Source of the DNA: Bacteroidales bacterium
GTDB lineage: Bacteria; Bacteroidota; Bacteroidia; Bacteroidales; Muribaculaceae
Assembly: GCA_910575615.1 (NCBI GenBank)
Contig: CAJTEX010000002.1
Location: 1-64,000, forward strand
DNA: 64,000 nt
Reading direction: 5' to 3'
Part shown: positions 1 through 64,000 of the stretch, piece by piece
Layout of the letters: every line of letters starts with the position of its first letter
How positions within the stretch are numbered: the first letter of the stretch is position 1
The notes under the pieces: generated by a model
Database searches by the model: none
Told to the model about the DNA's origin: nothing
What the model saw: only the letters and a program-made list of their open reading frames with translations
Made by a program: the position numbers and the translations under genes

Positions 1-231
1 CCGGGGGTTGGCGGCCGACAGGCCGCCAACCCCCGGTAAATACGCCAGGCGTGAGATTCTGAAAGAATCTTCTATATAGATAATCCAATTCAGAGGCAAC
101 ATCTATAAAAGATTCTTTCAGAATCTCACGCCTGATGTCAGTAACCCCGGGTTGCCGCTTGGTCGCCCACAAGGGGTTCCCGCGCGCCAACCCGGGGCTA
201 ATAATTAATGAATCCTACGGATTCGTGGGTG
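1..231. repeat. Nested inverted-repeat element, copy 1 (cut by window edge)
   Basis: GC-rich hairpin at 1-36 (16-bp perfect stem, 4-nt loop), then 26-bp perfect inverted repeats at 46-71 and 109-134 around a 37-bp core, then a second hairpin with 10-bp arms at 145-154 and 188-197, ending in GAATCC-tac-GGATTC at about 211-225. The same element recurs at 46567-46819 with its flanks in the opposite orientation. By comparison with that copy, the left terminal repeat here lies outside the window. No coding sequence is seen in it. Confidence 0.85.
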
Positions 232-250
232 GATTCGGGGATGTTTTTTG

Positions 251-298
251 GGGGCGGCGTGGGCGGATTCCGGGGCATCGGGGCGGCGTGGGCGGATT
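251..298. repeat. 29-bp direct repeat, two copies
   Basis: The string GGGGCGGCGTGGGCGGATT occurs at 251-269 and again at 280-298, a period of 29 bp. It lies between the palindromic element and the 3' end of the amylase gene. Apart from this, I see nothing in 232-408. Confidence 0.6.
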
Positions 299-408
299 AC
301 GGGTGAGGTGGGGGAAAAGGGACAGCCCCGCCGGCAGGCGTGGGCCTGTCAGCGGGGCTGTATCAGGGGGATGCTCCCCGTGCTGTCTCCGGCGCTGGCC
401 GGGAGGAA

Positions 409-3393
409 TCAGCGGAGGTAGAGCTTGGTGGTGTTGACGATGTAGAAGCCGGGAGCGAAGTCGGTCAGGACATTGGTGCCCTCATACACCTCGCGCACGA
501 GCGAACGGCCATCGATCGAAGTGACAGTGACAGTTCCGGCCACAGGGCTCTCGACAACGATGGAGCCGCCACGGGTGTAGATCTTCATGCCGGGAGCGGC
601 GGTGACATCAGCCATGCCAGACTGCATGAAGCCGTTCTTGTTGTAGATGCCGTAATTCTGGGCTGTGAAGTCTACGGTCTGATCGCCGTTGCCATTGCTG
701 AAGATGATCATCGGCTTGGCGATGTTGTCAGTGGTGGTGAAGGAAACCTTGTAGAGGTTGCCCTCGAGGGTCATCTTGGTGCCGGGCCATTTGCCGAGGT
801 ATTCCTTGTTGCCGTCGCCATTCCAGAAGTAAGCGTAAACCGACGACCAGTTTGACAGGGAGTTGTCGTAGTAGTAGACATAATCCACGGCATCACCTAC
901 CGGGGGTTTGGGATCATCGGGAATCTCACCTGCGCCCTCGATGGTCTTCACATAGCCGTTGAGGGTGTAGTAACCGCCGTTGACAAACTTGAAGCCGTCT
1001 TTGTCAGACTGGTTGTTTCCGGCGTTGCTGAAGATGATCTTCGCGTCATCGGCGATTTTGCCGGCTCCGGTGTAAGTCCATTTGTAGACATTGTTTCCGA
1101 GGTAGGTCATGCTCTGGCCGGGCCAGCTTCCGCCGGTGTAGTTGGTGCTGTTGTTCCATATCCAGGCGGTGGCGGGGTTCCAGGAGTCATGTTCGAGGAA
1201 GATGGCCTGCTCACCCTCAGCCATGGCGGGGGCGATGACCTCTTCAGGCTCCTCGCGGTCGCCGCCGACAATGACATCGCCGGAAGGTTTCTCTGTCCAG
1301 GTCTCCTCGGGCATGGTCTCGTCGGGCCATTCGGTCCACTGGCCGTCTACGGGCGCGCTGCCATAGAGGTATTTGCCGTCAACGCCTACCTTGCCGGGAG
1401 CCTTGGTCTTGTCGGTGTCGAGGACATAGACGCGGAGGTTGCCCTTGCCTGAGCAGGAAGCGGTCAGGGTGCCGTCGGTGACGGTCTTCACGTCGCCGGT
1501 GATAGCGTCGACATAGCGGCCGTTGAGGACACCGGTGAAGGTGGCGTCGCCGCTGATGGTCACCAGCACGTAAGAGTCGGTGGTGGAGTCGGTGTAGCGG
1601 CGCTTGAAGGCCATCTTGCCAGAGCATCCCTCATTGCTGTACTGACCCTTGCGGAGGGCGGGGACAGCCGCGCGGATTTTGTTGAGGCGCTGGATATGGA
1701 GGGCCAGGGGGTATGAGAGGGTCGAGGCGAGGTTGCCGGTCGCGCCGTTGTACTCGGCGAAGTCGGTCACGTTGACGTCACCCTCGATGTATCCGCCGAA
1801 GTAAGCGCGGCCTGAGTCCTTGAGGGCGATGACCGCACCCTTGTCGATGTCTTTACCTTTCTGGAACTCAACCTCCGATCCGTAGTAGATACAGGGGATG
1901 CCTCGGAAGGTGAACATCAGCGAGAGGTTCTCGGCCCAGGTGTCCTGGGTGCCGGTGAAGCGGTAGTTGCTGTCGGGAGCGTAGTCGTGGGAGTCGACAT
2001 ACACCACGTTGTATGTGGCGTCGTTGTAGAGCCAGTCTTGCGAGCGCACACCGTAGGCCCCGGCGGCGGAGTTGAAGTTCCAGTGCATCGCGAAGTCGAT
2101 GACATTGAGGCCGGAGTGCTCGGAATGGTCGGGGGTGTGGTATTCGTTGCCGTTGAGGGTGGCGTTGTCGCTGCGGCGCAGGATTGAAGAGGCGTGGCCC
2201 ATGTCATCGGCAGCCGACTGGAGGACAGACTCCCAGTTGGTGTGGCCCGAGACGGTGAAGTAGTCCTGGGAGCCTTCAGTCTTGGTAGGAATCGCCACCA
2301 CGCTGTCCCATGAATCGGGATTCATGTCCCAGGCGTAGTCCTTGTTCTCCTTCCAGGTGTAGTAGCAGGGGGAGCAGTTGTAGTTGTCGCCGCGGTAGAT
2401 CACCTCCATCGAGCGGGCGCAGACCTCGCCGTACATGAAGAAGGGGGTGTTGCCTCGCTTGGCCTTGGCCTCGGGGCTTTCGGCGGCTGCGTGGAGCTGG
2501 GGGATGAACATCTTGTTGAAGGCCAGACGGGGAATGTGGCCGGCGGTGTCGATACGGAAGCCGTCGACCCCCATCTTGATGAAGCGGGAGTAGCACTCCA
2601 CGAGGTAGTTGGTCACGCGGGGGTTCTCGGTGTTGAGGTCGACGCAGTCACCTGCGATCTGTCCCCACCAGCGCGAGGGGTCGTCCCAGTCAAACCAGGC
2701 CTTGTGGTGGTAGAGGTTATGGATGTCCTTGTTGGTGAAGTCAGAGTTCTTCATCAGGGCCAGACGCGCGCCATACTGGTCGGCGGGCTTGAGGGAGAGG
2801 TAGTTGTCGGGGAGGAGTCCGCCATTGCTGACGGTGAGGGGCTTCATCGAGGCGTTGATGTCGGCCAGGTCTTTGGTGTAGTCCTTCTCAAACATCGGGC
2901 AGAGGTTGGTCTCGCCGAAGTTTCCGGTGTGCTGGATTACGATGTCGAGGATGAGCTTCATGCCGCGCTTGTGGACCTCGTCGATGAGTTCCTGGAAAGC
3001 CACGTCGGCGTCGGCGGCAGTCGCGTCCTTCGATGTGTAGCGGTGGTCGACCTTCGAGAAGTCCATCGCGTGGTATCCATGGTAGTCGAGACCTGAGGCG
3101 TTCTCCACCACGGGGGTGATCCACACGGCGGTGAAGCCCAGGGCCTTGATGTAGTCGAGTTTCTTGATGAGGCCCTTGAAGTCGCCGCGCCACTCGGGGT
3201 CTTTGACGTTCAGCACGCCGTCCCAGCAGTATACGTTGTTGTCAGGGTCGCCGTCATAGAAACGTGTCGTCATGGCGAAATAGATGGTCTCGTCGCGGAA
3301 GTCATCGCGCGAGCCGACGAATGTAGCCGCCGGAGCTGTTCCCGCCGTCAAGGCCATAAGGCCACCGAGCAGGTACCGGTTCATATTTTTCAT
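409..3393 (-). CDS. Secreted alpha-amylase (GH13) with tandem starch-binding modules and C-terminal sorting tail
   Basis: Alpha-amylase family glycoside hydrolase of 994 aa, inferred to hydrolyse alpha-1,4-glucans outside the cytoplasm. An N-terminal signal peptide (hydrophobic run, APAATF cleavage region near residue 22) is followed by the GH13 barrel. The catalytic positions are visible: nucleophile D282 in GFRIDTAG, acid/base E323 in GEVCAR, and D470 in VDSHDYAP. Two tandem modules at about 730-815 and 835-935 share W...WPG..M and Y-K patterns typical of CBM26-type starch binding. The last ~50 residues (GGSIVVESP... to FYIVNTTKLYLR) look like a type IX secretion sorting domain, so secretion or surface display is likely. 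It is monocistronic with its own promoter at 3477-3508. Substrate details beyond starch-like glucans are not readable. Confidence 0.93.
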   Translation of the reverse strand: MKNMNRYLLGGLMALTAGTAPAATFVGSRDDFRDETIYFAMTTRFYDGDPDNNVYCWDGVLNVKDPEWRGDFKGLIKKLDYIKALGFTAVWITPVVENASGLDYHGYHAMDFSKVDHRYTSKDATAADADVAFQELIDEVHKRGMKLILDIVIQHTGNFGETNLCPMFEKDYTKDLADINASMKPLTVSNGGLLPDNYLSLKPADQYGARLALMKNSDFTNKDIHNLYHHKAWFDWDDPSRWWGQIAGDCVDLNTENPRVTNYLVECYSRFIKMGVDGFRIDTAGHIPRLAFNKMFIPQLHAAAESPEAKAKRGNTPFFMYGEVCARSMEVIYRGDNYNCSPCYYTWKENKDYAWDMNPDSWDSVVAIPTKTEGSQDYFTVSGHTNWESVLQSAADDMGHASSILRRSDNATLNGNEYHTPDHSEHSGLNVIDFAMHWNFNSAAGAYGVRSQDWLYNDATYNVVYVDSHDYAPDSNYRFTGTQDTWAENLSLMFTFRGIPCIYYGSEVEFQKGKDIDKGAVIALKDSGRAYFGGYIEGDVNVTDFAEYNGATGNLASTLSYPLALHIQRLNKIRAAVPALRKGQYSNEGCSGKMAFKRRYTDSTTDSYVLVTISGDATFTGVLNGRYVDAITGDVKTVTDGTLTASCSGKGNLRVYVLDTDKTKAPGKVGVDGKYLYGSAPVDGQWTEWPDETMPEETWTEKPSGDVIVGGDREEPEEVIAPAMAEGEQAIFLEHDSWNPATAWIWNNSTNYTGGSWPGQSMTYLGNNVYKWTYTGAGKIADDAKIIFSNAGNNQSDKDGFKFVNGGYYTLNGYVKTIEGAGEIPDDPKPPVGDAVDYVYYYDNSLSNWSSVYAYFWNGDGNKEYLGKWPGTKMTLEGNLYKVSFTTTDNIAKPMIIFSNGNGDQTVDFTAQNYGIYNKNGFMQSGMADVTAAPGMKIYTRGGSIVVESPVAGTVTVTSIDGRSLVREVYEGTNVLTDFAPGFYIVNTTKLYLR

Positions 3394-3476
3394 GAGAGTC
3401 GGTAAGGGTGTAAATGATGGTTAAAGAAATGAATGTAAGTTGAGAATGTAGACGTATGGTATTAGTTACGCTGCCG

Positions 3477-3508
3477 CAAAGATAGGCATTTTCCGTGTAA
3501 TCCACAAA
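3477..3508 (-). promoter_or_regulatory. Bacteroidota promoter for the amylase gene
   Basis: On the minus strand TATCTTTG (3477-3484) fits the TAnnTTTG -7 box. TTTG (3505-3508) lies 20 nt upstream as the -33 box. The start codon is 84 nt downstream. Confidence 0.7.
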
Positions 3509-3570
3509 CGGGGAACACAGATTCCGTATCAAAAAGCAATCATGGATGGCGAATGGACGCTGCCGTCACG

Positions 3571-4932
3571 TCATAAAGGGCTGAAACGCACGGCCAGGGC
3601 TGTCTGGTCGCCGGTGAAGGGCTCGGGGCGGCGGCTGTCATAGGCCAGGCGGCCGTTGACCCATGTCTGCTCCACGGCGAAGCTTGTGCGCATCCCGGCG
3701 AAGGGGGTCCAGCCACACGTGCTGACCACGTCGCCGTCGGTTATCCCGAGGTCGGTGTCGGGGTCGACCACGACGATGTCGGCCCAATAGTTGGGGCGCA
3801 GGAATCCGCGGCGGTCGATGTTGTAGAGCAGCGCCGGGTTGTTGCACATCCTCTCCACCACCTTCTCGTAGGCGAAGTGGCCGTCGCGGGCGAGCTGCAG
3901 GGTCAGCGGCAGGGAGAACTGCACGGAGGGCATCCCCGACGCGGCTGTCAGGGCGTCGCCCTGTTTTTGGGCCGTGAGATGGGGGGCATGGTCGGTGGCG
4001 ATGATGTCGATGCGACCGTCATTGACGGCGCGCAGCAGGGCGTCGCGGTCGTCGGCGGTCTTTATGGCCGGATTGCATTTGGTCAGGCCGCCGGTCAGGG
4101 CCACCGATTCGTGGTCAAACAGCAGGTAGTGGGGGCATGTCTCGGCTGTCACACGCTTGTTGGCCAGGGGACCGGGGGTGAGGAAAGCAAGCTCGTCGGC
4201 GGTGGTGACGTGCATCAGGTGGAGACGCGCGCCGGTCTGGCGGGCCAGCTCTATGGCGTGGCCGGAGGCGACCGCGCATGCCTGGCGCGAGCGCAGGATG
4301 TGATGCAGCCCCACCGGTATGCCGCCCGGGTATTCCCGTTTCAGGGCCTCGCGCGACGCGGCTATTATCTGCTCGCTCTCGGCGTGGCAGGCTATCACTC
4401 CCTTGAATGAACGGAAGAGGGAGGAGATGGCCGAATCGTCGTCGACAAGCATGTTGCCGGTCGATGAGCCGAGGAAGAGCTTGACTCCGGGGACACGCGT
4501 GGGGTCGGCCTTCATCAGTTGGTCGAGGTTGTCGTTGGTGGCCCCGATGAAGAAGGCGTAGTTGGCGGCGGAGACCTCAGCCGCGCGGGCGTTCTTCTCC
4601 TCCCATGCCTCCAGGGTGGTGGTGGCCGGGCGGGTGTTGGGCATGTCGAAGTACGTGGTGACCCCTCCGGCTATCGCGGCGCGGCTCTCGGTGGCAATGT
4701 CGCCCTTCTCGGTAAGCCCGGGGTCACGGAAATGGACATGCTCGTCTATCACCCCGGGCATGACCATCTTCCCCTCGCAGTCGACGATGTCGTAAGCCTC
4801 GGTGTCGACATCCCGCAGGTCTATGCGCCCGCTGTCGACGCGGCGTATCATCCCGCCCGACACCACAATCGTGCCGATGAAGCGGAATCCATCGTTGAAT
4901 ATCAGGCCGTTTGAGAATAATATCGGTTTCAT
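3571..4932 (-). CDS. pyrC: Dihydroorotase (class I amidohydrolase)
   Basis: Cyclises N-carbamoyl-aspartate to dihydroorotate in pyrimidine synthesis; 453 aa, cytosolic. Binuclear-metal amidohydrolase motifs are present: DEHVHFRDPG (HxH), GVKLFLGSS with the probable carboxylated lysine, CHAES, LHLMHVTT and ATDHAPH. The ATG at 4930-4932 (MKPILFSNG) is chosen because it begins the conserved beta-strand. An in-frame extension to 5157 runs into the upstream gene and has no family sequence. It lies 65 nt behind the glycosyltransferase gene and is probably cotranscribed with it. Metal ligands all appear intact, so an active enzyme is expected rather than an inactive pyrC-like paralogue. Confidence 0.92.
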   Translation of the reverse strand: MKPILFSNGLIFNDGFRFIGTIVVSGGMIRRVDSGRIDLRDVDTEAYDIVDCEGKMVMPGVIDEHVHFRDPGLTEKGDIATESRAAIAGGVTTYFDMPNTRPATTTLEAWEEKNARAAEVSAANYAFFIGATNDNLDQLMKADPTRVPGVKLFLGSSTGNMLVDDDSAISSLFRSFKGVIACHAESEQIIAASREALKREYPGGIPVGLHHILRSRQACAVASGHAIELARQTGARLHLMHVTTADELAFLTPGPLANKRVTAETCPHYLLFDHESVALTGGLTKCNPAIKTADDRDALLRAVNDGRIDIIATDHAPHLTAQKQGDALTAASGMPSVQFSLPLTLQLARDGHFAYEKVVERMCNNPALLYNIDRRGFLRPNYWADIVVVDPDTDLGITDGDVVSTCGWTPFAGMRTSFAVEQTWVNGRLAYDSRRPEPFTGDQTALAVRFSPL

Positions 4933-4997
4933 CGCTGGGAAATGTGACAATTGGAGGGGGGAAAGGGATATGCGTGGTTGCCTGCGGGCCGGGGCGG

Positions 4998-5750
4998 TCA
5001 GCCCTTGGGAGGATGTGGGTATTTGCGCGTCCAGGATGATATTTTGAGCTTCATCACCCCGAAAAACGCCTCGCTGAATATTCCGGAAGACATCTTGCTG
5101 GTGCCCAGCACGCGGTTGACGAAGACTATCGGCACCTCCCCTACTTTGAAGCCACATTTCGAGGCGGTGAATTTCATCTCTATCTGGAAGGCATAGCCTT
5201 TGAATCGGATTTTGTCAAGCTCCATTATCTCCAGCACCTCGCGGCGGTAGCAGCAGAAGCCCGCCGTGGTGTCGGCGACATCAAGCCCGGTGACGGCCCT
5301 GACATATTTCGAGGCGAAATAGCTCATCAGCACACGCCCCATGGGCCAGTTGACGACATTCACCCCGGTAAGGTAGCGCGAGCCCACGGCGACATCCATG
5401 CCCCCCGTGGCGCATGCGTCGTAAAGCTTCAGCAGGTCCTGGGGGTTGTGGGAGAAATCCGCGTCCATCTCGAAGATGTAGCCGTAGCCATTGTCGAGGG
5501 CGCGGCGGAAACCGGCTATGTAGGCTGTCCCCAGCCCGAGCTTACCCGTCCTTTCGAGGAGGTCGACACGGCCCGGATACTGCGCCATCTTGTCGCGCAC
5601 GATACCGGCGGTGCCGTCGGGAGAGTTGTCATCGACCACCAGCACATCGAAGCGGCGCGGCAGACCAATCACCGCGTCGATGATGGCCGCGGCGTTTTCC
5701 TTTTCATTGTACATCGGTATGATGACCACCGAGTCGCTTCTGGCTTCCAC
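4998..5750 (-). CDS. Polyprenol monophosphomannose synthase-like GT2
   Basis: GT2 glycosyltransferase of 250 aa resembling dolichol-phosphate mannosyltransferase; it would move a sugar from GDP-mannose to a polyprenyl phosphate at the inner face of the membrane. Visible landmarks are the N-terminal VVIIPMYNEKENA, VVDDNSPDGT, the EMDADFSHNP metal-binding DxD region, GSRYLTG and the late NRVLGTSKMS. There is no C-terminal transmembrane domain, matching the short soluble form of the family. It is the first gene of a minus-strand pair with pyrC. The exact sugar is not provable from sequence. Confidence 0.88.
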   Translation of the reverse strand: MEARSDSVVIIPMYNEKENAAAIIDAVIGLPRRFDVLVVDDNSPDGTAGIVRDKMAQYPGRVDLLERTGKLGLGTAYIAGFRRALDNGYGYIFEMDADFSHNPQDLLKLYDACATGGMDVAVGSRYLTGVNVVNWPMGRVLMSYFASKYVRAVTGLDVADTTAGFCCYRREVLEIMELDKIRFKGYAFQIEMKFTASKCGFKVGEVPIVFVNRVLGTSKMSSGIFSEAFFGVMKLKISSWTRKYPHPPKG

Positions 5751-5802
5751 TTGAGTCTGTGTTTTGGGGGAATGATGAATATTCGGGTTCCGATTCTCCC
5801 CG

Positions 5803-5833
5803 CAAAGTTACATACTTGTTTCAAAACCGCCAA
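5803..5833 (-). promoter_or_regulatory. Promoter for the GT2-pyrC pair
   Basis: Minus-strand TAACTTTG (5803-5810) with TTG (5831-5833) 20 nt upstream, 52 nt before the start codon. Confidence 0.65.
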
Positions 5834-5991
5834 CTTATCGGCCCGAAATCTCTACTCCTCTATATTAAAAAAACAAAAAACGATTACCCCGGGCAGCCTC
5901 TCCGACGGCTGTTCCACACGAAATCAACCCGCGTTCAATACAAAAATGGCAAAAAAGACCCGAAAAAATTTTCAAATCAAGAAAAACTTCG

Positions 5992-5999
5992 TAACTTTG
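5992..5999 (+). promoter_or_regulatory. -7 box for tRNA-Ser
   Basis: TAACTTTG lies 51 nt upstream of the mature tRNA. No clear -33 box is seen. Confidence 0.55.
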
Positions 6000-6050
6000 C
6001 CCCTCGATAAAGGAAGCGCTCCCCACAATGGGGAAGCGCACCGCCACAGA

Positions 6051-6140
6051 GGAAAGATGCCGGAGTGGTCGATCGGGACGGTCTCGAAAACCGTTGTACC
6101 CTTACGGGTACCCAGGGTTCGAATCCCTGTCTTTCCGCCA
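6051..6140 (+). tRNA. tRNA-Ser (anticodon CGA)
   Basis: Acceptor stem GGAAAGA pairs with TCTTTCC (6130-6136), then discriminator G and CCA. Anticodon loop CTCGAAA gives CGA. A long variable arm (gtacccttacgggtac) marks a class II tRNA, as expected for serine. The mobile element begins inside its 3' end at 6126. The encoded CCA is on the element side, because the right junction at 20644-20656 continues GCAAAA instead of GCCA. Confidence 0.95.
6126..6138. other. attL core
   Basis: CCTGTCTTTCCGC, identical to 20644-20656. It covers the T-arm/acceptor 3' half of tRNA-Ser, the usual integration target of tyrosine integrases. Confidence 0.85.
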
Positions 6141-6147
6141 ATCAAAC

Positions 6148-6190
6148 AATTAAAACCGCTGCAAATCAAAAGTTTACGGCGGTTTTAATT
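6148..6190 (+). terminator. Hairpin after tRNA-Ser, carried by the element
   Basis: 12-bp perfect stem AATTAAAACCGC / GCGGTTTTAATT with a 19-nt loop, followed by TTAT. It probably replaces the tRNA terminator that was displaced to 20657-20693. Confidence 0.65.
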
Positions 6191-6194
6191 TTAT

Positions 6195-6218
6195 ACACAT
6201 ACAAAAATCCATACAAAT
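6195..6218 (+). repeat. Arm-type repeat, left end
   Basis: ACACATACAAAAATcCATACAAat is repeated in direct orientation at 20491-20514 with few mismatches. Its position just inside both element ends suggests integrase arm sites or an extended att sequence. Between here and 6748 I find only the -7 box and palindrome listed below. Confidence 0.6.
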
Positions 6219-6633
6219 TGTAGTCGGAACCTCGACACATACAAGGGTGGTGGTATCATTAAAAATCAAGCTTGCGAAAGTCGGTGCAATAGGAAATCAC
6301 GAGGAATCATACACGTCTATTCCTGTGGCGAGGCCCTGTTTCGAGAATTGGATGTATCTCCGCTCAACACATTTACCAAAAACCGCATTGCTTGGAGATG
6401 TTGTTATGGGGATGGAACGTACTGTCGTCACTGAATGAGGTATGATGGGAGGTCTTGACTATGCCAAGGGTGATATTTATAAGGATTCCGTTGAGAGAAG
6501 ACTTTGGATATATTGCTGTATATCAGAGCATATAAAAATAATGAGATTCTGTGGACTAAAGGGACAAAAACAAAATCATAAGGTTTTTTGAAGAAAAGTG
6601 TTCGGATTTTCTTTCCGGATGAAAAAGGCTTTA

Positions 6634-6641
6634 TAATTTTG
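6634..6641 (+). promoter_or_regulatory. -7 box upstream of DUF3853-like gene
   Basis: TAATTTTG, with a T-rich tract about 20 nt upstream. It is followed at 6664-6679 by a perfect palindrome. Confidence 0.5.
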
Positions 6642-6663
6642 TGGAGTCTCACGAAGACACACA

Positions 6664-6679
6664 GAGTATGGCCATACTC
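6664..6679. promoter_or_regulatory. 16-bp perfect palindrome, possible operator
   Basis: GAGTATGG/CCATACTC has no spacer. It lies 23 nt downstream of a -7 box and 70 nt before the first element gene. This placement suits a repressor-binding site, but no partner is known. Confidence 0.4.
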
Positions 6680-6748
6680 CATAATTGCCTTTATCGCTCA
6701 TAGTTTCCTTTAGCGAACTTTTTCCCAACAATTTAACCACACACCATT

Positions 6749-7060
6749 ATGGAGATACAGCCATTATTATCAAAACCGGTGTGGCAGATGACAGGGGAAG
6801 AGCTGTTGTTCCTCTCCCGGCAGACCGCCAACACCGACCATACCGCCTCTATCAAAGAGACCCCGACCGAAAAAAGATACGTTTACGGCATTGCCGGAAT
6901 ATGCGAGATTTTCGGATGCAGCAAACCTACAGCCATCCGTATCAAGAAGAGCGGACGCATAGACAGGGCTATCACCCAGGTAGGCCGCAAGATTGTGATT
7001 GACGCCGAGCTTGCATTGCAGCTTGCCTCAGCAAAACCAAAACCGAACAAAAGACAATAA
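6749..7060 (+). CDS. DUF3853-like DNA-binding protein (excisionase-type)
   Basis: A 103-aa protein. The central part (YGIAGICEIFGCSKPTAIRI, about residues 47-66) looks like a MerR/excisionase-type winged helix with a first helix that selects DNA, followed by GRIDRAITQVGRKIVID. The same small-protein type stands first in many Bacteroidales mobilizable elements and is usually annotated DUF3853. It is inferred to control excision or expression of the element. It precedes the DUF3987 gene by 122 nt. Family assignment is from recalled pattern, not a search. Confidence 0.65.
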   Translation: MEIQPLLSKPVWQMTGEELLFLSRQTANTDHTASIKETPTEKRYVYGIAGICEIFGCSKPTAIRIKKSGRIDRAITQVGRKIVIDAELALQLASAKPKPNKRQ

Positions 7061-7182
7061 CCGGAAGACAGTATGGGGACTGTCGGATATATCCGCATAC
7101 CCTATTGTCGGAGTTGCACCGTCAATACAGGCACGGTGCGACTCCCGACTACTGTCAATTCTCAAAACAGAAATCACAATCA

Positions 7183-8604
7183 ATGAACTTGAACTATAAA
7201 AGATACGGTCGTCAACATATGCCTTTGACCCCGAGCTGCGGGTTGATTGAAGATGATGAAACCACTCAGTCCCTTACCGACAATTCCACGGAACGGACTG
7301 AAGTGCACTCTTTCCCTCTGGATATTTTTCCGACTGCGATCCGGCATATCATCGAATCGCTCCATGAGTATGAGAACTTCCATCCTGATTTCACCGCCGC
7401 GTCATTCCTCACCGTGTTTGCGGCGGCCATGGGAAACACCTGGTCTGTCCGCTTTATGACCGGATGGGTGAGCCGTCCGATAATCTACATGGTGCTTGTC
7501 GGCTCACCGAGTTGCGGCAAGACTCCTCCGTTGCAACAGGCGGTTGCCCCGTTGCTTAAACTCGACGGTGAATATGACCGGGTGTACTGCAAGGAAATGG
7601 AGGCGTACCGCATCTGGGAACGGATGTCAGTGAAGCAGCGCGAGAGACATTCCCTTCCGGAAGAGATGAGGATGCCTCAGAGGAAATGCCATGTGGTGGT
7701 GGATTCAACCGTCGAGGCCATGATTGCCGCCATGCGTGACAATTCGCGCGGAGTGCTTATATATAAGGATGAGATTGACAGCCTGCTATCCAACTTCAAC
7801 CGATACAACGGTTCAGACGAGAGCTATTTCCTCAGCCTGTTCAGCGGTACACCTTTCAAATACAGCCGTAAGTCAAACAACGAGCACATATTCCTCTCCA
7901 ATCCCTATTGCTCGATAATCGGCTCAACTCAACCGGGACGACTCGCCGAGCAGTTCGGTGGCAAACGCCTTATGAACGGATTTTCCTCACGATTCCTGAA
8001 AGTCTATCCAGAAATCAATAAGATGCCGTCATGGAACGATGCGACCATGCCTTCTGAGATTCTTGAGGAATGGGAACGCATCATACGAAAAGCAGCCAGT
8101 GTCAACCTTCCAACCGCCCAAGAGGGAAAAACAGCCACTATCGAGCTTACGTTTTCCCATGACGCAAAGATGCGTGTGATTAAATGGAAGGACGAGGTAA
8201 ACAACAAGGCATACTCGGCGACAGAATCGGATGCGGTAAGAGCGTTTTGCGGCAAATTGGAGACCTACCTTATCCGATTCTGTCTGATAATACAGGTCAT
8301 GCACGGCATCTGCGGAGAGTCCGGAATGGATGAAATCGAACTGAGGACTGCCGAACTCGCAATCCGGCTGACCGAATATTTCAGAAACATGGAGAGCCGA
8401 ATAACTCCGGAGATTGATATCGGCGTACTTGATAACCGGTTTACCGAACTGCTTGGAAGCCTCCGTGATTCGTTCACCACATCGGAGGCTGTCCGGGAGT
8501 CTCTGAAACTCGGTATCTCAGAATCCTCGGTCAAGAGATTTTTAAGAGACGGAGGAAGGGGATTTATCAGGAAGGAGTCTCACGGTCGCTATCGCAAAAT
8601 CTGA
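7183..8604 (+). CDS. DUF3987-type primase/helicase-like ATPase
   Basis: A 473-aa protein of the type carried by mobilizable elements and phages, thought to act in element replication. A P-loop GSPSCGKT (about residue 110) and a Walker B-like GVLIYKDEID follow in order, with a later GSTQPGRLAEQF segment. The C-terminal ~60 residues look like a small helix-turn-helix (SEAVRESLKLGISESSVKRF). The ATG at 7183 (MNLNYKRYG) is preferred; an in-frame start at 7105 adds 26 residues that overlap the intergenic run. It is the typical second gene of such elements. Helicase activity is inferred, not shown. Confidence 0.75.
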   Translation: MNLNYKRYGRQHMPLTPSCGLIEDDETTQSLTDNSTERTEVHSFPLDIFPTAIRHIIESLHEYENFHPDFTAASFLTVFAAAMGNTWSVRFMTGWVSRPIIYMVLVGSPSCGKTPPLQQAVAPLLKLDGEYDRVYCKEMEAYRIWERMSVKQRERHSLPEEMRMPQRKCHVVVDSTVEAMIAAMRDNSRGVLIYKDEIDSLLSNFNRYNGSDESYFLSLFSGTPFKYSRKSNNEHIFLSNPYCSIIGSTQPGRLAEQFGGKRLMNGFSSRFLKVYPEINKMPSWNDATMPSEILEEWERIIRKAASVNLPTAQEGKTATIELTFSHDAKMRVIKWKDEVNNKAYSATESDAVRAFCGKLETYLIRFCLIIQVMHGICGESGMDEIELRTAELAIRLTEYFRNMESRITPEIDIGVLDNRFTELLGSLRDSFTTSEAVRESLKLGISESSVKRFLRDGGRGFIRKESHGRYRKI

Positions 8605-8636
8605 GACTTACGGTGACATTTTGAAATTTTGACATC

Positions 8637-8804
8637 ATGACATCTTCAATCGGAGCCGGATTGACAGGAACAGCGTGGTTGCCAACGCTTGATTTGGAGT
8701 ATAAACCTTGCTTTGCAAGATATGCCGCTTGTGTCCACAACGGCAATCCCGCCTCTCCGGAGGTGAGGGTCAATACCGCTCGAAACTCGCAGTCTTTTAT
8801 CTGA
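8637..8804 (+). CDS. Small hypothetical protein
   Basis: A 55-aa reading frame, from ATG (MTSSIGAGLTGTAW) to TGA. It lies in the gap between the DUF3987 and mobilization genes. I do not recognise it. A 96-aa open frame on the other strand (8567-8857) covers the same bases, so the evidence for translation is only the position in the plus-strand operon and a plausible start. Confidence 0.3.
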   Translation: MTSSIGAGLTGTAWLPTLDLEYKPCFARYAACVHNGNPASPEVRVNTARNSQSFI

Positions 8805-8853
8805 TGAAATACGGTCATAGGATTATGCGATAATGTCAAACCAAGATATACAG

Positions 8854-8990
8854 GCATTAAAGCTTCAAGTTATGGAAACATCAAGGCATCAAGTTATCAT
8901 GACAACAATACATGAAGGCATCAAGGTATGAAGGCATCAAAGCATCGAAGTATAAAAGCATCAAGGTATCATTGTATCAAACTATCAAGA
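8854..8990 (+). repeat. Degenerate CATCAAGGTAT-type repeats before the mobilization genes
   Basis: About a dozen imperfect copies of (g)catcaag(g/t)tat with spacers form a ~24-nt periodic array. It ends just before the conserved part of the RHH gene. If translated from the ATG at 8912 it gives an eight-residue repeat of the form IKxSxYxx. The place is where oriT of such elements usually lies, so iteron-like or relaxosome-binding function is possible. Confidence 0.6.
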
Positions 8991-9001
8991 CAACGAATAA
9001 T

Positions 9002-9382
9002 ATGACAACAATAAAATCTGAAACTATCAAAATACGAGTTGACTCGCAGACTCTTTCGGAGATTCAATCAAGAGCCGACAGATACACCAATGGAAATCTG
9101 AGCGCATTCGTGCGCTGCGCCACACTCCAATACAATGAGAAACAAGTTGCTGAACGTGAGAATCCCCAGATGATTGCGTCGCTTAACTCTGCGCTCAAAC
9201 TTATCGGCAGGATCGGAACAAACTCCAATCAGGTCATCAGGCATATCAACGAGCAGCAGAAGATGTTTCCTTTATACCTCAAGGCGTCGGATCTTCTTCC
9301 CTTCAGACAATTTCACAACGACTGGACCACAGTGCAGGATATGTTGAAGTATCTGTATAATCTCATAACCAACGCCAGATGA
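9002..9382 (+). CDS. Ribbon-helix-helix relaxosome protein (MobC-like)
   Basis: A 126-aa accessory mobilization protein. The start MTTIKSETIKIRVDSQTLSE matches the first strand of a ribbon-helix-helix DNA-binding fold. The C-terminal half carries the IGTNSNQVIRHINEQ pattern seen in MobC/BmgB-type proteins that help the relaxase load at oriT. The ATG at 9002 is chosen because homology-like sequence begins there. The in-frame ATG at 8912 would add 30 residues encoded by the tandem repeats and cannot be excluded. It overlaps the relaxase by ATGA. Confidence 0.8.
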   Translation: MTTIKSETIKIRVDSQTLSEIQSRADRYTNGNLSAFVRCATLQYNEKQVAERENPQMIASLNSALKLIGRIGTNSNQVIRHINEQQKMFPLYLKASDLLPFRQFHNDWTTVQDMLKYLYNLITNAR

Positions 9383-11139
9383 TAGTAAAGAAACTCAGCG
9401 ATGTGTCCGGCGGTGCATTTCCCGGTGCCAGGTATAATGAAATAAAGGTAGCGGCAGGTGTTGCTCAGCTAATGGCGATGGAGAACGTGAGTGAGGCATT
9501 GCGTCACAATGTGGATATTCTTCATCACTTCGGTCTCGATGCATCGGCGGAGATTGAGCGTTACTTTAAAGACCGTTCTCAGACTTATGGAAATACAATA
9601 ACAACCCGTTTTCAGTTCCATGTGTCGGCATCGGTCAAGGGAAGAGTGATGTCTCCGGAGGAATTGACCGATTTCGCCCGTGAGCTGATGAAAGGCATGG
9701 GCTATGCCCGACAGCCGTATTTCGTTTATGCGCATCATGACACCGGAAACAATCACGTCCACATACTGTCAACACGGATAAAGCCTAACGGCTTCCCGAT
9801 TTCCGACCATCAGGACAGGCGAAGGCTAAACGAGTGTGCCAACCGGATTCTTGCATCAGATATCAGTAAAGACATCGACCATATCTTCAGCTACGATTAT
9901 GAGACCGAGGGGCAGTTCGCTAATATCGTCACGGCTCACGGCTACAAGATGGAGAAGTCTCCCGACGGCTACCACCTTTTCAAATGCGGAGGCGATGCCG
10001 GGAATATCGCCATCGGCGACATTTTCAGCCTGATTACCAAGAACAGTGCTCGGTGCAAGGAGCGTGCGAAACAGCTTCGTGCCATTATCAAGAAATACAA
10101 GTCGGAGATAGCCGGGGGAAAATGTCAGAATGTCGAAAATGTCAAAGTGTCAGAAGATGGAAAGAAAAAGCCGATTCGCACAAAATCGAATAACGACATA
10201 AAGAAGATCCTTGACAGCAACGGTCAGCCGTTGGATAAGGGGACGCTGGATAAGACACAACAGCTGCTCGATACGCTGAAAACCCGCTTTGGCATAGACA
10301 TATTCTTTCAGAAAGACAGAAATGGTCAGGTCCGGGGTTATGGCATTGTTGACCATTCAGGGAAGATAGCCTTTGACGGCAGTAAGGTGATGAAGCTTTC
10401 CGAACTGATAGATTTCGCCATCAAGCCGGAGCGAAAGCCATCGCCGCTTGACATATACCGCGACCTGTTCACCGTCGAGGTCGGGAATGACAGCCGCAGC
10501 GATTATATGCGTATCAATTTCTCGGATGGCACTACTACTTATCAAAAGTCAATCTCGCCGAGACAATCGGCATGGTATATGGGCGTGAAAGACAACGAGC
10601 GAAAGGATGTAGGTCTGACGATAGCCGCCACGATGTTTTCCGAGGAGATACTCACAGAGTATTTGAAACGGCACCCAATCCATAATCCACTTGACAGGAT
10701 AAAGGATGTCTCGGCAGTCAAGCTCCGCAATAGCAACTATGGCTTACGAATATTGCATACCGACGGATATACGCCGCTCATAGAGATGAGCCGAGATGAA
10801 AAGAATCAGTTCATGACTATTCAATCAGATGACAAAGCGAAGCATGACTTCCTGATGGTTCTTGCTGCCCATCATCTGACACGGACGGATGCCGTCATGA
10901 TTAAAGACAGCATAAAACAGCGCACCCTCACTCAGACCGCAGCCCGTGTGCTTCCTACGCGCCCGCAGGACTACACTACGGAACAATCAAAACTCTTCGC
11001 GCTCAATCTTTCTTCAGTCCTCTCTTCCCTCAATGTCAACTCCGCAGCATCGGGCCACAAGCGCGAACACGAAGTCGGCAAACACACCCGATACGACGAC
11101 ATAGACGACCGCCAGCCCGACACCAAACTGTCAATGTAA
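9379..11139 (+). CDS. Relaxase / mobilization nuclease
   Basis: A 586-aa conjugative relaxase that would nick oriT and lead the strand into a recipient through a helper's transfer apparatus. The metal-binding three-histidine motif is clear at about residues 118-127 (HHDTGNNHVH), and the N-terminal GARYNEIK region supplies candidate catalytic tyrosine. The C-terminal half is charged and unrecognised. It is coupled by a 4-nt overlap to the RHH protein, as usual for mob gene pairs. No transfer-channel genes accompany it. Confidence 0.88.
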   Translation: MIVKKLSDVSGGAFPGARYNEIKVAAGVAQLMAMENVSEALRHNVDILHHFGLDASAEIERYFKDRSQTYGNTITTRFQFHVSASVKGRVMSPEELTDFARELMKGMGYARQPYFVYAHHDTGNNHVHILSTRIKPNGFPISDHQDRRRLNECANRILASDISKDIDHIFSYDYETEGQFANIVTAHGYKMEKSPDGYHLFKCGGDAGNIAIGDIFSLITKNSARCKERAKQLRAIIKKYKSEIAGGKCQNVENVKVSEDGKKKPIRTKSNNDIKKILDSNGQPLDKGTLDKTQQLLDTLKTRFGIDIFFQKDRNGQVRGYGIVDHSGKIAFDGSKVMKLSELIDFAIKPERKPSPLDIYRDLFTVEVGNDSRSDYMRINFSDGTTTYQKSISPRQSAWYMGVKDNERKDVGLTIAATMFSEEILTEYLKRHPIHNPLDRIKDVSAVKLRNSNYGLRILHTDGYTPLIEMSRDEKNQFMTIQSDDKAKHDFLMVLAAHHLTRTDAVMIKDSIKQRTLTQTAARVLPTRPQDYTTEQSKLFALNLSSVLSSLNVNSAASGHKREHEVGKHTRYDDIDDRQPDTKLSM

Positions 11140-11213
11140 TACTATAAGGAGCAGAATTTCTGTCTGTCAATAAATTTCCACTGCATTACGCCCTCTGTTT
11201 CAGAATATTTTAT

Positions 11214-11221
11214 TAAATTTG
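11214..11221 (+). promoter_or_regulatory. -7 box for the restriction operon
   Basis: TAAATTTG, 136 nt before the methyltransferase. No good -33 box is seen. The remaining 11140-11356 gap shows no gene. Confidence 0.5.
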
Positions 11222-11356
11222 CAACCTAAACGCGCCAGCGCAGACAAAGACCACCGATGTAAGTAATAACTTATATACAACATATAACGGAACTTACTTG
11301 TAGCCGCAAAAGGTTTGGTCGCCTGTCTGCCTACTCGGAAGTTCTAACTTTATGGC

Positions 11357-12544
11357 ATGAGCGAAAAATGCTTTACTCATATAGACCTGTTCGCAGGTGC
11401 CGGAGGACTTTCCGAGGGTTTGTCCGAAGCTGGCTTTCATAGTCTTTTCGCTAATGAAGTCGTACCAGTATATGCGAGTACGTATGCCCGGAACCACATT
11501 GGAGCTAAAGTTCTAACCAATGATATACGCTCAATAAATGCCGATGAAATTAGAGAAGAATTAGGTCTTATCAAAGGTGAGCTTGATTTACTCGCCGGTG
11601 GACCTCCGTGTCAGGGATTCTCAATAAATGCTCCTGTCCGTAGTAATGAAGACCATCGAAATCATCTCTTCAAAGATTATCTGCGTTTCGTCTCCGCGTT
11701 CATGCCGAAGGTAGTTCTTATTGAAAATGTTCCCGGTCTAGTGTCATTCGAGCATGGCGCGACACTCCATGCCATATTGGAGGCTCTTGCAGATTTAGGC
11801 TATGGTGCGGATGTCCGCATTCTCGGAGCTGCATATTACGGTGTGCCTCAGATGAGATGGAGAACAATCATAATAGGGTTCAGAGGTGCTGAATTGCCGG
11901 ACTGTGCTTTCCCGGCTCCCGTATTCCATGCTCCCATCAGACCTAATTTCACCTCTACTTTTGACGGTCGCAATCTTGTATGCGCTCCATCACCGAATAT
12001 CGAAGCAAGATTCACGACAGTCCACGAAGCTATCGGAGACTTGCCTGTATTGGAATGTGGAGAAAGAGGTGAAACTATCAAACAATATAGGTGTGATCCG
12101 TTTTGCGATTATCAACGCTCATTACGCCAAGGTTCCACCGGGGTATTCAATCATGAATCTCCGGCTCTTTCCAAATTGAATATTGAGCGCATGACGCATA
12201 TACCACCGGGAGGCAACTGGACTGATATACCTTTTGAAATGCTTCCTAAAGGTATGCAGAAAGCTCGTCAGTCAGACCACACTAAACGCTATGGTCGCGT
12301 TGCAAAGGATGGTCTCGCGTCTACAATTCTCACCAAATGTGATCCCCATTGGGGTGCATTCATTCACTATGAACAGAATCGCTCGTTCACAGTGCGTGAG
12401 GCGGCCCGCATACAGTCATTCCCCGACCATTACATTTTCAATGGCTCTTTGGCGGAACAATTTGCCCAGGTTGGCAATGCTGTTCCTCCATTGCTCGCAA
12501 AAGCTATCGGAGAATGTCTCTATAACATCGTTAAAAATTATTGA
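11357..12544 (+). CDS. DNA cytosine-5 methyltransferase
   Basis: A 395-aa C5 methyltransferase, inferred to protect the host from the endonuclease encoded 1 nt downstream. Motifs occur in order: I (DLFAGAGGLSEG, residue 10 on), IV with the catalytic cysteine (GGPPCQGFS), VI (ENVPGL), VIII (QMRWRTIIIG) and X (QVGNAVPPLLA). The variable target-recognition region lies between about 200 and 300. It is the first gene of a five-gene cargo run with gaps of 1, 8, 1 and 29 nt (discounting the IS). The target sequence cannot be read from the protein. Confidence 0.95.
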   Translation: MSEKCFTHIDLFAGAGGLSEGLSEAGFHSLFANEVVPVYASTYARNHIGAKVLTNDIRSINADEIREELGLIKGELDLLAGGPPCQGFSINAPVRSNEDHRNHLFKDYLRFVSAFMPKVVLIENVPGLVSFEHGATLHAILEALADLGYGADVRILGAAYYGVPQMRWRTIIIGFRGAELPDCAFPAPVFHAPIRPNFTSTFDGRNLVCAPSPNIEARFTTVHEAIGDLPVLECGERGETIKQYRCDPFCDYQRSLRQGSTGVFNHESPALSKLNIERMTHIPPGGNWTDIPFEMLPKGMQKARQSDHTKRYGRVAKDGLASTILTKCDPHWGAFIHYEQNRSFTVREAARIQSFPDHYIFNGSLAEQFAQVGNAVPPLLAKAIGECLYNIVKNY

Positions 12545-12545
12545 T

Positions 12546-13466
12546 ATGGCAGGATATATTGCAGAATTTTTTGGCTACGCCGCTTCTGATAAATCACAAT
12601 CGGCACTTGCCACCGCAGCAAGAAAAAATTGTCCTTTTCTTGGTTCTTTCTGTGTAAAAACGCTCTCAAGAGATAAAATTATATCTGGGGTGTGCGCTAT
12701 TCGGCAGAAGACTGCCGGATCTCCCAATGTGATATGTTGCCCAGTCAGACTATACGCAGACAATTACAAAATGCTTCGGCTTATCGCTAATAGGGCTTTT
12801 AGACAAGAACTTAATCTCTATGCTGGACGAGTTGCAGTTGAAAAAGCAAAAGAAGAAAGCGGAGCGATAGCTGTGTTTGGCAAAGGTTGGGGCGGCGAAT
12901 TAAGATTACCGCAGAGAAAAGGAATGGGGTCTTATTTCGTTGATTGGGTACTTGCACGTTTAGATGGTCAGGGAGAACTTGCAGAACTTACCGCCATAGA
13001 AGTGCAGACGATTGATACTACAGGAAGTTATGGAAATGCGCAGAAAGTTCTCGCAGAAAGCAGAGAGGTGATAAGTGACACCGCTGGGCTTAACTGGGAG
13101 AATGTATCTAAGCGAATTATACCACAGATTATATACAAAGGACAAGTTCTTCAACGTGAAGACCTTTGTAGAAGCGGCCTTTTTCTTGTATGCCCAAAAC
13201 CTGTATATCAACGCATTCTTGACAGGCTCGGAGGTATTGAAAAACTTCCTGAATTCCCAAGTCAGCCTGCCTCTATTAACTTTATTGCCTACGACACCAA
13301 CGCAGAACAGAAAGACGGAGAAATTACGCCGTTAGGTATTGTGGAAGAACATTGTACTACGGTCTATAAGGTGCAAGAGGCATTTTCTTCGCTCAATCTA
13401 CCAGAGGGGAATGTTTACAAGGAAGCTATTTCAAGGACTCTATATCCAGAACGCTATCAAGATTAA
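12546..13466 (+). CDS. NotI-family type II restriction endonuclease
   Basis: A 306-aa endonuclease. Features shared with NotI are the N-terminal IAEFFG, CPFL, GVC and CP-R cysteines of the iron-binding fold, a GGEL segment, then VDW-LA and the catalytic EVQTIDTTGSY, which keeps the E-x-Q of NotI. Start ATG 12546 is 1 nt after the methyltransferase stop; an in-frame upstream extension lies inside that gene and is rejected. It is inferred to cut a GC-rich rare site unless methylated by the upstream enzyme. NotI itself reads an 8-bp site; whether this one does is unknown. Confidence 0.85.
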   Translation: MAGYIAEFFGYAASDKSQSALATAARKNCPFLGSFCVKTLSRDKIISGVCAIRQKTAGSPNVICCPVRLYADNYKMLRLIANRAFRQELNLYAGRVAVEKAKEESGAIAVFGKGWGGELRLPQRKGMGSYFVDWVLARLDGQGELAELTAIEVQTIDTTGSYGNAQKVLAESREVISDTAGLNWENVSKRIIPQIIYKGQVLQREDLCRSGLFLVCPKPVYQRILDRLGGIEKLPEFPSQPASINFIAYDTNAEQKDGEITPLGIVEEHCTTVYKVQEAFSSLNLPEGNVYKEAISRTLYPERYQD

Positions 13467-13805
13467 TTGCAAGTATGCTAATAAAGGAGCGTTCAATAAT
13501 CACATGGCTTCTCAATCCCGATATGATACAAGCGCCAAAAAACTTGGTGATTGCTCCTGCTTCTCATCCAATAAATCAGTCTATTCTCGGAAACCATCTT
13601 ATTGAATTAGATAAAATACGGAAGCAAAATCCTGAATGGGGTTTGCCGGAACTTCTTATGCCCTCTTTTGAAGAAGTGATGTATAAGAGCCACCAGTCGT
13701 TCGACAAGATAATGCCGCAATTATTTGAAGATTTTTGCGAAAGAGAAGAATGCGGCATACTACTGTGCCGTGGTAATGTTACTATTGTATACGGGTTCGG
13801 AGGGA

Positions 13806-13816
13806 ATCAATTAAAT
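13806..13816. repeat. Target-site duplication, left
   Basis: ATCAATTAAAT, identical to 15489-15499. An 11-bp exact duplication flanks the IS. Confidence 0.85.
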
Positions 13817-13842
13817 AGGGTGTTCAGTTAGTTGTTCCGTAT

Positions 13843-15102
13843 TCAGCTCACTTTTTTAAGTGTTTCGGTTCTATCTTTCACCCAATTGCGGGATAGATTG
13901 GCCTTGGCCCAGTCATCTATCTCCTTAAGTTTAACATTGGCCAAGCGTACTTTGAAATCTTGTTCATCAGCGACTGAATAGTCGATTGTCTTTGGATAAA
14001 GCGGTAACATCAGAATCATGGATGTGAAACCATACAGTTTGTTTGGCGACATCTTTGATTTTAGAATGCCGAAATCAGACTCGATTATGTCAGACGACAT
14101 GTTCTGTGCATTGTTGGTCAGATGTAGTAGTTTGGCTTCCTTTTTCAGATAGTCAAGCATACGTAATCCCAGAGTAGCCCTGCGGTTGTTAGCGTTTCCA
14201 ATTACATGCAAGATGATGTATTGTGAGCATTCACGATAGGTCTTCAAGCAAAATCCACGGGTCTTGCATATGGTTTCCACATGTCTGATCGCGTCGACAT
14301 CCACGGAGAGTTCCTCAAGCAGTCCACGATAATTCTCAAGGAAACAGAAAGCGTCCTTCGCCTTTTGCTCCAAAGAGTCCATATTGGTCAGCATGCGATT
14401 ACCCCATTCCACCCAGTCGGAGAGGTTCATGAACCTTGCAATCGCCCTCATGTTTGGAGGAAGAAGCCATGCAATGTCCGTCAAATGATATTGAAGGCGT
14501 ATCTTCCCAAGCTTTTGAGTAAGGCTCTTAAACTCTTCATCCTCAGCATAGACGGTCTTCATGCAGTTAGCAAGCGTATGACTTACGTCAAGATGCTGTG
14601 GAACTCCTGCCAATGCCATTCCGCCTTTCAAATTGTGACCTCCGTCGGAGACTCCATACTCAGGGCTGTGCCCTGCTTTTGCGGCTGCGCGCTCAATGGC
14701 ATCCTTCACATCATCCTTGGTGTTGGAGTCCGCAACACGCATATCCAACACTGTCGCGTCAGAATGTCTCAAAGCTCTTCCAGGATGCTTCGACGGGATG
14801 CCGAGAGTCAGCAGAAGTTTCTGTCGGTTGACCGTGAGGCTTTCGTCCTGAATTATGGCATAGGCCTCATCGCGGCTCTTGTCATCGTCATAGACAGACA
14901 GGCCGAGCTTGAGCATCCAGTTACGCACAGTGGTATAGGACGGCGCCTTCCCGCAAGTGCCACCGAGAACATCTTCAAAGGTCTTCAGTATCTCGACCAC
15001 AGTGCGCAGGCCGCATGAAGTCTTGACATATATGAAGACACAGAGCAGTACTATTTGGATTGAGTATCGATGTCCTTCAACCGGGTCAAAATGCGCGACC
15101 AT
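13843..15102 (-). CDS. IS transposase, catalytic part
   Basis: A 419-aa frame from ATG. Candidate DDE residues are D in VSDGGHNLKGG, D in HLDVSHTLAN, and E in DIIESDFGILKSK, spaced as in RNase H-fold transposases. The frame is open upstream of the ATG through the A9 run at 15135-15143, so the functional enzyme is probably the -1 frameshift product of the upstream frame plus this one (about 493 aa). Which IS family it belongs to is unclear. Confidence 0.75.
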   Translation of the reverse strand: MVAHFDPVEGHRYSIQIVLLCVFIYVKTSCGLRTVVEILKTFEDVLGGTCGKAPSYTTVRNWMLKLGLSVYDDDKSRDEAYAIIQDESLTVNRQKLLLTLGIPSKHPGRALRHSDATVLDMRVADSNTKDDVKDAIERAAAKAGHSPEYGVSDGGHNLKGGMALAGVPQHLDVSHTLANCMKTVYAEDEEFKSLTQKLGKIRLQYHLTDIAWLLPPNMRAIARFMNLSDWVEWGNRMLTNMDSLEQKAKDAFCFLENYRGLLEELSVDVDAIRHVETICKTRGFCLKTYRECSQYIILHVIGNANNRRATLGLRMLDYLKKEAKLLHLTNNAQNMSSDIIESDFGILKSKMSPNKLYGFTSMILMLPLYPKTIDYSVADEQDFKVRLANVKLKEIDDWAKANLSRNWVKDRTETLKKVS

Positions 15103-15323
15103 TGTTCTTTGCTGAACACTGGCTTCGGCTCTTCTTTTTTTTTGAGTTCCTTGCGCATCTCGTCCATCTTGGCTTTGGCGGCCACGATTTTAGCGTTGGC
15201 AGCCTGCTTTTGAGCCTCAAGTTTGCCTTCAAGTCTGGCAACCTCCTTGCGAAGGCGCTTCAGCTCCTCTTCCGGGGTCTCCTGACTATGCTTTGAGTCT
15301 GATTTTCTCATCATTTTTCGCAT
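15051..15323 (-). CDS. IS upstream frame (coiled-coil N-terminus of transposase)
   Basis: A 90-aa lysine/glutamate-rich frame with a heptad-like coiled coil (EELKRLRKEVARLEGKL). It contains an A9-G run at 15134-15143 on the minus strand, a classic -1 slippery site. Slippage there moves ribosomes into the catalytic frame; without it the short protein ends at 15051. This arrangement is known from other two-frame IS elements. Confidence 0.65.
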   Translation of the reverse strand: MRKMMRKSDSKHSQETPEEELKRLRKEVARLEGKLEAQKQAANAKIVAAKAKMDEMRKELKKKEEPKPVFSKEQWSRILTRLKDIDTQSK

Positions 15324-15488
15324 CTTAAATAGTTGTTTTTTAGACTGTAAAGATACTAAAAATTAATGAATTATCCAAATTTTCAATGTACTATTTCGTC
15401 TCTGAAAACAAGAATTTCCAGCACGTGATTTTTATGTAAAATCCGGTGTTCTGGATGCCGTTTTTCGGAACGTCAAACTGAACACCCT

Positions 15489-15499
15489 ATCAATTAAAT
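15489..15499. repeat. Target-site duplication, right
   Basis: ATCAATTAAAT, identical to 13806-13816. Confidence 0.85.
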
Positions 15500-16028
15500 A
15501 TTTGGCATTTTACCGAACAAAACGGCAACAGCGTTTTCAATTTCTACACATGTAATGTCAGTACGATTGATAATATCGGAGTAGGGATTGCTGATACTCT
15601 GTTGGCAGACAATCTATTATTTTCAGGCTCTTTAGAGGAACGGCAACATAAATTAGCTTTTATTGCGGGATTTGTCGCCACCTATGTTGCTGTTAAACAA
15701 TATGTAAAAGTAGAGACTGTCGTCATCCCCCAAGGCAAGTTTACAGCCATTGAGGGCACCCCGCTTGAATACATCGAAAAAAAGAAAGTCCTCAATCAGA
15801 CTGGTCAAGAAGTAATAGTCATGGATTCCAAATGGTTTCGTAAAATCATAAACGACAACGACATCTATGTACGTGGCTTCTTCCGTATGCAAAACAAAAA
15901 GAATGAGTTTGGTGAATGGTACAAAGAACTTATCTTCGTTGATTCATTCGTCCGACATGGTTATCATAGAAATGCCAAAATAGAGGACGATGACACCGAA
16001 GAACAATTAGAATCTGAACAGCCCTAAC

Positions 16029-16823
16029 ATGTATATCATAAGCTGGAATATAAACGGTCTTGCATCGCGCTTTTCCGAGTTGCAGAAACTCGTGGAAGAT
16101 TATTCTCCTGACTTTGTCTGTTTGCAAAAAGTCAGGAATAACTCGTTGCGCGAAAAGTTCGGGATTACCGGCTATCGGCAACTCTATACAATGCAGGACA
16201 TTGGAAAGTGGAGTGGTGTTATGATATACTCCAAAATTTCGTCTGATGTAGATTCTCATACTGCATTTCTTTCTATGCCGCAGCGCATACAAACTCCCGA
16301 ATTAAGCCGGGAGGGGCACTTGCAGGTTTATGACTGTAACGACTTTATTATCGTAAATGCTTATGTGCCATTTGCCAATTTCGATATTGAGGGCGCTGTG
16401 GAATATCGAAAGAAGTGGGATATTGAGTTTCGCCGTCTGATTTGTGAACTGGTCAAAAAGAAACCTGTCGTTATTTGCGGCGACCTCAATATCGTTCACA
16501 CTCAAAAGGATTCCTGCGAAGCTAATATTGAAATGAACCGTCCCTGCTTCACTCGGATGGAACGTGATAATTTCAATCAACTGCTTGCCGAGGCAAATTT
16601 GGCAGACGCATACCGCTCAGTTTACTGCGATGAACAGGCCGTCACCTTTTACGGCAACTATCGCAACATGAAAATTGGGAACCGCCTTGATTATTTTCTT
16701 ATCAGTCGTTCCTTTCTTCCATCGTTGGTCGCTTCCGATATTCTTACAAACTTCGGCACAGGGCAGAGTGTCCCGATTATCCTTGACTTTACCCCCGGTG
16801 TTCCTGGTCACAGGCTGGTATAA
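16029..16823 (+). CDS. ExoIII/AP-endonuclease-like protein with altered active site
   Basis: A 264-aa endonuclease/exonuclease/phosphatase-fold protein closest in pattern to exonuclease III. Retained: N in SWNINGL, Y in NAYVP, D and N in CGDLNI, D in RLDYFLIS. Changed relative to E. coli ExoIII: the metal-ligand glutamate of LQETK is lysine here (LQKVR), and the SDH triplet near the C-terminus is GQS. Normal AP-endonuclease catalysis may therefore be lost or altered. It follows the interrupted gene by 1 nt and sits in the NotI-type restriction operon, suggesting an accessory role in that system or in DNA end handling. It could also be a decayed copy. Confidence 0.75.
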   Translation: MYIISWNINGLASRFSELQKLVEDYSPDFVCLQKVRNNSLREKFGITGYRQLYTMQDIGKWSGVMIYSKISSDVDSHTAFLSMPQRIQTPELSREGHLQVYDCNDFIIVNAYVPFANFDIEGAVEYRKKWDIEFRRLICELVKKKPVVICGDLNIVHTQKDSCEANIEMNRPCFTRMERDNFNQLLAEANLADAYRSVYCDEQAVTFYGNYRNMKIGNRLDYFLISRSFLPSLVASDILTNFGTGQSVPIILDFTPGVPGHRLV

Positions 16824-16852
16824 TACAAGAAAATCAATGTAACGCATCTGTT

Positions 16853-17800
16853 ATGAGTAAGTTCCTGACTTGTTATAAAGTTGTTATGAATAGCGCAAAT
16901 GATATTGCGCTATTAGACTCCACATTCCTTTCTAACTTCTACTTTAGAGGACAAGCCGATGCGGAGTGGGATTTATCATCCTCATTAGAGAGAATGATTA
17001 AAAGCCTTTACCAGCGAGAAGATTGTTTTGATATTCCTCGAAGATATGAAGTTGAAATGCTCGAAGAGTTCAAACGGAAATATCCCCTATACGAAAAGCA
17101 TAGAATACCTGCTGAAGAAGACAATATCGAGTGGCTGTCAATTATGCAACATTATGGAGCTTGCACACGATTGGTCGATGCAACAGAATCAATTTATGTC
17201 GCCCTTTTTATGGCTACACAAAATTCTTTTAGTAATTCTGATGCTGCAATATGGGCAATAAATAAGAATATTCTCAACTCAAAGAAATATATCTTATATA
17301 GAAATAATGTTGATAGGAAAGCTCCCTCAATATCTCTAAGCGCAGCTGAAGCATATGCATATAATTATGCAAATTCATTTATAGGATCTATTTACAACCG
17401 TGGCGAATGTCCTCAACAAATCATTGCCATTAAACCTAAGATGAGCAATGAACGATTATCAATTCAACAGGGTCTTTTCTTAATGCCTACTGATATATCT
17501 GTTCCATTTAAGTACAACCTCAATAATTATCTGCCAGGTGTTGGGTTCAACAGAACAGATAATTCTTTTAATCCCATGGAATTTTCTAAATTTGTCGAGT
17601 ATTCCCATGACAATAGGAACAAAGCACATAATGATAATATCTTAATGTTTAAAATTACTATTCCTCGTGCTTTGAAATTAGGCATTACAAAACTTCTATC
17701 ACAAATGAACATATCATCAGAGACTTTATTTCCCGGACTCTCAGGCTTGTCTCAGTCACTCAATAGACTTCGCGATGGATATGGTGAATATTTAGAATAA
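16853..17800 (+). CDS. FRG-domain protein
   Basis: A 315-aa protein whose N-terminal half carries the FRG signature: FRGQADAEWDLSSSLER (residues ~32-48) and SIMQHYGACTRLVDATESIY followed by VALFMA. FRG domains are of unknown biochemical function and recur in mobile DNA and in suspected antiphage loci. The remainder is unrecognised. It begins 29 nt after the ExoIII-like gene and is possibly read from the same transcript. Codons are more AT-rich than in the upstream mobilization genes, suggesting a separate origin. Presence of the fold is fairly sure; the role is not. Confidence 0.8.
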   Translation: MSKFLTCYKVVMNSANDIALLDSTFLSNFYFRGQADAEWDLSSSLERMIKSLYQREDCFDIPRRYEVEMLEEFKRKYPLYEKHRIPAEEDNIEWLSIMQHYGACTRLVDATESIYVALFMATQNSFSNSDAAIWAINKNILNSKKYILYRNNVDRKAPSISLSAAEAYAYNYANSFIGSIYNRGECPQQIIAIKPKMSNERLSIQQGLFLMPTDISVPFKYNLNNYLPGVGFNRTDNSFNPMEFSKFVEYSHDNRNKAHNDNILMFKITIPRALKLGITKLLSQMNISSETLFPGLSGLSQSLNRLRDGYGEYLE

Positions 17801-17893
17801 AACTAATAGGGAAGTTGCGGCACCGCCGCGCTTTCGTTACGATGCCCAATATTCAATCGTTAAAGAACTCTCGAATAATTAATACATTGTGAG

Positions 17894-18730
17894 ATGGAGC
17901 CAATCCTTGTTTTTGTCGAAAATGATATACAGTATAGGGGTACAAGAACTCATAGAGACCCTTATGAAAAACTAAAGATATATAATGACATATCAAATGT
18001 TTATGTTTCCTCGATGAAAGATATTAACTTTAGAGATATGTTTATTATAAAAGACTTTATTTGCCCTTCCCCGTATATTAATGGTGAAGAAACTGTCGAA
18101 TTGGATGCAGATGATGAGGGTGATTATTATTCACCTCCTATTTGGCGTTCTACATTGAACCTTTGCCAAAAATTAAATGCAAACTATGAAGTTGCAAAAT
18201 TTTCTCCATCTCATTCCAAAACTGGATTGAATCTTATTTCAAGGTATACACTCCTTCAATATGATAGTGAGTATATGGCATATTCCGTCCCGATTTACGG
18301 TTATACCGCAATGGCTGATGCCTTTATAGAAACTATTTATAAGTATTATTTATATGCAATTTCAAACCATCAAATTGCTAAGGATTCAATACTAAACATA
18401 GATTTCCCCATTGAATACTTCCATTTTCTCTCTGATAAACAATCAAAATCTCCTGTAAAAGTAATGGCAGGTGGTATGGATAATATTTACTCCAAATATG
18501 GCTTGCTACTGTTTAAAAATATAAATGCTTTGCTTTTAGCTTTCTTCTTAAGGAATGACTCGCTTTTTATAGATTGTGTAGATATTATAGACGACTATCT
18601 ACCTTTCTTTTCCCAAATCCCTGAAATCCACCGCAACCCTTTGCGTTACGCTATATTACAGTATGCTAAAAATCTAAATTTACCATCAGAAAATATCTTA
18701 TTGCTTGAGAATGCTTTATATAAATCTTGA
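17894..18730 (+). CDS. Hypothetical protein, AT-rich
   Basis: A 278-aa protein that I do not recognise. It begins MEPILVFVENDIQYRG, has an acidic patch (ELDADDEGDYYSPP) and no obvious transmembrane helix or catalytic motif. Tyrosine and isoleucine are abundant, reflecting very AT-rich codon use, so it differs from all its neighbours. It is the last cargo gene before the integrase, 93 nt behind the FRG gene. By position it could be a partner of the FRG protein or an independent defence gene. No signal peptide is seen. The 178 nt after it hold no gene. Confidence 0.6.
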   Translation: MEPILVFVENDIQYRGTRTHRDPYEKLKIYNDISNVYVSSMKDINFRDMFIIKDFICPSPYINGEETVELDADDEGDYYSPPIWRSTLNLCQKLNANYEVAKFSPSHSKTGLNLISRYTLLQYDSEYMAYSVPIYGYTAMADAFIETIYKYYLYAISNHQIAKDSILNIDFPIEYFHFLSDKQSKSPVKVMAGGMDNIYSKYGLLLFKNINALLLAFFLRNDSLFIDCVDIIDDYLPFFSQIPEIHRNPLRYAILQYAKNLNLPSENILLLENALYKS

Positions 18731-18908
18731 ATTTTAGGACTTTCCGGATGTCGCCGTCGCGCTTGCGTGGCTTTATCATCGAGCCTAAGGTCTCGACCGC
18801 TCGGTTTCAATCGCTTAGCTCTTGCGACGCAAGCCACTTCGTTAATAACACACGCTGGATTTCGGCACTAATTAATTATTTGACCAATTGGTCTCTAAAT
18901 CAGTTGCG

Positions 18909-20447
18909 TCATAATTTCATGATGATATCAAGGACCTCGTTGAGTTTGTCTGTCGGGAGACGCTTGATGTAGTTGGCGCGGGCATCAAGATTGCCACGGA
19001 TATGGGCGAGAACGGCGAGGTGGGCATTGACTGACGCGGTGTCTCCTTCAAACATTCCAAGATAGGTTTCGCGTGCCGGTATGCCGAGCCGGATTCGCTC
19101 TTCATCGGTAATGGCATGGTCAAAGACCGTCTCAACACCTATTTGAACACCTCCATTAAGAATGTTCATTTTCTCACGTTTGCTCTCGTCATCAAATTTC
19201 ACGTATTTCATCATCATGTCAGCGGTTGTGTGCCCGGTTACGGCGCGAATATCTTCCGGAGACATTCCCTTGCGTAAGCACATAGTTACAAATGTTCGTC
19301 GTGCGACATGAGAAGTAAGGAGTTCGTATTTCGGTCGAATCACTCTTGTTTTCTCTCTGCCACTTTGCTTTTCAGTAATCCAATCTCCGGTCATACCGGC
19401 TAATTTACCCACTTCCTTAAGATGCGAGTTGTACTTTTGGTTGGAAATACTTGGGAAAATACAAGGGTCATCTTCATCAGGCGATTTGGGATATTTTGCA
19501 AGTATGCGCAAAGCCTCAGCAGCCATGGCAAAACGCTGACGATGGTTGGTCTTCTTTGATATTACATCAAGTATATCACCATTGATATTTGACCATCTTA
19601 AAGCAATTACATCGGAAAAGCGAAGACCGGTATAACAAGCAAATACAAATATATCACGAGCACGGCCTATCGCTTTGCGGGAGGTGGGAAAGGTTTGAAT
19701 AGCGGCAAGTTCTTCGTCTGAGAGGGCATATAGGTTTATTGTGCTGTCAGATTTGGTCTCGTCATGAAACCGCTGAGAGTATGTCTGATAAGCTATATTA
19801 CGGTTGTATCCCTTCCTTGTGGACCAGTTGAAGAATCCCTTAATGGTCTTCATGGATTGATGAGTATAATTGTTTGACAATCCCTTCCCTATAAGGAACA
19901 GTTCGAAGCGAGCCAACAAATCATCGTTGACATCCTCAAAATACAATCCTGACTTAAATTCATTTAGGTGACGAAGCATAGTCTTATGCTTTGTCAACGT
20001 TCCTTTGGTCCATTGTGCCGTGGAGGGAGTCGTTTTCAACTCTTTTTCCCTCTCGTCAATCAAAAGCTGATAAACCTGAGCCACGGTCAATCTTGTTGAT
20101 TTCTCTTCATTCAGTATCCGCTTTACCTCATCACGAACAGTTATAGGAGTAACTTCTTCCCCCTTTAGTTCAAGTTGTGAGAATGCCTCGTCAACGGCAG
20201 AAGCTATTTTCAGTAAACGCTGATTTATATCAGTGGCGGAAACGTCATCTGAATTGAAATTGTTTCGTTTAACCCTTTGAGTTTTCTCGTCCCACTTCCC
20301 AAGAGAAATGCGATAGCCGGAATAATACCAGATCCGTTTGCCGCCAAATGTTATGTCGGCATTAATCGGCAATTCTTCGGGGAGATTGCCATTCTTATCC
20401 TTGCGCTTCTCAAGCCGGAAGCTGACACGATGCTTGTACTTATCCAT
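18909..20447 (-). CDS. Tyrosine recombinase (integrase) of the element
   Basis: A 512-aa site-specific recombinase that would integrate and excise the element at tRNA-Ser. The catalytic set is visible: R in YTGLRFSDV, K in SKKTNHRQ, H-x-x-R in SHVARRTF, then H in GHTTADMMMKY with the nucleophilic Y. The N-terminal ~200 residues carry the arm-binding and SAM-like core-binding domains usual for Bacteroidales integrases. It is transcribed inward from the right end, next to the arm-type repeat at 20491-20514. A C-terminal extension of ~70 residues follows the tyrosine. Confidence 0.93.
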   Translation of the reverse strand: MDKYKHRVSFRLEKRKDKNGNLPEELPINADITFGGKRIWYYSGYRISLGKWDEKTQRVKRNNFNSDDVSATDINQRLLKIASAVDEAFSQLELKGEEVTPITVRDEVKRILNEEKSTRLTVAQVYQLLIDEREKELKTTPSTAQWTKGTLTKHKTMLRHLNEFKSGLYFEDVNDDLLARFELFLIGKGLSNNYTHQSMKTIKGFFNWSTRKGYNRNIAYQTYSQRFHDETKSDSTINLYALSDEELAAIQTFPTSRKAIGRARDIFVFACYTGLRFSDVIALRWSNINGDILDVISKKTNHRQRFAMAAEALRILAKYPKSPDEDDPCIFPSISNQKYNSHLKEVGKLAGMTGDWITEKQSGREKTRVIRPKYELLTSHVARRTFVTMCLRKGMSPEDIRAVTGHTTADMMMKYVKFDDESKREKMNILNGGVQIGVETVFDHAITDEERIRLGIPARETYLGMFEGDTASVNAHLAVLAHIRGNLDARANYIKRLPTDKLNEVLDIIMKL

Positions 20448-20490
20448 GATTAAGATTTTTTTAGTATGGGGAGGGAATTGCCCCCATTTT

Positions 20491-20514
20491 ACACATACAA
20501 AAATACATACAATT
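20491..20514 (+). repeat. Arm-type repeat, right end
   Basis: ACACATACAAAAATACATACaatt, a direct repeat of 6195-6218. It sits between the integrase start and attR, followed by 130 bp of AT-rich DNA without genes. Confidence 0.6.
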
Positions 20515-20643
20515 TTTCATTCAATCAAGGAAATTCAGAAATATTTTATTTTACCAAAATATAGGATAATATGCTGTTTACTAACTATTTTATGACTATA
20601 AGTAATATCATTGCGATTATATATTTTACCATAGTTTCAAGTA

Positions 20644-20656
20644 CCTGTCTTTCCGC
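20644..20656. other. attR core
   Basis: CCTGTCTTTCCGC, identical to 6126-6138. The next bases lead straight into a terminator hairpin, as expected for the end of the original tRNA-Ser gene. Confidence 0.85.
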
Positions 20657-20693
20657 AAAAAGGCTGCAAGTCATTGACTTGCAGCCTTTTTTT
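20657..20693 (+). terminator. Original tRNA-Ser terminator, displaced by the element
   Basis: GGCTGCAAGTC / GACTTGCAGCC stem with an ATT loop, flanked by A5 and T7. It is a textbook intrinsic terminator directly after the att core and with no gene in front of it now. Confidence 0.85.
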
Positions 20694-20753
20694 GCGAGAC
20701 AACGGTGCCCTCCCATCGCTTCCTGACGGCGATATTCGTCTTTGAGACTGCGA

Positions 20754-20849
20754 TATACCCCAAAGGGTATAATTCTGCGTCGGACGAATTATTTTATACC
20801 CGTTACGGTGTAATTTGAGCCGCATTTATTATTTGTACCCAAAAGGGTA
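20754..20849 (+). promoter_or_regulatory. Three palindromic operators before a hipB-like remnant
   Basis: TATACCC-caaa-GGGTATA (20754-20771), an imperfect TATACCC-gtta-CGGTGTA (20795-20812), and TACCC-aaaa-GGGTA (20836-20849). Starts are 41 and about 39 bp apart, close to four helical turns, so a repressor could bind one face of the DNA. This arrangement resembles the multi-operator array of hipBA loci. Confidence 0.6.
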
Positions 20850-20855
20850 TATTCT

Positions 20856-20960
20856 GTGGCTCAGTTGGCAAAATATGTGAAAGAGATGCGTAGGCAGTTC
20901 GGGCTTACACAGGTTGATTTGTCCCAGGCATGCTTTATGACTCTGTCGGCAAAAAGTTGA
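20856..20960 (+). pseudogene. Truncated HipB-like helix-turn-helix protein
   Basis: GTG start, 34 codons. The protein begins VAQLAKYVKEMRRQFGLTQV, the first two helices of an XRE/HipB-type antitoxin. The recognition helix is missing: after DLSQA the frame becomes unrelated and stops. The operators just upstream are intact. It is read as the relic of a hipBA-type toxin-antitoxin locus next to attR; no toxin gene follows. Confidence 0.5.
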
Positions 20961-20989
20961 TGAAACCGGCCTGGATGGAGCCTGCGATA

Positions 20990-21020
20990 TTGTGGTCATC
21001 AGGAAAAATCGGTAACTTTG
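20990..21020 (+). promoter_or_regulatory. Promoter for the GH3-esterase pair
   Basis: TTG (20990-20992), 20-nt spacing, TAACTTTG (21013-21020); 110 nt before the GH3 start. Confidence 0.65.
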
Positions 21021-21129
21021 TGACCTGATACAGGCCCCGGCTCATGCATAGACGGGGGTCTGCGATTGGCAAACCTTATCAAGGAGGGTCGCCCGACGGC
21101 GGCCTGGAGCCCAAAAAACATTTCCTTAG

Positions 21130-23379
21130 ATGAAAATACCTTTTGAAAAAACAATGGCCCTCGCGGCAGCCGCATTCATGGGTGTCGCCTGCTGCATGGC
21201 GGCGACCGGAAGGGATGCCGCCACCGAGGCCCGCATAGATTCCCTGATGGCCCGGATGACCCTGCAGGAGAAAATCGGGCAGCTCAACCAGCTCAACGCG
21301 GCGCGGTTTGACACCCTCGGGGCGGCTGTCGCCCAGGGGCGGGTCGGCTCGATAATCAACGAGGTCGACCCAGAGGTGGTCAACAGCCTGCAGCGCAAGG
21401 CGGTGGAGGAGTCGCGCCTCGGCATTCCGCTGATTTTCGCGCGCGACGTGATACACGGGTTCAACACGGTGTTCCCGATTCCCTTGGGACAGGCGGCGAC
21501 CTGGAACCCCCAGCTGGTGGAGGAGGCTGCCCGCATAGCCGCCGTGGAGGCCACCGCCTCGGGAATCCGCTGGACTTTCTCCCCGATGATGGATGTCTCG
21601 CGTGACGCGCGCTGGGGCCGCATCGCCGAGTCGGCGGGGGAGGACCCGCTGCTCAACGAGCGGATGGGGCTGGCGATGATACGCGGCTACCAGACCGACA
21701 ACCTGGCCGACCCGACGGCGATGGCGGCATGCGCCAAGCATTTCGCCGGCTACGGATTCAGCGAGGCGGGAAAGGACTACAACACCACCTGGCTGCCCCT
21801 GCCCCTGCTCGAGGATGTGGTGCTGCCGCCGTTCGAGGCCGCCGCCGGAGCCGGGGTGGCCACATTCATGACATCGTTCAACGACATAAACGGCGTGCCC
21901 TCGTCGGGCAACAGCTGGCTCATGCGTGATGTGCTGCGTGACCGCTGGAGATTCGACGGGGTGCTGGTCAGCGACTGGAACGCCATCACCGAGATGATAA
22001 ACCACGGCGTGGCCGCCGACAAGCTCCACGCCACGATGCTGGCCGCCACCGCCGGGGTCGACATCGACATGGAGGGCCACGCCTATCCCGACGCGATGGA
22101 GGCGCTGGTCAGGGAGGGGAGGCTCGACGAGACGGTGGTTGACGGACTGGTGCGCAACGTGCTGCGCCTGAAATTCCGCCTCGGACTCTTCGACAACCCC
22201 TACATCGACCTGTCCAGGCCGTCGCCCGCCTATGCCCCGGCCCATCTGGCCGCCGCCACAAGGGCCGCCGAGGAGGGAACGATTCTGCTGAAAAACGGCG
22301 GTATGCTCCCACTGGGTTTGAAGCCGGGCAAGGTTGCCGTGATTGGGCCGATGGCCGACGCGCCATACGACCAGGGGGGCACCTGGGCGCCTGACCTGCA
22401 GCATGAACGGTCGGTGACCCCGCTGGCTGCCCTGCGCCGCCTATATGGCGAGGAGAATGTCATCCACGCTCCCGGACTGGGATATACCCGCGACAAGAGT
22501 CTCGACGGTATCCAGGCAGCTGTCAAAGCCGCCCGCGAGGCCGACGTGGCGGTGTGTTTCGTCGGCGAGGAGGCTGTGATGTCAGGTGAGGCCCACTCGA
22601 TGGCCGACCTCGGGCTGAAAGGGGCCCAGACCGCACTGCTTGAGGCTGTGTGCGCGACAGGCAAGCCCGTGGCGGTGGTGTTCATGGCCGGACGCCCGCT
22701 GACCGCAGGCAAGGAAATCGACATGGCCGACGCGGTGTTGTACGCGTTCCATGGCGGCACCATGGCCGGGGAGGCCCTGGCCAACATCATCTCAGGCAAG
22801 GCCAACCCCTCGGGCAAACTGCCTGTGACGATGGCCAGGATGACCGGACAATATCCGATGTATTACGCCCACAAGAACACGGGGCGCCCGCCAGAGTGGA
22901 CCGTCGACCTCGATTCCATCCCTGTGGAGGCTCTCCAGACCTCGACCGGATGCACCTCTTATTATCTCGATGCTGGGAAGGATCCGCTGTATCCATTCGG
23001 TTACGGACTGAGCTACACCACCTTCGACATCTCGGCCCCGCGCCTGTCTGCCTCCTCTATAGCCATCGGTTCCGAAACCCCGCTGACTGTTGAATGCACC
23101 GTCACCAATACCGGCGACCGGGAGGGGGCTGAGACCGTGCAGCTCTATGTCCGCGACCTGGTCGGCTCCCTTGCCCGGCCGGTAAAGGAGCTTAAAGACT
23201 TCCGTAAGGTGACCTTGAAGCCAGGAGAGAGCAAGGTGGTAAGCTTCGCGCTCACCCCCGGGCAGCTTTCATTCCACGGCCTTGACGGAAAACCCCTCAT
23301 AGAGGCTGGAGACTTCCAGGTATGGACGGCTGGCAACAGCGTTGACGGCACACCCGTCTCTTTCTCCCTCACCGACTGA
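21130..23379 (+). CDS. bglX: Secreted beta-glucosidase (GH3)
   Basis: A 749-aa GH3 hydrolase exported by an N-terminal signal peptide (hydrophobic AAAAFMGVACCMA). Order: GH3 barrel with the nucleophile Asp in VLVSDWNAI, the (alpha/beta) sandwich domain with FVGEEAVMSGEAHS, and a C-terminal fibronectin-like domain (GYGLSYTTF to VKELKDFRKV). Length matches periplasmic BglX enzymes (~750). It would release terminal beta-linked glucose or related sugars from oligosaccharides. It is followed after 27 nt by an acetyl esterase, so both probably act on the same plant or host glycan. Exact linkage specificity is not readable; the gene symbol is by type. Confidence 0.93.
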   Translation: MKIPFEKTMALAAAAFMGVACCMAATGRDAATEARIDSLMARMTLQEKIGQLNQLNAARFDTLGAAVAQGRVGSIINEVDPEVVNSLQRKAVEESRLGIPLIFARDVIHGFNTVFPIPLGQAATWNPQLVEEAARIAAVEATASGIRWTFSPMMDVSRDARWGRIAESAGEDPLLNERMGLAMIRGYQTDNLADPTAMAACAKHFAGYGFSEAGKDYNTTWLPLPLLEDVVLPPFEAAAGAGVATFMTSFNDINGVPSSGNSWLMRDVLRDRWRFDGVLVSDWNAITEMINHGVAADKLHATMLAATAGVDIDMEGHAYPDAMEALVREGRLDETVVDGLVRNVLRLKFRLGLFDNPYIDLSRPSPAYAPAHLAAATRAAEEGTILLKNGGMLPLGLKPGKVAVIGPMADAPYDQGGTWAPDLQHERSVTPLAALRRLYGEENVIHAPGLGYTRDKSLDGIQAAVKAAREADVAVCFVGEEAVMSGEAHSMADLGLKGAQTALLEAVCATGKPVAVVFMAGRPLTAGKEIDMADAVLYAFHGGTMAGEALANIISGKANPSGKLPVTMARMTGQYPMYYAHKNTGRPPEWTVDLDSIPVEALQTSTGCTSYYLDAGKDPLYPFGYGLSYTTFDISAPRLSASSIAIGSETPLTVECTVTNTGDREGAETVQLYVRDLVGSLARPVKELKDFRKVTLKPGESKVVSFALTPGQLSFHGLDGKPLIEAGDFQVWTAGNSVDGTPVSFSLTD

Positions 23380-23406
23380 CGCAATTCCTTACTTATCAAG
23401 ACATAT

Positions 23407-24711
23407 ATGAATCAAAGACATCTGCCCCCCGCCGTCGCAATGATGGCGGGTGCATTCCTGACGGCCTCAGCTGCAATCGGCGGCCGGGTCGACAAGTCCA
23501 GCCTGCGGTGCTGGGAGGAGGGGGAGGCCCCCCAGGTATCGGTAATTGTCAGCAACCCTGACGGGGAAGAGGCCTCCACCACGGTGAGCCTCGCCGTGCA
23601 GACCGACACGAAGCTACCTGCTGGAGAGTTCTCGCGGGAGGTGACTGTCGCGCCGGGCGACACCGCCCGCGTGGTGTTTGACAACCTTCCGGTGTCGCCC
23701 GGTTTCTACCGCGCGACGGTAACGGTGGGGGAGACAACGCTCGACCCGTTCAATTTCGGTTATGCCCCGACGGCGATAATCTCTCCTCTCGACCGCCAGC
23801 CCGACTTCGAGGCGTTCTGGAGCCAAGCCCTCGACGAGCTTGCCGCCGTGGCCCCGGAATACAGGCTCACCCGCGACCCTTACCGCTCGTCTGAAAACAA
23901 AAATGTATACCTGGTGGAGATGAAATCGCTCCCCGACTCGACGGGTGGAGAGCCGGTGGTGATACGCGGCTTCTACTCCGAGCCGGTGGCCCCTGGCAAA
24001 TATCCGGCCCTTATCACCTACCAGGGTTATGACGGCGGCACATCCCAGATTTATTACGGCAACCCCGACGATAATCCCGGATGGATTGAGTTTTATCTCT
24101 CCACACGCGGACAGCTGCTCGACAACCGCGACGGCAAGAACCACTACGGCGACTGGTTTGCCTGGAACTTCGGCGACAAAGACCGCTATTATTACCGAGC
24201 CGCGTTCATGGATGTGGTGCGCGCCATCGACTTCGTCACCTCCCGCGAGAAGACCGACACCGCCCGTGTCTACTCACAAGGGCAGAGCCAGGGAGGAGCC
24301 TTCACCGTCGCATCGGCGGCCCTCGGCGGGGGCCGCATCAAGGCCATTGCCCCGGCGGTCACCTTCCTCGGCGACTTCCCCGACTATTTCCGCATCGTCC
24401 ACTGGCCGGCCGAGGTGGCCCGGCGTTGCCAAAAGGAGAAAGGGCTCTCTGACCAGGAGATGTACCGGTTCCTGTCTTACTTCGACACCAAGAACCTCGC
24501 CCCCTGGGTGACATGCCCCGTGCTGGCCACCTTCGGTCTGCAGGACCCTGTCTGCCCGCCCCACACCAACTTCGCCTCCTTCAACCTCTTCGCCTCCCCC
24601 GACAAACGCTACATAATCATGCCGGAGAACGGCCATTGGGTCACCCCCGACTGGTATGACCGCTTCATGGAGTTCTTCTCCACCCTCCCCCCGGCATCCC
24701 CCGCCGACTGA
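23407..24711 (+). CDS. Acetyl xylan esterase (CE7 / AXE1), exported
   Basis: A 434-aa alpha/beta hydrolase of the acetyl xylan esterase/cephalosporin-C deacetylase type. A signal peptide and a ~100-residue beta-rich N-terminal domain precede the AXE1 domain. Catalytic serine in GQSQGG, aspartate in LQDPVCPP and histidine in ENGHW are all present, as is the family's RGFYSEP strand. It would remove acetyl groups from sugars so the upstream GH3 enzyme can act. Same operon as the GH3 gene. The N-terminal extra domain is not usual for the smaller CE7 enzymes. Confidence 0.85.
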   Translation: MNQRHLPPAVAMMAGAFLTASAAIGGRVDKSSLRCWEEGEAPQVSVIVSNPDGEEASTTVSLAVQTDTKLPAGEFSREVTVAPGDTARVVFDNLPVSPGFYRATVTVGETTLDPFNFGYAPTAIISPLDRQPDFEAFWSQALDELAAVAPEYRLTRDPYRSSENKNVYLVEMKSLPDSTGGEPVVIRGFYSEPVAPGKYPALITYQGYDGGTSQIYYGNPDDNPGWIEFYLSTRGQLLDNRDGKNHYGDWFAWNFGDKDRYYYRAAFMDVVRAIDFVTSREKTDTARVYSQGQSQGGAFTVASAALGGGRIKAIAPAVTFLGDFPDYFRIVHWPAEVARRCQKEKGLSDQEMYRFLSYFDTKNLAPWVTCPVLATFGLQDPVCPPHTNFASFNLFASPDKRYIIMPENGHWVTPDWYDRFMEFFSTLPPASPAD

Positions 24712-24723
24712 ACCGTCACGTGA

Positions 24724-24763
24724 ACCGCACCCCAAAAGCCAGACAAAGCTTTTGGGGTGCGGT
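24724..24763. terminator. Hairpin between convergent genes
   Basis: 16-bp perfect stem ACCGCACCCCAAAAGC / GCTTTTGGGGTGCGGT with an 8-nt loop, between the esterase stop and the convergent gene at 24787. There is no T-tract, but the stem is strong. Confidence 0.65.
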
Positions 24764-24786
24764 CCATTAAACAAATACCGGGGGAA

Positions 24787-25284
24787 TCAGCAGACCTTGA
24801 TGTCATGGCCGCCGGAGGTGTCCGCATCACCGCTGCGGAGACCGTCCCATCTGTATTCGCCTATGTGCCGTCCCCGTTTGTCGTGAAGCTCGAAATATAT
24901 CTCCGGTTTCTCGAAGTCGATGCTGAGGTAGGCGTTTTTCCGGGGGTATTTGCCTGGCCGGTATATTCTCCGGTATTTCGTGTCTGTCTTGTTTCGTTTG
25001 GTAAGCCCCTCGTCCAGTTCCCAACCGTTCAGCTGGGCTATCACATCCGCGCATTCGCTGAGTATGGCTATGTTCTGCCCAGGATGCTCCTTTATGGAAT
25101 CCAGCTTCTCCTTCACAGACTTGTGGTATGCACCGGTCGCCCCGGTGTTCCACAGCGGAGACTCGACGGGATTATACGGTTTGCAGTCGTGACGCGAGAC
25201 AAAGTTTGACAGCCGGAATGCCTGGTCCCTGTCATACAGATTGTATATTTCAGCATCCTGGCCGCATTTCTCCCCTTTTATCAC
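24787..25284 (-). CDS. Orphan colicin E3-type cytotoxic RNase-like domain
   Basis: About 165 aa from a GTG at 25284. The frame stays open to 25365 but has no ATG. The C-terminal ~70 residues follow the pattern of colicin E3-like rRNase tips: GW-LDEGLTKRNK, RRIYRPGK, YLSIDFE, then FELHDKRGRHIGEYRWDG and a DxxxxxDIKV tail. The usual D-x-x-H-x-x-E catalytic pattern reads D-F-E-K-P-E here, so activity is doubtful. There is no signal, delivery domain or recognisable immunity gene. It lies behind tRNA-Ala as though a toxin cassette had been left there. Function is inferred from weak resemblance only. Confidence 0.45.
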   Translation of the reverse strand: MIKGEKCGQDAEIYNLYDRDQAFRLSNFVSRHDCKPYNPVESPLWNTGATGAYHKSVKEKLDSIKEHPGQNIAILSECADVIAQLNGWELDEGLTKRNKTDTKYRRIYRPGKYPRKNAYLSIDFEKPEIYFELHDKRGRHIGEYRWDGLRSGDADTSGGHDIKVC

Positions 25285-25292
25285 AGGGGTTT

Positions 25293-25300
25293 CAAAGTTA
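25293..25300 (-). promoter_or_regulatory. Possible -7 box for the orphan toxin-like gene
   Basis: Minus-strand TAACTTTG only 8 nt before the proposed GTG. If used, the mRNA would be nearly leaderless. No -33 box with standard spacing. Confidence 0.3.
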
Positions 25301-25363
25301 GCCAAACGCCAATGACAAATACCGGGGCAATGACACACCGGGTGACGTCCGCCAGTGGCGGAC

Positions 25364-25400
25364 AAAAAAAGCGAGCCTTGGAAAAATCCAAAGCTCGCTT
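25364..25400 (-). terminator. Terminator of tRNA-Ala
   Basis: Minus-strand stem AAGCGAGC(C/T)TTGG with an ATTTTT loop followed by T7, 2 nt after the tRNA. Confidence 0.8.
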
Positions 25401-25401
25401 T

Positions 25402-25478
25402 TGGTGGAGTACAGCGGACTCGAACCGCTCACCTCGACACTGCCAGTGTCGCGCTCTAGCCAGATGAGCTAGTACCCC
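25402..25478 (-). tRNA. tRNA-Ala (anticodon GGC)
   Basis: Acceptor GGGGTAC / GTACTCC (one G-U), discriminator A, encoded CCA. Anticodon stem CGACA/TGTCG with loop CTGGCAG gives GGC. D-arm and T-arm (GTTCGAGTC) are normal. Confidence 0.95.
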
Positions 25479-25490
25479 GGTTTTGCGTTG

Positions 25491-25498
25491 CAAAGGTA
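25491..25498 (-). promoter_or_regulatory. -7 box for tRNA-Ala
   Basis: Minus-strand TACCTTTG, 12 nt before the tRNA 5' end. Confidence 0.6.
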
Positions 25499-25627
25499 GG
25501 TTGTTTTTTTCAATCCACCAAATTTCCGGGGCATTTTTTTGCCGGCCTACTGTTTTTTCTCCGGTTTTTCACCATTTTTCTCTGCTTTCCGCCCCCGGCA
25601 ACCTCATGGGGGGCAGCCGGAGAAGGG

Positions 25628-25789
25628 TCATTCCTGAGGCTCGAACATGTCTTTGCCCACGCCACACTCGGGACATACCCAGTCGTCGGGCAGCTCCTCG
25701 AAGGGGGTGCCGGGGGCGACACCGTTGTCGGGGTCACCTGCCGCGGGGTCATAGACATAACCGCAGACGGTGCATACATACTTCTTCAT
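25628..25789 (-). CDS. Rubredoxin
   Basis: A 53-aa mononuclear iron electron carrier of the cytosol, commonly used by anaerobes in peroxide or oxygen defence. Both iron-binding knuckles are intact: [12 protein letters not shown] (C-x2-C) at the N-terminus and [13 protein letters not shown] near the end. [12 protein letters not shown] is the family's linker. ATG at 25787-25789. It stands alone on the minus strand between tRNA-Ala and the divergent lysS. No partner reductase is adjacent. Confidence 0.95.
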
Positions 25790-25943
25790 AATGATGTAGA
25801 TGAGTTAAGGGTTAAACATTCGCGTGTCTGGTATATCAACCGCGCGGCCCGGGGTTTTGTTCGGCCCGCTGCCGCCGCGGCCCCGGGGCGCCCCTTCGGA
25901 AGGAGGTTTTGTGGCGGTCTATTTGGAGCGAATGGATTTTTTA

Positions 25944-25975
25944 TTGGGATTTTAGTGGGTAATTTATTAACTTTG
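25944..25975 (+). promoter_or_regulatory. Promoter for the lysS operon
   Basis: TTG (25944-25946), 21-nt gap, TAACTTTG (25968-25975). A second TAATTTTG at 25979-25986 could be an alternative -7 box. The leader is about 100 nt. Confidence 0.6.
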
Positions 25976-26085
25976 CGGTAATTTTGGAATGAAAGGCTCC
26001 TGACGCGCAGATGCCTTGAAGCAGGGTGCCGCAGGGCGGCCAGCCCTCGGTCCTATTCTTATTAATATAGAAATTGCATAATACG

Positions 26086-27876
26086 ATGAATATTCTCGAA
26101 CTGAGCGAGCAAGAAATCGTACGCCGCGGGTCGCTCGACCAGATGCGTGCGATGGGCATCGACCCCTATCCCGCAGCGGAGTTCCCGGTCAACGCCCACA
26201 CCGACGAAATCAAGGCAAACTTCCGCGACCCGGAGACCGACGCGGATGGCAACCCCATAGGGGAGCCGCGCCAGGTGGTCATAGCCGGACGCGTCATGGG
26301 CCGCCGCATCATGGGCAAGGCCTCATTCATGGAGCTTCAGGACGCCAACGGCCGCATACAGGTCTATGTCAACCGCGACGAGATCTGCCCGGGCGAAGAC
26401 AAGGAGCTTTACAACACGGTGTTCAAGAAGCTGCTCGACATCGGCGACTTCGTCGGGGTGGAGGGTTTCGTATTCCGCACCCAGACCGGCGAGATTTCCG
26501 TACACGCCCGCAAGCTCACAGTGCTGAGCAAGTCGCTCCGCCCCCTCCCCATCGTGAAGGTGAAGGACGGCGTGACATACGACGCGTTTGACGACCCCGA
26601 GCTGCGCTACCGCCGCCGCTATGTCGACCTGGTGGTCAACGACGGGGTGAAGGAGATTTTCATCAAGCGCACCAAGGTGTTCAACTCGATGCGCAACTAC
26701 TTCAACGAACACGGCTACATGGAGGTGGAGACCCCCATCCTCCAGGCCATCCCCGGCGGCGCGTCGGCCCGTCCGTTCATCACCCACCACAACGCCCTCG
26801 ACATACCCCTCTACATGCGCATCGCCGACGAGCTGTATCTCAAGCGGCTCATCGTGGGCGGATTCGAGGGGGTGTATGAGTTCTCGAAGAACTTCCGCAA
26901 CGAGGGCATGGACCGCACCCACAACCCCGAGTTCACCTGCATGGAGATCTATGTCTCCTACAAGGACTACAACTGGATGATGGACTTCACCGAGAAGATG
27001 CTCGAGCGCATCTGCATGGAGGTCAACGGCACCGACACGGTCAAGGTGGGCGACAAGGAAATCAGCTTCAAGGCCCCCTTCCGCCGCGTGACCATGCGCG
27101 ACGCAATCCTGGAGCACACCGGATTCGACATCGACGGCAAGGATGAGGACCAGCTGCGCGAGGCGGCCCGCGGAATGGGCATCGAGGTCGACGACACGAT
27201 GGGCAAAGGAAAACTCATCGACGAGATGTTCGGCGAGAAGTGTGAAGGCTCTTACATCCAGCCGACATTCATCATCGACTACCCCATCGAGATGTCGCCC
27301 CTGACAAAGCGCCACCGCGAGAACCCCCAGCTGACCGAGCGTTTCGAGCTGATGGTCAACGGCAAGGAGCTGGCCAACGCCTACTCCGAGCTCAACGACC
27401 CCATCGACCAGTATGAACGTTTCGTGGAGCAGATGCGCCTCTCGGAGAAGGGTGACGACGAGGCGATGATCATCGACCACGATTTCATCCGCGCCCTCGA
27501 GTATGGTATGCCCCCGACATCCGGAATGGGCATCGGTATGGACCGCCTGGTGATGCTCATGACTGGCCAGACCACCATCCAGGAGGTGCTGCTCTTCCCC
27601 CAGATGCGCCCCGAGAAGGTGGCGCGCCGCGACAAGGAGGAGGCGTTCACCGCCCTGGGAATGCCCGCCGAATGGGTAGCCCCGGTGCAGAAAGCCGGCT
27701 TCCTGACAGTCGAGGCCCTCGCCTCCGCCGTCCCCGGCAAGCTCCAGCAGGAACTGCTGGCCATCAACAAGAAATACAAGCTCCAGCTCAAGAATCCTCA
27801 GCCCGACCAGATCAAGGGATGGGTGGAAGCCGCCCTGGCCCTGTATCCGGCGAAAGAGGAAAACCAGCAACCCTAA
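26086..27876 (+). CDS. lysS: Lysyl-tRNA synthetase, class II
   Basis: A 596-aa enzyme charging tRNA-Lys. The N-terminal OB-fold anticodon domain ([19 protein letters not shown]) is followed by class II motifs 1 ([16 protein letters not shown]), 2 ([14 protein letters not shown]) and 3 ([14 protein letters not shown]). A ~75-residue C-terminal extension after motif 3 is longer than in E. coli LysS (505 aa) but is common in Bacteroidales. ATG 26086 ([10 protein letters not shown]) is chosen; a TTG 12 nt upstream is unlikely. It is the head gene of an operon with gpsA (12 nt gap). Confidence 0.97.
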
Positions 27877-27888
27877 ACCCGGCAAGCC

Positions 27889-28902
27889 ATGTCAAGCAAC
27901 GAATTCCCCGGACGCATCGCCGTCATGGGAGGCGGCAGCTGGGCCACGGCCCTGGCGAAGCTCCTGCTGAAGAACTGCGAGTCAATCATATGGTACATGC
28001 GGCGCGATGACCGCATCGAGGACTTCATACGCCTGGGCCACAACCCGGCATACCTCACCGACGTGCATTTCGACACGGCCCGCATCGAGTTCTCCTCCGA
28101 CATCAACCATGTCGCCACCGAAGCCGACACCCTTATGCTGGTGATGCCCTCGCCATACTTCAAGAGCCACCTGGCAAAGGTCGACGTTGACCTGTCGGAG
28201 AAATACATCGTATCGGCCGTCAAGGGCATCGTCCCCGACGAGAACCTGCTGGTGACCGACTACATGATCGAGAAGTTCGGTGTCAGGCGCGACCACACGC
28301 TGGTGGTCTCGGGCCCTTGCCACGCCGAGGAGGTGGCCCTCGAGCGCCCCTCCTACCTCACCGTCGGATGTGAGGACATCGACCTGGCCGACAAGTTCAG
28401 CAAATGCCTCTGCGGGCCCGGCGCGCGCAACTGCCACGCCATCCTGTCGACCGATGTCGACGGCATAGAGTATGCCGGCGTGATGAAAAACATCTACGCC
28501 ATCGCCGCCGGCATCGTCCACGGCATGAAACGCGGCGACAACTTCCTGGCAATGCTCGTCTCCAACGCCATACGCGAGATGGAGGATTTCCTCGACGCCG
28601 TCAGCCCACGCCCACGCCAGATATGCGACTCGGTCTACCTGGGCGACCTGCTGGTGACATCCTACTCACGCTTCTCCCGCAACCACAACTTCGGCTCAAT
28701 GATCGGCAAAGGCTACTCGGTCAAGGCCGCGAAGATGGAGATGGAGCAGACTGCCGAGGGATATTACGGGGCCAAGTGCATCCACGAGATCAACGCCCGC
28801 CATGAGGTCGACATGCCAATAGCCGAGGCTGTCTACGACATCCTCTACAAGCGAGTGCGCCCCGAATACGCCATCTCACGCATCGCCGACAAGCTGACAT
28901 GA
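27889..28902 (+). CDS. gpsA: Glycerol-3-phosphate dehydrogenase [NAD(P)+]
   Basis: A 337-aa cytosolic enzyme making sn-glycerol-3-phosphate from dihydroxyacetone phosphate for phospholipid synthesis. N-terminal Rossmann motif [14 protein letters not shown], later [15 protein letters not shown] and the catalytic-lysine region [12 protein letters not shown]. It is second in the lysS operon and overlaps the next gene by ATGA. lysS-gpsA adjacency is common in Bacteroidales. Confidence 0.96.
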
Positions 28903-29555
28903 TCACCATGCGCGGCATACACAAGAGCTTCGACCGCCTGGAGGTGCTCCGGGGGGTTGACCTTGATGTGCGCCGCGGCGAGATACTGTCAATCGTCGGA
29001 GCCAGCGGGGCGGGAAAGACCACACTGCTCCAGATACTCGGCACTCTCGACCGCCCCGACTCAGGGACGGTAGACTACGAGGGTACACGGGTGTCAGACC
29101 TCACCGGGAAAGCCCTCGCCCGCTTCCGCAACCGCAACATCGGCTTCATATTCCAGTTCCACCAGCTGCTGCCCGAGTTCACGATGCTCGAGAATGTCGC
29201 CATGCCGGCCCTCATCGGAGGGGAGAACCGCGCCGAGGCCATGCGCCGCGCCGCCCGGCTCATCGACTACCTCGGCCTGGCCGACCGCGCGGGCCACCGC
29301 CCCGCCCAGCTCTCGGGAGGGGAACGCCAGCGCGCCGCGGTGGCCCGAGCCCTGGTCAACGACCCGGCAGTGATACTCGCCGACGAGCCTTCGGGAAGCC
29401 TCGACTCGGCCAACCGCCGCGAGCTGTATGACCTCTTCTTCCGGCTGCGGGACGAACGCCGCCAGACATTCGTCATCGTCACCCACGACCAGGCCCTCGC
29501 CGACCGCTCAGACCGCCAGGTACATATCGCCGACGGGCTCATCACTTCCACCTGA
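28899..29555 (+). CDS. lolD: ABC transporter ATPase, LolD type
   Basis: A 218-aa ATP-binding subunit of the LolCDE/MacB subfamily, probably for lipoprotein release from the inner membrane. Walker [10 protein letters not shown]-loop [10 protein letters not shown] (typical of LolD), signature [15 protein letters not shown], Walker [10 protein letters not shown] and H-loop VTHD are in place. The permease is not next to it, which is usual for this family in Bacteroidales. Translationally coupled to gpsA by a 4-nt overlap. Confidence 0.88.
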
Positions 29556-29576
29556 CACCTCTCTCCTCCCCCCACG

Positions 29577-30254
29577 ATGAAACCCACCCTCCTCCTGCTG
29601 CTCACCGCCCCTCTGCTGCTGCTCATCGCCTCCTGCGCCGGAAAAGGGAGCGACGAACCACACCCCGCGACCCTCTACGACATCTGCGAAGTCAGCCAGG
29701 CCGACCCCGCCGCGCCGGCCATACTCCACCTCTACCGGCCCGACGCAGACCTGCCGGTAATCCTGACCGCACAGCCCGGAGCCCTCGGTGCCACTCCACC
29801 TGACCCCGGCACCTCCATCCTGGCCGCCTACACACCCGACGACGGCCGCCCCTACACCTCCGGCCCGGTCACCCTCCACCGATGGTCAACCATCAACAAC
29901 CTCCCCCTCCAGGAAGCCAAGGACTCCGAGGAACTGCAAGGGTGGGACACAGACCCCGTCTGGCTCCTCTCGGCATGGCGCGCCGGAAACAAAATCTGCA
30001 TGCGCCTCCGCCTGGGCTACGACACCTCCCCCCGCCGCTTCGCCCTCCTGCTCGACCCCGAGACAGCCTCAGACCCCATCCCGACCGCCTACCTCTACCA
30101 CCTCCGCCCCACCGCGGCCCCGACCTTCGACCGCCAATACTACGTCGCCTTCGACATCACCCCCCTCTGGGCCCTCCCCTCAACCCAGGGCCTCCGCATC
30201 CGCCTGGCCAACTCCGCCTCCCCCTCCCTCTCCACCCTCCTCTTCCAGAAATAA
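29577..30254 (+). CDS. Lipoprotein, NigD-like
   Basis: A 225-aa protein with a strong lipoprotein signal (poly-leucine core then IASC at about residue 20). It resembles NigD-like proteins of Bacteroidales in its beta-rich ILHLYRPD and AWRAGNKICMRLRLGYD segments. It is proline- and threonine-rich and likely sits in the outer membrane periplasmic leaflet. Its function is unknown. Last gene of the lysS operon, 21 nt after lolD. The family name is a best guess. Confidence 0.6.
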   Translation: MKPTLLLLLTAPLLLLIASCAGKGSDEPHPATLYDICEVSQADPAAPAILHLYRPDADLPVILTAQPGALGATPPDPGTSILAAYTPDDGRPYTSGPVTLHRWSTINNLPLQEAKDSEELQGWDTDPVWLLSAWRAGNKICMRLRLGYDTSPRRFALLLDPETASDPIPTAYLYHLRPTAAPTFDRQYYVAFDITPLWALPSTQGLRIRLANSASPSLSTLLFQK

Positions 30255-30288
30255 TGCAGCCTGAACACAGCATCCACTGATTTTTTCG

Positions 30289-30296
30289 TAAATTTG
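30289..30296 (+). promoter_or_regulatory. -7 box for the DpnII-type cluster
   Basis: TAAATTTG, 25 nt before the GTG start. No -33 match at standard spacing. Confidence 0.5.
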
Positions 30297-30321
30297 TAGT
30301 CCAAGACATCATAAGAATCCC

Positions 30322-31284
30322 GTGGCATTAAAGAGGACAATCATAGCAAAGCCATTCTTGAAATGGGCCGGAGGCAAAACCCAGTTGCTTCCTGTCCTGG
30401 ATGCCCATTTGCCCGCCAGACTGACTCAAGCTGAGGATGTAACTTATATCGAACCATTCGTCGGGGGAGGTGCAATGTTGTTTCACATGCTCCAGAAATA
30501 CTCCAACATCCACCAAGCTGTAATCAACGACCTTAACCCTCGATTAATCAATGCATACCGTGTAATCCGCAATACACCAGAGGAACTTATAGAACATCTT
30601 GCGGAAATCCAGGCGATTTTCTACGAATTACATGACAATTCGCTTCAGAAAGAGTTTTTCCTCGGATTTCGAGAACGGTTCAACAATGAGCAAATGACCG
30701 CGATTGAGGACGCCGCCATTCTCATTTTCCTCAACAGGACTTGTTTTAATGGTCTATATCGAGAAAATGCAAAAGGTAAATTCAATGTCCCATTCGGTAG
30801 ATATGTCAACCCCACAATATGTGACAGGGACACCATAATGGCCAACAGCCGCCTACTGCAGCGAGTCACAATACTTCATGGTGATTTCTCTGAAACCGTA
30901 CAACAGCATAACGGATATACTTTCGTTTATTTTGATCCGCCTTATCGTCCACTCAGTTCCACATCCAACTTCAATTCATACATCAAGGAGCCTTTTAATG
31001 ATGAAGAGCAGATTCGCCTCAAGGAGTTTGTTGTTGATTTAAGCCACCAGGGAATAGATGTGATGGTAAGCAATTCAGACGGAAAATCCTTCGACCCCAA
31101 TGATATGTTTTTTGATGAGCTTTACCATCAATTCAACATAGAAAGAGTCGGAGCGCGACGCAACATAAACGCCAATGCAACGAAACGGGGCATAACCTCA
31201 GAGCTATTGATTATGAATTACAACCACTGTCAAGGAGACCGTCAGATAATACAAATCCCCCCTCAGCCATATGCCAATGCCTAA
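30322..31284 (+). CDS. DpnM-type adenine methyltransferase
   Basis: A 320-aa N6-adenine methyltransferase of the Dam/DpnM group, expected to methylate GATC. Motif I FLKWAGGKTQLLP at the start, YIEPFVGGGAM, and catalytic DPPY in FVYFDPPYRPLS. GTG at 30322 is the first plausible start; no ATG lies closer. It is the first gene of an AT-rich four-gene restriction cluster whose composition differs sharply from the ~60% GC flanks, suggesting horizontal gain. It overlaps the next gene by 14 nt. Confidence 0.93.
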   Translation: MALKRTIIAKPFLKWAGGKTQLLPVLDAHLPARLTQAEDVTYIEPFVGGGAMLFHMLQKYSNIHQAVINDLNPRLINAYRVIRNTPEELIEHLAEIQAIFYELHDNSLQKEFFLGFRERFNNEQMTAIEDAAILIFLNRTCFNGLYRENAKGKFNVPFGRYVNPTICDRDTIMANSRLLQRVTILHGDFSETVQQHNGYTFVYFDPPYRPLSSTSNFNSYIKEPFNDEEQIRLKEFVVDLSHQGIDVMVSNSDGKSFDPNDMFFDELYHQFNIERVGARRNINANATKRGITSELLIMNYNHCQGDRQIIQIPPQPYANA

Positions 31285-32101
31285 ATCCTTCCAGGCATTT
31301 ATGTCTCAATTAAGAGAGACAAATGTCACACTAAAAGACTATGTTGATTTTCCAAAGGTCGAGGCAAATGTAGACCGGATTTCAATGAAATTGCACCAGC
31401 TCAACTATCTAATCGGGCAGGCCGATATGGCAGCAGCTGTAAAAAATCTGTGGAGAGAAAATCATACTGTATTCTCAGTACTGGGAATACTAATCGCGAT
31501 TAGGGACAAAGACAAAAAGAAAGCCATCAACCATATAGGAGAAACCCGCCTATTAACCAGTTATTTCTCATCCCCTGAGGATGTCATAATATTTCTTGAC
31601 GAAACCGGCCTAACCCGGATTTTCCAGACCAGACAAGTAAAAAATCTTGTCGATTACGTATTTGGAATCGAAGTAGGACTGGATTCTAATGCCAGGAAAA
31701 ACCGCGGAGGACATATAATGGAATCTATTGTCTCCAATATCTTGACAGAAAACTCCATATTTTTCCGTAAAGAAATATATTGCACGGAATTCCCTCTTAT
31801 CAAATATGCCCTTGGAACTGACAAGAAACGTTTTGATTTTGTGATTCCCCATGGCACCACAACATATCTGGTTGAAGTAAATTTCTATAGCGGTGGAGGG
31901 TCTAAGCTAAATGAAGTCGCGAGGGCATACACCGAACTTGCGCCCAAAATAAACTCAGTGCCAGGTTACGAATTCGTCTGGATAACGGATGGAATAGGTT
32001 GGAAATCCGCATCAAACAAACTTCAGGAAGCGTTTACCGTCATTCCCCACATATATAATCTAACGGACATCAACGACTTCATATCAATACTAAAATCATA
32101 G
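31271..32101 (+). CDS. DpnII/MboI-type restriction endonuclease
   Basis: A 276-aa type II endonuclease matching DpnII: KKRFDFVI, then YLVEVNFYSGGGSKLNEVAR, the family's PD-(D/E)XK-like core in which Asn stands at the lysine position. It is expected to cut unmethylated GATC. Start at 31271 (MPMPKSF), with 31277 as an alternative. Same operon as the DpnM-like gene, whose methylation would protect the host. Confidence 0.92.
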   Translation: MPMPKSFQAFMSQLRETNVTLKDYVDFPKVEANVDRISMKLHQLNYLIGQADMAAAVKNLWRENHTVFSVLGILIAIRDKDKKKAINHIGETRLLTSYFSSPEDVIIFLDETGLTRIFQTRQVKNLVDYVFGIEVGLDSNARKNRGGHIMESIVSNILTENSIFFRKEIYCTEFPLIKYALGTDKKRFDFVIPHGTTTYLVEVNFYSGGGSKLNEVARAYTELAPKINSVPGYEFVWITDGIGWKSASNKLQEAFTVIPHIYNLTDINDFISILKS

Positions 32102-32105
32102 CCAT

Positions 32106-32879
32106 ATGGCAATCGACGCATCCTGGAGAAAGATTTTTGCTGACCTTGACATCGCATCACATGATTTTGACAGCTCCCCCTTCTCGCTTACCAGCAGACA
32201 AATAAAAACAGCCTGCCAGAATTTCAAAGAGACTGGGGAAAAAGAACCTCGCATACTTTGCAAACATGACTCCCGTGAAGACCGTCCGTCTGTATTCAAA
32301 GAAAGAGGTCTTTTTATACTACCAAAGAAAAACAAAGAGTATTATATTGTCAAAGGAGAAGGATATGTCAATATTCCAGACATAACGACTCCAATAATAG
32401 ATTACCATAAACAACTTCCATTTGAATTGGAGAGTTCGGCCATAGGAGATTCCGAAATGCAGCATATCGATTACGCATATGCAAACTCTCTTATTCGTAC
32501 TTTTATGGAAGACCCGACTCTGGTTTTGACAATCCGAGGACGGAAATACACTCCTCAGTTCGATTTCCATGTCGGGAAGCAGACATTAAATATTTCCAGC
32601 GTCCAAACAGAGGTAGACGCAGGATATGAAGGAATCGACTCATTGGTACTCATTGAGGCCAAGAACTCGAGAACCACAAATACCATAATACGCCAACTGT
32701 ATTTTCCTTTCCGTCAATGGGCCGCTCACACTTCAAAAACTGTTTATCCCGTGTTTTTTGAAAAAAGAAACGTAGATGGAGAAGAGCTATATTACCTTTG
32801 GTTATATAAATTCAATGACATTAACGACTACAACAGCATAGAGCTGGTTCGTGCCGCAAGATACCGTATTATTCCATGA
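32106..32879 (+). CDS. Second restriction-type nuclease, PD-(D/E)XK
   Basis: A 257-aa protein with a nuclease core near the middle: VQTEVDAGYEGIDSLVLIEAK then IIRQLYFPFRQW, consistent with D-(x)n-E-x-K catalysis. This pattern recalls DUF6997-type restriction proteins. It is not part of the classical DpnII operon (two methylases plus one nuclease). Its stop overlaps the start of the following methyltransferase by ATGA, so that pair may be a second system with its own site. The N-terminal half is unrecognised. Confidence 0.65.
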   Translation: MAIDASWRKIFADLDIASHDFDSSPFSLTSRQIKTACQNFKETGEKEPRILCKHDSREDRPSVFKERGLFILPKKNKEYYIVKGEGYVNIPDITTPIIDYHKQLPFELESSAIGDSEMQHIDYAYANSLIRTFMEDPTLVLTIRGRKYTPQFDFHVGKQTLNISSVQTEVDAGYEGIDSLVLIEAKNSRTTNTIIRQLYFPFRQWAAHTSKTVYPVFFEKRNVDGEELYYLWLYKFNDINDYNSIELVRAARYRIIP

Positions 32880-33712
32880 AACCTGCATATAGGTCTGAAA
32901 ACAAGGATTTCGCGCTTATACATGGCGACTGCTGCAAGATTATGTCTGATTTCGACTTCAAATTCGACTTGATTTTTGCAGACCCTCCATATTTTCTATC
33001 TAATGGGGGAATTAGTTACCAGGCCGGGAAAATTGTATGCGTGGACAAGGGAGACTGGGACAAGCCTAATATCGAATCTCTCGAAGATTTCAACCACCGT
33101 TGGCTATCACTTTGCAGAGACAAGCTCAAGGACAATGGGACGATATGGGTTTCAGGCACGCACCATAACATCTTCTCTGTTGCAAATGTTATGAAAGAAT
33201 TAGGCTTTAAGATTTTAAATGTTATCACATGGGCCAAGACAAACCCTCCCCCAAATATCTCTTGCCGTTACTTCACATTTTCCACAGAATTCATAATATG
33301 GGCCCGGAAATATGAGAAGAAGCCTCATAAATACAATTATGGAATGATGAAAGCCATCAACGGAGGCAAACAAATGACAGATGTTTGGCGCATACCTTCA
33401 ATTGGACGATGGGAGAAAAGTTGTGGCAAACATCCCACACAAAAGCCATTAGCCGTATTGACACGCATAATACTGGCATCTACAAATGTGAACGATTGGA
33501 TTCTCGACCCATTTTCTGGCAGTTCCACTACTGGAATCGCAGCCAACCTGTGTGGACGTAGATTTTTAGGAATAGAGAAAGAAGAAGAATTCATCAATCT
33601 TAGCATTAACCGCCGTGAGGAATTAGCAAATCCGATATTATTCCAAAAATATCGCGACCATCTCGGAGACATAAAAATTTGTCACGACTACCTTGAAAAA
33701 CAACCAATCTAA
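32876..33712 (+). CDS. DpnA/M.MboIB-type beta-class DNA methyltransferase
   Basis: A 278-aa amino-methyltransferase. The DPPY motif comes first (LIFADPPYFLSNGG) and the SAM-binding DPFSGSSTTG near the end, the beta-class order. VDKGDWDK, WVSGTHHNIF and GKHPTQKP match the DpnA/M.MboIB/HinfI relatives. In DpnII this second enzyme can modify single-stranded GATC and so protects incoming transforming or mobile DNA. Here it might instead serve the preceding nuclease. Last gene of the AT-rich cluster. Confidence 0.88.
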   Translation: MKPAYRSENKDFALIHGDCCKIMSDFDFKFDLIFADPPYFLSNGGISYQAGKIVCVDKGDWDKPNIESLEDFNHRWLSLCRDKLKDNGTIWVSGTHHNIFSVANVMKELGFKILNVITWAKTNPPPNISCRYFTFSTEFIIWARKYEKKPHKYNYGMMKAINGGKQMTDVWRIPSIGRWEKSCGKHPTQKPLAVLTRIILASTNVNDWILDPFSGSSTTGIAANLCGRRFLGIEKEEEFINLSINRREELANPILFQKYRDHLGDIKICHDYLEKQPI

Positions 33713-33752
33713 AGGTCACCGAGCCAGATAAGCCAAATTTTAGAGAAATCAT

Positions 33753-33783
33753 TTTGCAGAAAACCGTAAAAAACTTAATTTTG
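33753..33783 (+). promoter_or_regulatory. Promoter for the M28 peptidase
   Basis: TTTG (33753-33756), 19-nt gap, TAATTTTG (33776-33783), only 5 nt before the ATG, implying a leaderless or nearly leaderless message. Confidence 0.7.
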
Positions 33784-33788
33784 CGTTT

Positions 33789-34805
33789 ATGAAGAAATTT
33801 GTTTGGGCGATGGTGGCGGCGATGGCTGTCGGGATGATGGCCTGCGGCGGAAAGGCCGCGGGCGGAGGTGACTCCGACGGCTCAGCCGAGGCCGACGGCA
33901 CGGCGGGGGCGCTGATGGCCCCGGTGGCTGCCGAGGCCGACTCGCTGCTGGGGTTCGTGGAGAGCCAGGTGGCTTTCGGGCCGCGCACTCCCGGCTCAGA
34001 CAGCCATGCCCGGTGTCGGCGCTACCTCGCCGAGACCATGCGCCGCTACGGCGTTGACACCGTGATGGAGCAACAGGCCCTGGTCTCCACCTGGAAAGGG
34101 GAGACGCTGACGGCCCACAACATACTGGCACGCATCAACCCCGGTGCCACCAGCCGCGTGCTGCTGCTTGCCCATTATGACACCCGCCCATGGGCCGACG
34201 AAGATCCCAGCGAGGAATACCGCGACACCCCCATCGACGGGGCCAACGACGGGGCCTCGGGAGTGGCCGTGCTGCTTGAGACCGCCCGCTGCCTGCAGAA
34301 AGCGCGCCTCGACAGCATCGGGGTAGACCTGCTGATGGTCGACCTCGAAGACTCAGGCCGCCCCGGGGGAGGCGACGAGGAAAGCTGGTGTCTCGGCACC
34401 CAGAAATGGGTCGAGGCGATGCCTTACGGCCCGTCTGACCGCCCCATGTATGGCATACTGCTCGACATGGTAGGGGGGAAAGACGCGGTCTTCCACCGCG
34501 AATACATCTCCCAGACCTACGCCAAAAGCGTGGTCGACAAGATATGGGCGCTGGCCAACGCCTCGGGCCACGCCGACCGCTTCCCCAACTCCATGGGAGG
34601 CTCGGTGATCGACGACCACCTCTATGTCAACCAGGCGGGAATCCCCTGCGTAGACATCATCGAGAGCTACAACAGCCACACTGGCAGCTTCAACCCCACA
34701 TGGCACACCACATCAGACAACCTCGCCTCGATCGACCGCGAGACCCTCAGGGTGGTGGCCCAGGTGGTCCTCAACATCCTCTACCGCGAGGACGGACGGA
34801 TATGA
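33789..34805 (+). CDS. M28-family metallopeptidase lipoprotein (glutaminyl cyclase-like)
   Basis: A 338-aa exported zinc enzyme with a lipoprotein signal (Cys at about 20 in GMMACGG) and a Gly/Ser/Asp-rich linker. Zinc-site residues: H-D in LAHYDTRPWAD, D in DGANDGASG, E in DLEDSG, and H in TWHTTSDNLASID. The LEDSG-R-GGGD and single-domain form match Bacteroidota proteins related to glutaminyl-peptide cyclotransferase as well as M28 aminopeptidases. It cannot be decided which reaction it performs. It is followed by sufE after 43 nt. Confidence 0.83.
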   Translation: MKKFVWAMVAAMAVGMMACGGKAAGGGDSDGSAEADGTAGALMAPVAAEADSLLGFVESQVAFGPRTPGSDSHARCRRYLAETMRRYGVDTVMEQQALVSTWKGETLTAHNILARINPGATSRVLLLAHYDTRPWADEDPSEEYRDTPIDGANDGASGVAVLLETARCLQKARLDSIGVDLLMVDLEDSGRPGGGDEESWCLGTQKWVEAMPYGPSDRPMYGILLDMVGGKDAVFHREYISQTYAKSVVDKIWALANASGHADRFPNSMGGSVIDDHLYVNQAGIPCVDIIESYNSHTGSFNPTWHTTSDNLASIDRETLRVVAQVVLNILYREDGRI

Positions 34806-34848
34806 AGCCCCATCCGCGCCCCACACCACGACAAAAACAACCAGCCAT

Positions 34849-35286
34849 ATGACAATCAACGAAAAACAAGACGAGATAATCGACGAGCTCTCCGGCCTTG
34901 ACGACTGGATGGACCGTTACGCCTACATCATCGACCTGGGCAACTCGCTCCCACCCATCGACGAGAAGCTAAAGACCCCCTCGCGCATCATCGAGGGGTG
35001 TCAGAGCCGCGTATGGCTCGACGCCACCCTCGACGACCAGGGGAAGCTCAACTTCACCGCCGACTCCGACGCAATAATCGTAAAGGGCATCATCTCGATG
35101 CTCATAGACGTGCTGTCGGGCCACACACCCCAGGAAATCCTCGACGCCGACCTTTACTTCATCGACCGCATCGGCCTCTCGGAGCATCTGTCGCCCACCC
35201 GCTCCAACGGCCTGCTGGCCATGATCAAGCAGATACGCGTCTACGCCCTGGCCTTCAAGGAGCTGCAGGAGGCCCGCAATACCTGA
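34849..35286 (+). CDS. sufE: SufE-family Fe-S cluster assembly protein
   Basis: A 145-aa cytosolic sulfur acceptor that takes persulfide from a SufS-type cysteine desulfurase. The acceptor cysteine sits in IIEGCQSRVW (about residue 51), followed by the family's SDAIIVKGIISML and LSPTRSNGL. The sulfurtransferase partner is not nearby. It lies in a plus-strand run between the M28 gene and the POT transporter (43-nt gaps on both sides). Confidence 0.92.
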   Translation: MTINEKQDEIIDELSGLDDWMDRYAYIIDLGNSLPPIDEKLKTPSRIIEGCQSRVWLDATLDDQGKLNFTADSDAIIVKGIISMLIDVLSGHTPQEILDADLYFIDRIGLSEHLSPTRSNGLLAMIKQIRVYALAFKELQEARNT

Positions 35287-35329
35287 CCACAGACAAACCA
35301 AATAACAAACCAATTCCAAAACAACTGCT

Positions 35330-36829
35330 ATGTTTAAGAACCAACCCAAAGGATTGATTCCTGCGGCCTTGAGCAACATGGGCGAACGCTTCGGCTTCTA
35401 CGTCATGATGGCCATCCTGACGCTGTTCCTCATGTCGAAGTTCGACCTCGACGGAGGCCAGGCCGGCGCGCTCTACTCCACATTCTACTTCGCCATCTAC
35501 ATCCTCGCCCTCGTCGGCGGTGTGATCGCCGACAAGACCAAGAACTACAAGGGCACCATCATCGCCGGCCTTGTGGTCATGTGCCTGGGCTACGCCCTCC
35601 TGGCAGTTCCCGCCCTCATCACCACCCAGTGGATCGCCCTGGGCGCGCTCCTGGTAATCGCTTTCGGAAACGGACTCTTCAAAGGAAACCTGCAGGCCGT
35701 CGTCGGACAGCTCTATGACGACCCCAAATACAGCGACAAGCGCGACTCGGGCTTCCAGATCTTCTACATGTTCATCAACATCGGCGGCTGCATCGCCCCC
35801 TTCATAGCCGTATGGGTGCGCAACACCTTCGTCAAGATGCAGGGCTACGCCTATAACGCCGACCTCCCCGGCCTCTGCAACTCGCTGCTGGCCGGCAGGG
35901 ATGTCGACACCGGCATCTTCCTCGAATACGCCAACCAGGTGTCGCAGACCGAGGTCAACCTCGCCACCCTCGAGGACTTCGCCCGCAACTACCTCGAAGC
36001 CTTCAACACCGGCTTCCACTACGCCTTCTCAGTGGCCATCGTGGCGATGCTCATCTCCCTGGCCATATTCCTCTTCTTCAAGAAATCCCTCCCCACCCCC
36101 GGGGCCAAGAAGACCGCCGAGAAGAGCGACACGGAGAAAGCCGAGATACGCCAGTCGGCAAAGGAAATCAAGCAGCGCATCATGGCCCTTATGGCCGTCT
36201 TCGGCATCGTGATTTTCTTCTGGTTCTCGTTCCACCAGAACGGCCTGACCCTCACCATGTTCGCCAAAGACTACACCGACCTCAACCTCTTCGGGATGTC
36301 GATGTCGGCCGAAATCTTCCAGTCGATCAACCCCTTCGTCGTGGTGTTCCTCACACCCATCGTTATGTGGATATTCTCATCCCTGGCGGCCCGTGGCAAA
36401 GAGCCCTCGACCCCCAAGAAAATCGGCATCGGCATGGGCATCGCCGCCCTGGCCTACGTCGTGATGTGTGTGGCATCGCTCGGACTCCCCTCCCAGGCAT
36501 CGCTTGACGGAGCGCCAGTGCCCGCCGCCGAACGCGTCACCCCCTGGATTCTCTTCAGCGTCTACTTCATCCAGACCGTCGCCGAGCTGTTCATCTCCCC
36601 CCTCGGCCTCTCATTCGTGTCGAAAGTGGCTCCCGCCCATCTCCAGGGCCTCATGCAGGGCTGCTGGCTCGGCGCCACCGCCGTCGGCAACGCCTGCCTC
36701 TTCCTGGGCGCGGTGATGTACCAGAGCATCTCCCTGTCGGCCACATGGAGCGTCTTCGCCATCGTCTGCTTCATCTCGATGGCCGTGATGTTCTGCATGG
36801 TCAAGTGGCTTGAGAGAGTGGCCAAGTAA
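35330..36829 (+). CDS. POT-family proton/oligopeptide symporter
   Basis: A 499-aa inner-membrane peptide importer. The N-terminal NMGERFGFY is the ExxER-FxYY proton-coupling motif of POT/PTR2 transporters. About 12-14 hydrophobic segments follow. A long hydrophilic loop around residues 235-285 (KKSLPTPGAKKTAEKSDTE) divides the two six-helix halves. It probably imports di- and tripeptides. Its 3' end is followed by a strong hairpin. Confidence 0.92.
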   Translation: MFKNQPKGLIPAALSNMGERFGFYVMMAILTLFLMSKFDLDGGQAGALYSTFYFAIYILALVGGVIADKTKNYKGTIIAGLVVMCLGYALLAVPALITTQWIALGALLVIAFGNGLFKGNLQAVVGQLYDDPKYSDKRDSGFQIFYMFINIGGCIAPFIAVWVRNTFVKMQGYAYNADLPGLCNSLLAGRDVDTGIFLEYANQVSQTEVNLATLEDFARNYLEAFNTGFHYAFSVAIVAMLISLAIFLFFKKSLPTPGAKKTAEKSDTEKAEIRQSAKEIKQRIMALMAVFGIVIFFWFSFHQNGLTLTMFAKDYTDLNLFGMSMSAEIFQSINPFVVVFLTPIVMWIFSSLAARGKEPSTPKKIGIGMGIAALAYVVMCVASLGLPSQASLDGAPVPAAERVTPWILFSVYFIQTVAELFISPLGLSFVSKVAPAHLQGLMQGCWLGATAVGNACLFLGAVMYQSISLSATWSVFAIVCFISMAVMFCMVKWLERVAK

Positions 36830-36873
36830 CACCCCGAAGACAGATTCAGCCCGCATGTCGGGCTACTGACATA

Positions 36874-36912
36874 CGCAAAGGCCCGCAACCGACTGTGCTG
36901 CGGGCCTTTGCG
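36874..36912 (+). terminator. Terminator after the POT gene
   Basis: 14-bp perfect stem CGCAAAGGCCCGCA / TGCGGGCCTTTGCG with an 11-nt loop. A smaller hairpin AGCCCG/CGGGCT precedes it. Confidence 0.7.
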
Positions 36913-37066
36913 GCTGACTGTGGCGGTATCCGCGCAAAAAACATCGGAAAAAAGCTCTGGCCCCGGTAACGTTTCCACCGGTCTGCGCGTCTATATGGCA
37001 AAGGCCCCGCCAAAGAGCCTGACCCCAAGACGCATTTTACAGAAACAGCACTTTTTTCATACACAA

Positions 37067-37576
37067 ATGCACGACGAAGACGTGAAAACACCGGTATTCC
37101 TGAGCCACCGCGAGACCCTGCGCGCGGTGGCACGGAAATATCTCATCCACAAGGAGGATGTCGACGACGCGCTCCAGGAGCTCTTCATACGCAGCTGGGA
37201 GAACCGACGCGCCGACACCACCCTCCAGCAGAAACGCGCCTTCCTCTTCGCATCGCTGCGCAACATTTGCGTCGACCTGCTGCGCAGGCGCAAGCTGCGC
37301 GGGGTCTTCATCGACGACTGCCCTGCCCTGCCTCCCCCGCCGGCCACACGCCATGACCCGGTGGAGAGCGCCGACACGGCAGACACCATACGCCGGATGG
37401 CCCTCGAAAGCCTCTCCGGACTCCCCCTGCGGGTATTCGAGCTTTACACTTTCGACGAGCTCGACCACGCCGAGATAGCCCGCCGCCTCGACATCACTCC
37501 CGAGGCCGCCAGGAGCTACCTCTCACGGGCCCGCAAAACAATGCGCGCACAATGCGCCTCACTCCTAAAAAGCTGA
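37067..37576 (+). CDS. ECF sigma factor
   Basis: A 169-aa RNA polymerase sigma factor. Region 2 (VARKYLIHKEDVDDALQELF) and region 4 (LPLRVFELYTFDELDHAEIA then RRLDITPEAARSYLSRAR) are clear. ATG 37067 is preferred over a longer in-frame opening upstream, which has no sigma-like sequence. Six nt downstream lies a one-helix membrane protein, the usual regulator. The regulon cannot be inferred. Confidence 0.9.
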   Translation: MHDEDVKTPVFLSHRETLRAVARKYLIHKEDVDDALQELFIRSWENRRADTTLQQKRAFLFASLRNICVDLLRRRKLRGVFIDDCPALPPPPATRHDPVESADTADTIRRMALESLSGLPLRVFELYTFDELDHAEIARRLDITPEAARSYLSRARKTMRAQCASLLKS

Positions 37577-37582
37577 ACGACA

Positions 37583-38071
37583 ATGGAAGATTTGACATTG
37601 AAACAATTGGAGAGTCTTGCCATCGGATACTTCGAATGCCGGCTCTCACGCGCCGAGGAGGAAGACCTCAGGAAGGTGTTGCTCCTCTCGCCACTGCGCT
37701 CCGGCCTGCTCGACGAATGCCGTCTGGCCATGGGGCTGGAGGCTACCGTCAGACGAGGCAGGCGGCCACGCCGCGCCTCCTCCACAATGAGATGGCTCTC
37801 AGTGGCCGCAACGGCGGCCCTGCTCATCTGCGCCACGACATTCCTCATGCGCGACACCACTGGCGGCATCGACTCCCCCCAGCCGACTTTCTACGCCGAG
37901 GTCTACATACATGGCCGGAAAGTGGCCGACCAGCAGACCGCCGCGCGCATCGCCGAGCAAGGCCGACGCAAATCACTGGCAAGGATGGACTCCCTGCTCC
38001 ACGCCTCGCTTGACAGGCGCGACCGCCAGCTCAAGGAATTACGCAGGCTCTCCGCCACCACCGCCGACTGA
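37583..38071 (+). CDS. Probable anti-sigma membrane protein
   Basis: A 162-aa protein with a cytoplasmic N-terminal region (about 1-68), one transmembrane helix (about 70-87, SVAATAALLICATTFLM) and a periplasmic, arginine-rich C-terminal part. The layout and coupling to the ECF sigma gene point to an anti-sigma factor, although no zinc-binding motif is present. No clear family name. Confidence 0.6.
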   Translation: MEDLTLKQLESLAIGYFECRLSRAEEEDLRKVLLLSPLRSGLLDECRLAMGLEATVRRGRRPRRASSTMRWLSVAATAALLICATTFLMRDTTGGIDSPQPTFYAEVYIHGRKVADQQTAARIAEQGRRKSLARMDSLLHASLDRRDRQLKELRRLSATTAD

Positions 38072-38096
38072 AAATCACATCAACATCCCCATACCT

Positions 38097-38486
38097 ATGA
38101 AACGTATCGCTTTAATGCTGCTGATTGCCGTGGCCGCCACAGTGACAGCCCTCGCGGCCAACCCCAGGCTCGCCTGCGAGTCGCTGTTCTCCGAGAAATA
38201 CCGTTCCAACCCCCAGGCCACGGTGTCAATCATTAACTCCACCGGCAACTACTTCCGGGGCATCAGCGTCGCCAACGACCCATCCCTCGTAAAGGAAATC
38301 GAGAAGAAACTCGAAGAGGACCGCAAACTCGCCACCAACACCGTCGAGGAGTATTCCGCCGGAAACAAATACGACATTGTGCTGAACATCCCCCTGGGCG
38401 GCAAGATAATCAGTGTCGGCTACACCCGCAATGGCGACGGCTCTGCCGAGCTCTTCGTCTCAGGTCCCCCGGAGGCTTTCCGCTGA
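38097..38486 (+). CDS. Small exported protein (DUF6108-like)
   Basis: A 129-aa protein with a clean signal peptide (MKRIALMLLIAVAATVTALA). The mature part is a small mixed alpha/beta domain with SIINSTGNYFRGISV and GGKIISVGYTRNG. Same-size genes follow ECF sigma/anti-sigma pairs in other Bacteroidales and are called DUF6108 there, as I recall. It sits 25 nt after the anti-sigma gene. Function unknown. Confidence 0.6.
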   Translation: MKRIALMLLIAVAATVTALAANPRLACESLFSEKYRSNPQATVSIINSTGNYFRGISVANDPSLVKEIEKKLEEDRKLATNTVEEYSAGNKYDIVLNIPLGGKIISVGYTRNGDGSAELFVSGPPEAFR

Positions 38487-38491
38487 CAACC

Positions 38492-39019
38492 TCAGCGCAG
38501 CCCCAGGTAGAAATGCCATATGGCCAGGGCCGTCGACACCGCTACATTGAGCGAATGCTTCGTCCCCTCCTGGGGAATCTCGATGCAGGCGTCGCAGAGG
38601 TCGACCACCTCCTGGGCGACTCCGTCGACCTCATGCCCGGCCACTACGGCATACCTGCCGTCGCGCTCCACCGGGAAACGCTCCAGGCTCACCGAACCCT
38701 TGACAAGCTCCAGGGCGCAGACCTTGTAGCCCTCGGCCTGCAGCTCCCTGACCGCGTCGGCTGTCGAGCGGTGATAGCTCCACTCCACCGAGTCCTCGGC
38801 CCCCAGCGCCGTCTTGTGGATTTCCACCGACGGCGGCGTGGCCGTGATGCCGCAGAGGGCCAGACGCTCCACCCTGAAAGCGTCAGATGTCCTGAACACC
38901 GACCCTATGTTGTTGAGGCTCCGAATGTTGTCAAGCACAATCACCAGCGGTATCTTCTTCTTGGCCCGATACCCTTCCACCGTGTCGCGGTTCATGTCAA
39001 GGATGGTCTTTTTCTCCAT
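38492..39019 (-). CDS. TrmH/SpoU-family RNA 2'-O-methyltransferase
   Basis: A 175-aa enzyme with the SPOUT knot fold. Motif 1 in VLDNIRSLNNIGSVFRTSDAF, motif 2 around VVAGHEVDGV and motif 3 IPQEGTKHSLNVAVSTALAIW are all present. Start ATG at 39019 (MEKKTILDM) is preferred; a start 7 codons earlier overlaps the promoter box. It would methylate tRNA or rRNA ribose; the target is not readable. It converges with the DUF6108-like gene (5-nt gap). Confidence 0.88.
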   Translation of the reverse strand: MEKKTILDMNRDTVEGYRAKKKIPLVIVLDNIRSLNNIGSVFRTSDAFRVERLALCGITATPPSVEIHKTALGAEDSVEWSYHRSTADAVRELQAEGYKVCALELVKGSVSLERFPVERDGRYAVVAGHEVDGVAQEVVDLCDACIEIPQEGTKHSLNVAVSTALAIWHFYLGLR

Positions 39020-39039
39020 ATAATAAAGCTTTTGGGCCA

Positions 39040-39047
39040 CAAAGTTA
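39040..39047 (-). promoter_or_regulatory. -7 box for the TrmH-type gene
   Basis: Minus-strand TAACTTTG, 20 nt before the start codon. A plus-strand TAACTTTG at 39080-39087 probably serves rbfA. Confidence 0.6.
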
Positions 39048-39146
39048 CGAAATCAGACCGAAGTTTGGCGGGTTTTCCGTAACTTTGCGCTCCCCGACAG
39101 TGTTATTATCACAAAAGACACTACAACCATATCAAAAACCAGACTC

Positions 39147-39521
39147 ATGGAAACAACCCGCCAAGCCAAGATAGCACGACTGATACAGAAAGAACTCAGC
39201 GAGATTCTGCGCCTGCAGACAGCCAAGACCCACGGAATCATCATCTCCGTCTCGGCCGTCCGCATCAGTCCCGACCTCTCCATCGCCAAGGCATACCTCT
39301 CGGTGTTCCCCTCGGCCAAGGCTCCCGAAATCCTCGAGAACCTCACCCGCAACGCCAAGACAATCCGCTACGACCTCGGCCAGAAGGTGCGATTCCAGCT
39401 CCGCAAGGTCCCCGAACTCTCCTTCTACCTCGACGACTCACTCGACTACATCGAGAACATCGACAACCTCCTCAAAGAGGAAGAGAAGGAAATCAACAGC
39501 TCCGAGGCCAAGCCCGAGTAA
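39147..39521 (+). CDS. rbfA: Ribosome-binding factor A
   Basis: A 124-aa KH-like fold protein that matures the 30S subunit. The N-terminal helix (RQAKIARLIQKELSEIL), VSAVRISPDLSIAKAYLSVF and the late RKVPELSFYLDDSLDYIENI are typical. A short acidic tail ends it. -7 box TAACTTTG lies 60 nt upstream. Confidence 0.95.
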   Translation: METTRQAKIARLIQKELSEILRLQTAKTHGIIISVSAVRISPDLSIAKAYLSVFPSAKAPEILENLTRNAKTIRYDLGQKVRFQLRKVPELSFYLDDSLDYIENIDNLLKEEEKEINSSEAKPE

Positions 39522-39651
39522 TCCCCCCTCTCCCTGCCGGCGAAGACCGTTGCCCGGCGCAAAAGATTCCACAGCCTGTTATTAAAAGGGGGCACGCAGA
39601 TTCCGCGTGAGACTTTTGGGGAGCGGGGGAGGTTTTTCCACCGGAATTGCG

Positions 39652-39659
39652 TAAATTTG
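39652..39659 (+). promoter_or_regulatory. -7 box for ruvB
   Basis: TAAATTTG, 9 nt before the ATG. The leader must be very short. Confidence 0.5.
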
Positions 39660-39668
39660 CGGTTGATT

Positions 39669-40697
39669 ATGGAAGAAGACTTCGACATCCGCCGCGACGC
39701 GGCGCGTTCCGACTCCGACAATGACTTCGAGAGGGCGTTGCGCCCACGCCGCTTCGACGACTTTTCCGGCCAGGACAAAGTGGTCGAGAACCTGCGCGTC
39801 TTCGTGCAGGCGGCCCGCATGCGCGGCGAAGCCCTCGACCATCTGCTCCTCTACGGCCCCCCGGGCCTGGGGAAGACCACCCTCTCGGCCATCATCGCCA
39901 ACGAGCTGGGCGTGGGCTTCAAGGTCACATCGGGCCCCGTGTTGGACAAGCCCGGCGACCTGGCCGGAATCCTGACATCGCTGGAGGAGAACGACGTGCT
40001 GTTCATCGACGAAATCCACCGGCTCAGCCCCGTGGTGGAGGAATACCTCTACTCGGCGATGGAAGACTACCGCATCGACATCATGATCGACAAGGGCCCC
40101 GGGGCACGCTCGGTGCAGCTGACCCTCTCGCCCTTCACCCTCGTCGGGGCCACCACCCGCAGCGGGCTGCTGACTGCCCCCCTCCGGGCCCGTTTCGGCA
40201 TACCCTGCCACCTCGAATATTACGATCACGAGATACTCGAACGCATCATCCTGCGCTCGGCCCGCCTCCTGGGGGTGGAATGCAGCGCCGAGGCCGCCCA
40301 TGAGGTCGCCCTCCGCTCGCGCGGCACCCCACGTATCGCCAACCGCCTGCTCAGGCGCGTCCGCGACTTCGCGATGGTGAAAGGCTCGGGGGCCATAGAC
40401 CCCGAAATCGCCCGCTACGCCCTCGAGGCCCTCAACATCGACCGCTACGGGCTCGACGAAATCGACAACAAGATACTGGCCACGATCATCACCAAGTTCC
40501 GCGGCGGCCCGGTCGGCCTGTCGACCATCGCCACCGCCCTTGGCGAAGACCCCGGCACGGTGGAGGAGGTCTACGAGCCGTTCCTCATCAAGGAGGGCTT
40601 CATCAAGCGCACCCCGCGTGGCCGAGAGGTCACCGACCTGGCCTGGAGCCACCTCGGCCTCGACCGCCTCAACTTCGACCGTGGCCTCTTCGATTAA
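39669..40697 (+). CDS. ruvB: Holliday junction DNA helicase RuvB
   Basis: A 342-aa AAA+ motor of the RuvABC branch-migration complex. Walker [10 protein letters not shown], Walker B FIDEIHRL, sensor VGATTRSG, arginine-rich [14 protein letters not shown], and the C-terminal winged helix ending [16 protein letters not shown]. Start ATG 39669 ([10 protein letters not shown]) is preferred; an upstream TTG overlaps the promoter box. Followed by a flippase after 57 nt. Confidence 0.97.
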
Positions 40698-40754
40698 CCC
40701 AAATATTCCCGCAACCCCGGCAGGTGTCACGCCGCCTGCCACCGTGAATCCTCC

Positions 40755-42239
40755 ATGGCTTCAATCAAGTCGCTGTTCAAAGACACCGCCATATATGGCG
40801 TCAGCTCAATCGTCGGCAGGTTTCTCAACTGGTGCCTCGTGCCGATGTACACCTACCTCTTCGCCGCCGGCGAATACGGCATAGTCACCAACATCTACGC
40901 CTATGTGGCCCTCGCCCTGGTGATACTCACCTACGGCATGGAGACCGGATTCTTCCGCTTCGCCAACCACGACCGCTGGAAAGACCCCGAGGAGGTCTAC
41001 TCAACCGGGCTGCTGTCGCTCGCCACGAGCTCCATGCTCTTCATCATCGCCGGATGCCTGCTCTCCCCCGCCCTGGCGCGGCTGCTCGACTGCGGCGCCC
41101 ACCCGTCGTTCATCTGGATGATGGTCATCACAGTCGGCATCGACGCTTACACCTCCCTGCCGTTCGCCTACCTGCGCTACCGCAAGCGCCCGATGCGATT
41201 CGCCTCGCTGAAACTGCTCAACATCGGCCTCAACATAGGGCTCAACCTCTTCTTCATCCTCCTCTGCCCCTGGCTGTGGAAGACCGCGCCGCAGACAATC
41301 GCCTGGTTCTACGACCCCGGCTTCGGCATCGGCTACATATTCCTGGCCAACCTCATCAGCTCCCTGGCGGTGCTGATGCTCCTCTACCCCGAGCTGACCT
41401 CGGTGAGATACCGCTTCAACGGCCGCCTGCTCAAGGAGATGCTGCATTACAGCTACCCCATACTGATACTGGGCATCGCCGGCATCATGAACCAGACCAT
41501 CGACAAGATACTCTACCCGATGCTTATCCCCGACAAGGCCGAGGCCATGGCCGGGCTGGGCATCTACGGGGCCAACTACAAGATCGCCATCGTGATGGTG
41601 ATGTTCACCCAGGCGTTCCGCTTCGCCTACGAACCGTTCATCTTCGCCCAGAACAAGGAGGCGGCCGGGGCCGGCAAGAACGAGTCATACTCCCAGGCGA
41701 TGAACTGGTTCGTCGCCTTCGGGCTGCTGATATTCCTCGGGGTGATGTTCTTCCTCCCCGTGCTGAGATATTTCATCTCCCCGCAATACTTCGGGGGCCT
41801 CAAGGTGGTCCCCATAATAATGATGGCCGAACTCTTCGCCGGCATCTTCTTCAACCTCTCGCTCTGGTACAAGCTCTCCGACAAGACCATCTGGGGGACA
41901 TGGTTCTCTCTGATGGGCCTGGCCGTCACCCTGCTGCTCAACATCCTGCTGGTGCCACGCTTCGGCTACATCGCCTGCGCCTGGGCCGCCTTCGGCTGCT
42001 ACGGCTCCATGATGGTGGCCAGCTACCTGGTGGGCGACCGCAAATACCCCATCGGCTACCAGCTCGGCAAGCTCGGCCTCTACTTCCTCTCGGCCCTCGC
42101 GCTGTGGCTCATCGCCATGGCCGCCACCACCGGCAACAACTGGCTCGACCTCCCTTTGCGCGCCCTGCTGCTGGCGGTCTTCGCCGGGAGCGTCCTGCTG
42201 GTCAACCGCGCCTGGACGCGGCGCAGGCAGCTTTCCTGA
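40755..42239 (+). CDS. Polysaccharide flippase (MATE/Wzx-like)
   Basis: A 494-aa membrane protein with about 12-14 helices. The opening KSLFKDTAIYGVSSIVGRF and the mid-segment HYSYPILILGIAGIMNQTID resemble O-antigen or lipid-linked sugar flippases. It would move undecaprenyl-linked glycans across the inner membrane. The next gene is a glycosyltransferase 21 nt on, but no full glycan cluster is present, so its substrate is unknown. Confidence 0.85.
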   Translation: MASIKSLFKDTAIYGVSSIVGRFLNWCLVPMYTYLFAAGEYGIVTNIYAYVALALVILTYGMETGFFRFANHDRWKDPEEVYSTGLLSLATSSMLFIIAGCLLSPALARLLDCGAHPSFIWMMVITVGIDAYTSLPFAYLRYRKRPMRFASLKLLNIGLNIGLNLFFILLCPWLWKTAPQTIAWFYDPGFGIGYIFLANLISSLAVLMLLYPELTSVRYRFNGRLLKEMLHYSYPILILGIAGIMNQTIDKILYPMLIPDKAEAMAGLGIYGANYKIAIVMVMFTQAFRFAYEPFIFAQNKEAAGAGKNESYSQAMNWFVAFGLLIFLGVMFFLPVLRYFISPQYFGGLKVVPIIMMAELFAGIFFNLSLWYKLSDKTIWGTWFSLMGLAVTLLLNILLVPRFGYIACAWAAFGCYGSMMVASYLVGDRKYPIGYQLGKLGLYFLSALALWLIAMAATTGNNWLDLPLRALLLAVFAGSVLLVNRAWTRRRQLS

Positions 42240-42260
42240 CACCAATCATACCAGTCACAT

Positions 42261-43538
42261 ATGAAAATCGCCCTGCTATCAACCAACCATGACCTCGGCG
42301 GAGCCGCCATCGTGACCCGGCGGCTGACCGACGCGCTGAGAGACGCCGGACATGACGCGCGCATGATCGTCGCGCGCCCCGGCGACATGTCATCGGCCCA
42401 AGAGGCCGTTATGGCTGTCGAACGACACAGGTGGCTCCCCCCCTTCCTGGCCGAGAGGACCGAGCTGTGGATCAAAGGGACAAGCCGCAAAGACATTTTC
42501 AAACTATCGACAGGCCGCCACGGGGTGGCCCTCGACCGACATCCATTTGTCAGGGAGGCCGACGCGGTGATGGTCAACTGGGCCTCGCAGGGATTCCTGT
42601 CGCTAAGCTCACTCGACCGCATCTGCGCCACCGGCAAGCCGGTCATCTACACCATGCACGACCTCTGGCCTGCCACCGCGCTATGCCATCTCCCCGGCGA
42701 ATGCAGCCGCTACGCCGAAACCCCGCCATGCGCCGCATGCCCCTTCTTCAGAGGCCGGCGCGGGTCGCTGCTGCGCCAGGAAATCGCGGCCTCCAAGAAG
42801 CGCGTATTCTCCCATCCCGGCCTGCGGCTCGTGGCCGTAAGCGAGTGGCAACGCTCGATGGCCTCGCGCAGTTCCATCCTGAAAGGGAAGGAAATCACCG
42901 TCATCCCCCACCCCTTCCCCGCCTCCCTCTACCAGCCGGGGGAGAAAATCACCCCGGAGGGGAAACGCCTGATAGTGATGGCCGCCGCACGCCTCGACGA
43001 CCCCGTCAAAGACCTCCCCGCTGCCGTCGACGCGCTCAACACATTCGCCTGGGAATACCCCGCGCTCGCCGCCGAAGTGGAGGTGGCTTTCGCCGGAGCG
43101 ATACGCGACGACTCCGAGCTGCGCCGCCTGCGCCTGCCATGGCGCAGCCTCGGGCTGCTCCCCCCCGACAGCCTGCGCGACCTCTACGCCCGCGCCACCA
43201 TCGTGCTGTCCTCCTCAAAATATGAGACAATGGGGGCCACCCTCATGGAGGGCATGGCCGCCGGGGCGATACCCGTCAGCTACGGCGACGCCGGACAGAG
43301 CGACATCGTCGACGACACCGTCAACGGCTTCCTCGCCCCGCGCCACAACCCAGCCTCACTCGCCTTCGCCCTCTCCCTGGCCCTCCAGACCATCCTTGCC
43401 CCCGCCCAGGGGGGCGAGACAACCCCGTCACTCACCTGCGACCGCGAGAAGTTCCTCCACCACGAAGTCACCCGCCGCTTCTCCCCCGCCGCCATCGCCG
43501 CCCGCTACCTCTCCCTCCTCACCCTCACCCACCCATAA
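42261..43538 (+). CDS. Glycosyltransferase family 4 (GT-B)
   Basis: A 425-aa GT-B enzyme. N-terminal STNHDLGGAAIVTRRLTDAL and C-terminal SSSKYETMGATLMEGMAAGA, with the E-x7-E arrangement of GT4 retaining transferases. A CHLPGECSRYAETPPCAACPFF stretch in the first half supplies a cluster of cysteines, typical for the subset with a zinc-like knuckle. Donor and acceptor are unknown. Probably cotranscribed with the flippase. Confidence 0.85.
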   Translation: MKIALLSTNHDLGGAAIVTRRLTDALRDAGHDARMIVARPGDMSSAQEAVMAVERHRWLPPFLAERTELWIKGTSRKDIFKLSTGRHGVALDRHPFVREADAVMVNWASQGFLSLSSLDRICATGKPVIYTMHDLWPATALCHLPGECSRYAETPPCAACPFFRGRRGSLLRQEIAASKKRVFSHPGLRLVAVSEWQRSMASRSSILKGKEITVIPHPFPASLYQPGEKITPEGKRLIVMAAARLDDPVKDLPAAVDALNTFAWEYPALAAEVEVAFAGAIRDDSELRRLRLPWRSLGLLPPDSLRDLYARATIVLSSSKYETMGATLMEGMAAGAIPVSYGDAGQSDIVDDTVNGFLAPRHNPASLAFALSLALQTILAPAQGGETTPSLTCDREKFLHHEVTRRFSPAAIAARYLSLLTLTHP

Positions 43539-43562
43539 CTCACGGCCCACCCAAAAAGGCCT

Positions 43563-43576
43563 CACGCAGATTCCGC
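43563..43576. repeat. Short dispersed repeat CACGCAGATTCCGC
   Basis: The same 14 bases occur at 39593-39606, both in intergenic DNA upstream of housekeeping genes. Here they are followed by an imperfect repeat of the same phrase (ACACGCGGATTTCCCGCAG). Confidence 0.4.
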
Positions 43577-43686
43577 AGACACGCGGATTTCCCGCAGAGG
43601 CCATCCTGAAGGAATGTGCCATTGGTCTTCAGGCGGCCAAAAGAACGGAGACAAAACAACGTAAACCCTGATTCTTAATCAGATAG

Positions 43687-43717
43687 TTGCAAAATTGGAA
43701 AAGAATCCTTACCTTTG
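43687..43717 (+). promoter_or_regulatory. Promoter for rpsA
   Basis: TTG (43687-43689), 20-nt gap, TACCTTTG (43710-43717). The start codon is 198 nt downstream. Confidence 0.65.
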
Positions 43718-43915
43718 CGTCGCCTTTTCGGGCAACTTTGGGAGAGGTATGCCCTGTCGGCGCTCTGCAACCCATAGTCAGTCAGCAAGTTGCAGGCTGC
43801 GCGGACGGTTGTCGACCCTCACCCGGAGCCGGAGGCCGCGCGGGGACACCCGTCCCCGGCCACGCGCCACCTCCGACATTGCAATTATCTTTTTATTTAT
43901 TAACCATTTAATTAA
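43718..43915 (+). promoter_or_regulatory. Long structured leader of rpsA
   Basis: About 190 nt of untranslated RNA. It contains GC-rich hairpins such as GGGGAC-accc-GTCCCC (about 43839-43854), then an unstructured AT-rich stretch (TTATCTTTTTATTTATTAACC) just before the ATG. S1 genes are often controlled by their own product binding the leader, so an autoregulatory element is plausible, but no known motif is identified. 43539-43686 holds only a short dispersed sequence (see 43563-43576). Confidence 0.45.
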
Positions 43916-45709
43916 ATGACTGAAGAAGTTAAAAACTCTCCTATCGCTGATTTCGACTGGGATGCCTACGAAAATGGCGATACCAAGAGCGAGAAGTCGC
44001 GCGAGGAGCTTACCAAGACCTACGACGAATCGCTCAACACCGTCAAGGACAAGGATGTAATCGAAGGTACCATCATCGCCCTCAACAAGCGCGAGGCTGT
44101 GGTTAACATCGGCTACAAATCAGACGGCATCATCCCCATGAACGAATTCCGCTACAACCCCGACATCAAGGTCGGCGACGTCGTGGAAGTGTTCATCGAG
44201 AACCAGGAGGACAAGAAGGGCCAGCTCATCCTGTCCCACCGCAAAGCCCGCGCATCCCGCAGCTGGGAGCGTGTCAACCAGGCTCTCGAAAACGACGAGA
44301 TCATCAAGGGTTACATCAAGTGCCGCACAAAGGGCGGCATGATCGTCGACATCTTCGGCATCGAGGCCTTCCTCCCCGGCTCGCAGATCGACGTGAAACC
44401 CATCCGCGACTACGACATCTTCGTGGGCAAGACCATGGAGTTCAAGGTCGTGAAGATCAACCCCGAATTCAAAAACGTCGTTGTCTCCCACAAGGCCCTC
44501 ATCGAGGCCGAGCTCGAGCAGCAGAAGCGCGAAATCATCGCCAAGCTCGAGAAAGGCCAGGTGCTTGAAGGAACCGTCAAGAACATCACCACCTACGGCG
44601 TGTTCATCGACCTGGGCGGCGTAGACGGCCTCATCCACATCACCGACCTCTCCTGGGGCCGCGTGAACCACCCCGAAGAAGTCGTGCAGCTCGACCAGAA
44701 GCTCAACGTCGTCATCCTCGACTTCGACGACGAGAAGAAGCGCATCGCCCTCGGTCTCAAGCAGCTCATGCCTCATCCCTGGGATGCCCTCGCTGCCGAG
44801 CTCAAGGTCGGCGACAAGGTCAAGGGCAAAGTCGTTGTCATGGCCGACTACGGCGCGTTTGTCGAAGTCGCTCCCGGCGTCGAAGGCCTCATCCATGTCA
44901 GCGAGATGTCATGGTCGCAGCACCTCCGCTCCGCCCAGGACTTCCTCAAGGTCGGCGACGAGATCGAAGCCGTAATCCTCACCCTTGACCGCGAGGAGCG
45001 CAAGATGAGCCTCGGCCTCAAGCAGCTCAAGCAGGATCCCTGGGAAGACATCGAAATCAAATACCCCGTCGGCTCGAAGCACACCGCCAAGGTGCGCAAC
45101 TTCACCAACTTCGGCGTGTTTGTCGAAATCGAAGAAGGCGTGGACGGACTCATCCACATCTCCGACCTCTCCTGGACCAAGAAGGTCAAGCACCCCTCTG
45201 AATTCACCAAGATCGGCGCTGACATCGAAGTCGTTGTCCTCGAAATCGACAAAGACAACCGTCGCCTCTCCCTGGGCCACAAGCAGCTCGAGGAGAACCC
45301 CTGGGAAGTGTTCGAGACCATCTTCACCCCCGGCTCCGTACACCAGGGCACCATCATCGAGATGCTCGACAAGGGCGCTGTCGTACAGCTCCCCTACGGC
45401 GTCGAAGGCTTCGCCACTCCCAAGCACCTCGTCAAGGAAGACGGCAGCCAGGCCAAGGTTGATGAGAAGCTCGACTTCAAGGTGATCGAGTTCAACAAAG
45501 ACTCCAAGCGCATCATCCTCAGCCACAGCCGCATCTTCGAGGATGCCAACAAGCCCGAACGCGCCGAGGCTCCCCGCAAGGCAGCCAAGCGCGCCGACCG
45601 TCCCCGCAAGGAAGAGACTCCCCTGATCTCCACCCCCGTGGAGAAGACCACCCTCGGCGACATCGAGGCCCTGGCCGCACTCAAGGAGAAGCTCTCCGGC
45701 AAGGCTTGA
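43916..45709 (+). CDS. rpsA: 30S ribosomal protein S1
   Basis: A 597-aa RNA-binding protein that brings mRNA to the 30S subunit, which matters in a group that largely lacks Shine-Dalgarno sites. Six S1 (OB-fold) domains can be followed by their repeated G-x-V-x-x-I-x-x-F/Y-G-x-F patterns, e.g. GTVKNITTYGVFIDLGG and GKVVVMADYGAFVEVAPG. An acidic N-terminal (DFDWDAYENGD) and a lysine/arginine-rich tail are typical of Bacteroidota S1. Confidence 0.97.
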   Translation: MTEEVKNSPIADFDWDAYENGDTKSEKSREELTKTYDESLNTVKDKDVIEGTIIALNKREAVVNIGYKSDGIIPMNEFRYNPDIKVGDVVEVFIENQEDKKGQLILSHRKARASRSWERVNQALENDEIIKGYIKCRTKGGMIVDIFGIEAFLPGSQIDVKPIRDYDIFVGKTMEFKVVKINPEFKNVVVSHKALIEAELEQQKREIIAKLEKGQVLEGTVKNITTYGVFIDLGGVDGLIHITDLSWGRVNHPEEVVQLDQKLNVVILDFDDEKKRIALGLKQLMPHPWDALAAELKVGDKVKGKVVVMADYGAFVEVAPGVEGLIHVSEMSWSQHLRSAQDFLKVGDEIEAVILTLDREERKMSLGLKQLKQDPWEDIEIKYPVGSKHTAKVRNFTNFGVFVEIEEGVDGLIHISDLSWTKKVKHPSEFTKIGADIEVVVLEIDKDNRRLSLGHKQLEENPWEVFETIFTPGSVHQGTIIEMLDKGAVVQLPYGVEGFATPKHLVKEDGSQAKVDEKLDFKVIEFNKDSKRIILSHSRIFEDANKPERAEAPRKAAKRADRPRKEETPLISTPVEKTTLGDIEALAALKEKLSGKA

Positions 45710-45767
45710 TGACCGACGCGTCACCACACAGCCACTGACAGCCGCCTCCCGGCGGCAGCCATAAGAC

Positions 45768-45805
45768 AAAGCAGGCGTTTCCGCTCACCCGGAAGCGCCT
45801 GCTTT
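45768..45805 (+). terminator. Terminator of rpsA
   Basis: AAAGCAGGCGTTTCCG / CGGAAGCGCCTGCTTT stem (one G-U) with a short loop, 58 nt after the stop. Confidence 0.8.
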
Positions 45806-45961
45806 CATAATACCCGCGCCACAGCTCCATGCGTGGCCGGAATGTCGCCATATCCCCATCGGTTTGTAGACATCCCCACACCCGTTTGTAAAACCCGATA
45901 ATTTATAAACACAAATGATTTACAATCCTGTTACTTTTGGCAAAGTCACGAATATTATGTC

Positions 45962-45969
45962 TAAATTTG
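45962..45969 (+). promoter_or_regulatory. -7 box for the receiver-domain gene
   Basis: TAAATTTG, with TTTG at 45936-45939 22 nt upstream. TACTTTTG at 45932-45939 could itself be another -7 box. The start is 104 nt downstream. The rest of 45806-46073 shows no gene. Confidence 0.45.
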
Positions 45970-46073
45970 TCACCGAAAAGAAAAAAGTTGCTTTAAATCA
46001 CTTATAGCTCACATCGCGCGCCTCCATCCAGAAGCCTCCGCGGCAAACCAAGCGACCACGTCGCAAACAAGCA

Positions 46074-46490
46074 ATGGCTGATTTTACAAACTATCCTTTC
46101 AACGCCCCTGGCCACCGCGCGACCACCGCGCGGATACTCGTCGTGGACGCCGACATCAGCGTCGGCGACATGATCCGCGACAACTTCGCGGCAGAAGGAT
46201 ACCATGTTGAGAGCTGCCTGTCGGGCGACGCCACCTACAACATCGACCTGTCACAATACAAACTGGTGTTGCTCGACCTAAGCATCGACGACAACAGCGG
46301 CCTCGGCCTCGTCGAGCAGATAAAACAGATATACGACCCGGGCGAAGTCGCCGTCATAGCCTACTCCGTCAGGATGTCTCCCGAGACCATCATCGCCGCC
46401 CTCAACGCCGGAGCCGACGACTACCTCATCAAACCCTTCTCCATCCGCGAGCTGAAAGCCCGCGTCCGCTCCGTCCTCCGCCGCCGCTGA
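46074..46490 (+). CDS. Stand-alone response regulator receiver protein
   Basis: A 138-aa protein that is only a CheY-like receiver. The phosphorylation Asp is in LVLLDLSIDD, the acidic pair in VVDADIS, the threonine-equivalent region in AYSVRM (serine), and the conserved lysine in YLIKPFS. There is no output domain, so it must signal by protein contact or act as a phosphate sink. No histidine kinase gene is adjacent. The N-terminal ~18 residues form an extra tail. Confidence 0.85.
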   Translation: MADFTNYPFNAPGHRATTARILVVDADISVGDMIRDNFAAEGYHVESCLSGDATYNIDLSQYKLVLLDLSIDDNSGLGLVEQIKQIYDPGEVAVIAYSVRMSPETIIAALNAGADDYLIKPFSIRELKARVRSVLRRR

Positions 46491-46507
46491 CCCCCATCCC
46501 AACTGAC

Positions 46508-46566
46508 ATCGAATTCCATCAAAGCCTGCATCGGATTCCTCCAAAACCTGCATCGGATTCCATCCG
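46508..46566. repeat. 22-bp tandem repeat (2.7 copies)
   Basis: Three successive units start CATCGAATTCC, CATCGGATTCC and CATCGGATTCC with a 22-bp period. They sit directly against the left end of the palindromic element. Confidence 0.65.
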
Positions 46567-46819
46567 CGAATCCGGAGGATTCATTAACTATTAGCCCCGG
46601 GTTGGCGCACGGGAGCCCCTTGAGGGCGACCAAGCGGTAACCCGGGGTTGCTGACATCAGGCGTGAGATTCTGAAAGAATCTTTTATATATACAACCTCA
46701 TCTAAAGGCAACATCTATAAAAGATTCTTTCAGAATCCCACGCCTGGCGTGTTCACCGGGGGTTACCGGCCTGTCGGCCGCCAACCCCCGGCTAATAGTT
46801 AATGAATCCTCCGGATTCG
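46567..46819. repeat. Nested inverted-repeat element, copy 2 (complete, 253 bp)
   Basis: Bounded by 30-bp perfect terminal inverted repeats (46567-46596 and 46790-46819), MITE-like. Inside: hairpin arms CCCCGGGTT/AACCCGGGG (46595-46603, 46639-46647), hairpin arms CCGGGGGTT/AACCCCCGG (46756-46764, 46783-46791), and 26-bp inverted repeats (46658-46683, 46721-46746; one mismatch) around a 37-bp core. Each 26-bp arm contains its own small hairpin GATTCT-gaa-AGAATC. No coding capacity. Copy 1 is at 1-231. Confidence 0.85.
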
Positions 46820-46861
46820 TGGGCGAACCGCATATAGGGGTTGAAACCACTCAATACAACC

Positions 46862-47035
46862 TGTCAATCATATTTGCCTGACAACAAAACCACACCAACA
46901 CTGCCTCTGACAACAACAACAAACAACCATCACCAATAACAACAACTACTACTAACAACTACCGCTACCACAACAACAACAACAACAACAACAACAAACC
47001 ACCATCACAACCTCAACAACATTATCATAAACCTG
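46862..47035 (+). repeat. G-poor CAA-rich low-complexity tract
   Basis: Plus strand almost without G (about seven in 180 nt), dominated by CAA and ACT. It includes about nine consecutive CAA triplets at 46971-46997. No sensible protein on either strand. Confidence 0.7.
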
Positions 47036-47077
47036 CAATCTGGAATCAACCCGGCATTGCGCCGGAGGGGGATGTGG

Positions 47078-47123
47078 AAAAAACAATCGCCTGTGGCCGT
47101 CTGGACCACAGGCGATTGTTTTT
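47078..47123 (-). terminator. Terminator of tRNA-Pro
   Basis: 16-bp stem AAACAATCGCCTGTGG / CCACAGGCGATTGTTT with runs of A and T on both sides, so it could work in both directions. Confidence 0.8.
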
Positions 47124-47134
47124 GTTGTTGGTTG

Positions 47135-47208
47135 TCGGGGTGAGAAGACTCGAACTTCCGACCTCCACGTCCCGAACGTGGCGCGCTAACCAACTGTGCT
47201 ACACCCCG
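47135..47208 (-). tRNA. tRNA-Pro (anticodon CGG)
   Basis: Acceptor CGGGGTG / CACCCCG, discriminator A, no encoded CCA. Anticodon stem CCACG/CGTGG with loop TTCGGGA gives CGG. A -7 box TACCTTTG lies on the minus strand at 47282-47289. Confidence 0.94.
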
Positions 47209-47438
47209 AGATGCCTTGCGTTTCCGCGTCAAAATCGACCTTCCCCCGCTTCGGGAGGGCGGTTTCTCATTCAGAGGCTTGCAAAGGTAACACTTTTTTT
47301 CGGATTTGGCGGGATGGCGAGGCTTTTTTTTTGTTTTTTTCTTCGCCAAAGCCTCGCCCAGGCCCGGAAGCCCCCTGCCGCCGCCCCATAATTTTAGCAA
47401 ATAAGCGTTAACAAGGAGATGAAATCGAAAAAAATAAG

Positions 47439-47446
47439 TAACTTTG
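47439..47446 (+). promoter_or_regulatory. -7 box for the pyrG operon
   Basis: TAACTTTG, 41 nt before the GTG start. No convincing -33 box. Confidence 0.5.
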
Positions 47447-47487
47447 TGGCTTGATATTCATTATCGCCAATTCATTCACCATCATTC

Positions 47488-49131
47488 GTGGAAACTAAAT
47501 ACATCTTCGTGACCGGCGGCGTCGTTTCCTCCCTTGGGAAAGGAATCATCTCATCGTCGCTGGCCTGCCTGCTGAAAGCGCGTGGTTACCGCGTAACGAT
47601 ACAGAAGTTTGACCCATACATCAACATCGACCCGGGGACGCTCAACCCCTACGAGCACGGGGAGTGCTATGTGACCGTCGACGGCCACGAGGCCGACCTC
47701 GACCTGGGCCATTACGAACGCTTCACCAACATCCAGATCACCCGCGCCAACAACGTCACCACCGGACGCATCTACCAGAGCGTCATCAACAAGGAGCGCC
47801 ACGGCGACTACCTGGGCAAGACGGTGCAGATCGTGCCCCACATCACCGACGAGATAAAGCGCGCCGTCAAGCAGCTCGGCCGCACCAGCGAGTTTGACTT
47901 CGTCATCACCGAGATCGGCGGCGTGGTGGGCGACATCGAGTCGTTGCCATTCCTCGAGGCGGTACGCCAGCTCAGATGGGAGCTGGGACAGAACAGCCTC
48001 TGCCTCCACCTGACCTACGTCCCCTACATCGCCGCCGCAAAGGAGCTGAAGACCAAGCCCACGCAGCACTCCGTCAAGAAGCTCCAGGAGCTGGGTATAC
48101 AGCCCGACATCCTCGTGTTGCGCACCGAGCATGACATGACCGCCGAAGCCCGGCGCAAAATCGCCCTCTTCTGCAACGTGGCCCCCGACGCGGTCATCCA
48201 GTCGATCGACGTGCCGTCGATCTACGAGGTGCCCCTGAAGATGCACGAGCAGCACCTCGACGAAATCGTGCTGCGCAAGACCGGGGTCACACCCGAAGGG
48301 GAACCCCACATGGCCCCCTGGCTCCACTTCCTCGACAAGCTCCACGCCGCCACCAAGCCCGTCACAATCGGCCTGGTAGGGAAATACGTGGAGCTGCAGG
48401 ACGCATACAAGTCAATCAACGAGGCCCTCTTCCAGGCTGCCACATACAACGACCGCAAGCTCGACCTGCGCTACATCCACTCCGAGAAGCTCGACCCCTC
48501 CAACGTCGACGAGACGCTGTCGCCCCTCGACGGGGTCATCATCGCCCCCGGATTCGGCCAGCGCGGCATCGAGGGGAAATTCGTGGCCCTAAAGTGGGCC
48601 CGCGAGCATGACATCCCTACCCTGGGCATCTGCCTGGGCATGCAGTGCATGGTCATAGAGTTCGCCCGCGACGTGCTCGGCATGGCCGACGCCAACTCCA
48701 CCGAGATGAACCCCTCGACCACCCACAACGTCATCGACCTCATGGAGGAGCAGAAGAGCATCTCCAACATGGGAGGAACGATGCGCCTGGGGGCATACGA
48801 GTGTCAGCTCCGTCCCGGCTCGCTGGCCGCCAAGGCCTACGGCCAGACCCTCGTCAGCGAGCGTCACCGCCACCGCTTCGAGTTCAACGACGACTACCGC
48901 AAGGCTTTCGAGGAGGCCGGAATGGCCTGCGTGGGAGAAAACCCCCACACGGGGCTGGTGGAGGTGGTCGAGATCCCCGGCAAACGCTGGTTTCTCGGCA
49001 CCCAGTACCACCCCGAGTACTCCTCGACCGTGCTGAACCCCAATCCCCTCTTTCTCAGCTTCGTCAACGCCGCCATCAACTACAACGACGAGAAGACCGG
49101 CCCCGCCGTGAAAGCTGACCAACAACCTTAA
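47488..49131 (+). CDS. pyrG: CTP synthase
   Basis: A 547-aa enzyme turning UTP into CTP with glutamine as amine donor. The synthetase domain begins KYIFVTGGVVSSLGKGI and the class I glutamine amidotransferase part holds the nucleophile in LGICLGMQCMVIEFAR, with His/Glu in YHPEYSS. The start is GTG at 47488, the only codon that keeps the full conserved N-terminus. Leads an apparently continuous run of seven genes to 56604. Confidence 0.97.
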   Translation: METKYIFVTGGVVSSLGKGIISSSLACLLKARGYRVTIQKFDPYINIDPGTLNPYEHGECYVTVDGHEADLDLGHYERFTNIQITRANNVTTGRIYQSVINKERHGDYLGKTVQIVPHITDEIKRAVKQLGRTSEFDFVITEIGGVVGDIESLPFLEAVRQLRWELGQNSLCLHLTYVPYIAAAKELKTKPTQHSVKKLQELGIQPDILVLRTEHDMTAEARRKIALFCNVAPDAVIQSIDVPSIYEVPLKMHEQHLDEIVLRKTGVTPEGEPHMAPWLHFLDKLHAATKPVTIGLVGKYVELQDAYKSINEALFQAATYNDRKLDLRYIHSEKLDPSNVDETLSPLDGVIIAPGFGQRGIEGKFVALKWAREHDIPTLGICLGMQCMVIEFARDVLGMADANSTEMNPSTTHNVIDLMEEQKSISNMGGTMRLGAYECQLRPGSLAAKAYGQTLVSERHRHRFEFNDDYRKAFEEAGMACVGENPHTGLVEVVEIPGKRWFLGTQYHPEYSSTVLNPNPLFLSFVNAAINYNDEKTGPAVKADQQP

Positions 49132-49148
49132 CACCTGATTCCCAAGAA

Positions 49149-51263
49149 ATGGACAAGAATACACTTACCGGACTGGTATTGATGGGCGTGCTGATTTTCG
49201 GCTTCATGTGGATCAACAACAACAACAAGCAGAAACAGCAGCAACAGCAGGAACAGGCCGAAGCCGCAGCCAAGGAAAAAGAGGCCGCCTACCCCGTGCT
49301 GGCCGCCGATTCGCTCTCGACGGCCGAACTGGCCGCCATCCCCGCAATCATCAGGGAGACCGGAGCCAAGACCGTGGGCGCTGACTCCGTGGCCCGCTAC
49401 GACTACACCACCGACAAGGTGGCCCTCTCATATGACGGCACCACCGTCAGCGGCACCGTCAAGGCCGGGGCCGCCCGCCTCCCCTACCAGACAGTAGCCT
49501 CGGGCAGCTTCGCCGACGACGTGACCCTCTCTGACCGCAACGAGGCGATCCACAACCTGCGCGAGGCCCTCGACGACGCCCGCCGCTACGGCTCCTTCGC
49601 CCGCTACCGCAGCGGCAAAGCCCAGGCCGTGGCCCTGCGCAACTCGCGCCTCAGCCTCGAGCTGACAACCCGCGGAGGATACATCTCCCGGGCCACCCTG
49701 CTCGACTACAAGACCTACCTGCCCGAAAACGAGCACACCAACGTCATCGACACCGCCGATGTCGAAATCTGCCGCCCGGGCCACAACGAATACGCCTTCG
49801 AGCTGCTCTCGGCCTCAAGGCGCTTCAACACCTCCGAGCTCTACTTCACCCCCCGCCAGGTCAACGACTCTGTGGTCGAGATGACCCTCGACCTGGGCGA
49901 CGGTGCCATCTGGGGCCTGCGTTACACCCTGCCCGAAGACAGCTACGTGGTCAACATGGAGGTGTTCCAGAAGGGCATGGAGAAGATCATCCCCTCCTCC
50001 GTGGCCACCACCACCCTCTTCTGGAAGCAGACAATGGGCCGCAACGAGCGCGGACGCACATTCGAGGAGCGCAACTCGGGCCTCTACTACAAATATGTCG
50101 GCGACTCCCCCGACGACCTCTCGGCCCAGGGCGAGAAACAGGAGTCGCTCAACCAGAAGCTCAAATGGATCGCCTTCAAGAACCAGTTCTTCTCGATGGT
50201 GATGATTCCCCGCACATGCTTCACCTCGGCCGACGTGGCCTCACTCGACCTCAAGGACAACCCGACATTCGTCAAGGACCTCGCCGCCGAGGCCGTGATG
50301 GACTACAGCTCGCAGGCCGAGACCCCCGTCTCCATCGACATCTTCCTGGGCCCCAACCTCTACCCCCTGCTGTCGTCGCTCGACAAGGAGATTCCCGGCG
50401 CCGACAAGGACTCGCTCGACCTGACCAACCTCATCCCCCTGGGATGGCCCATCTTCCGATGGATCAACACGCTGATAATCATCCCCGTGTTCACGTTCCT
50501 GAGCAAGTTCATCAGCTCCTACGGCCTGATCATCCTCCTGCTGACGGTGTTCATCAAGCTCATCCTCTTCCCCTTCACCTACAAGAGCTTCAAGTCGCAG
50601 GCCAAGATGCGCCTGCTCGCCCCTGAGATAAAGGAGATAAACGAGAAATATCCCGGCCAGGAGAACGCCATGACCCGCAACCAGAAGACGATGGCCCTCT
50701 ACTCCAAGGCCGGGGCCAGCCCCATGTCGGGCTGCCTGCCGATGCTGCTCCAGATGCCGGTGCTGATCGCCATGTTCTGGTTCTTCCCCTCCGCCATCGA
50801 GCTGCGCGGGGAGCATTTCCTCTGGGCCACCGACCTGTCGGCCCCCGACGTGATCTTCACCCTCCCCTTCACCATACCCTGGTATGGCAGCCACGTCAGC
50901 CTCTTCTGCCTGCTCATGACCGCCACCAACATCATCTACACCCGCATCAACATGCAGAACCAGGGAGGCTCCGCGATGCCCGGGATGAAATGGATGATGT
51001 ACCTGATGCCGGTGATGTTCCTCTTCATCTTCAACGACTACGCCTCGGGCCTGAGCTACTACTACTTCCTGTCGTTGCTCATCACCATCGTGCAGACCTA
51101 CCTCTTCCGCTACTTCACCGACGAGGAAAAGATGCGCGCCCAGATGAAGGCCAACGCCGCCAAGTCCAAGAAGAAGTCGGGCTGGATGGCCCGCCTCGAG
51201 GAGGCGCAGCGCAAGCAGCAGGCAATCCTGCGCGAGCAGCAGAAGCAGCAGAAGAAGAGATGA
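49149..51263 (+). CDS. yidC: Membrane protein insertase YidC
   Basis: A 704-aa inner-membrane insertase. N-terminal helix (TGLVLMGVLIFGFMW), then a glutamine-rich linker, a large periplasmic beta domain, and the conserved C-terminal core (FKSQAKMRLLAPEIKEINEK, GASPMSGCLPMLLQMPVL). A basic tail ends KQQKKR. It is longer than E. coli YidC (548) but built as usual for Bacteroidota. 17 nt after pyrG. Confidence 0.96.
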   Translation: MDKNTLTGLVLMGVLIFGFMWINNNNKQKQQQQQEQAEAAAKEKEAAYPVLAADSLSTAELAAIPAIIRETGAKTVGADSVARYDYTTDKVALSYDGTTVSGTVKAGAARLPYQTVASGSFADDVTLSDRNEAIHNLREALDDARRYGSFARYRSGKAQAVALRNSRLSLELTTRGGYISRATLLDYKTYLPENEHTNVIDTADVEICRPGHNEYAFELLSASRRFNTSELYFTPRQVNDSVVEMTLDLGDGAIWGLRYTLPEDSYVVNMEVFQKGMEKIIPSSVATTTLFWKQTMGRNERGRTFEERNSGLYYKYVGDSPDDLSAQGEKQESLNQKLKWIAFKNQFFSMVMIPRTCFTSADVASLDLKDNPTFVKDLAAEAVMDYSSQAETPVSIDIFLGPNLYPLLSSLDKEIPGADKDSLDLTNLIPLGWPIFRWINTLIIIPVFTFLSKFISSYGLIILLLTVFIKLILFPFTYKSFKSQAKMRLLAPEIKEINEKYPGQENAMTRNQKTMALYSKAGASPMSGCLPMLLQMPVLIAMFWFFPSAIELRGEHFLWATDLSAPDVIFTLPFTIPWYGSHVSLFCLLMTATNIIYTRINMQNQGGSAMPGMKWMMYLMPVMFLFIFNDYASGLSYYYFLSLLITIVQTYLFRYFTDEEKMRAQMKANAAKSKKKSGWMARLEEAQRKQQAILREQQKQQKKR

Positions 51264-51333
51264 CAGCCTGACTGCGCCGCCCACCACCTGTGACCCCGCA
51301 ACGCCTAACACCGACACCTCAATCAGACGGTTT

Positions 51334-52059
51334 ATGCCCCTGCTGACAATCGACCAAGGCAACAGCTCCGCCAAGATAGCCCTCTGGGAGGGCCCGGAGC
51401 TGATAAAGGAGGAGACCTTCCAGCGCCGCCTCTACAAACGCGACCTCCAGGAGGTCGTGAGCCGGTATTCCCCACGCAAAGCACTCTGCTGCTCGGTGAC
51501 CGGCAACGGTGCCGACATGGCGGAATGGCTCAACCGCCACGGGGTCGACGCCCGCGAGCTGTCGTCGCGGCTCCCGCTGCCGCTGGAAATCGACTACACC
51601 ACCCCCGACACCCTCGGGCCTGACCGCATCGCGGCCGCCGTCGGGGCCTGGAGCCTCTTCCCGGGCGAGAACTCGCTGGTGGTCGACATGGGGACCGCCG
51701 TTACCTACGACGTGGTCACCGCCGACGGCCATTACGCCGGAGGCAACATCGCCCCCGGGGTCGGCATGAGGCTCAGGGCGCTGCGCAGCTTCACCGCCCG
51801 CCTGCCCGAGGTCAACGGCTACGGCGAGACCCCCGACTTCGGCCACGACACGATGACGGCCATGCGCGCCGGAGCCGTGCGCGGGGTCGCCGGGGAAATC
51901 AAATACTACCTCGGGCTGCTCCCCCCGGCCACACGGGTGGTGCTGACCGGAGGATGGTCGAAACGTGTGGGCGAGCTGCTCGACTTCCCCTTCACCACCG
52001 ACCCTTGCCTGGTCACCAAAGGCTTGCTAAGCATACTTCTATACAACGAGAAAATATGA
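51334..52059 (+). CDS. coaX: Type III pantothenate kinase
   Basis: A 241-aa cytosolic enzyme that phosphorylates pantothenate in CoA synthesis. ASKHA-fold motifs: LTIDQGNSSAKIAL (phosphate 1), TLGPDRIAAAVGA, LVVDMGTAVTYDVV and GGNIAPGVGMRLRAL. The C-terminal VVLTGGWSKRV fits the adenosine site. Its stop overlaps the start of the next gene (ATGA). Confidence 0.93.
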   Translation: MPLLTIDQGNSSAKIALWEGPELIKEETFQRRLYKRDLQEVVSRYSPRKALCCSVTGNGADMAEWLNRHGVDARELSSRLPLPLEIDYTTPDTLGPDRIAAAVGAWSLFPGENSLVVDMGTAVTYDVVTADGHYAGGNIAPGVGMRLRALRSFTARLPEVNGYGETPDFGHDTMTAMRAGAVRGVAGEIKYYLGLLPPATRVVLTGGWSKRVGELLDFPFTTDPCLVTKGLLSILLYNEKI

Positions 52060-53318
52060 ACAGACTCTCTATATCCATCATCGCGGCAATCACATGGCTG
52101 CTCGGCTGCGCCGGGGCCTCCGCCCAGAACTCCGAAATCTCCCCCTACTCGCGTTTCGGCTACGGGGCTCTGTCTGACCATGCCAACGCCTCCCAGAAAG
52201 CCATGGGCGGCGTGGGGCTGGCCTCACGCTCAGGAGAGGCAATCAACTTCATGAACCCCGCCTCCTACGCCGCCATCGACTCGGTGACATTCCTCTTCGA
52301 CATCGCCGCGTCGGTCAAGACCCTCTCCACCTCCGAGACCCGCGACGGGGTCAGGAAGTCGGGCAAGGACTTCACCGGCGGCCTCGACTACGTGGCCCTG
52401 CAGTTCCCCATGACCCGCTACGGCGGCATGGCAATCGGCATGGTGCCATACTCGCAGGTGGGCTACAAGTTCGGCGACGAAATCGCCAACGGCACCAACG
52501 AGTACCAGGGGTCCGGCACGCTCAACGAGCTGTTTGTCGGCCTGGCCGCCCGCCCCTTCAAGGGATTCTCCATAGGTCTCAACGTGAGCTACATGTTCGG
52601 CACCCTGCTCAACGACACCTACATTTACAGCTCGGCGGCCACTTCGCTCTTCGAGCGCGTGATGGAGGTCAGGGACTACAACCTGCGCCTGGGCGCCCAG
52701 TATGGCTTCAATGTCAACCACGACAACGAGGTGACACTCGGCGTAATCTACTCCCCCCGCAAGTCGTTCCACGGCCACTCCTACGGGGTGAAATATGACG
52801 TGGGGCAGGACACCGCCAACGACACCATCGGCTACGGCACGATGAAGGGCAACTATGACATGCCCGAGACCTGGGGTGCCGGCATCTCCTGGAAATGGCG
52901 CAAGAGCCTGACCGTCGAGGCCGACTTCACCTACCAGCCCTGGAAAGATGCCAAGTACCACCTCATCGATGGATTCGACAACGCCGGGGCCAACAGCTTC
53001 GACAACCGCTGGAAAGCCGCCGTCGGGGCGGAATACCAGCCGGCCCTGCGCGGCAGCTACCTCCGCCGCGTCCGCTACCGCCTGGGAGGCTACTGCTCCA
53101 ACGACTACATGATGGTTGGCGGCAACTCCGTCAGGGAATACGGCCTGTCGCTCGGCCTCGGGCTCCCGGCGCCCTCCACCAAGACGATGCTCAACCTCAC
53201 CGTCGAGTACCGCCACCGCGAGGCCCATCCCGCCAAGCTCGTGGCCGAGAACTACTTCCAGTTCACCCTCGGAATCAACGTCAACGAGCTGTGGTTCTGG
53301 CAGAACAAGCTCAGATAA
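52056..53318 (+). CDS. Outer-membrane beta-barrel protein (FadL/OmpP1-like)
   Basis: A 420-aa exported barrel with a signal peptide (LGCAGASAQ cleavage). The mature start SEISPYSRFGYGALSD and AMGGVGLASRSGEAINFMNPASYA recall FadL-like proteins, and alternating aromatic strands continue to the C-terminal FQFTLGINVNELWFW. Substrate unknown. Start ATG 52056 is preferred over an in-frame run inside coaX. It overlaps coaX by 4 nt. Confidence 0.75.
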   Translation: MNRLSISIIAAITWLLGCAGASAQNSEISPYSRFGYGALSDHANASQKAMGGVGLASRSGEAINFMNPASYAAIDSVTFLFDIAASVKTLSTSETRDGVRKSGKDFTGGLDYVALQFPMTRYGGMAIGMVPYSQVGYKFGDEIANGTNEYQGSGTLNELFVGLAARPFKGFSIGLNVSYMFGTLLNDTYIYSSAATSLFERVMEVRDYNLRLGAQYGFNVNHDNEVTLGVIYSPRKSFHGHSYGVKYDVGQDTANDTIGYGTMKGNYDMPETWGAGISWKWRKSLTVEADFTYQPWKDAKYHLIDGFDNAGANSFDNRWKAAVGAEYQPALRGSYLRRVRYRLGGYCSNDYMMVGGNSVREYGLSLGLGLPAPSTKTMLNLTVEYRHREAHPAKLVAENYFQFTLGINVNELWFWQNKLR

Positions 53319-53338
53319 CCCCCGGGACAGAGCGGAGA

Positions 53339-53929
53339 ATGAAGCGCAGAAGCCTGACTATGAGGATGTTTCCGTTCGCGCTGACGGCCATAGGCCTCGG
53401 CGCGGGGATTGTCACGCAGTCATGCGGCGACGACAAGCGCGAGACCATCGCCATATCGGCCGACCCCGAGACATTCCCCACGATGAAGACCCTCGATGTC
53501 TCCACCACCATATCAGACTCGGGCTACACCCGCTACCATATCACATCCCCCCTGTGGCTGATGTTCGAGGAGGCCAAGGAGCCCCACTGGAACTTCCCGC
53601 AAGGGTTGTTTGTTATTAAATACGACAACCGGATGAAGGAGGACGGCTCTTTCACGGCCGACACCGCGACATACTGGAGCGTCAAGAAGCTGTGGAGGTT
53701 TGACCGCAACGTCAGGATGAAAAACGTCAACGGCGACCGCTTCCTGACCCAGCAGCTCTTCTGGGACCAGAACCTGCGCAAGCTCTACTCCGACTCCTTC
53801 ATCCACATCGAGCGCTCAGACCGCATCATCGAAGGCTACGGATTCGAGTCAAACGAGGAGATGACAGAGTATGTCATCCGCCGCCCCTCGGGCATATTCC
53901 CGACATCCGACTTCGTCAGCAACCGCTGA
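53339..53929 (+). CDS. lptC: LptC-type LPS export protein
   Basis: A 196-aa protein with an N-terminal lipoprotein or anchor signal (Cys in VTQSCGDD). LptC-like beta-jellyroll features include the pattern FEEAKEPHWNFPQGLFVIKYD and LTQQLFWDQNLRKLYSD. It would hand lipopolysaccharide from the inner-membrane LptBFG complex to LptA. It follows the barrel gene by 20 nt. Confidence 0.85.
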   Translation: MKRRSLTMRMFPFALTAIGLGAGIVTQSCGDDKRETIAISADPETFPTMKTLDVSTTISDSGYTRYHITSPLWLMFEEAKEPHWNFPQGLFVIKYDNRMKEDGSFTADTATYWSVKKLWRFDRNVRMKNVNGDRFLTQQLFWDQNLRKLYSDSFIHIERSDRIIEGYGFESNEEMTEYVIRRPSGIFPTSDFVSNR

Positions 53930-53961
53930 GGCCGCCCCGCAACCCTACAACCGACCAACGA

Positions 53962-55227
53962 ATGGACGCAACCTGGCTGATACTCACATTGATAGCACTT
54001 GGCTTCTCGGCGCTTTTCTCAGGCATCGAAATCGCGTTTGTGACCTCCGACAGGGTCCGCGTCGAGCTCGACATCCAGAAAGGGGGCCTCATCGGCCGCT
54101 GCCTGAGCCTGTTCTACTCCAACCCCAACTTCTTCATCTCCACCATCCTGGTGGGCAACAACATCGTGCTGGTCATCTACGGCATCGGCGCGGCCAAGAT
54201 GCTCGAGCCGTGGCTGGAGACCCTGTTCCACAACCAGGCCTGGGTGCTGATAAGCCAGACCCTGCTGTCGACCCTGGTGATACTCCTGACAGGCGAGTTC
54301 TTCCCCAAGACCATATTCCGCATCAACCCCAACCGCTCGCTGCGGCTCGTGGCCCCCTTCACGGCCCTGCTCTACTGCCTGCTCTACCCCGTGTCGCTCT
54401 TCTCGACATGGATATCAAAGATGCTCATGAGCATCTGCGGCATCAAGGACAAGGACACCAAGCTCGGCATCATCTCGATGGGCGACCTCAACGAGTATCT
54501 TGAGCAGACCATCGACGAGAAAGCCGACGAGCACGCCGAGGTCGAGCGCGAGGTGCAGATTTTCCACAACGCCCTCGACTTCTCGGAGACCCACCTGCGC
54601 GACTGCATGGTGCCGCGCAACGAAATCGTGGCCGTGGACATCGACTCCACCGACCGCGACACGCTGTCGGCCCTGTTCACCTCCTCGGGGCGGTCAAAGA
54701 TACTGGTCTACCGCGAGGACATCGACAACCTGCTGGGCTACATCCACGTCAGCGAGCTGTTCACCCCCGAGGTCGACTGGAAGGAACGCCTCAAGCCCGT
54801 GGTCTACGCCCCCGAGACCTTGCTGGCAAGCAAGATGATGCGCCGCCTGCTGGCCGAGAAGCGCTCCATAGCCGTGATTGTCGACGAGTTTGGCGGCACG
54901 GCCGGCATGGTGACCCTCGAGGACCTCATGGAGGAAATCTGCGGCGACATACAGGACGAGCATGACTCCACCGACATCGTCGAGCGCCAGCTCGCCCCCG
55001 GGGAGTGGGAGTTCTCGGGACGCGTCGAGATAGAGCATCTCAACGAGACATACCATTTCGACATACCCGAGTCAGACGACTACCAGACACTGGCCGGATA
55101 CATCCTCTGCGAGACCGGGCAGATACCCCGCGAGGGTGACGCCGTGGAGCTTGGCGGCCTCCGCCTGGAGGTGACCCGCAAGTCGGCCTCGCGGCTTGAG
55201 CTGATAAAGCTCACACAGAATCCCTGA
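53962..55227 (+). CDS. CNNM/CBS-domain membrane protein (GldE/CorC-like)
   Basis: A 421-aa protein with a CNNM transmembrane domain (about 1-190; opening LILTLIALGFSALFSGIEIAF), a CBS pair (about 205-330, with CMVPRNEIVAVDID and ITVxxEFGGTAGMVTLEDL-like VIVDEFGGTAG) and a C-terminal transporter-associated domain. The family is linked to Mg2+/Co2+ transport; the Bacteroidota member GldE supports GldD in gliding/secretion. Which role applies here is unknown. Confidence 0.88.
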   Translation: MDATWLILTLIALGFSALFSGIEIAFVTSDRVRVELDIQKGGLIGRCLSLFYSNPNFFISTILVGNNIVLVIYGIGAAKMLEPWLETLFHNQAWVLISQTLLSTLVILLTGEFFPKTIFRINPNRSLRLVAPFTALLYCLLYPVSLFSTWISKMLMSICGIKDKDTKLGIISMGDLNEYLEQTIDEKADEHAEVEREVQIFHNALDFSETHLRDCMVPRNEIVAVDIDSTDRDTLSALFTSSGRSKILVYREDIDNLLGYIHVSELFTPEVDWKERLKPVVYAPETLLASKMMRRLLAEKRSIAVIVDEFGGTAGMVTLEDLMEEICGDIQDEHDSTDIVERQLAPGEWEFSGRVEIEHLNETYHFDIPESDDYQTLAGYILCETGQIPREGDAVELGGLRLEVTRKSASRLELIKLTQNP

Positions 55228-55260
55228 CAGACACAGAAAACATATATATCATCTCTACAA

Positions 55261-56604
55261 ATGGAAACAATCAAAGTCAATGTGAAGGATGTCCTTCAGA
55301 CCGTAACAGGCGAGCAGATCCAGGCCCTTGACCCGGAGGCTGCATCGGCCCTCGAGAAACTCCATAAAGCAACCGGCCTCGGCTCAGACTTCCTCGGCTG
55401 GGTCAACCTCCCCTCCGAGACCCCTGAGAGCCTCGTGGCCGACATAGAGGCCGCCGCCAAGGAGCTGCGCGACAACTGCGAGTATGTGGTCGCCATCGGC
55501 ATCGGCGGCAGCTACCTCGGCGCTAAAGCCGTCATCGAGGCCCTCGGCGACAGCTTCTCGATGCTCCGCGAAAAGGGTGACAGCCGCCGCTGCAACGTGC
55601 TTTTCGCCGGCCAGAACATCGGCGAGGACTATCTCAACGAGCTGCAGGATTTCCTCAAGGACAAGCAGTTTGGCATCGTGGTGATCTCGAAGTCGGGCAC
55701 TACCACCGAGCCCGCCATCGCCTTCCGCCTGCTCAAAGAGCAGCTTGAGAAGCAGGCCGGCAAGGCCGAGGCCGCCCGCCGCATAGTGGCCATCACCGAC
55801 GAGAAGCGCGGCGCCCTGCGCCAGCTCGCCACCGAGGAGGGCTACAAGACCTTCGTCATCGCCGACAACGTCGGCGGACGCTTCTCAGTGCTGACCCCCG
55901 TGGGCCTGCTCCCCATCGCCGTGGCCGGATTCGACATCCGCAAGCTCCTCGAAGGCGCGCGCCGCATGGAGGCCGCCACCGTCGAGGCCAACGACTCCAA
56001 CCCCAGCTTCCTCTACGCCACCACCCGCAACGCCCTCTACCGCGCCGGCAAGAAAATCGAGATCATGGTCAACTACAACCCCAAGCTCCATTTCTTCGGC
56101 GAATGGTGGAAGCAGCTCTACGGCGAGAGCGAGGGCAAGGACGGCAAGGGTATCTTCCCCGCGTCGGTCGACAACTCCACCGACCTCCACTCCATGGGCC
56201 AGTGGATCCAGGATGGCGAGCGCACCATCTTCGAGACCGTCCTCTCTGTGGCAAAAGCCGGCAAGCAGACCGTGATTCCCTCTGACGAGGCCAACCTCGA
56301 CGGACTCAACTACCTGGCCGGCAAGCGTGTCGACGAGGTCAACAAGATGGCCGAGCTGGGCACCCGCCTGGCCCACGTCGACGGCAATGTCCCCAACCTC
56401 CAGATCACAATCCCCGCCCTCAAGGAGGAATACCTCGGCGAGCTGATATACTTCTTCGAGAAAGCCTGCGGCATCTCAGGCTACCTCCTCGACGTGAACC
56501 CCTTCAACCAGCCCGGCGTGGAGGCTTACAAGAAAAACATGTTCGCCCTGCTCGAGAAACCCGGCTACGAGGCCGAGACAGCAGCCATCAAGGCACGTCT
56601 CTGA
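55261..56604 (+). CDS. pgi: Glucose-6-phosphate isomerase
   Basis: A 447-aa glycolytic enzyme. [32 protein letters not shown] (phosphate-binding), [20 protein letters not shown] and the late [16 protein letters not shown] with the catalytic lysine region are present. The length fits the shorter bacterial type. It ends the pyrG-to-pgi run and is followed by a hairpin. Confidence 0.97.
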
Positions 56605-56630
56605 CCACAACCCGCTGACTAACCGACAAT

Positions 56631-56667
56631 GACACGCCGCGTCGCCACGAAAACGACGCGGCGTGTC
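56631..56667 (+). terminator. Hairpin after pgi
   Basis: 14-bp perfect stem GACACGCCGCGTCG / CGACGCGGCGTGTC, 9-nt loop, followed by ATTTCCCC. Confidence 0.7.
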
Positions 56668-56820
56668 AGCATTTCCCCCTCCCCCCTCCATGCCACATGC
56701 CCCCGGCGGCAGCAGACCTGACCCTGAGAACACCCCAAAAAACCACTCCATCAGGATTTAAACAATGTTAAAGATGGAAAATGTATGACATTTATCATAT
56801 GCCGAGTGGCGGGAAGTTAG

Positions 56821-56828
56821 TAATTTTG
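56821..56828 (+). promoter_or_regulatory. -7 box for the efflux operon
   Basis: TAATTTTG, 54 nt before the adaptor gene. No regulator gene is adjacent. Confidence 0.5.
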
Positions 56829-56882
56829 CATCCGAAAAAATAGGTATAATTCGATAATATACAGAACATCATAGATTTAAAG

Positions 56883-58064
56883 ATGAGAAAAATGACCAGC
56901 ACATTATGCCGTGTCGTCTCTTTGACCGGCCTTTCGGCTACCCTGGCTGTCCTCTCCTCCTGCTCCGGCAAGGGTGACGCGGCCTCAATGATGGGTGGCG
57001 ACCAGACTCCAGAGCTCGCAGTGCTCACAGTGCAGCCCGGCACTTCAGACCTTTCCAACACCTTCGCCGCCACGATCAAAGGTAAAGTCGATGTCGAGGT
57101 ACGTCCGCTCGTCTCAGGTTTCGTGACCAAAGTCCTCGTGGATGAAGGGCAATACGTAAAGCAGGGCCAGACCCTCTTCACCCTCGACCAGGTGACATTC
57201 CAGGCCGCCGTAGACCAGGCCGCCGCAGCCGTCAACTCGGCCCAGACAGCCGTCAACTCGGCCCAGCTCACCGCCGACAACAAGAAGCTCCTCTTCGACA
57301 AGAATATCATCAGCGACTACGAGTACCAGCTCGCAGTCAACCAGCTCGCCACGGCCAAGTCACAGCTGGCCAACGCCCAGGCCGCGCTGACCACAGCCCG
57401 CAAGAACCTGAGCTACACCACGGTGACAGCCCCCGTGTCGGGATTCGTCGGCTCAATCCCGGGCCGTGAAGGCACCCTGGCCTCCCCCTCGATGGTCACC
57501 CCGCTGACCACCGTGAGCGACAACTCCGAGGTCTACGCCTACTTCTCCCTCACCGAGAAAGACATCCTCTCGCTGACCCAGGGCGACCGCTCGCTCAACG
57601 CCGCCGTCAGCTCCATGCCCGCCGTGCAGCTCCGCCTCGCCGACGGCTCGATCTATCCCCTCGAAGGGAAGGTGGCCACCGTCTCCGGGGTCATCGACTC
57701 CTCGACCGGCGCCTCCAGCGTGCGCGCCCGCTTCGCCAACCCCGACGGAGTGCTGCGCTCAGGCTCCACCGGCCAGATCCTCATCCCCAACCACGCCGAC
57801 AACGTGATACTGATTCCGCAGAAAGCCACCTACGAGGTGCAGGACCGCCGCTTCGTCTATGTCCTGAACGACTCCAACAAGACCGTCTCCACCCCCATCA
57901 CCGTCTCCCCGCTTGACGACGGCCAGAACTATGTGGTGACCTCCGGACTCCAGCCCGGCCAGCGCGTGGTCGTCGAAGGCATCGGCACCAAGGTGCGCCC
58001 CGACATGGAAATCAAGCCCGTCGACGCAGCCCAGAAAGCAGCCGCCCAGCAGCCCGCCCAGTAA
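56883..58064 (+). CDS. RND efflux periplasmic adaptor (AcrA-like)
   Basis: A 393-aa membrane-fusion lipoprotein (Cys in LSSCSGKG, residue ~27). The biotinyl-lipoyl half (KVDVEVRPLVSGFVTKVLVD), a coiled-coil hairpin (about 95-165, AVNSAQTAVNSAQLTADNKK), and the second half-motif (VTAPVSGFVGSIPGREGTL) come in the usual order. It links the pump at 58101 to the outer-membrane channel at 61547. Confidence 0.94.
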   Translation: MRKMTSTLCRVVSLTGLSATLAVLSSCSGKGDAASMMGGDQTPELAVLTVQPGTSDLSNTFAATIKGKVDVEVRPLVSGFVTKVLVDEGQYVKQGQTLFTLDQVTFQAAVDQAAAAVNSAQTAVNSAQLTADNKKLLFDKNIISDYEYQLAVNQLATAKSQLANAQAALTTARKNLSYTTVTAPVSGFVGSIPGREGTLASPSMVTPLTTVSDNSEVYAYFSLTEKDILSLTQGDRSLNAAVSSMPAVQLRLADGSIYPLEGKVATVSGVIDSSTGASSVRARFANPDGVLRSGSTGQILIPNHADNVILIPQKATYEVQDRRFVYVLNDSNKTVSTPITVSPLDDGQNYVVTSGLQPGQRVVVEGIGTKVRPDMEIKPVDAAQKAAAQQPAQ

Positions 58065-58100
58065 AAACCTCTCACACGAAATCACAATCATCCAGAAATA

Positions 58101-61100
58101 ATGAAGCTTGACACCTTTATTAACCGGCCCGTGCTGTCGACGGTGATCTCCATCTTCATCGTCCTGCTCGGTCTGATAGGCCTGTCGTCGCTGCCCATCA
58201 CGCAGTATCCCGACATCGCCCCGCCGACAATCCAGGTGAGCACCTCCTACAACGGAGCCAACGCCCAGGCCGTGCTCAACTCCGTCATAGCCCCCCTCGA
58301 GGAGTCGATCAACGGCGCCGAGGGTATGACATACATCGAATCAACCGCCACCAACACCGGCTCGGCCACAATCAACGTCCACTTCGAGCAGGGCTTCGAC
58401 CCCGACATGGCCGCCGTCGACGTGCAGAACCGCGTCGCAAAGGCCCAGAACCTGCTCCCGGCCGAGGTGACCCAGGTCGGCGTGCTGACCCAGAAGCGCC
58501 AGTCGTCGATGCTCCTCGGCGTGGCCCTCTACTCGACGAGCGACGCCTACGACGGCGAGTTCCTCGACAACTACATGAAAATCAACATCATCCCCGTGCT
58601 CCAGCGTGTGAAGGGCGTGGGTGATGTCATGTCGTTCGGCGGCGACTACTCGATGCGAATCTGGATCAAGCCCGAGGTGATGGCCCAGTATGGCCTGACC
58701 CCCAATGAAGTGGCAGCCGCCCTCCAGGACCAGAACATCGAGGCCGCCCCCGGCTCGCTGGGAGCCCAGGGCAACCAGTCGTTCCAGTACACGCTCAAAT
58801 ACCGCGGACGCTACGAGACCCCCGAGGAATTCGAGAACATCGTGGTGCGCGCCAACCAGGACGGCACCCTGTTGCGCCTCAAGGATGTGGCCGACGTGGA
58901 GCTGGGCATGGTCACCTATGACTTCTCCTCCTCGCTCAACGGCCAGCCCTCGACCATGGCCATCATCTTCCAGACAGCCGGCTCCAACGCCACCGAGATC
59001 ATCAACGACTGTCTGGCCCAGGTCGACAACCTGACCAAAGACCTCCCTGAAGGATTGCACTTCGCCATCCCGATGAACAACAACGACTTCCTCTACGCCT
59101 CAATCTCGAAGGTAATCCACACCCTCATCGAGGCGTTCATCCTGGTGTTCTTCGTGGTGTATGTCTTCCTCGGCGACATCCGTTCGACCCTCATCCCCGC
59201 CATCGCCATCCCCGTGGCCCTGGTCGGCACATTCTTCGCCCTGAAGCTCATCGGCTTCTCGCTCAACCTCATCACCCTCTCGGCCCTCGTGCTGGCCATC
59301 GCCATCGTGGTCGACGACGCCATCGTGGTGGTCGAGGCGGTCCACGCCAAGCTCGACGCGGGCTACACCTCGTCGCGCAAGGCATCCATCGACGCGATGA
59401 ACGAAATCGGCACCGCCATCATCTCCATCACCCTGGTCATGATGCTGGTGTTCATCCCCGTGTCCTTCATGCCCGGCACCGCCGGTATCTTCTACCAGCA
59501 GTTCGGTCTGACCATGGCCATCTCCATCGGCTTCTCGGCCCTCAACGCCTTGACCCTCTCGCCGGCCCTCTGCGCCATATTCCTCAAGCCCCACAAGGCC
59601 GACGGCTCCCACGCTCCCCTGAAAGAGCGCCTGGCCGACGCCTACTCAGCCGCCGGGGAGGCCGTGGCCTCCAAGGTGAAAGGGAGCTGGGAGAAGGTAT
59701 GGCTCCCGCTGGCCACCCTCGCCCTGCTCGTGGCCACCATCACCTTCATGGTGCTCGGATGGTTTGACTTCGAGAATGTCTTCAAGGGAGTCCTCGCCAT
59801 CGTGTGCGCCGTGCTGACCGTCTGGGGACTCTTCACCCAGGCGTTCAAGAACGCGTTCGAAAGCATGTTTGAAAAGCTACTGGCCAAATACCAGAAGATT
59901 GTCAAGTTCTTCGTCAACCACAAGATATCGACCGGTGTTGCCGTGCTGGCCTCCATCGTGGCCCTGGTGATGCTCATGAAGATCACCCCCACCGGCATGG
60001 TCCCCAACGAAGACACCGGCACACTCTTCGTCATGGTCGACATGCCCCCGGGAACCTCCCAGGAGCGCACAGTCGAGGTGATGAAGCAGGTCGACGGTGT
60101 GCTTGGCTCGATTCCCGCCGTGGAATACCGCCAGATTATCAACGGATACTCCTTCATCGCCGGACAGGGCCCCACCTACGGAGCCTTCATCGTCAAGCTC
60201 AAGGACTGGTCAAAGCGCGACAACGAGAAGGAAAGCTCCAACGCCGTGCTGATGCAGATTTACGGCATGACCGGCAAGCTCATCACCGACGGACGCGTCA
60301 TCGCCTTCGCCCCCCCGATGATCTCGGGATACTCGGTGACCAACGGTTTCGAGCTGAAGATGCAGGACAAGACCGGCGGCGACGTCGACTCGTTCTTCGC
60401 CATCGTCCAGAACTTCCTGGCCCAGCTCAACGCGCAGCCTGAAATCCAGCAGGCATACACCACCTTCAACCCGACCTTCCCCCAGTACAAAATCGAAATC
60501 GACGCTGCCAAGGCCCAGCAGGCCGGCCTGTCGACCTCCTCGATTCTGTCGACCATGCAGGGGTATTTCGGCTCGATGTATGTCTCCAACTTCAACCGTT
60601 TCGGAAAAATCTACCGCGTGATGATGCAGGCGCCCCCCGCCTCGCGCGTGTCGATGGAGTCGCTCAAGAACATCAAGGTGAAGTCGGCCACCGGCAAGAT
60701 GGCCTCGCTCGAGAACTTCGTGACCCTCGAGAAGGTATACGGCCCTGACCTGCTCAACCGATTCAACCTCTTCACCTCCATCGCCGTGACCGGTAACCCC
60801 GCCGATGGATACTCCTCGGGACAGGCCCTGGCCGCCATCGAGCGTGTCGCCGCCGAGACCCTTCCCCAGGGCTACGGCTACGAGTACGCCGGCATGACCC
60901 GCGAGGAGGGTTCAGGCTCCTCCAACACCACGGCCATCATCTTCGGCCTCTGCCTGCTCTTCGTCTACCTGCTTCTGTCGGCCCAGTATGAGAGCTACAT
61001 CGTGCCCTGGTCAGTGATTCTGTCGATTCCGTTCGGTCTGATGGGCTCGTTCATCCTGGCCTGGATATTCAACCTGAGCTACCTGGCCTCGGGCGACCTG

Positions 61101-61532
61101 CTGAAGATGGCCGACTTCATCACCAACAACATCTACCTGCAGATCGCGCTGATCATGCTCATCGGTCTGCTGGCCAAGAACGCCATCCTCATCGTGGAGT
61201 TCGCCCTCGAACGCCGCCGCACCGGCATGTCGGTGGTCAACGCCGCCATCCAGGGAGCCGCCGCCCGTCTGCGACCCATCCTGATGACCTCGCTCGCCCT
61301 TATCATCGGTCTTCTGCCGATGATGTTCGCCCACGGTGTGGGCGCCAACGGAAACCGCGCCCTCGGCGTGGGCTCCATCGGCGGCATGCTCATCGGCATG
61401 ATCCTCCAGATTTTCTTCGTGCCCGCCCTGTTTGTCATCTTCCAGCTCATCCAGGAGAAGATCACCCCGATGAAGTGGAAAGACACCAACAACTCTGGCG
61501 TGGAGAGCGAAATCGAGCAGTACTCCCGTTAA
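58101..61532 (+). CDS. RND efflux pump permease (AcrB-like), with extra two-helix segment
   Basis: A 1143-aa inner-membrane proton/drug antiporter of the HAE1 type. TM4 carries the proton-relay pair in AIAIVVDDAIVVVEAVHAK (DD), and motif GLLAKNAILIVEFA sits in the second half. It is about 90 residues longer than usual (~1050). The surplus lies between TM6 (ALTLSPALCAIFLKP) and TM7 (residues about 498-590) and contains two hydrophobic stretches, VWLPLATLALLVATITFMVL and VLAIVCAVLTVWGLF. Substrates are unknown. Confidence 0.95.
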   Translation: MKLDTFINRPVLSTVISIFIVLLGLIGLSSLPITQYPDIAPPTIQVSTSYNGANAQAVLNSVIAPLEESINGAEGMTYIESTATNTGSATINVHFEQGFDPDMAAVDVQNRVAKAQNLLPAEVTQVGVLTQKRQSSMLLGVALYSTSDAYDGEFLDNYMKINIIPVLQRVKGVGDVMSFGGDYSMRIWIKPEVMAQYGLTPNEVAAALQDQNIEAAPGSLGAQGNQSFQYTLKYRGRYETPEEFENIVVRANQDGTLLRLKDVADVELGMVTYDFSSSLNGQPSTMAIIFQTAGSNATEIINDCLAQVDNLTKDLPEGLHFAIPMNNNDFLYASISKVIHTLIEAFILVFFVVYVFLGDIRSTLIPAIAIPVALVGTFFALKLIGFSLNLITLSALVLAIAIVVDDAIVVVEAVHAKLDAGYTSSRKASIDAMNEIGTAIISITLVMMLVFIPVSFMPGTAGIFYQQFGLTMAISIGFSALNALTLSPALCAIFLKPHKADGSHAPLKERLADAYSAAGEAVASKVKGSWEKVWLPLATLALLVATITFMVLGWFDFENVFKGVLAIVCAVLTVWGLFTQAFKNAFESMFEKLLAKYQKIVKFFVNHKISTGVAVLASIVALVMLMKITPTGMVPNEDTGTLFVMVDMPPGTSQERTVEVMKQVDGVLGSIPAVEYRQIINGYSFIAGQGPTYGAFIVKLKDWSKRDNEKESSNAVLMQIYGMTGKLITDGRVIAFAPPMISGYSVTNGFELKMQDKTGGDVDSFFAIVQNFLAQLNAQPEIQQAYTTFNPTFPQYKIEIDAAKAQQAGLSTSSILSTMQGYFGSMYVSNFNRFGKIYRVMMQAPPASRVSMESLKNIKVKSATGKMASLENFVTLEKVYGPDLLNRFNLFTSIAVTGNPADGYSSGQALAAIERVAAETLPQGYGYEYAGMTREEGSGSSNTTAIIFGLCLLFVYLLLSAQYESYIVPWSVILSIPFGLMGSFILAWIFNLSYLASGDLLKMADFITNNIYLQIALIMLIGLLAKNAILIVEFALERRRTGMSVVNAAIQGAAARLRPILMTSLALIIGLLPMMFAHGVGANGNRALGVGSIGGMLIGMILQIFFVPALFVIFQLIQEKITPMKWKDTNNSGVESEIEQYSR

Positions 61533-61546
61533 CCCCAACATCAATC

Positions 61547-62944
61547 ATGGCAAAAATGAAATTCAGACATATATTGGTGACGGCAGCCGTCGGCGTGGCT
61601 GTGGCCGGACTCAGCTCCTGCCACATCTACAAGAAGTTCGAGATGCCCCAGGACGACCCCGTCACGAAGGAATACTCCGAGGTCGTCAAGACCGCGCCTG
61701 ACTCGGCCGCTTTCGGCAACCTCACCTGGGACAAGGTGTTCACCGACCCGGTGCTGGCCGACCTCATCCAGCGCGCCCTCGACAACAATGTCGACCTCGA
61801 CAACGCCCGCCTCAACGTAGAGGTGGCCAAGGCCAATGTCCTGGGCGCACGCCTGAGCTACCTCCCCTCGGTGGCCCTCACCCCCAACGGCTCGCTGTCG
61901 AAATACCATGTCGACGGGGCCGAGTGGAGCAAGACCTACCAGATACCCCTGGCCATCAGCTGGGAAATCGATGTCTTCGGCAAGACCCTCAACCGCAAGC
62001 GCGGGGCCGAGGCCGCCCTGGCCCTCCAGCAGGACTACCAGCAGGCTGTCCGCTCCCAGATCATCGGCGCGGTGGCCTCATGCTACTACACCATCGCCGT
62101 CCTCCAGTCGCAGCTCAACCTCTCGCGCCAGACAGCCGAGCTGTGGAAGCAGAGCGTGCAGACGATGCGCGACTTCAAGCAGGCCGGCCGCGTGACCGAG
62201 GCCGCCGTGGTGCAGAGCGAGGCGCAGTATTACTCCATTCTCGCCTCCATCACCGACCTTGAGACCTCGCTCGACAAGGCCAACAACTCGATGTCGCTGC
62301 TGCTCAACGTGCAGCCCCAGACATGGGCCGTGTCGCCCGACGCCCGCCTGGGCAACCCCCAGGTGCTTCGCGACGGTGTCCCGATGCGTGAGCTGGCGAT
62401 GCGTCCCGATGTCCGCGTGGCTGAGCAGCAGCTCGCCGCCGCCTACTACTCGACCAACTCGGCCCGCGCGGCGTTCTATCCCTCGCTGAGCATCTCATCC
62501 AACGGCGGTTACACCAACCTCCTGGGCTCGATGATCACCAATCCGGGCAACTGGTTTATCCAGCTGGCCGGACAGCTCACCGCCCCCCTCTTCTCGCGCG
62601 GCGCCAACATCGCCGCCCTCAAGGGGGCCAAGGCCCAGCAGGAACAGGCGCTCAACAACTTCAAGTATGCCCTGCTCAACGCCACCGCCGAGGTCAACGA
62701 CTACCTCGTCGCATATGACAACCTCAGCCGCAAGCAGGAACTGCTCAACATGCAGGCCAACAGCCTCGCCCAGGCCGTGGAGATGACCAACCTCCTGCTG
62801 GCCTACGACGGGCAGACCACCTACCTTGAGGTGCTCAACGCCCAGTCTTCGCTGCTGTCGGCCCAGATGAGCGCCCTCTCCACCGAGCTGTCGCGCGACC
62901 AGACCATCATCGGCCTCTACCAGGCCCTCGGAGGAGGACGCTGA
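61547..62944 (+). CDS. Outer-membrane efflux channel (TolC/OprM family)
   Basis: A 465-aa lipoprotein channel (Cys in GLSSCHIYKK). Two repeats of the outer-membrane efflux domain show LIQRALDNNVDLDNARLNVE, ISWEIDVFGKTLNRKRGAEA and LAMRPDVRVAEQQLAAAYY. It completes the tripartite pump. ATG 61547 follows the pump's stop by 14 nt; an in-frame extension into that gene is rejected. A terminator follows. Confidence 0.95.
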   Translation: MAKMKFRHILVTAAVGVAVAGLSSCHIYKKFEMPQDDPVTKEYSEVVKTAPDSAAFGNLTWDKVFTDPVLADLIQRALDNNVDLDNARLNVEVAKANVLGARLSYLPSVALTPNGSLSKYHVDGAEWSKTYQIPLAISWEIDVFGKTLNRKRGAEAALALQQDYQQAVRSQIIGAVASCYYTIAVLQSQLNLSRQTAELWKQSVQTMRDFKQAGRVTEAAVVQSEAQYYSILASITDLETSLDKANNSMSLLLNVQPQTWAVSPDARLGNPQVLRDGVPMRELAMRPDVRVAEQQLAAAYYSTNSARAAFYPSLSISSNGGYTNLLGSMITNPGNWFIQLAGQLTAPLFSRGANIAALKGAKAQQEQALNNFKYALLNATAEVNDYLVAYDNLSRKQELLNMQANSLAQAVEMTNLLLAYDGQTTYLEVLNAQSSLLSAQMSALSTELSRDQTIIGLYQALGGGR

Positions 62945-62980
62945 CACCGGAGCTCCCTCCTAAAAGCCCGTTGAAATAAC

Positions 62981-63037
62981 CGCCGTCCCGACGGCTGGTT
63001 CCCGTAGCGGAATCAGCCTGAAGGACGGCGTTTTTTT
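62981..63037 (+). terminator. Terminator of the efflux operon
   Basis: CGCCGTCC / GGACGGCG outer stem enclosing a second hairpin GGCTGGTTCC / GGAATCAGCC, followed by T7. Confidence 0.85.
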
Positions 63038-63066
63038 AAACAATGTTGTAGAATATCCGTTTATAA

Positions 63067-63097
63067 TTTGGAATCATAAAAATTATCATTAAATTTG
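63067..63097 (+). promoter_or_regulatory. Promoter for lpxA
   Basis: TTTG (63067-63070), 19-nt gap, TAAATTTG (63090-63097); 58 nt before the ATG. Confidence 0.7.
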
Positions 63098-63155
63098 TCA
63101 ATCATAAACATCTCTCCGCCATATTCCGACGTTAACCCATAAACCCTTGACAGCC

Positions 63156-63941
63156 ATGATATCACCCTTAGCCCATGTCGATCCCTCGGCCAAAATCGGC
63201 CAGAATGTCAAAATCTATCCCTTCGCGTTCATCGACAAGGATGTCGAAGTAGGCGACAACTGCGAGATATACCCCTATGCCTCCCTGATGCCCGGCACCC
63301 GCATGGGGAAGAACTGCCGCGTGTTCCAAGGCTCAATCATCTCGGCCGAGCCGCAGGATTTCCGCTTCAAGGGTGACGACTCCCTCTGTGTGATAGGCGA
63401 TGACGTGGTCATCCGCGAGCATGTCATCATCAACCGCAGCATCCATCCCGGAGGCGCGACCCGCATCGGCAGCGAGTCGTTCATCCTCGCCGAGAGCCAT
63501 GTCGGCCACGACACCGTCATCGAGGGGAAATCGGTGCTGGGCAACGGCGCGACAATCGCCGGAGACTGCCAGGTAGGCCGCTGCGTCATCCTGTCGTCCA
63601 ACGCCATGCTCCATGAAGGCTCCAAGGTAGGGGACTGGGTGATGATCAAAGGGGGATGCCGCGTGGCCGGCAATGTGCCCCCCTACATCATCGTGGCCCA
63701 CAACCCTGTGGCATATTTCGGCGTGAACGCCTTTGTGATGCGCAAACACGGCTACACCGAGGAGCAGATCGACGACATCGCCAAGGCATACCGTAACATC
63801 TACCAGAGCGGCATCTCGGTGTTCAACGCCCTGCGCCGCATCGAGGCCGACCTCAATCCCTCCGAAATCCGCGACAACATCCTGACATTCATCCGGTCAA
63901 ACGACTCCAAGATCGTCGCCATCCCCATCGACATGGAGTGA
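63156..63941 (+). CDS. lpxA: UDP-N-acetylglucosamine O-acyltransferase
   Basis: A 261-aa left-handed beta-helix acyltransferase of lipid A synthesis. Hexapeptide repeats run from residue 3 to about 180 (e.g. IGQNVKIYPFAFIDKDVEVG), with the catalytic-region histidine in ESHVGHDTVIEG. The C-terminal helical domain (GYTEEQIDDIAKAYRNIYQ) is present. It is not preceded by lpxC/fabZ as in many Bacteroidales, but by its own promoter, so it may be a paralogue. ATG 63156 is preferred over TTG 9 nt upstream. 63942-64000 has no feature. Confidence 0.93.
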   Translation: MISPLAHVDPSAKIGQNVKIYPFAFIDKDVEVGDNCEIYPYASLMPGTRMGKNCRVFQGSIISAEPQDFRFKGDDSLCVIGDDVVIREHVIINRSIHPGGATRIGSESFILAESHVGHDTVIEGKSVLGNGATIAGDCQVGRCVILSSNAMLHEGSKVGDWVMIKGGCRVAGNVPPYIIVAHNPVAYFGVNAFVMRKHGYTEEQIDDIAKAYRNIYQSGISVFNALRRIEADLNPSEIRDNILTFIRSNDSKIVAIPIDME

Positions 63942-64000
63942 CACGTCCCGACGCAAGCCTCCCGGATTCCCCCACGGCCCCACTCAGGAACCATCCGCGA

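Follow-up and report, generated by a model that had tools for sequence, protein, structure and literature searches.

The window, a stretch of 64,000 bp corresponding to positions 1-64000 of contig C2 of a 3.13 Mb draft genome of a gut bacterium, considered to be of Muribaculaceae type on the basis of named relatives in its family group, was found to contain two copies of a nested palindromic repeat. Copy 2 is located between a gene for a response-regulator-like protein and a tRNA-Pro gene, with its first hairpin starting 77 bp past the stop codon of the former. Copy 1 (L009) lies at the very start of the window and is incomplete, as contig C2 begins within its B hairpin (Table 1).

Table 1. 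Features of the two repeat copies and neighbouring genes in the window
Feature	Coordinates	Strand	Remarks
Copy 1, cut by the start of contig C2	1..231	-	Core (72-108) flipped compared with its flanks
Gene upstream of copy 2	46074..46490	+	138 aa, response-regulator-like (by reading)
Copy 2, whole element	46555..46837	+	Outward conservation limits; A half left, B half right, conserved outer flanks included
H1 of the A half	46568..46582	+	GNA-triloop hairpin, GAATCC-GGA-GGATTC
Spacer ATTAACTATTAG	46583..46594	+	3' end is TTAG(C), the tag at the H2 foot
H2-A	46595..46647	+	GC-rich hairpin of the A half, long
Left inner arm	46658..46691	+	34 nt, 94% complementary to 46713-46746; contains H3 (46667-46681, GATTCT-GAA-AGAATC)
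37-bp core	46684..46720	+	Oriented to A/B like the majority (7 of 9 full copies); overlaps the inner arms at both ends
Right inner arm	46713..46746	-	Contains H3 (46723-46737)
H2-B	46756..46791	-	GC-rich hairpin of the B half, short
H1 of the B half	46804..46818	-	
tRNA-Pro, downstream of copy 2	47134..47208	-	

Copy 2 consists of two half units, designated here as A and B, which are inverted around the core. Each half unit is composed of hairpin H1 (GAATCC-G(T/G)A-GGATTC), a 12-nt spacer ending in TTAG, the GC-rich hairpin H2 (long in the A half and short in the B half), a further spacer, hairpin H3 (GATTCT-GAA-AGAATC) and TTTTATA, past which single halves diverge. The outer inverted repeats (46564-46618 and 46768-46822) match at 85%, with the outermost ~30 bp being perfect. 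An earlier note on this DNA had described perfect 30-bp ends, two GC hairpins, inner inverted repeats and a 37-bp core, an anatomy that was recovered here, the inner repeats measuring 34 nt (94%) compared with the 26 bp given previously. The single strand of copy 2 was predicted to fold with -101 kcal/mol (z = -17.9 compared with 200 shuffles), and the H1 and arm words occur three and four times in the window, compared with expectations of 0.02 and 0.00, respectively. Since conservation extends outside H1 by ~12 bp in the A half and by ~18 bp in the B half, the element was delimited to about 46555-46837; its ends are asymmetric beyond H1.

A sequence search of the genome, by which copies at contig ends may be missed, identified nine full copies of this repeat of about 283 bp, together with about a dozen halves and derivatives. 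The copies are mostly extragenic, the distance to the closest ORF of at least 100 aa being mostly 56-597 bp, with various gene orientations and with some copies downstream of genes. For the comparison of core orientation, every copy was turned with hairpin A to the left and the cores were aligned both directly and in reverse. Two of the nine full copies, L005 and copy 1, were shown to carry a core that is inverted relative to the outer arms, as established by comparing copies at different sites of one genome, while the remaining seven cores mutually agree in orientation. The core of copy 1 scored +19.0 in reverse and +5.5 directly against that of copy 2, and the core of L005 scored +29.0 and +5.5, respectively, against that of L001. 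These alignment scores bear out the earlier claim of a core flipped relative to its flanks in one of the two window copies, and the genome-wide search proposed alongside it adds L005 as a second flipped copy, at a ratio of 7:2. As the arms and outer flanks retain their usual order, the flip is placed within or beside the inner arms. The A halves of L005 and copy 1 are 97% identical, so that either one or two flip events are possible.

Two derivatives exhibit deletions: the inner palindrome of L015 has been deleted between 5-bp GGCGT repeats, and L212 has been reduced to the outer flanks and one H1. Copies L013 and L019 have a longer left sequence in common, with an end closely matching ttcacaaggcgacATCTATAAAAG; it continues into an A half in one copy and a B half in the other, hinting at a longer ancestral interior. 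Contigs C1 (L211, C1:1-33) and C2 (window positions 1-36) both begin within one and the same B hairpin, where they overlap by 33 identical bases, and are probably neighbours; this hairpin is a perfect palindrome, possibly an assembly effect. A second element, a true MITE, was observed within the B half of copy L007 (L214, G000:C14:85600-86400; insert at about C14:85938-86168), with ends TATTGCTGTCCGGTAAAA and a 9-bp target duplication ATAATTAAT, and copies L010 and L012 are interrupted by ends similar to those of this MITE.

The genome was found to encode one strong Y1 (HuH) transposase (PF01797, 88.6 bits; cut-off 23). Its gene (C1:216063-216515, 151 aa) takes the position of the core and is flanked by two inverted A halves (C1:215921-216041 and C1:216511-216633, the whole unit spanning C1:215921-216633), with its stop codon positioned within the right arm, and a third A half is present 415 bp beyond this unit. 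The deduced protein contains the motifs DHIH, WDGWQ and YIKGQKQHH (i.e. Y---Q--HH), and its sequence fits Y1 subclass 1.2, for which Quentin et al. 2018 (PMC6006769) gave DH[IV]H, Y---Q--HH, a length of ~148 aa and occurrence in Bacteroidetes. It passed the NCBIfam IS200/IS605 model (76 bits; cut-off 55) and scored below the cut-off of the REP_Tyr_transpos (RAYT) model (32.2 bits; cut-off 80), and its sequence matches in the PDB were the solved ISHp608 TnpA and related chains. H1 reads CCATTCCGGAGGAATGG in the halves flanking the gene and GAATCCGNAGGATTC in the dispersed copies, and the transposase and the dispersed copies are therefore not perfectly matched.

Relatives of this transposase (E≤1e-15) were detected in 90 of 198 family genomes, and nearly all of those examined retain the Y---Q--HH motif. 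Among the loci L026-L055, which were those returned by the searches and thus a non-random sample, 25 of 28 testable loci displayed inverted flanks at p<0.01 compared with mispaired flanks, and a clear inverted flank was absent from the other three. The motif-table row of L027, read on the wrong strand, is void, its inverted-flank score being unaffected, and the score of L107, an artefact of masked N, was excluded from the count. The flanks are wholly different in sequence between loci and recurrent in layout, consisting of a small hairpin, 8-11 nt, TA(G/A)CC, a GC hairpin and a small hairpin, which at some family loci form tandem arrays. At L038 and other family loci, the stems of H1 and H3 within a unit are often alike in sequence (GATGTC/GACATC), as though H3 opened the following unit of an array.

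Counting perfect stems of at least 5 bp, 35 GNA and 32 TNC triloop hairpins were identified near the genes of the family, compared with 1.4 of each in shuffles (about 24-fold). Their distribution is strand-asymmetric, with GNA:TNC ratios of 30:2 upstream and 5:30 downstream of the genes, and the density of GNA hairpins is 3.76 per kb beside the genes, compared with 0.36 per kb distally in the same loci and 0.13 per kb at other Y1-like loci. In the family, 41 of 66 GNA hairpins are followed by TA[GA]C, mostly at 8-11 nt. GNA hairpins were also present at loci from Flavobacteria, Poribacteria and a planctomycete (41:3 upstream, 49 other loci), some of which carry TAGCC and the inverted flanks of which are less regular. 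The Flavobacteria-type H1 word occurs 1 to 11 times per genome, compared with 0 for a reversed control. Genome G117 harbours five further full-length units with a common end (H3 and then TTGTTAC or a closely similar sequence) and genome G191 about a dozen units, partial or full, including an inverted dimer; in both genomes these units are dispersed away from the Y1 gene. In Chryseobacterium koreense (L096), units of H1, TTA(T/A)CC and a hairpin form a tandem array beside a subclass 1.2 gene.

Subclass 1.2 has been listed as lacking REPs and, generally, IS200-type terminal structures or hairpins (PMC6006769, the only paper in which the term was found in this sense). Most family loci are, on the contrary, flanked by inverted hairpin arrays, which, judged from the sequences compared, extend the published description, the lack of REPs being a descriptive and not a defining trait of the subclass; no paper describing the hairpin words was found among the hits of a literature search. 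It seems rather likely that subclass 1.2 possesses its own REP class across Bacteroidota, and perhaps in Poribacteria and Planctomycetes, represented by a strand-fixed GNA hairpin of variable stem as the putative recognition mark, 8-11 nt, TA(G/A)CC and a second hairpin, and that this class has spawned REPIN-like dimers in the genome studied here.

In a relative from the same genus (G148), the gene upstream of copy 2 and the tRNA-Pro gene adjoin without the element between them; a base-exact empty site for copy 2 was not found. This relative does carry related hairpin units (L057-L083), the copies of which are too incomplete to reveal core orientation, and its draft (92% complete) gave no match to the Y1 transposase. 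Only traces of the element were found beyond the source genome in 14 genus and 397 family genomes, the DNA subfamily being nearly confined to that genome among the 397 with at most two candidates scored per genome. The arm sequence gave no matches in IMG/VR, and hence neither a phage link nor a further source of core orientations. Near-confinement to one genome and absence of the element from the orthologous interval both fit a recent spread in one lineage.

Taken together, the repeat is probably a REPIN-like non-autonomous mobile element that is mobilised in trans by the C1 enzyme of subclass 1.2, with core flips arising as hairpin replication errors. The mobile unit would be formed by the two REP-like half units inverted around the 37-bp spacer. 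The transposase presumably recognises single-stranded GNA hairpins and cuts nearby, thereby mobilising the A-core-B dimers. GNA loops form unusually stable DNA mini-hairpins, and Y1 enzymes, such as those of IS608 and ISDra2 and the REP transposases, bind folded single strands. Some TnpA-REP proteins read the bases of the hairpin loop (PMC8266576), and such recognition would leave a conserved, strand-fixed GNA loop while the stems vary. The related units in G148, in a draft (92% complete) with no Y1 match, speak against the proposed reading. During replication, the inner arms most likely fold into a hairpin at which the polymerase switches template, so that the loop becomes inverted; the flip is read in this manner because deletion derivatives (L015 and L212) occur in the same family.

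The main rival explanation for the flip involves no inversion in place: copies would have swapped A and B arms through homologous recombination or gene conversion, using the H1 and arm sequences that they share. Such an exchange is conceivable, if on balance doubtful: the arms and H1 are common to all copies, the A halves of L005 and copy 1 are highly alike, and the same long left flank is joined to different halves in L013 and L019. However, the flipped copies keep the usual A/B order and their own outer flanks, and two exchanges per copy would therefore be needed. The tiny invertible switch suggested in the earlier note fares far worse and is considered very improbable. In the form considered here, a site-specific recombinase would invert the core via the 26-34 bp inner arms and thereby alter expression of a neighbour. 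The segment between the inner repeats does occur in both orientations, yet with a 7:2 bias, and the arms correspond to the H3 hairpin module found beside Y1 genes in other genera. The distances of the copies from genes of various orientations also count against it, and L015 and L212 carry deletions instead of inversions, indicative of a general instability of palindromes. By eye, the Bacteroidetes-type promoter word (TTTG or TAnnTTTG) was not seen in any of the nine core sequences, and a promoter switch was rejected on this basis together with the orientation bias. The core flip is most likely a by-product of the palindromes and not a regulated switch.

The suggestion of a MITE-like family mobilised in trans holds in spirit, as the family is dispersed and its halves flank the sole strong Y1 gene. 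It probably does not extend to a classical MITE: the likely partner is a single-strand transposase of the HuH type, and no target-site duplication was seen by eye beside the compared copies, which do possess terminal inverted repeats (TIRs). Mobilisation of a classical MITE by a DDE transposase via the 30-bp TIRs would agree with the perfection of these repeats and with a size of ~280 bp. It is nonetheless quite improbable, given that the true MITE of this genome exhibits a 9-bp duplication, that the ends are asymmetric beyond H1 and that the halves flank a Y1 gene and also exist singly. It is similarly unlikely, albeit worth considering, that the repeat is no longer mobile and is kept for gene expression as a structural RNA, a terminator or an mRNA-stability element. 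The mostly extragenic copies, some of them downstream of genes, and the very stable hairpins are consistent with such a role, whereas near-confinement of the subfamily to the source genome among 397 family genomes (few candidates being scored in each) and absence of the insert at one orthologous site, as in recent mobile DNA, speak against it. A secondary use in gene expression may accompany the preferred reading of a mobile, REPIN-like repeat.

Based on these comparisons, the transposases of subclass 1.2 seem to possess hairpin repeats of their own, which would provide a transposase subclass without a known DNA partner with a concrete candidate substrate and represent a sister case to REPIN/RAYT outside Proteobacteria, marked by a GNA loop signature. 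In addition, the flipped cores and deletion derivatives constitute a natural record of nested-palindrome rearrangement in bacterial chromosomes.

Among known systems, the REPIN/BIME elements and their RAYT (TnpA-REP) enzymes are similar in that a dispersed, extragenic and non-autonomous unit is built from two inverted REP-like palindromes, in that a single Y1 gene is located among the same palindromes, as in a REPtron, and in that the subfamily is confined to one lineage. Conversely, the transposase described here belongs by motif to subclass 1.2 and scores under the RAYT cut-off, and thus outside the class 2 RAYTs. The unit comprises three hairpins with GNA triloops and a TTAG/ATAG/TAACC tag, compared with the single GTAG-tagged hairpin of a REP, and its copy number is low (~20). 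The foot of H2 reads TTAG/ATAG or TAAC and not the 5' GT[AG]G type of REPs, G[TG]AG occurring instead across the H1 loop. IS200/IS605 elements (Y1 subclass 1.1, e.g. IS608 and ISDra2) are comparable with regard to the model cut-off passed, the ISHp608 TnpA match and hairpins near the ends. They differ in that the present enzyme carries the Y---Q--HH motif of subclass 1.2, no tnpB was seen, long inverted flanks are found in place of different left and right ends, and the non-autonomous units outnumber the gene. TIRYTs and TIRtrons (PMC3733652) likewise place a Y1 gene between inverted repeats that are also found dispersed; the published examples belong to subclasses 2.1, 2.2 and 2.5 and mostly carry GGGGWSAS repeats (PMC6006769), in contrast to subclass 1.2 with GNA hairpins here. 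Finally, the hairpin-associated small inversions of plastid genomes (e.g. PMC2903610) also involve a short loop between inverted repeats that is found in both orientations in association with a palindrome, although in the present case the loop lies within a multi-copy bacterial repeat.
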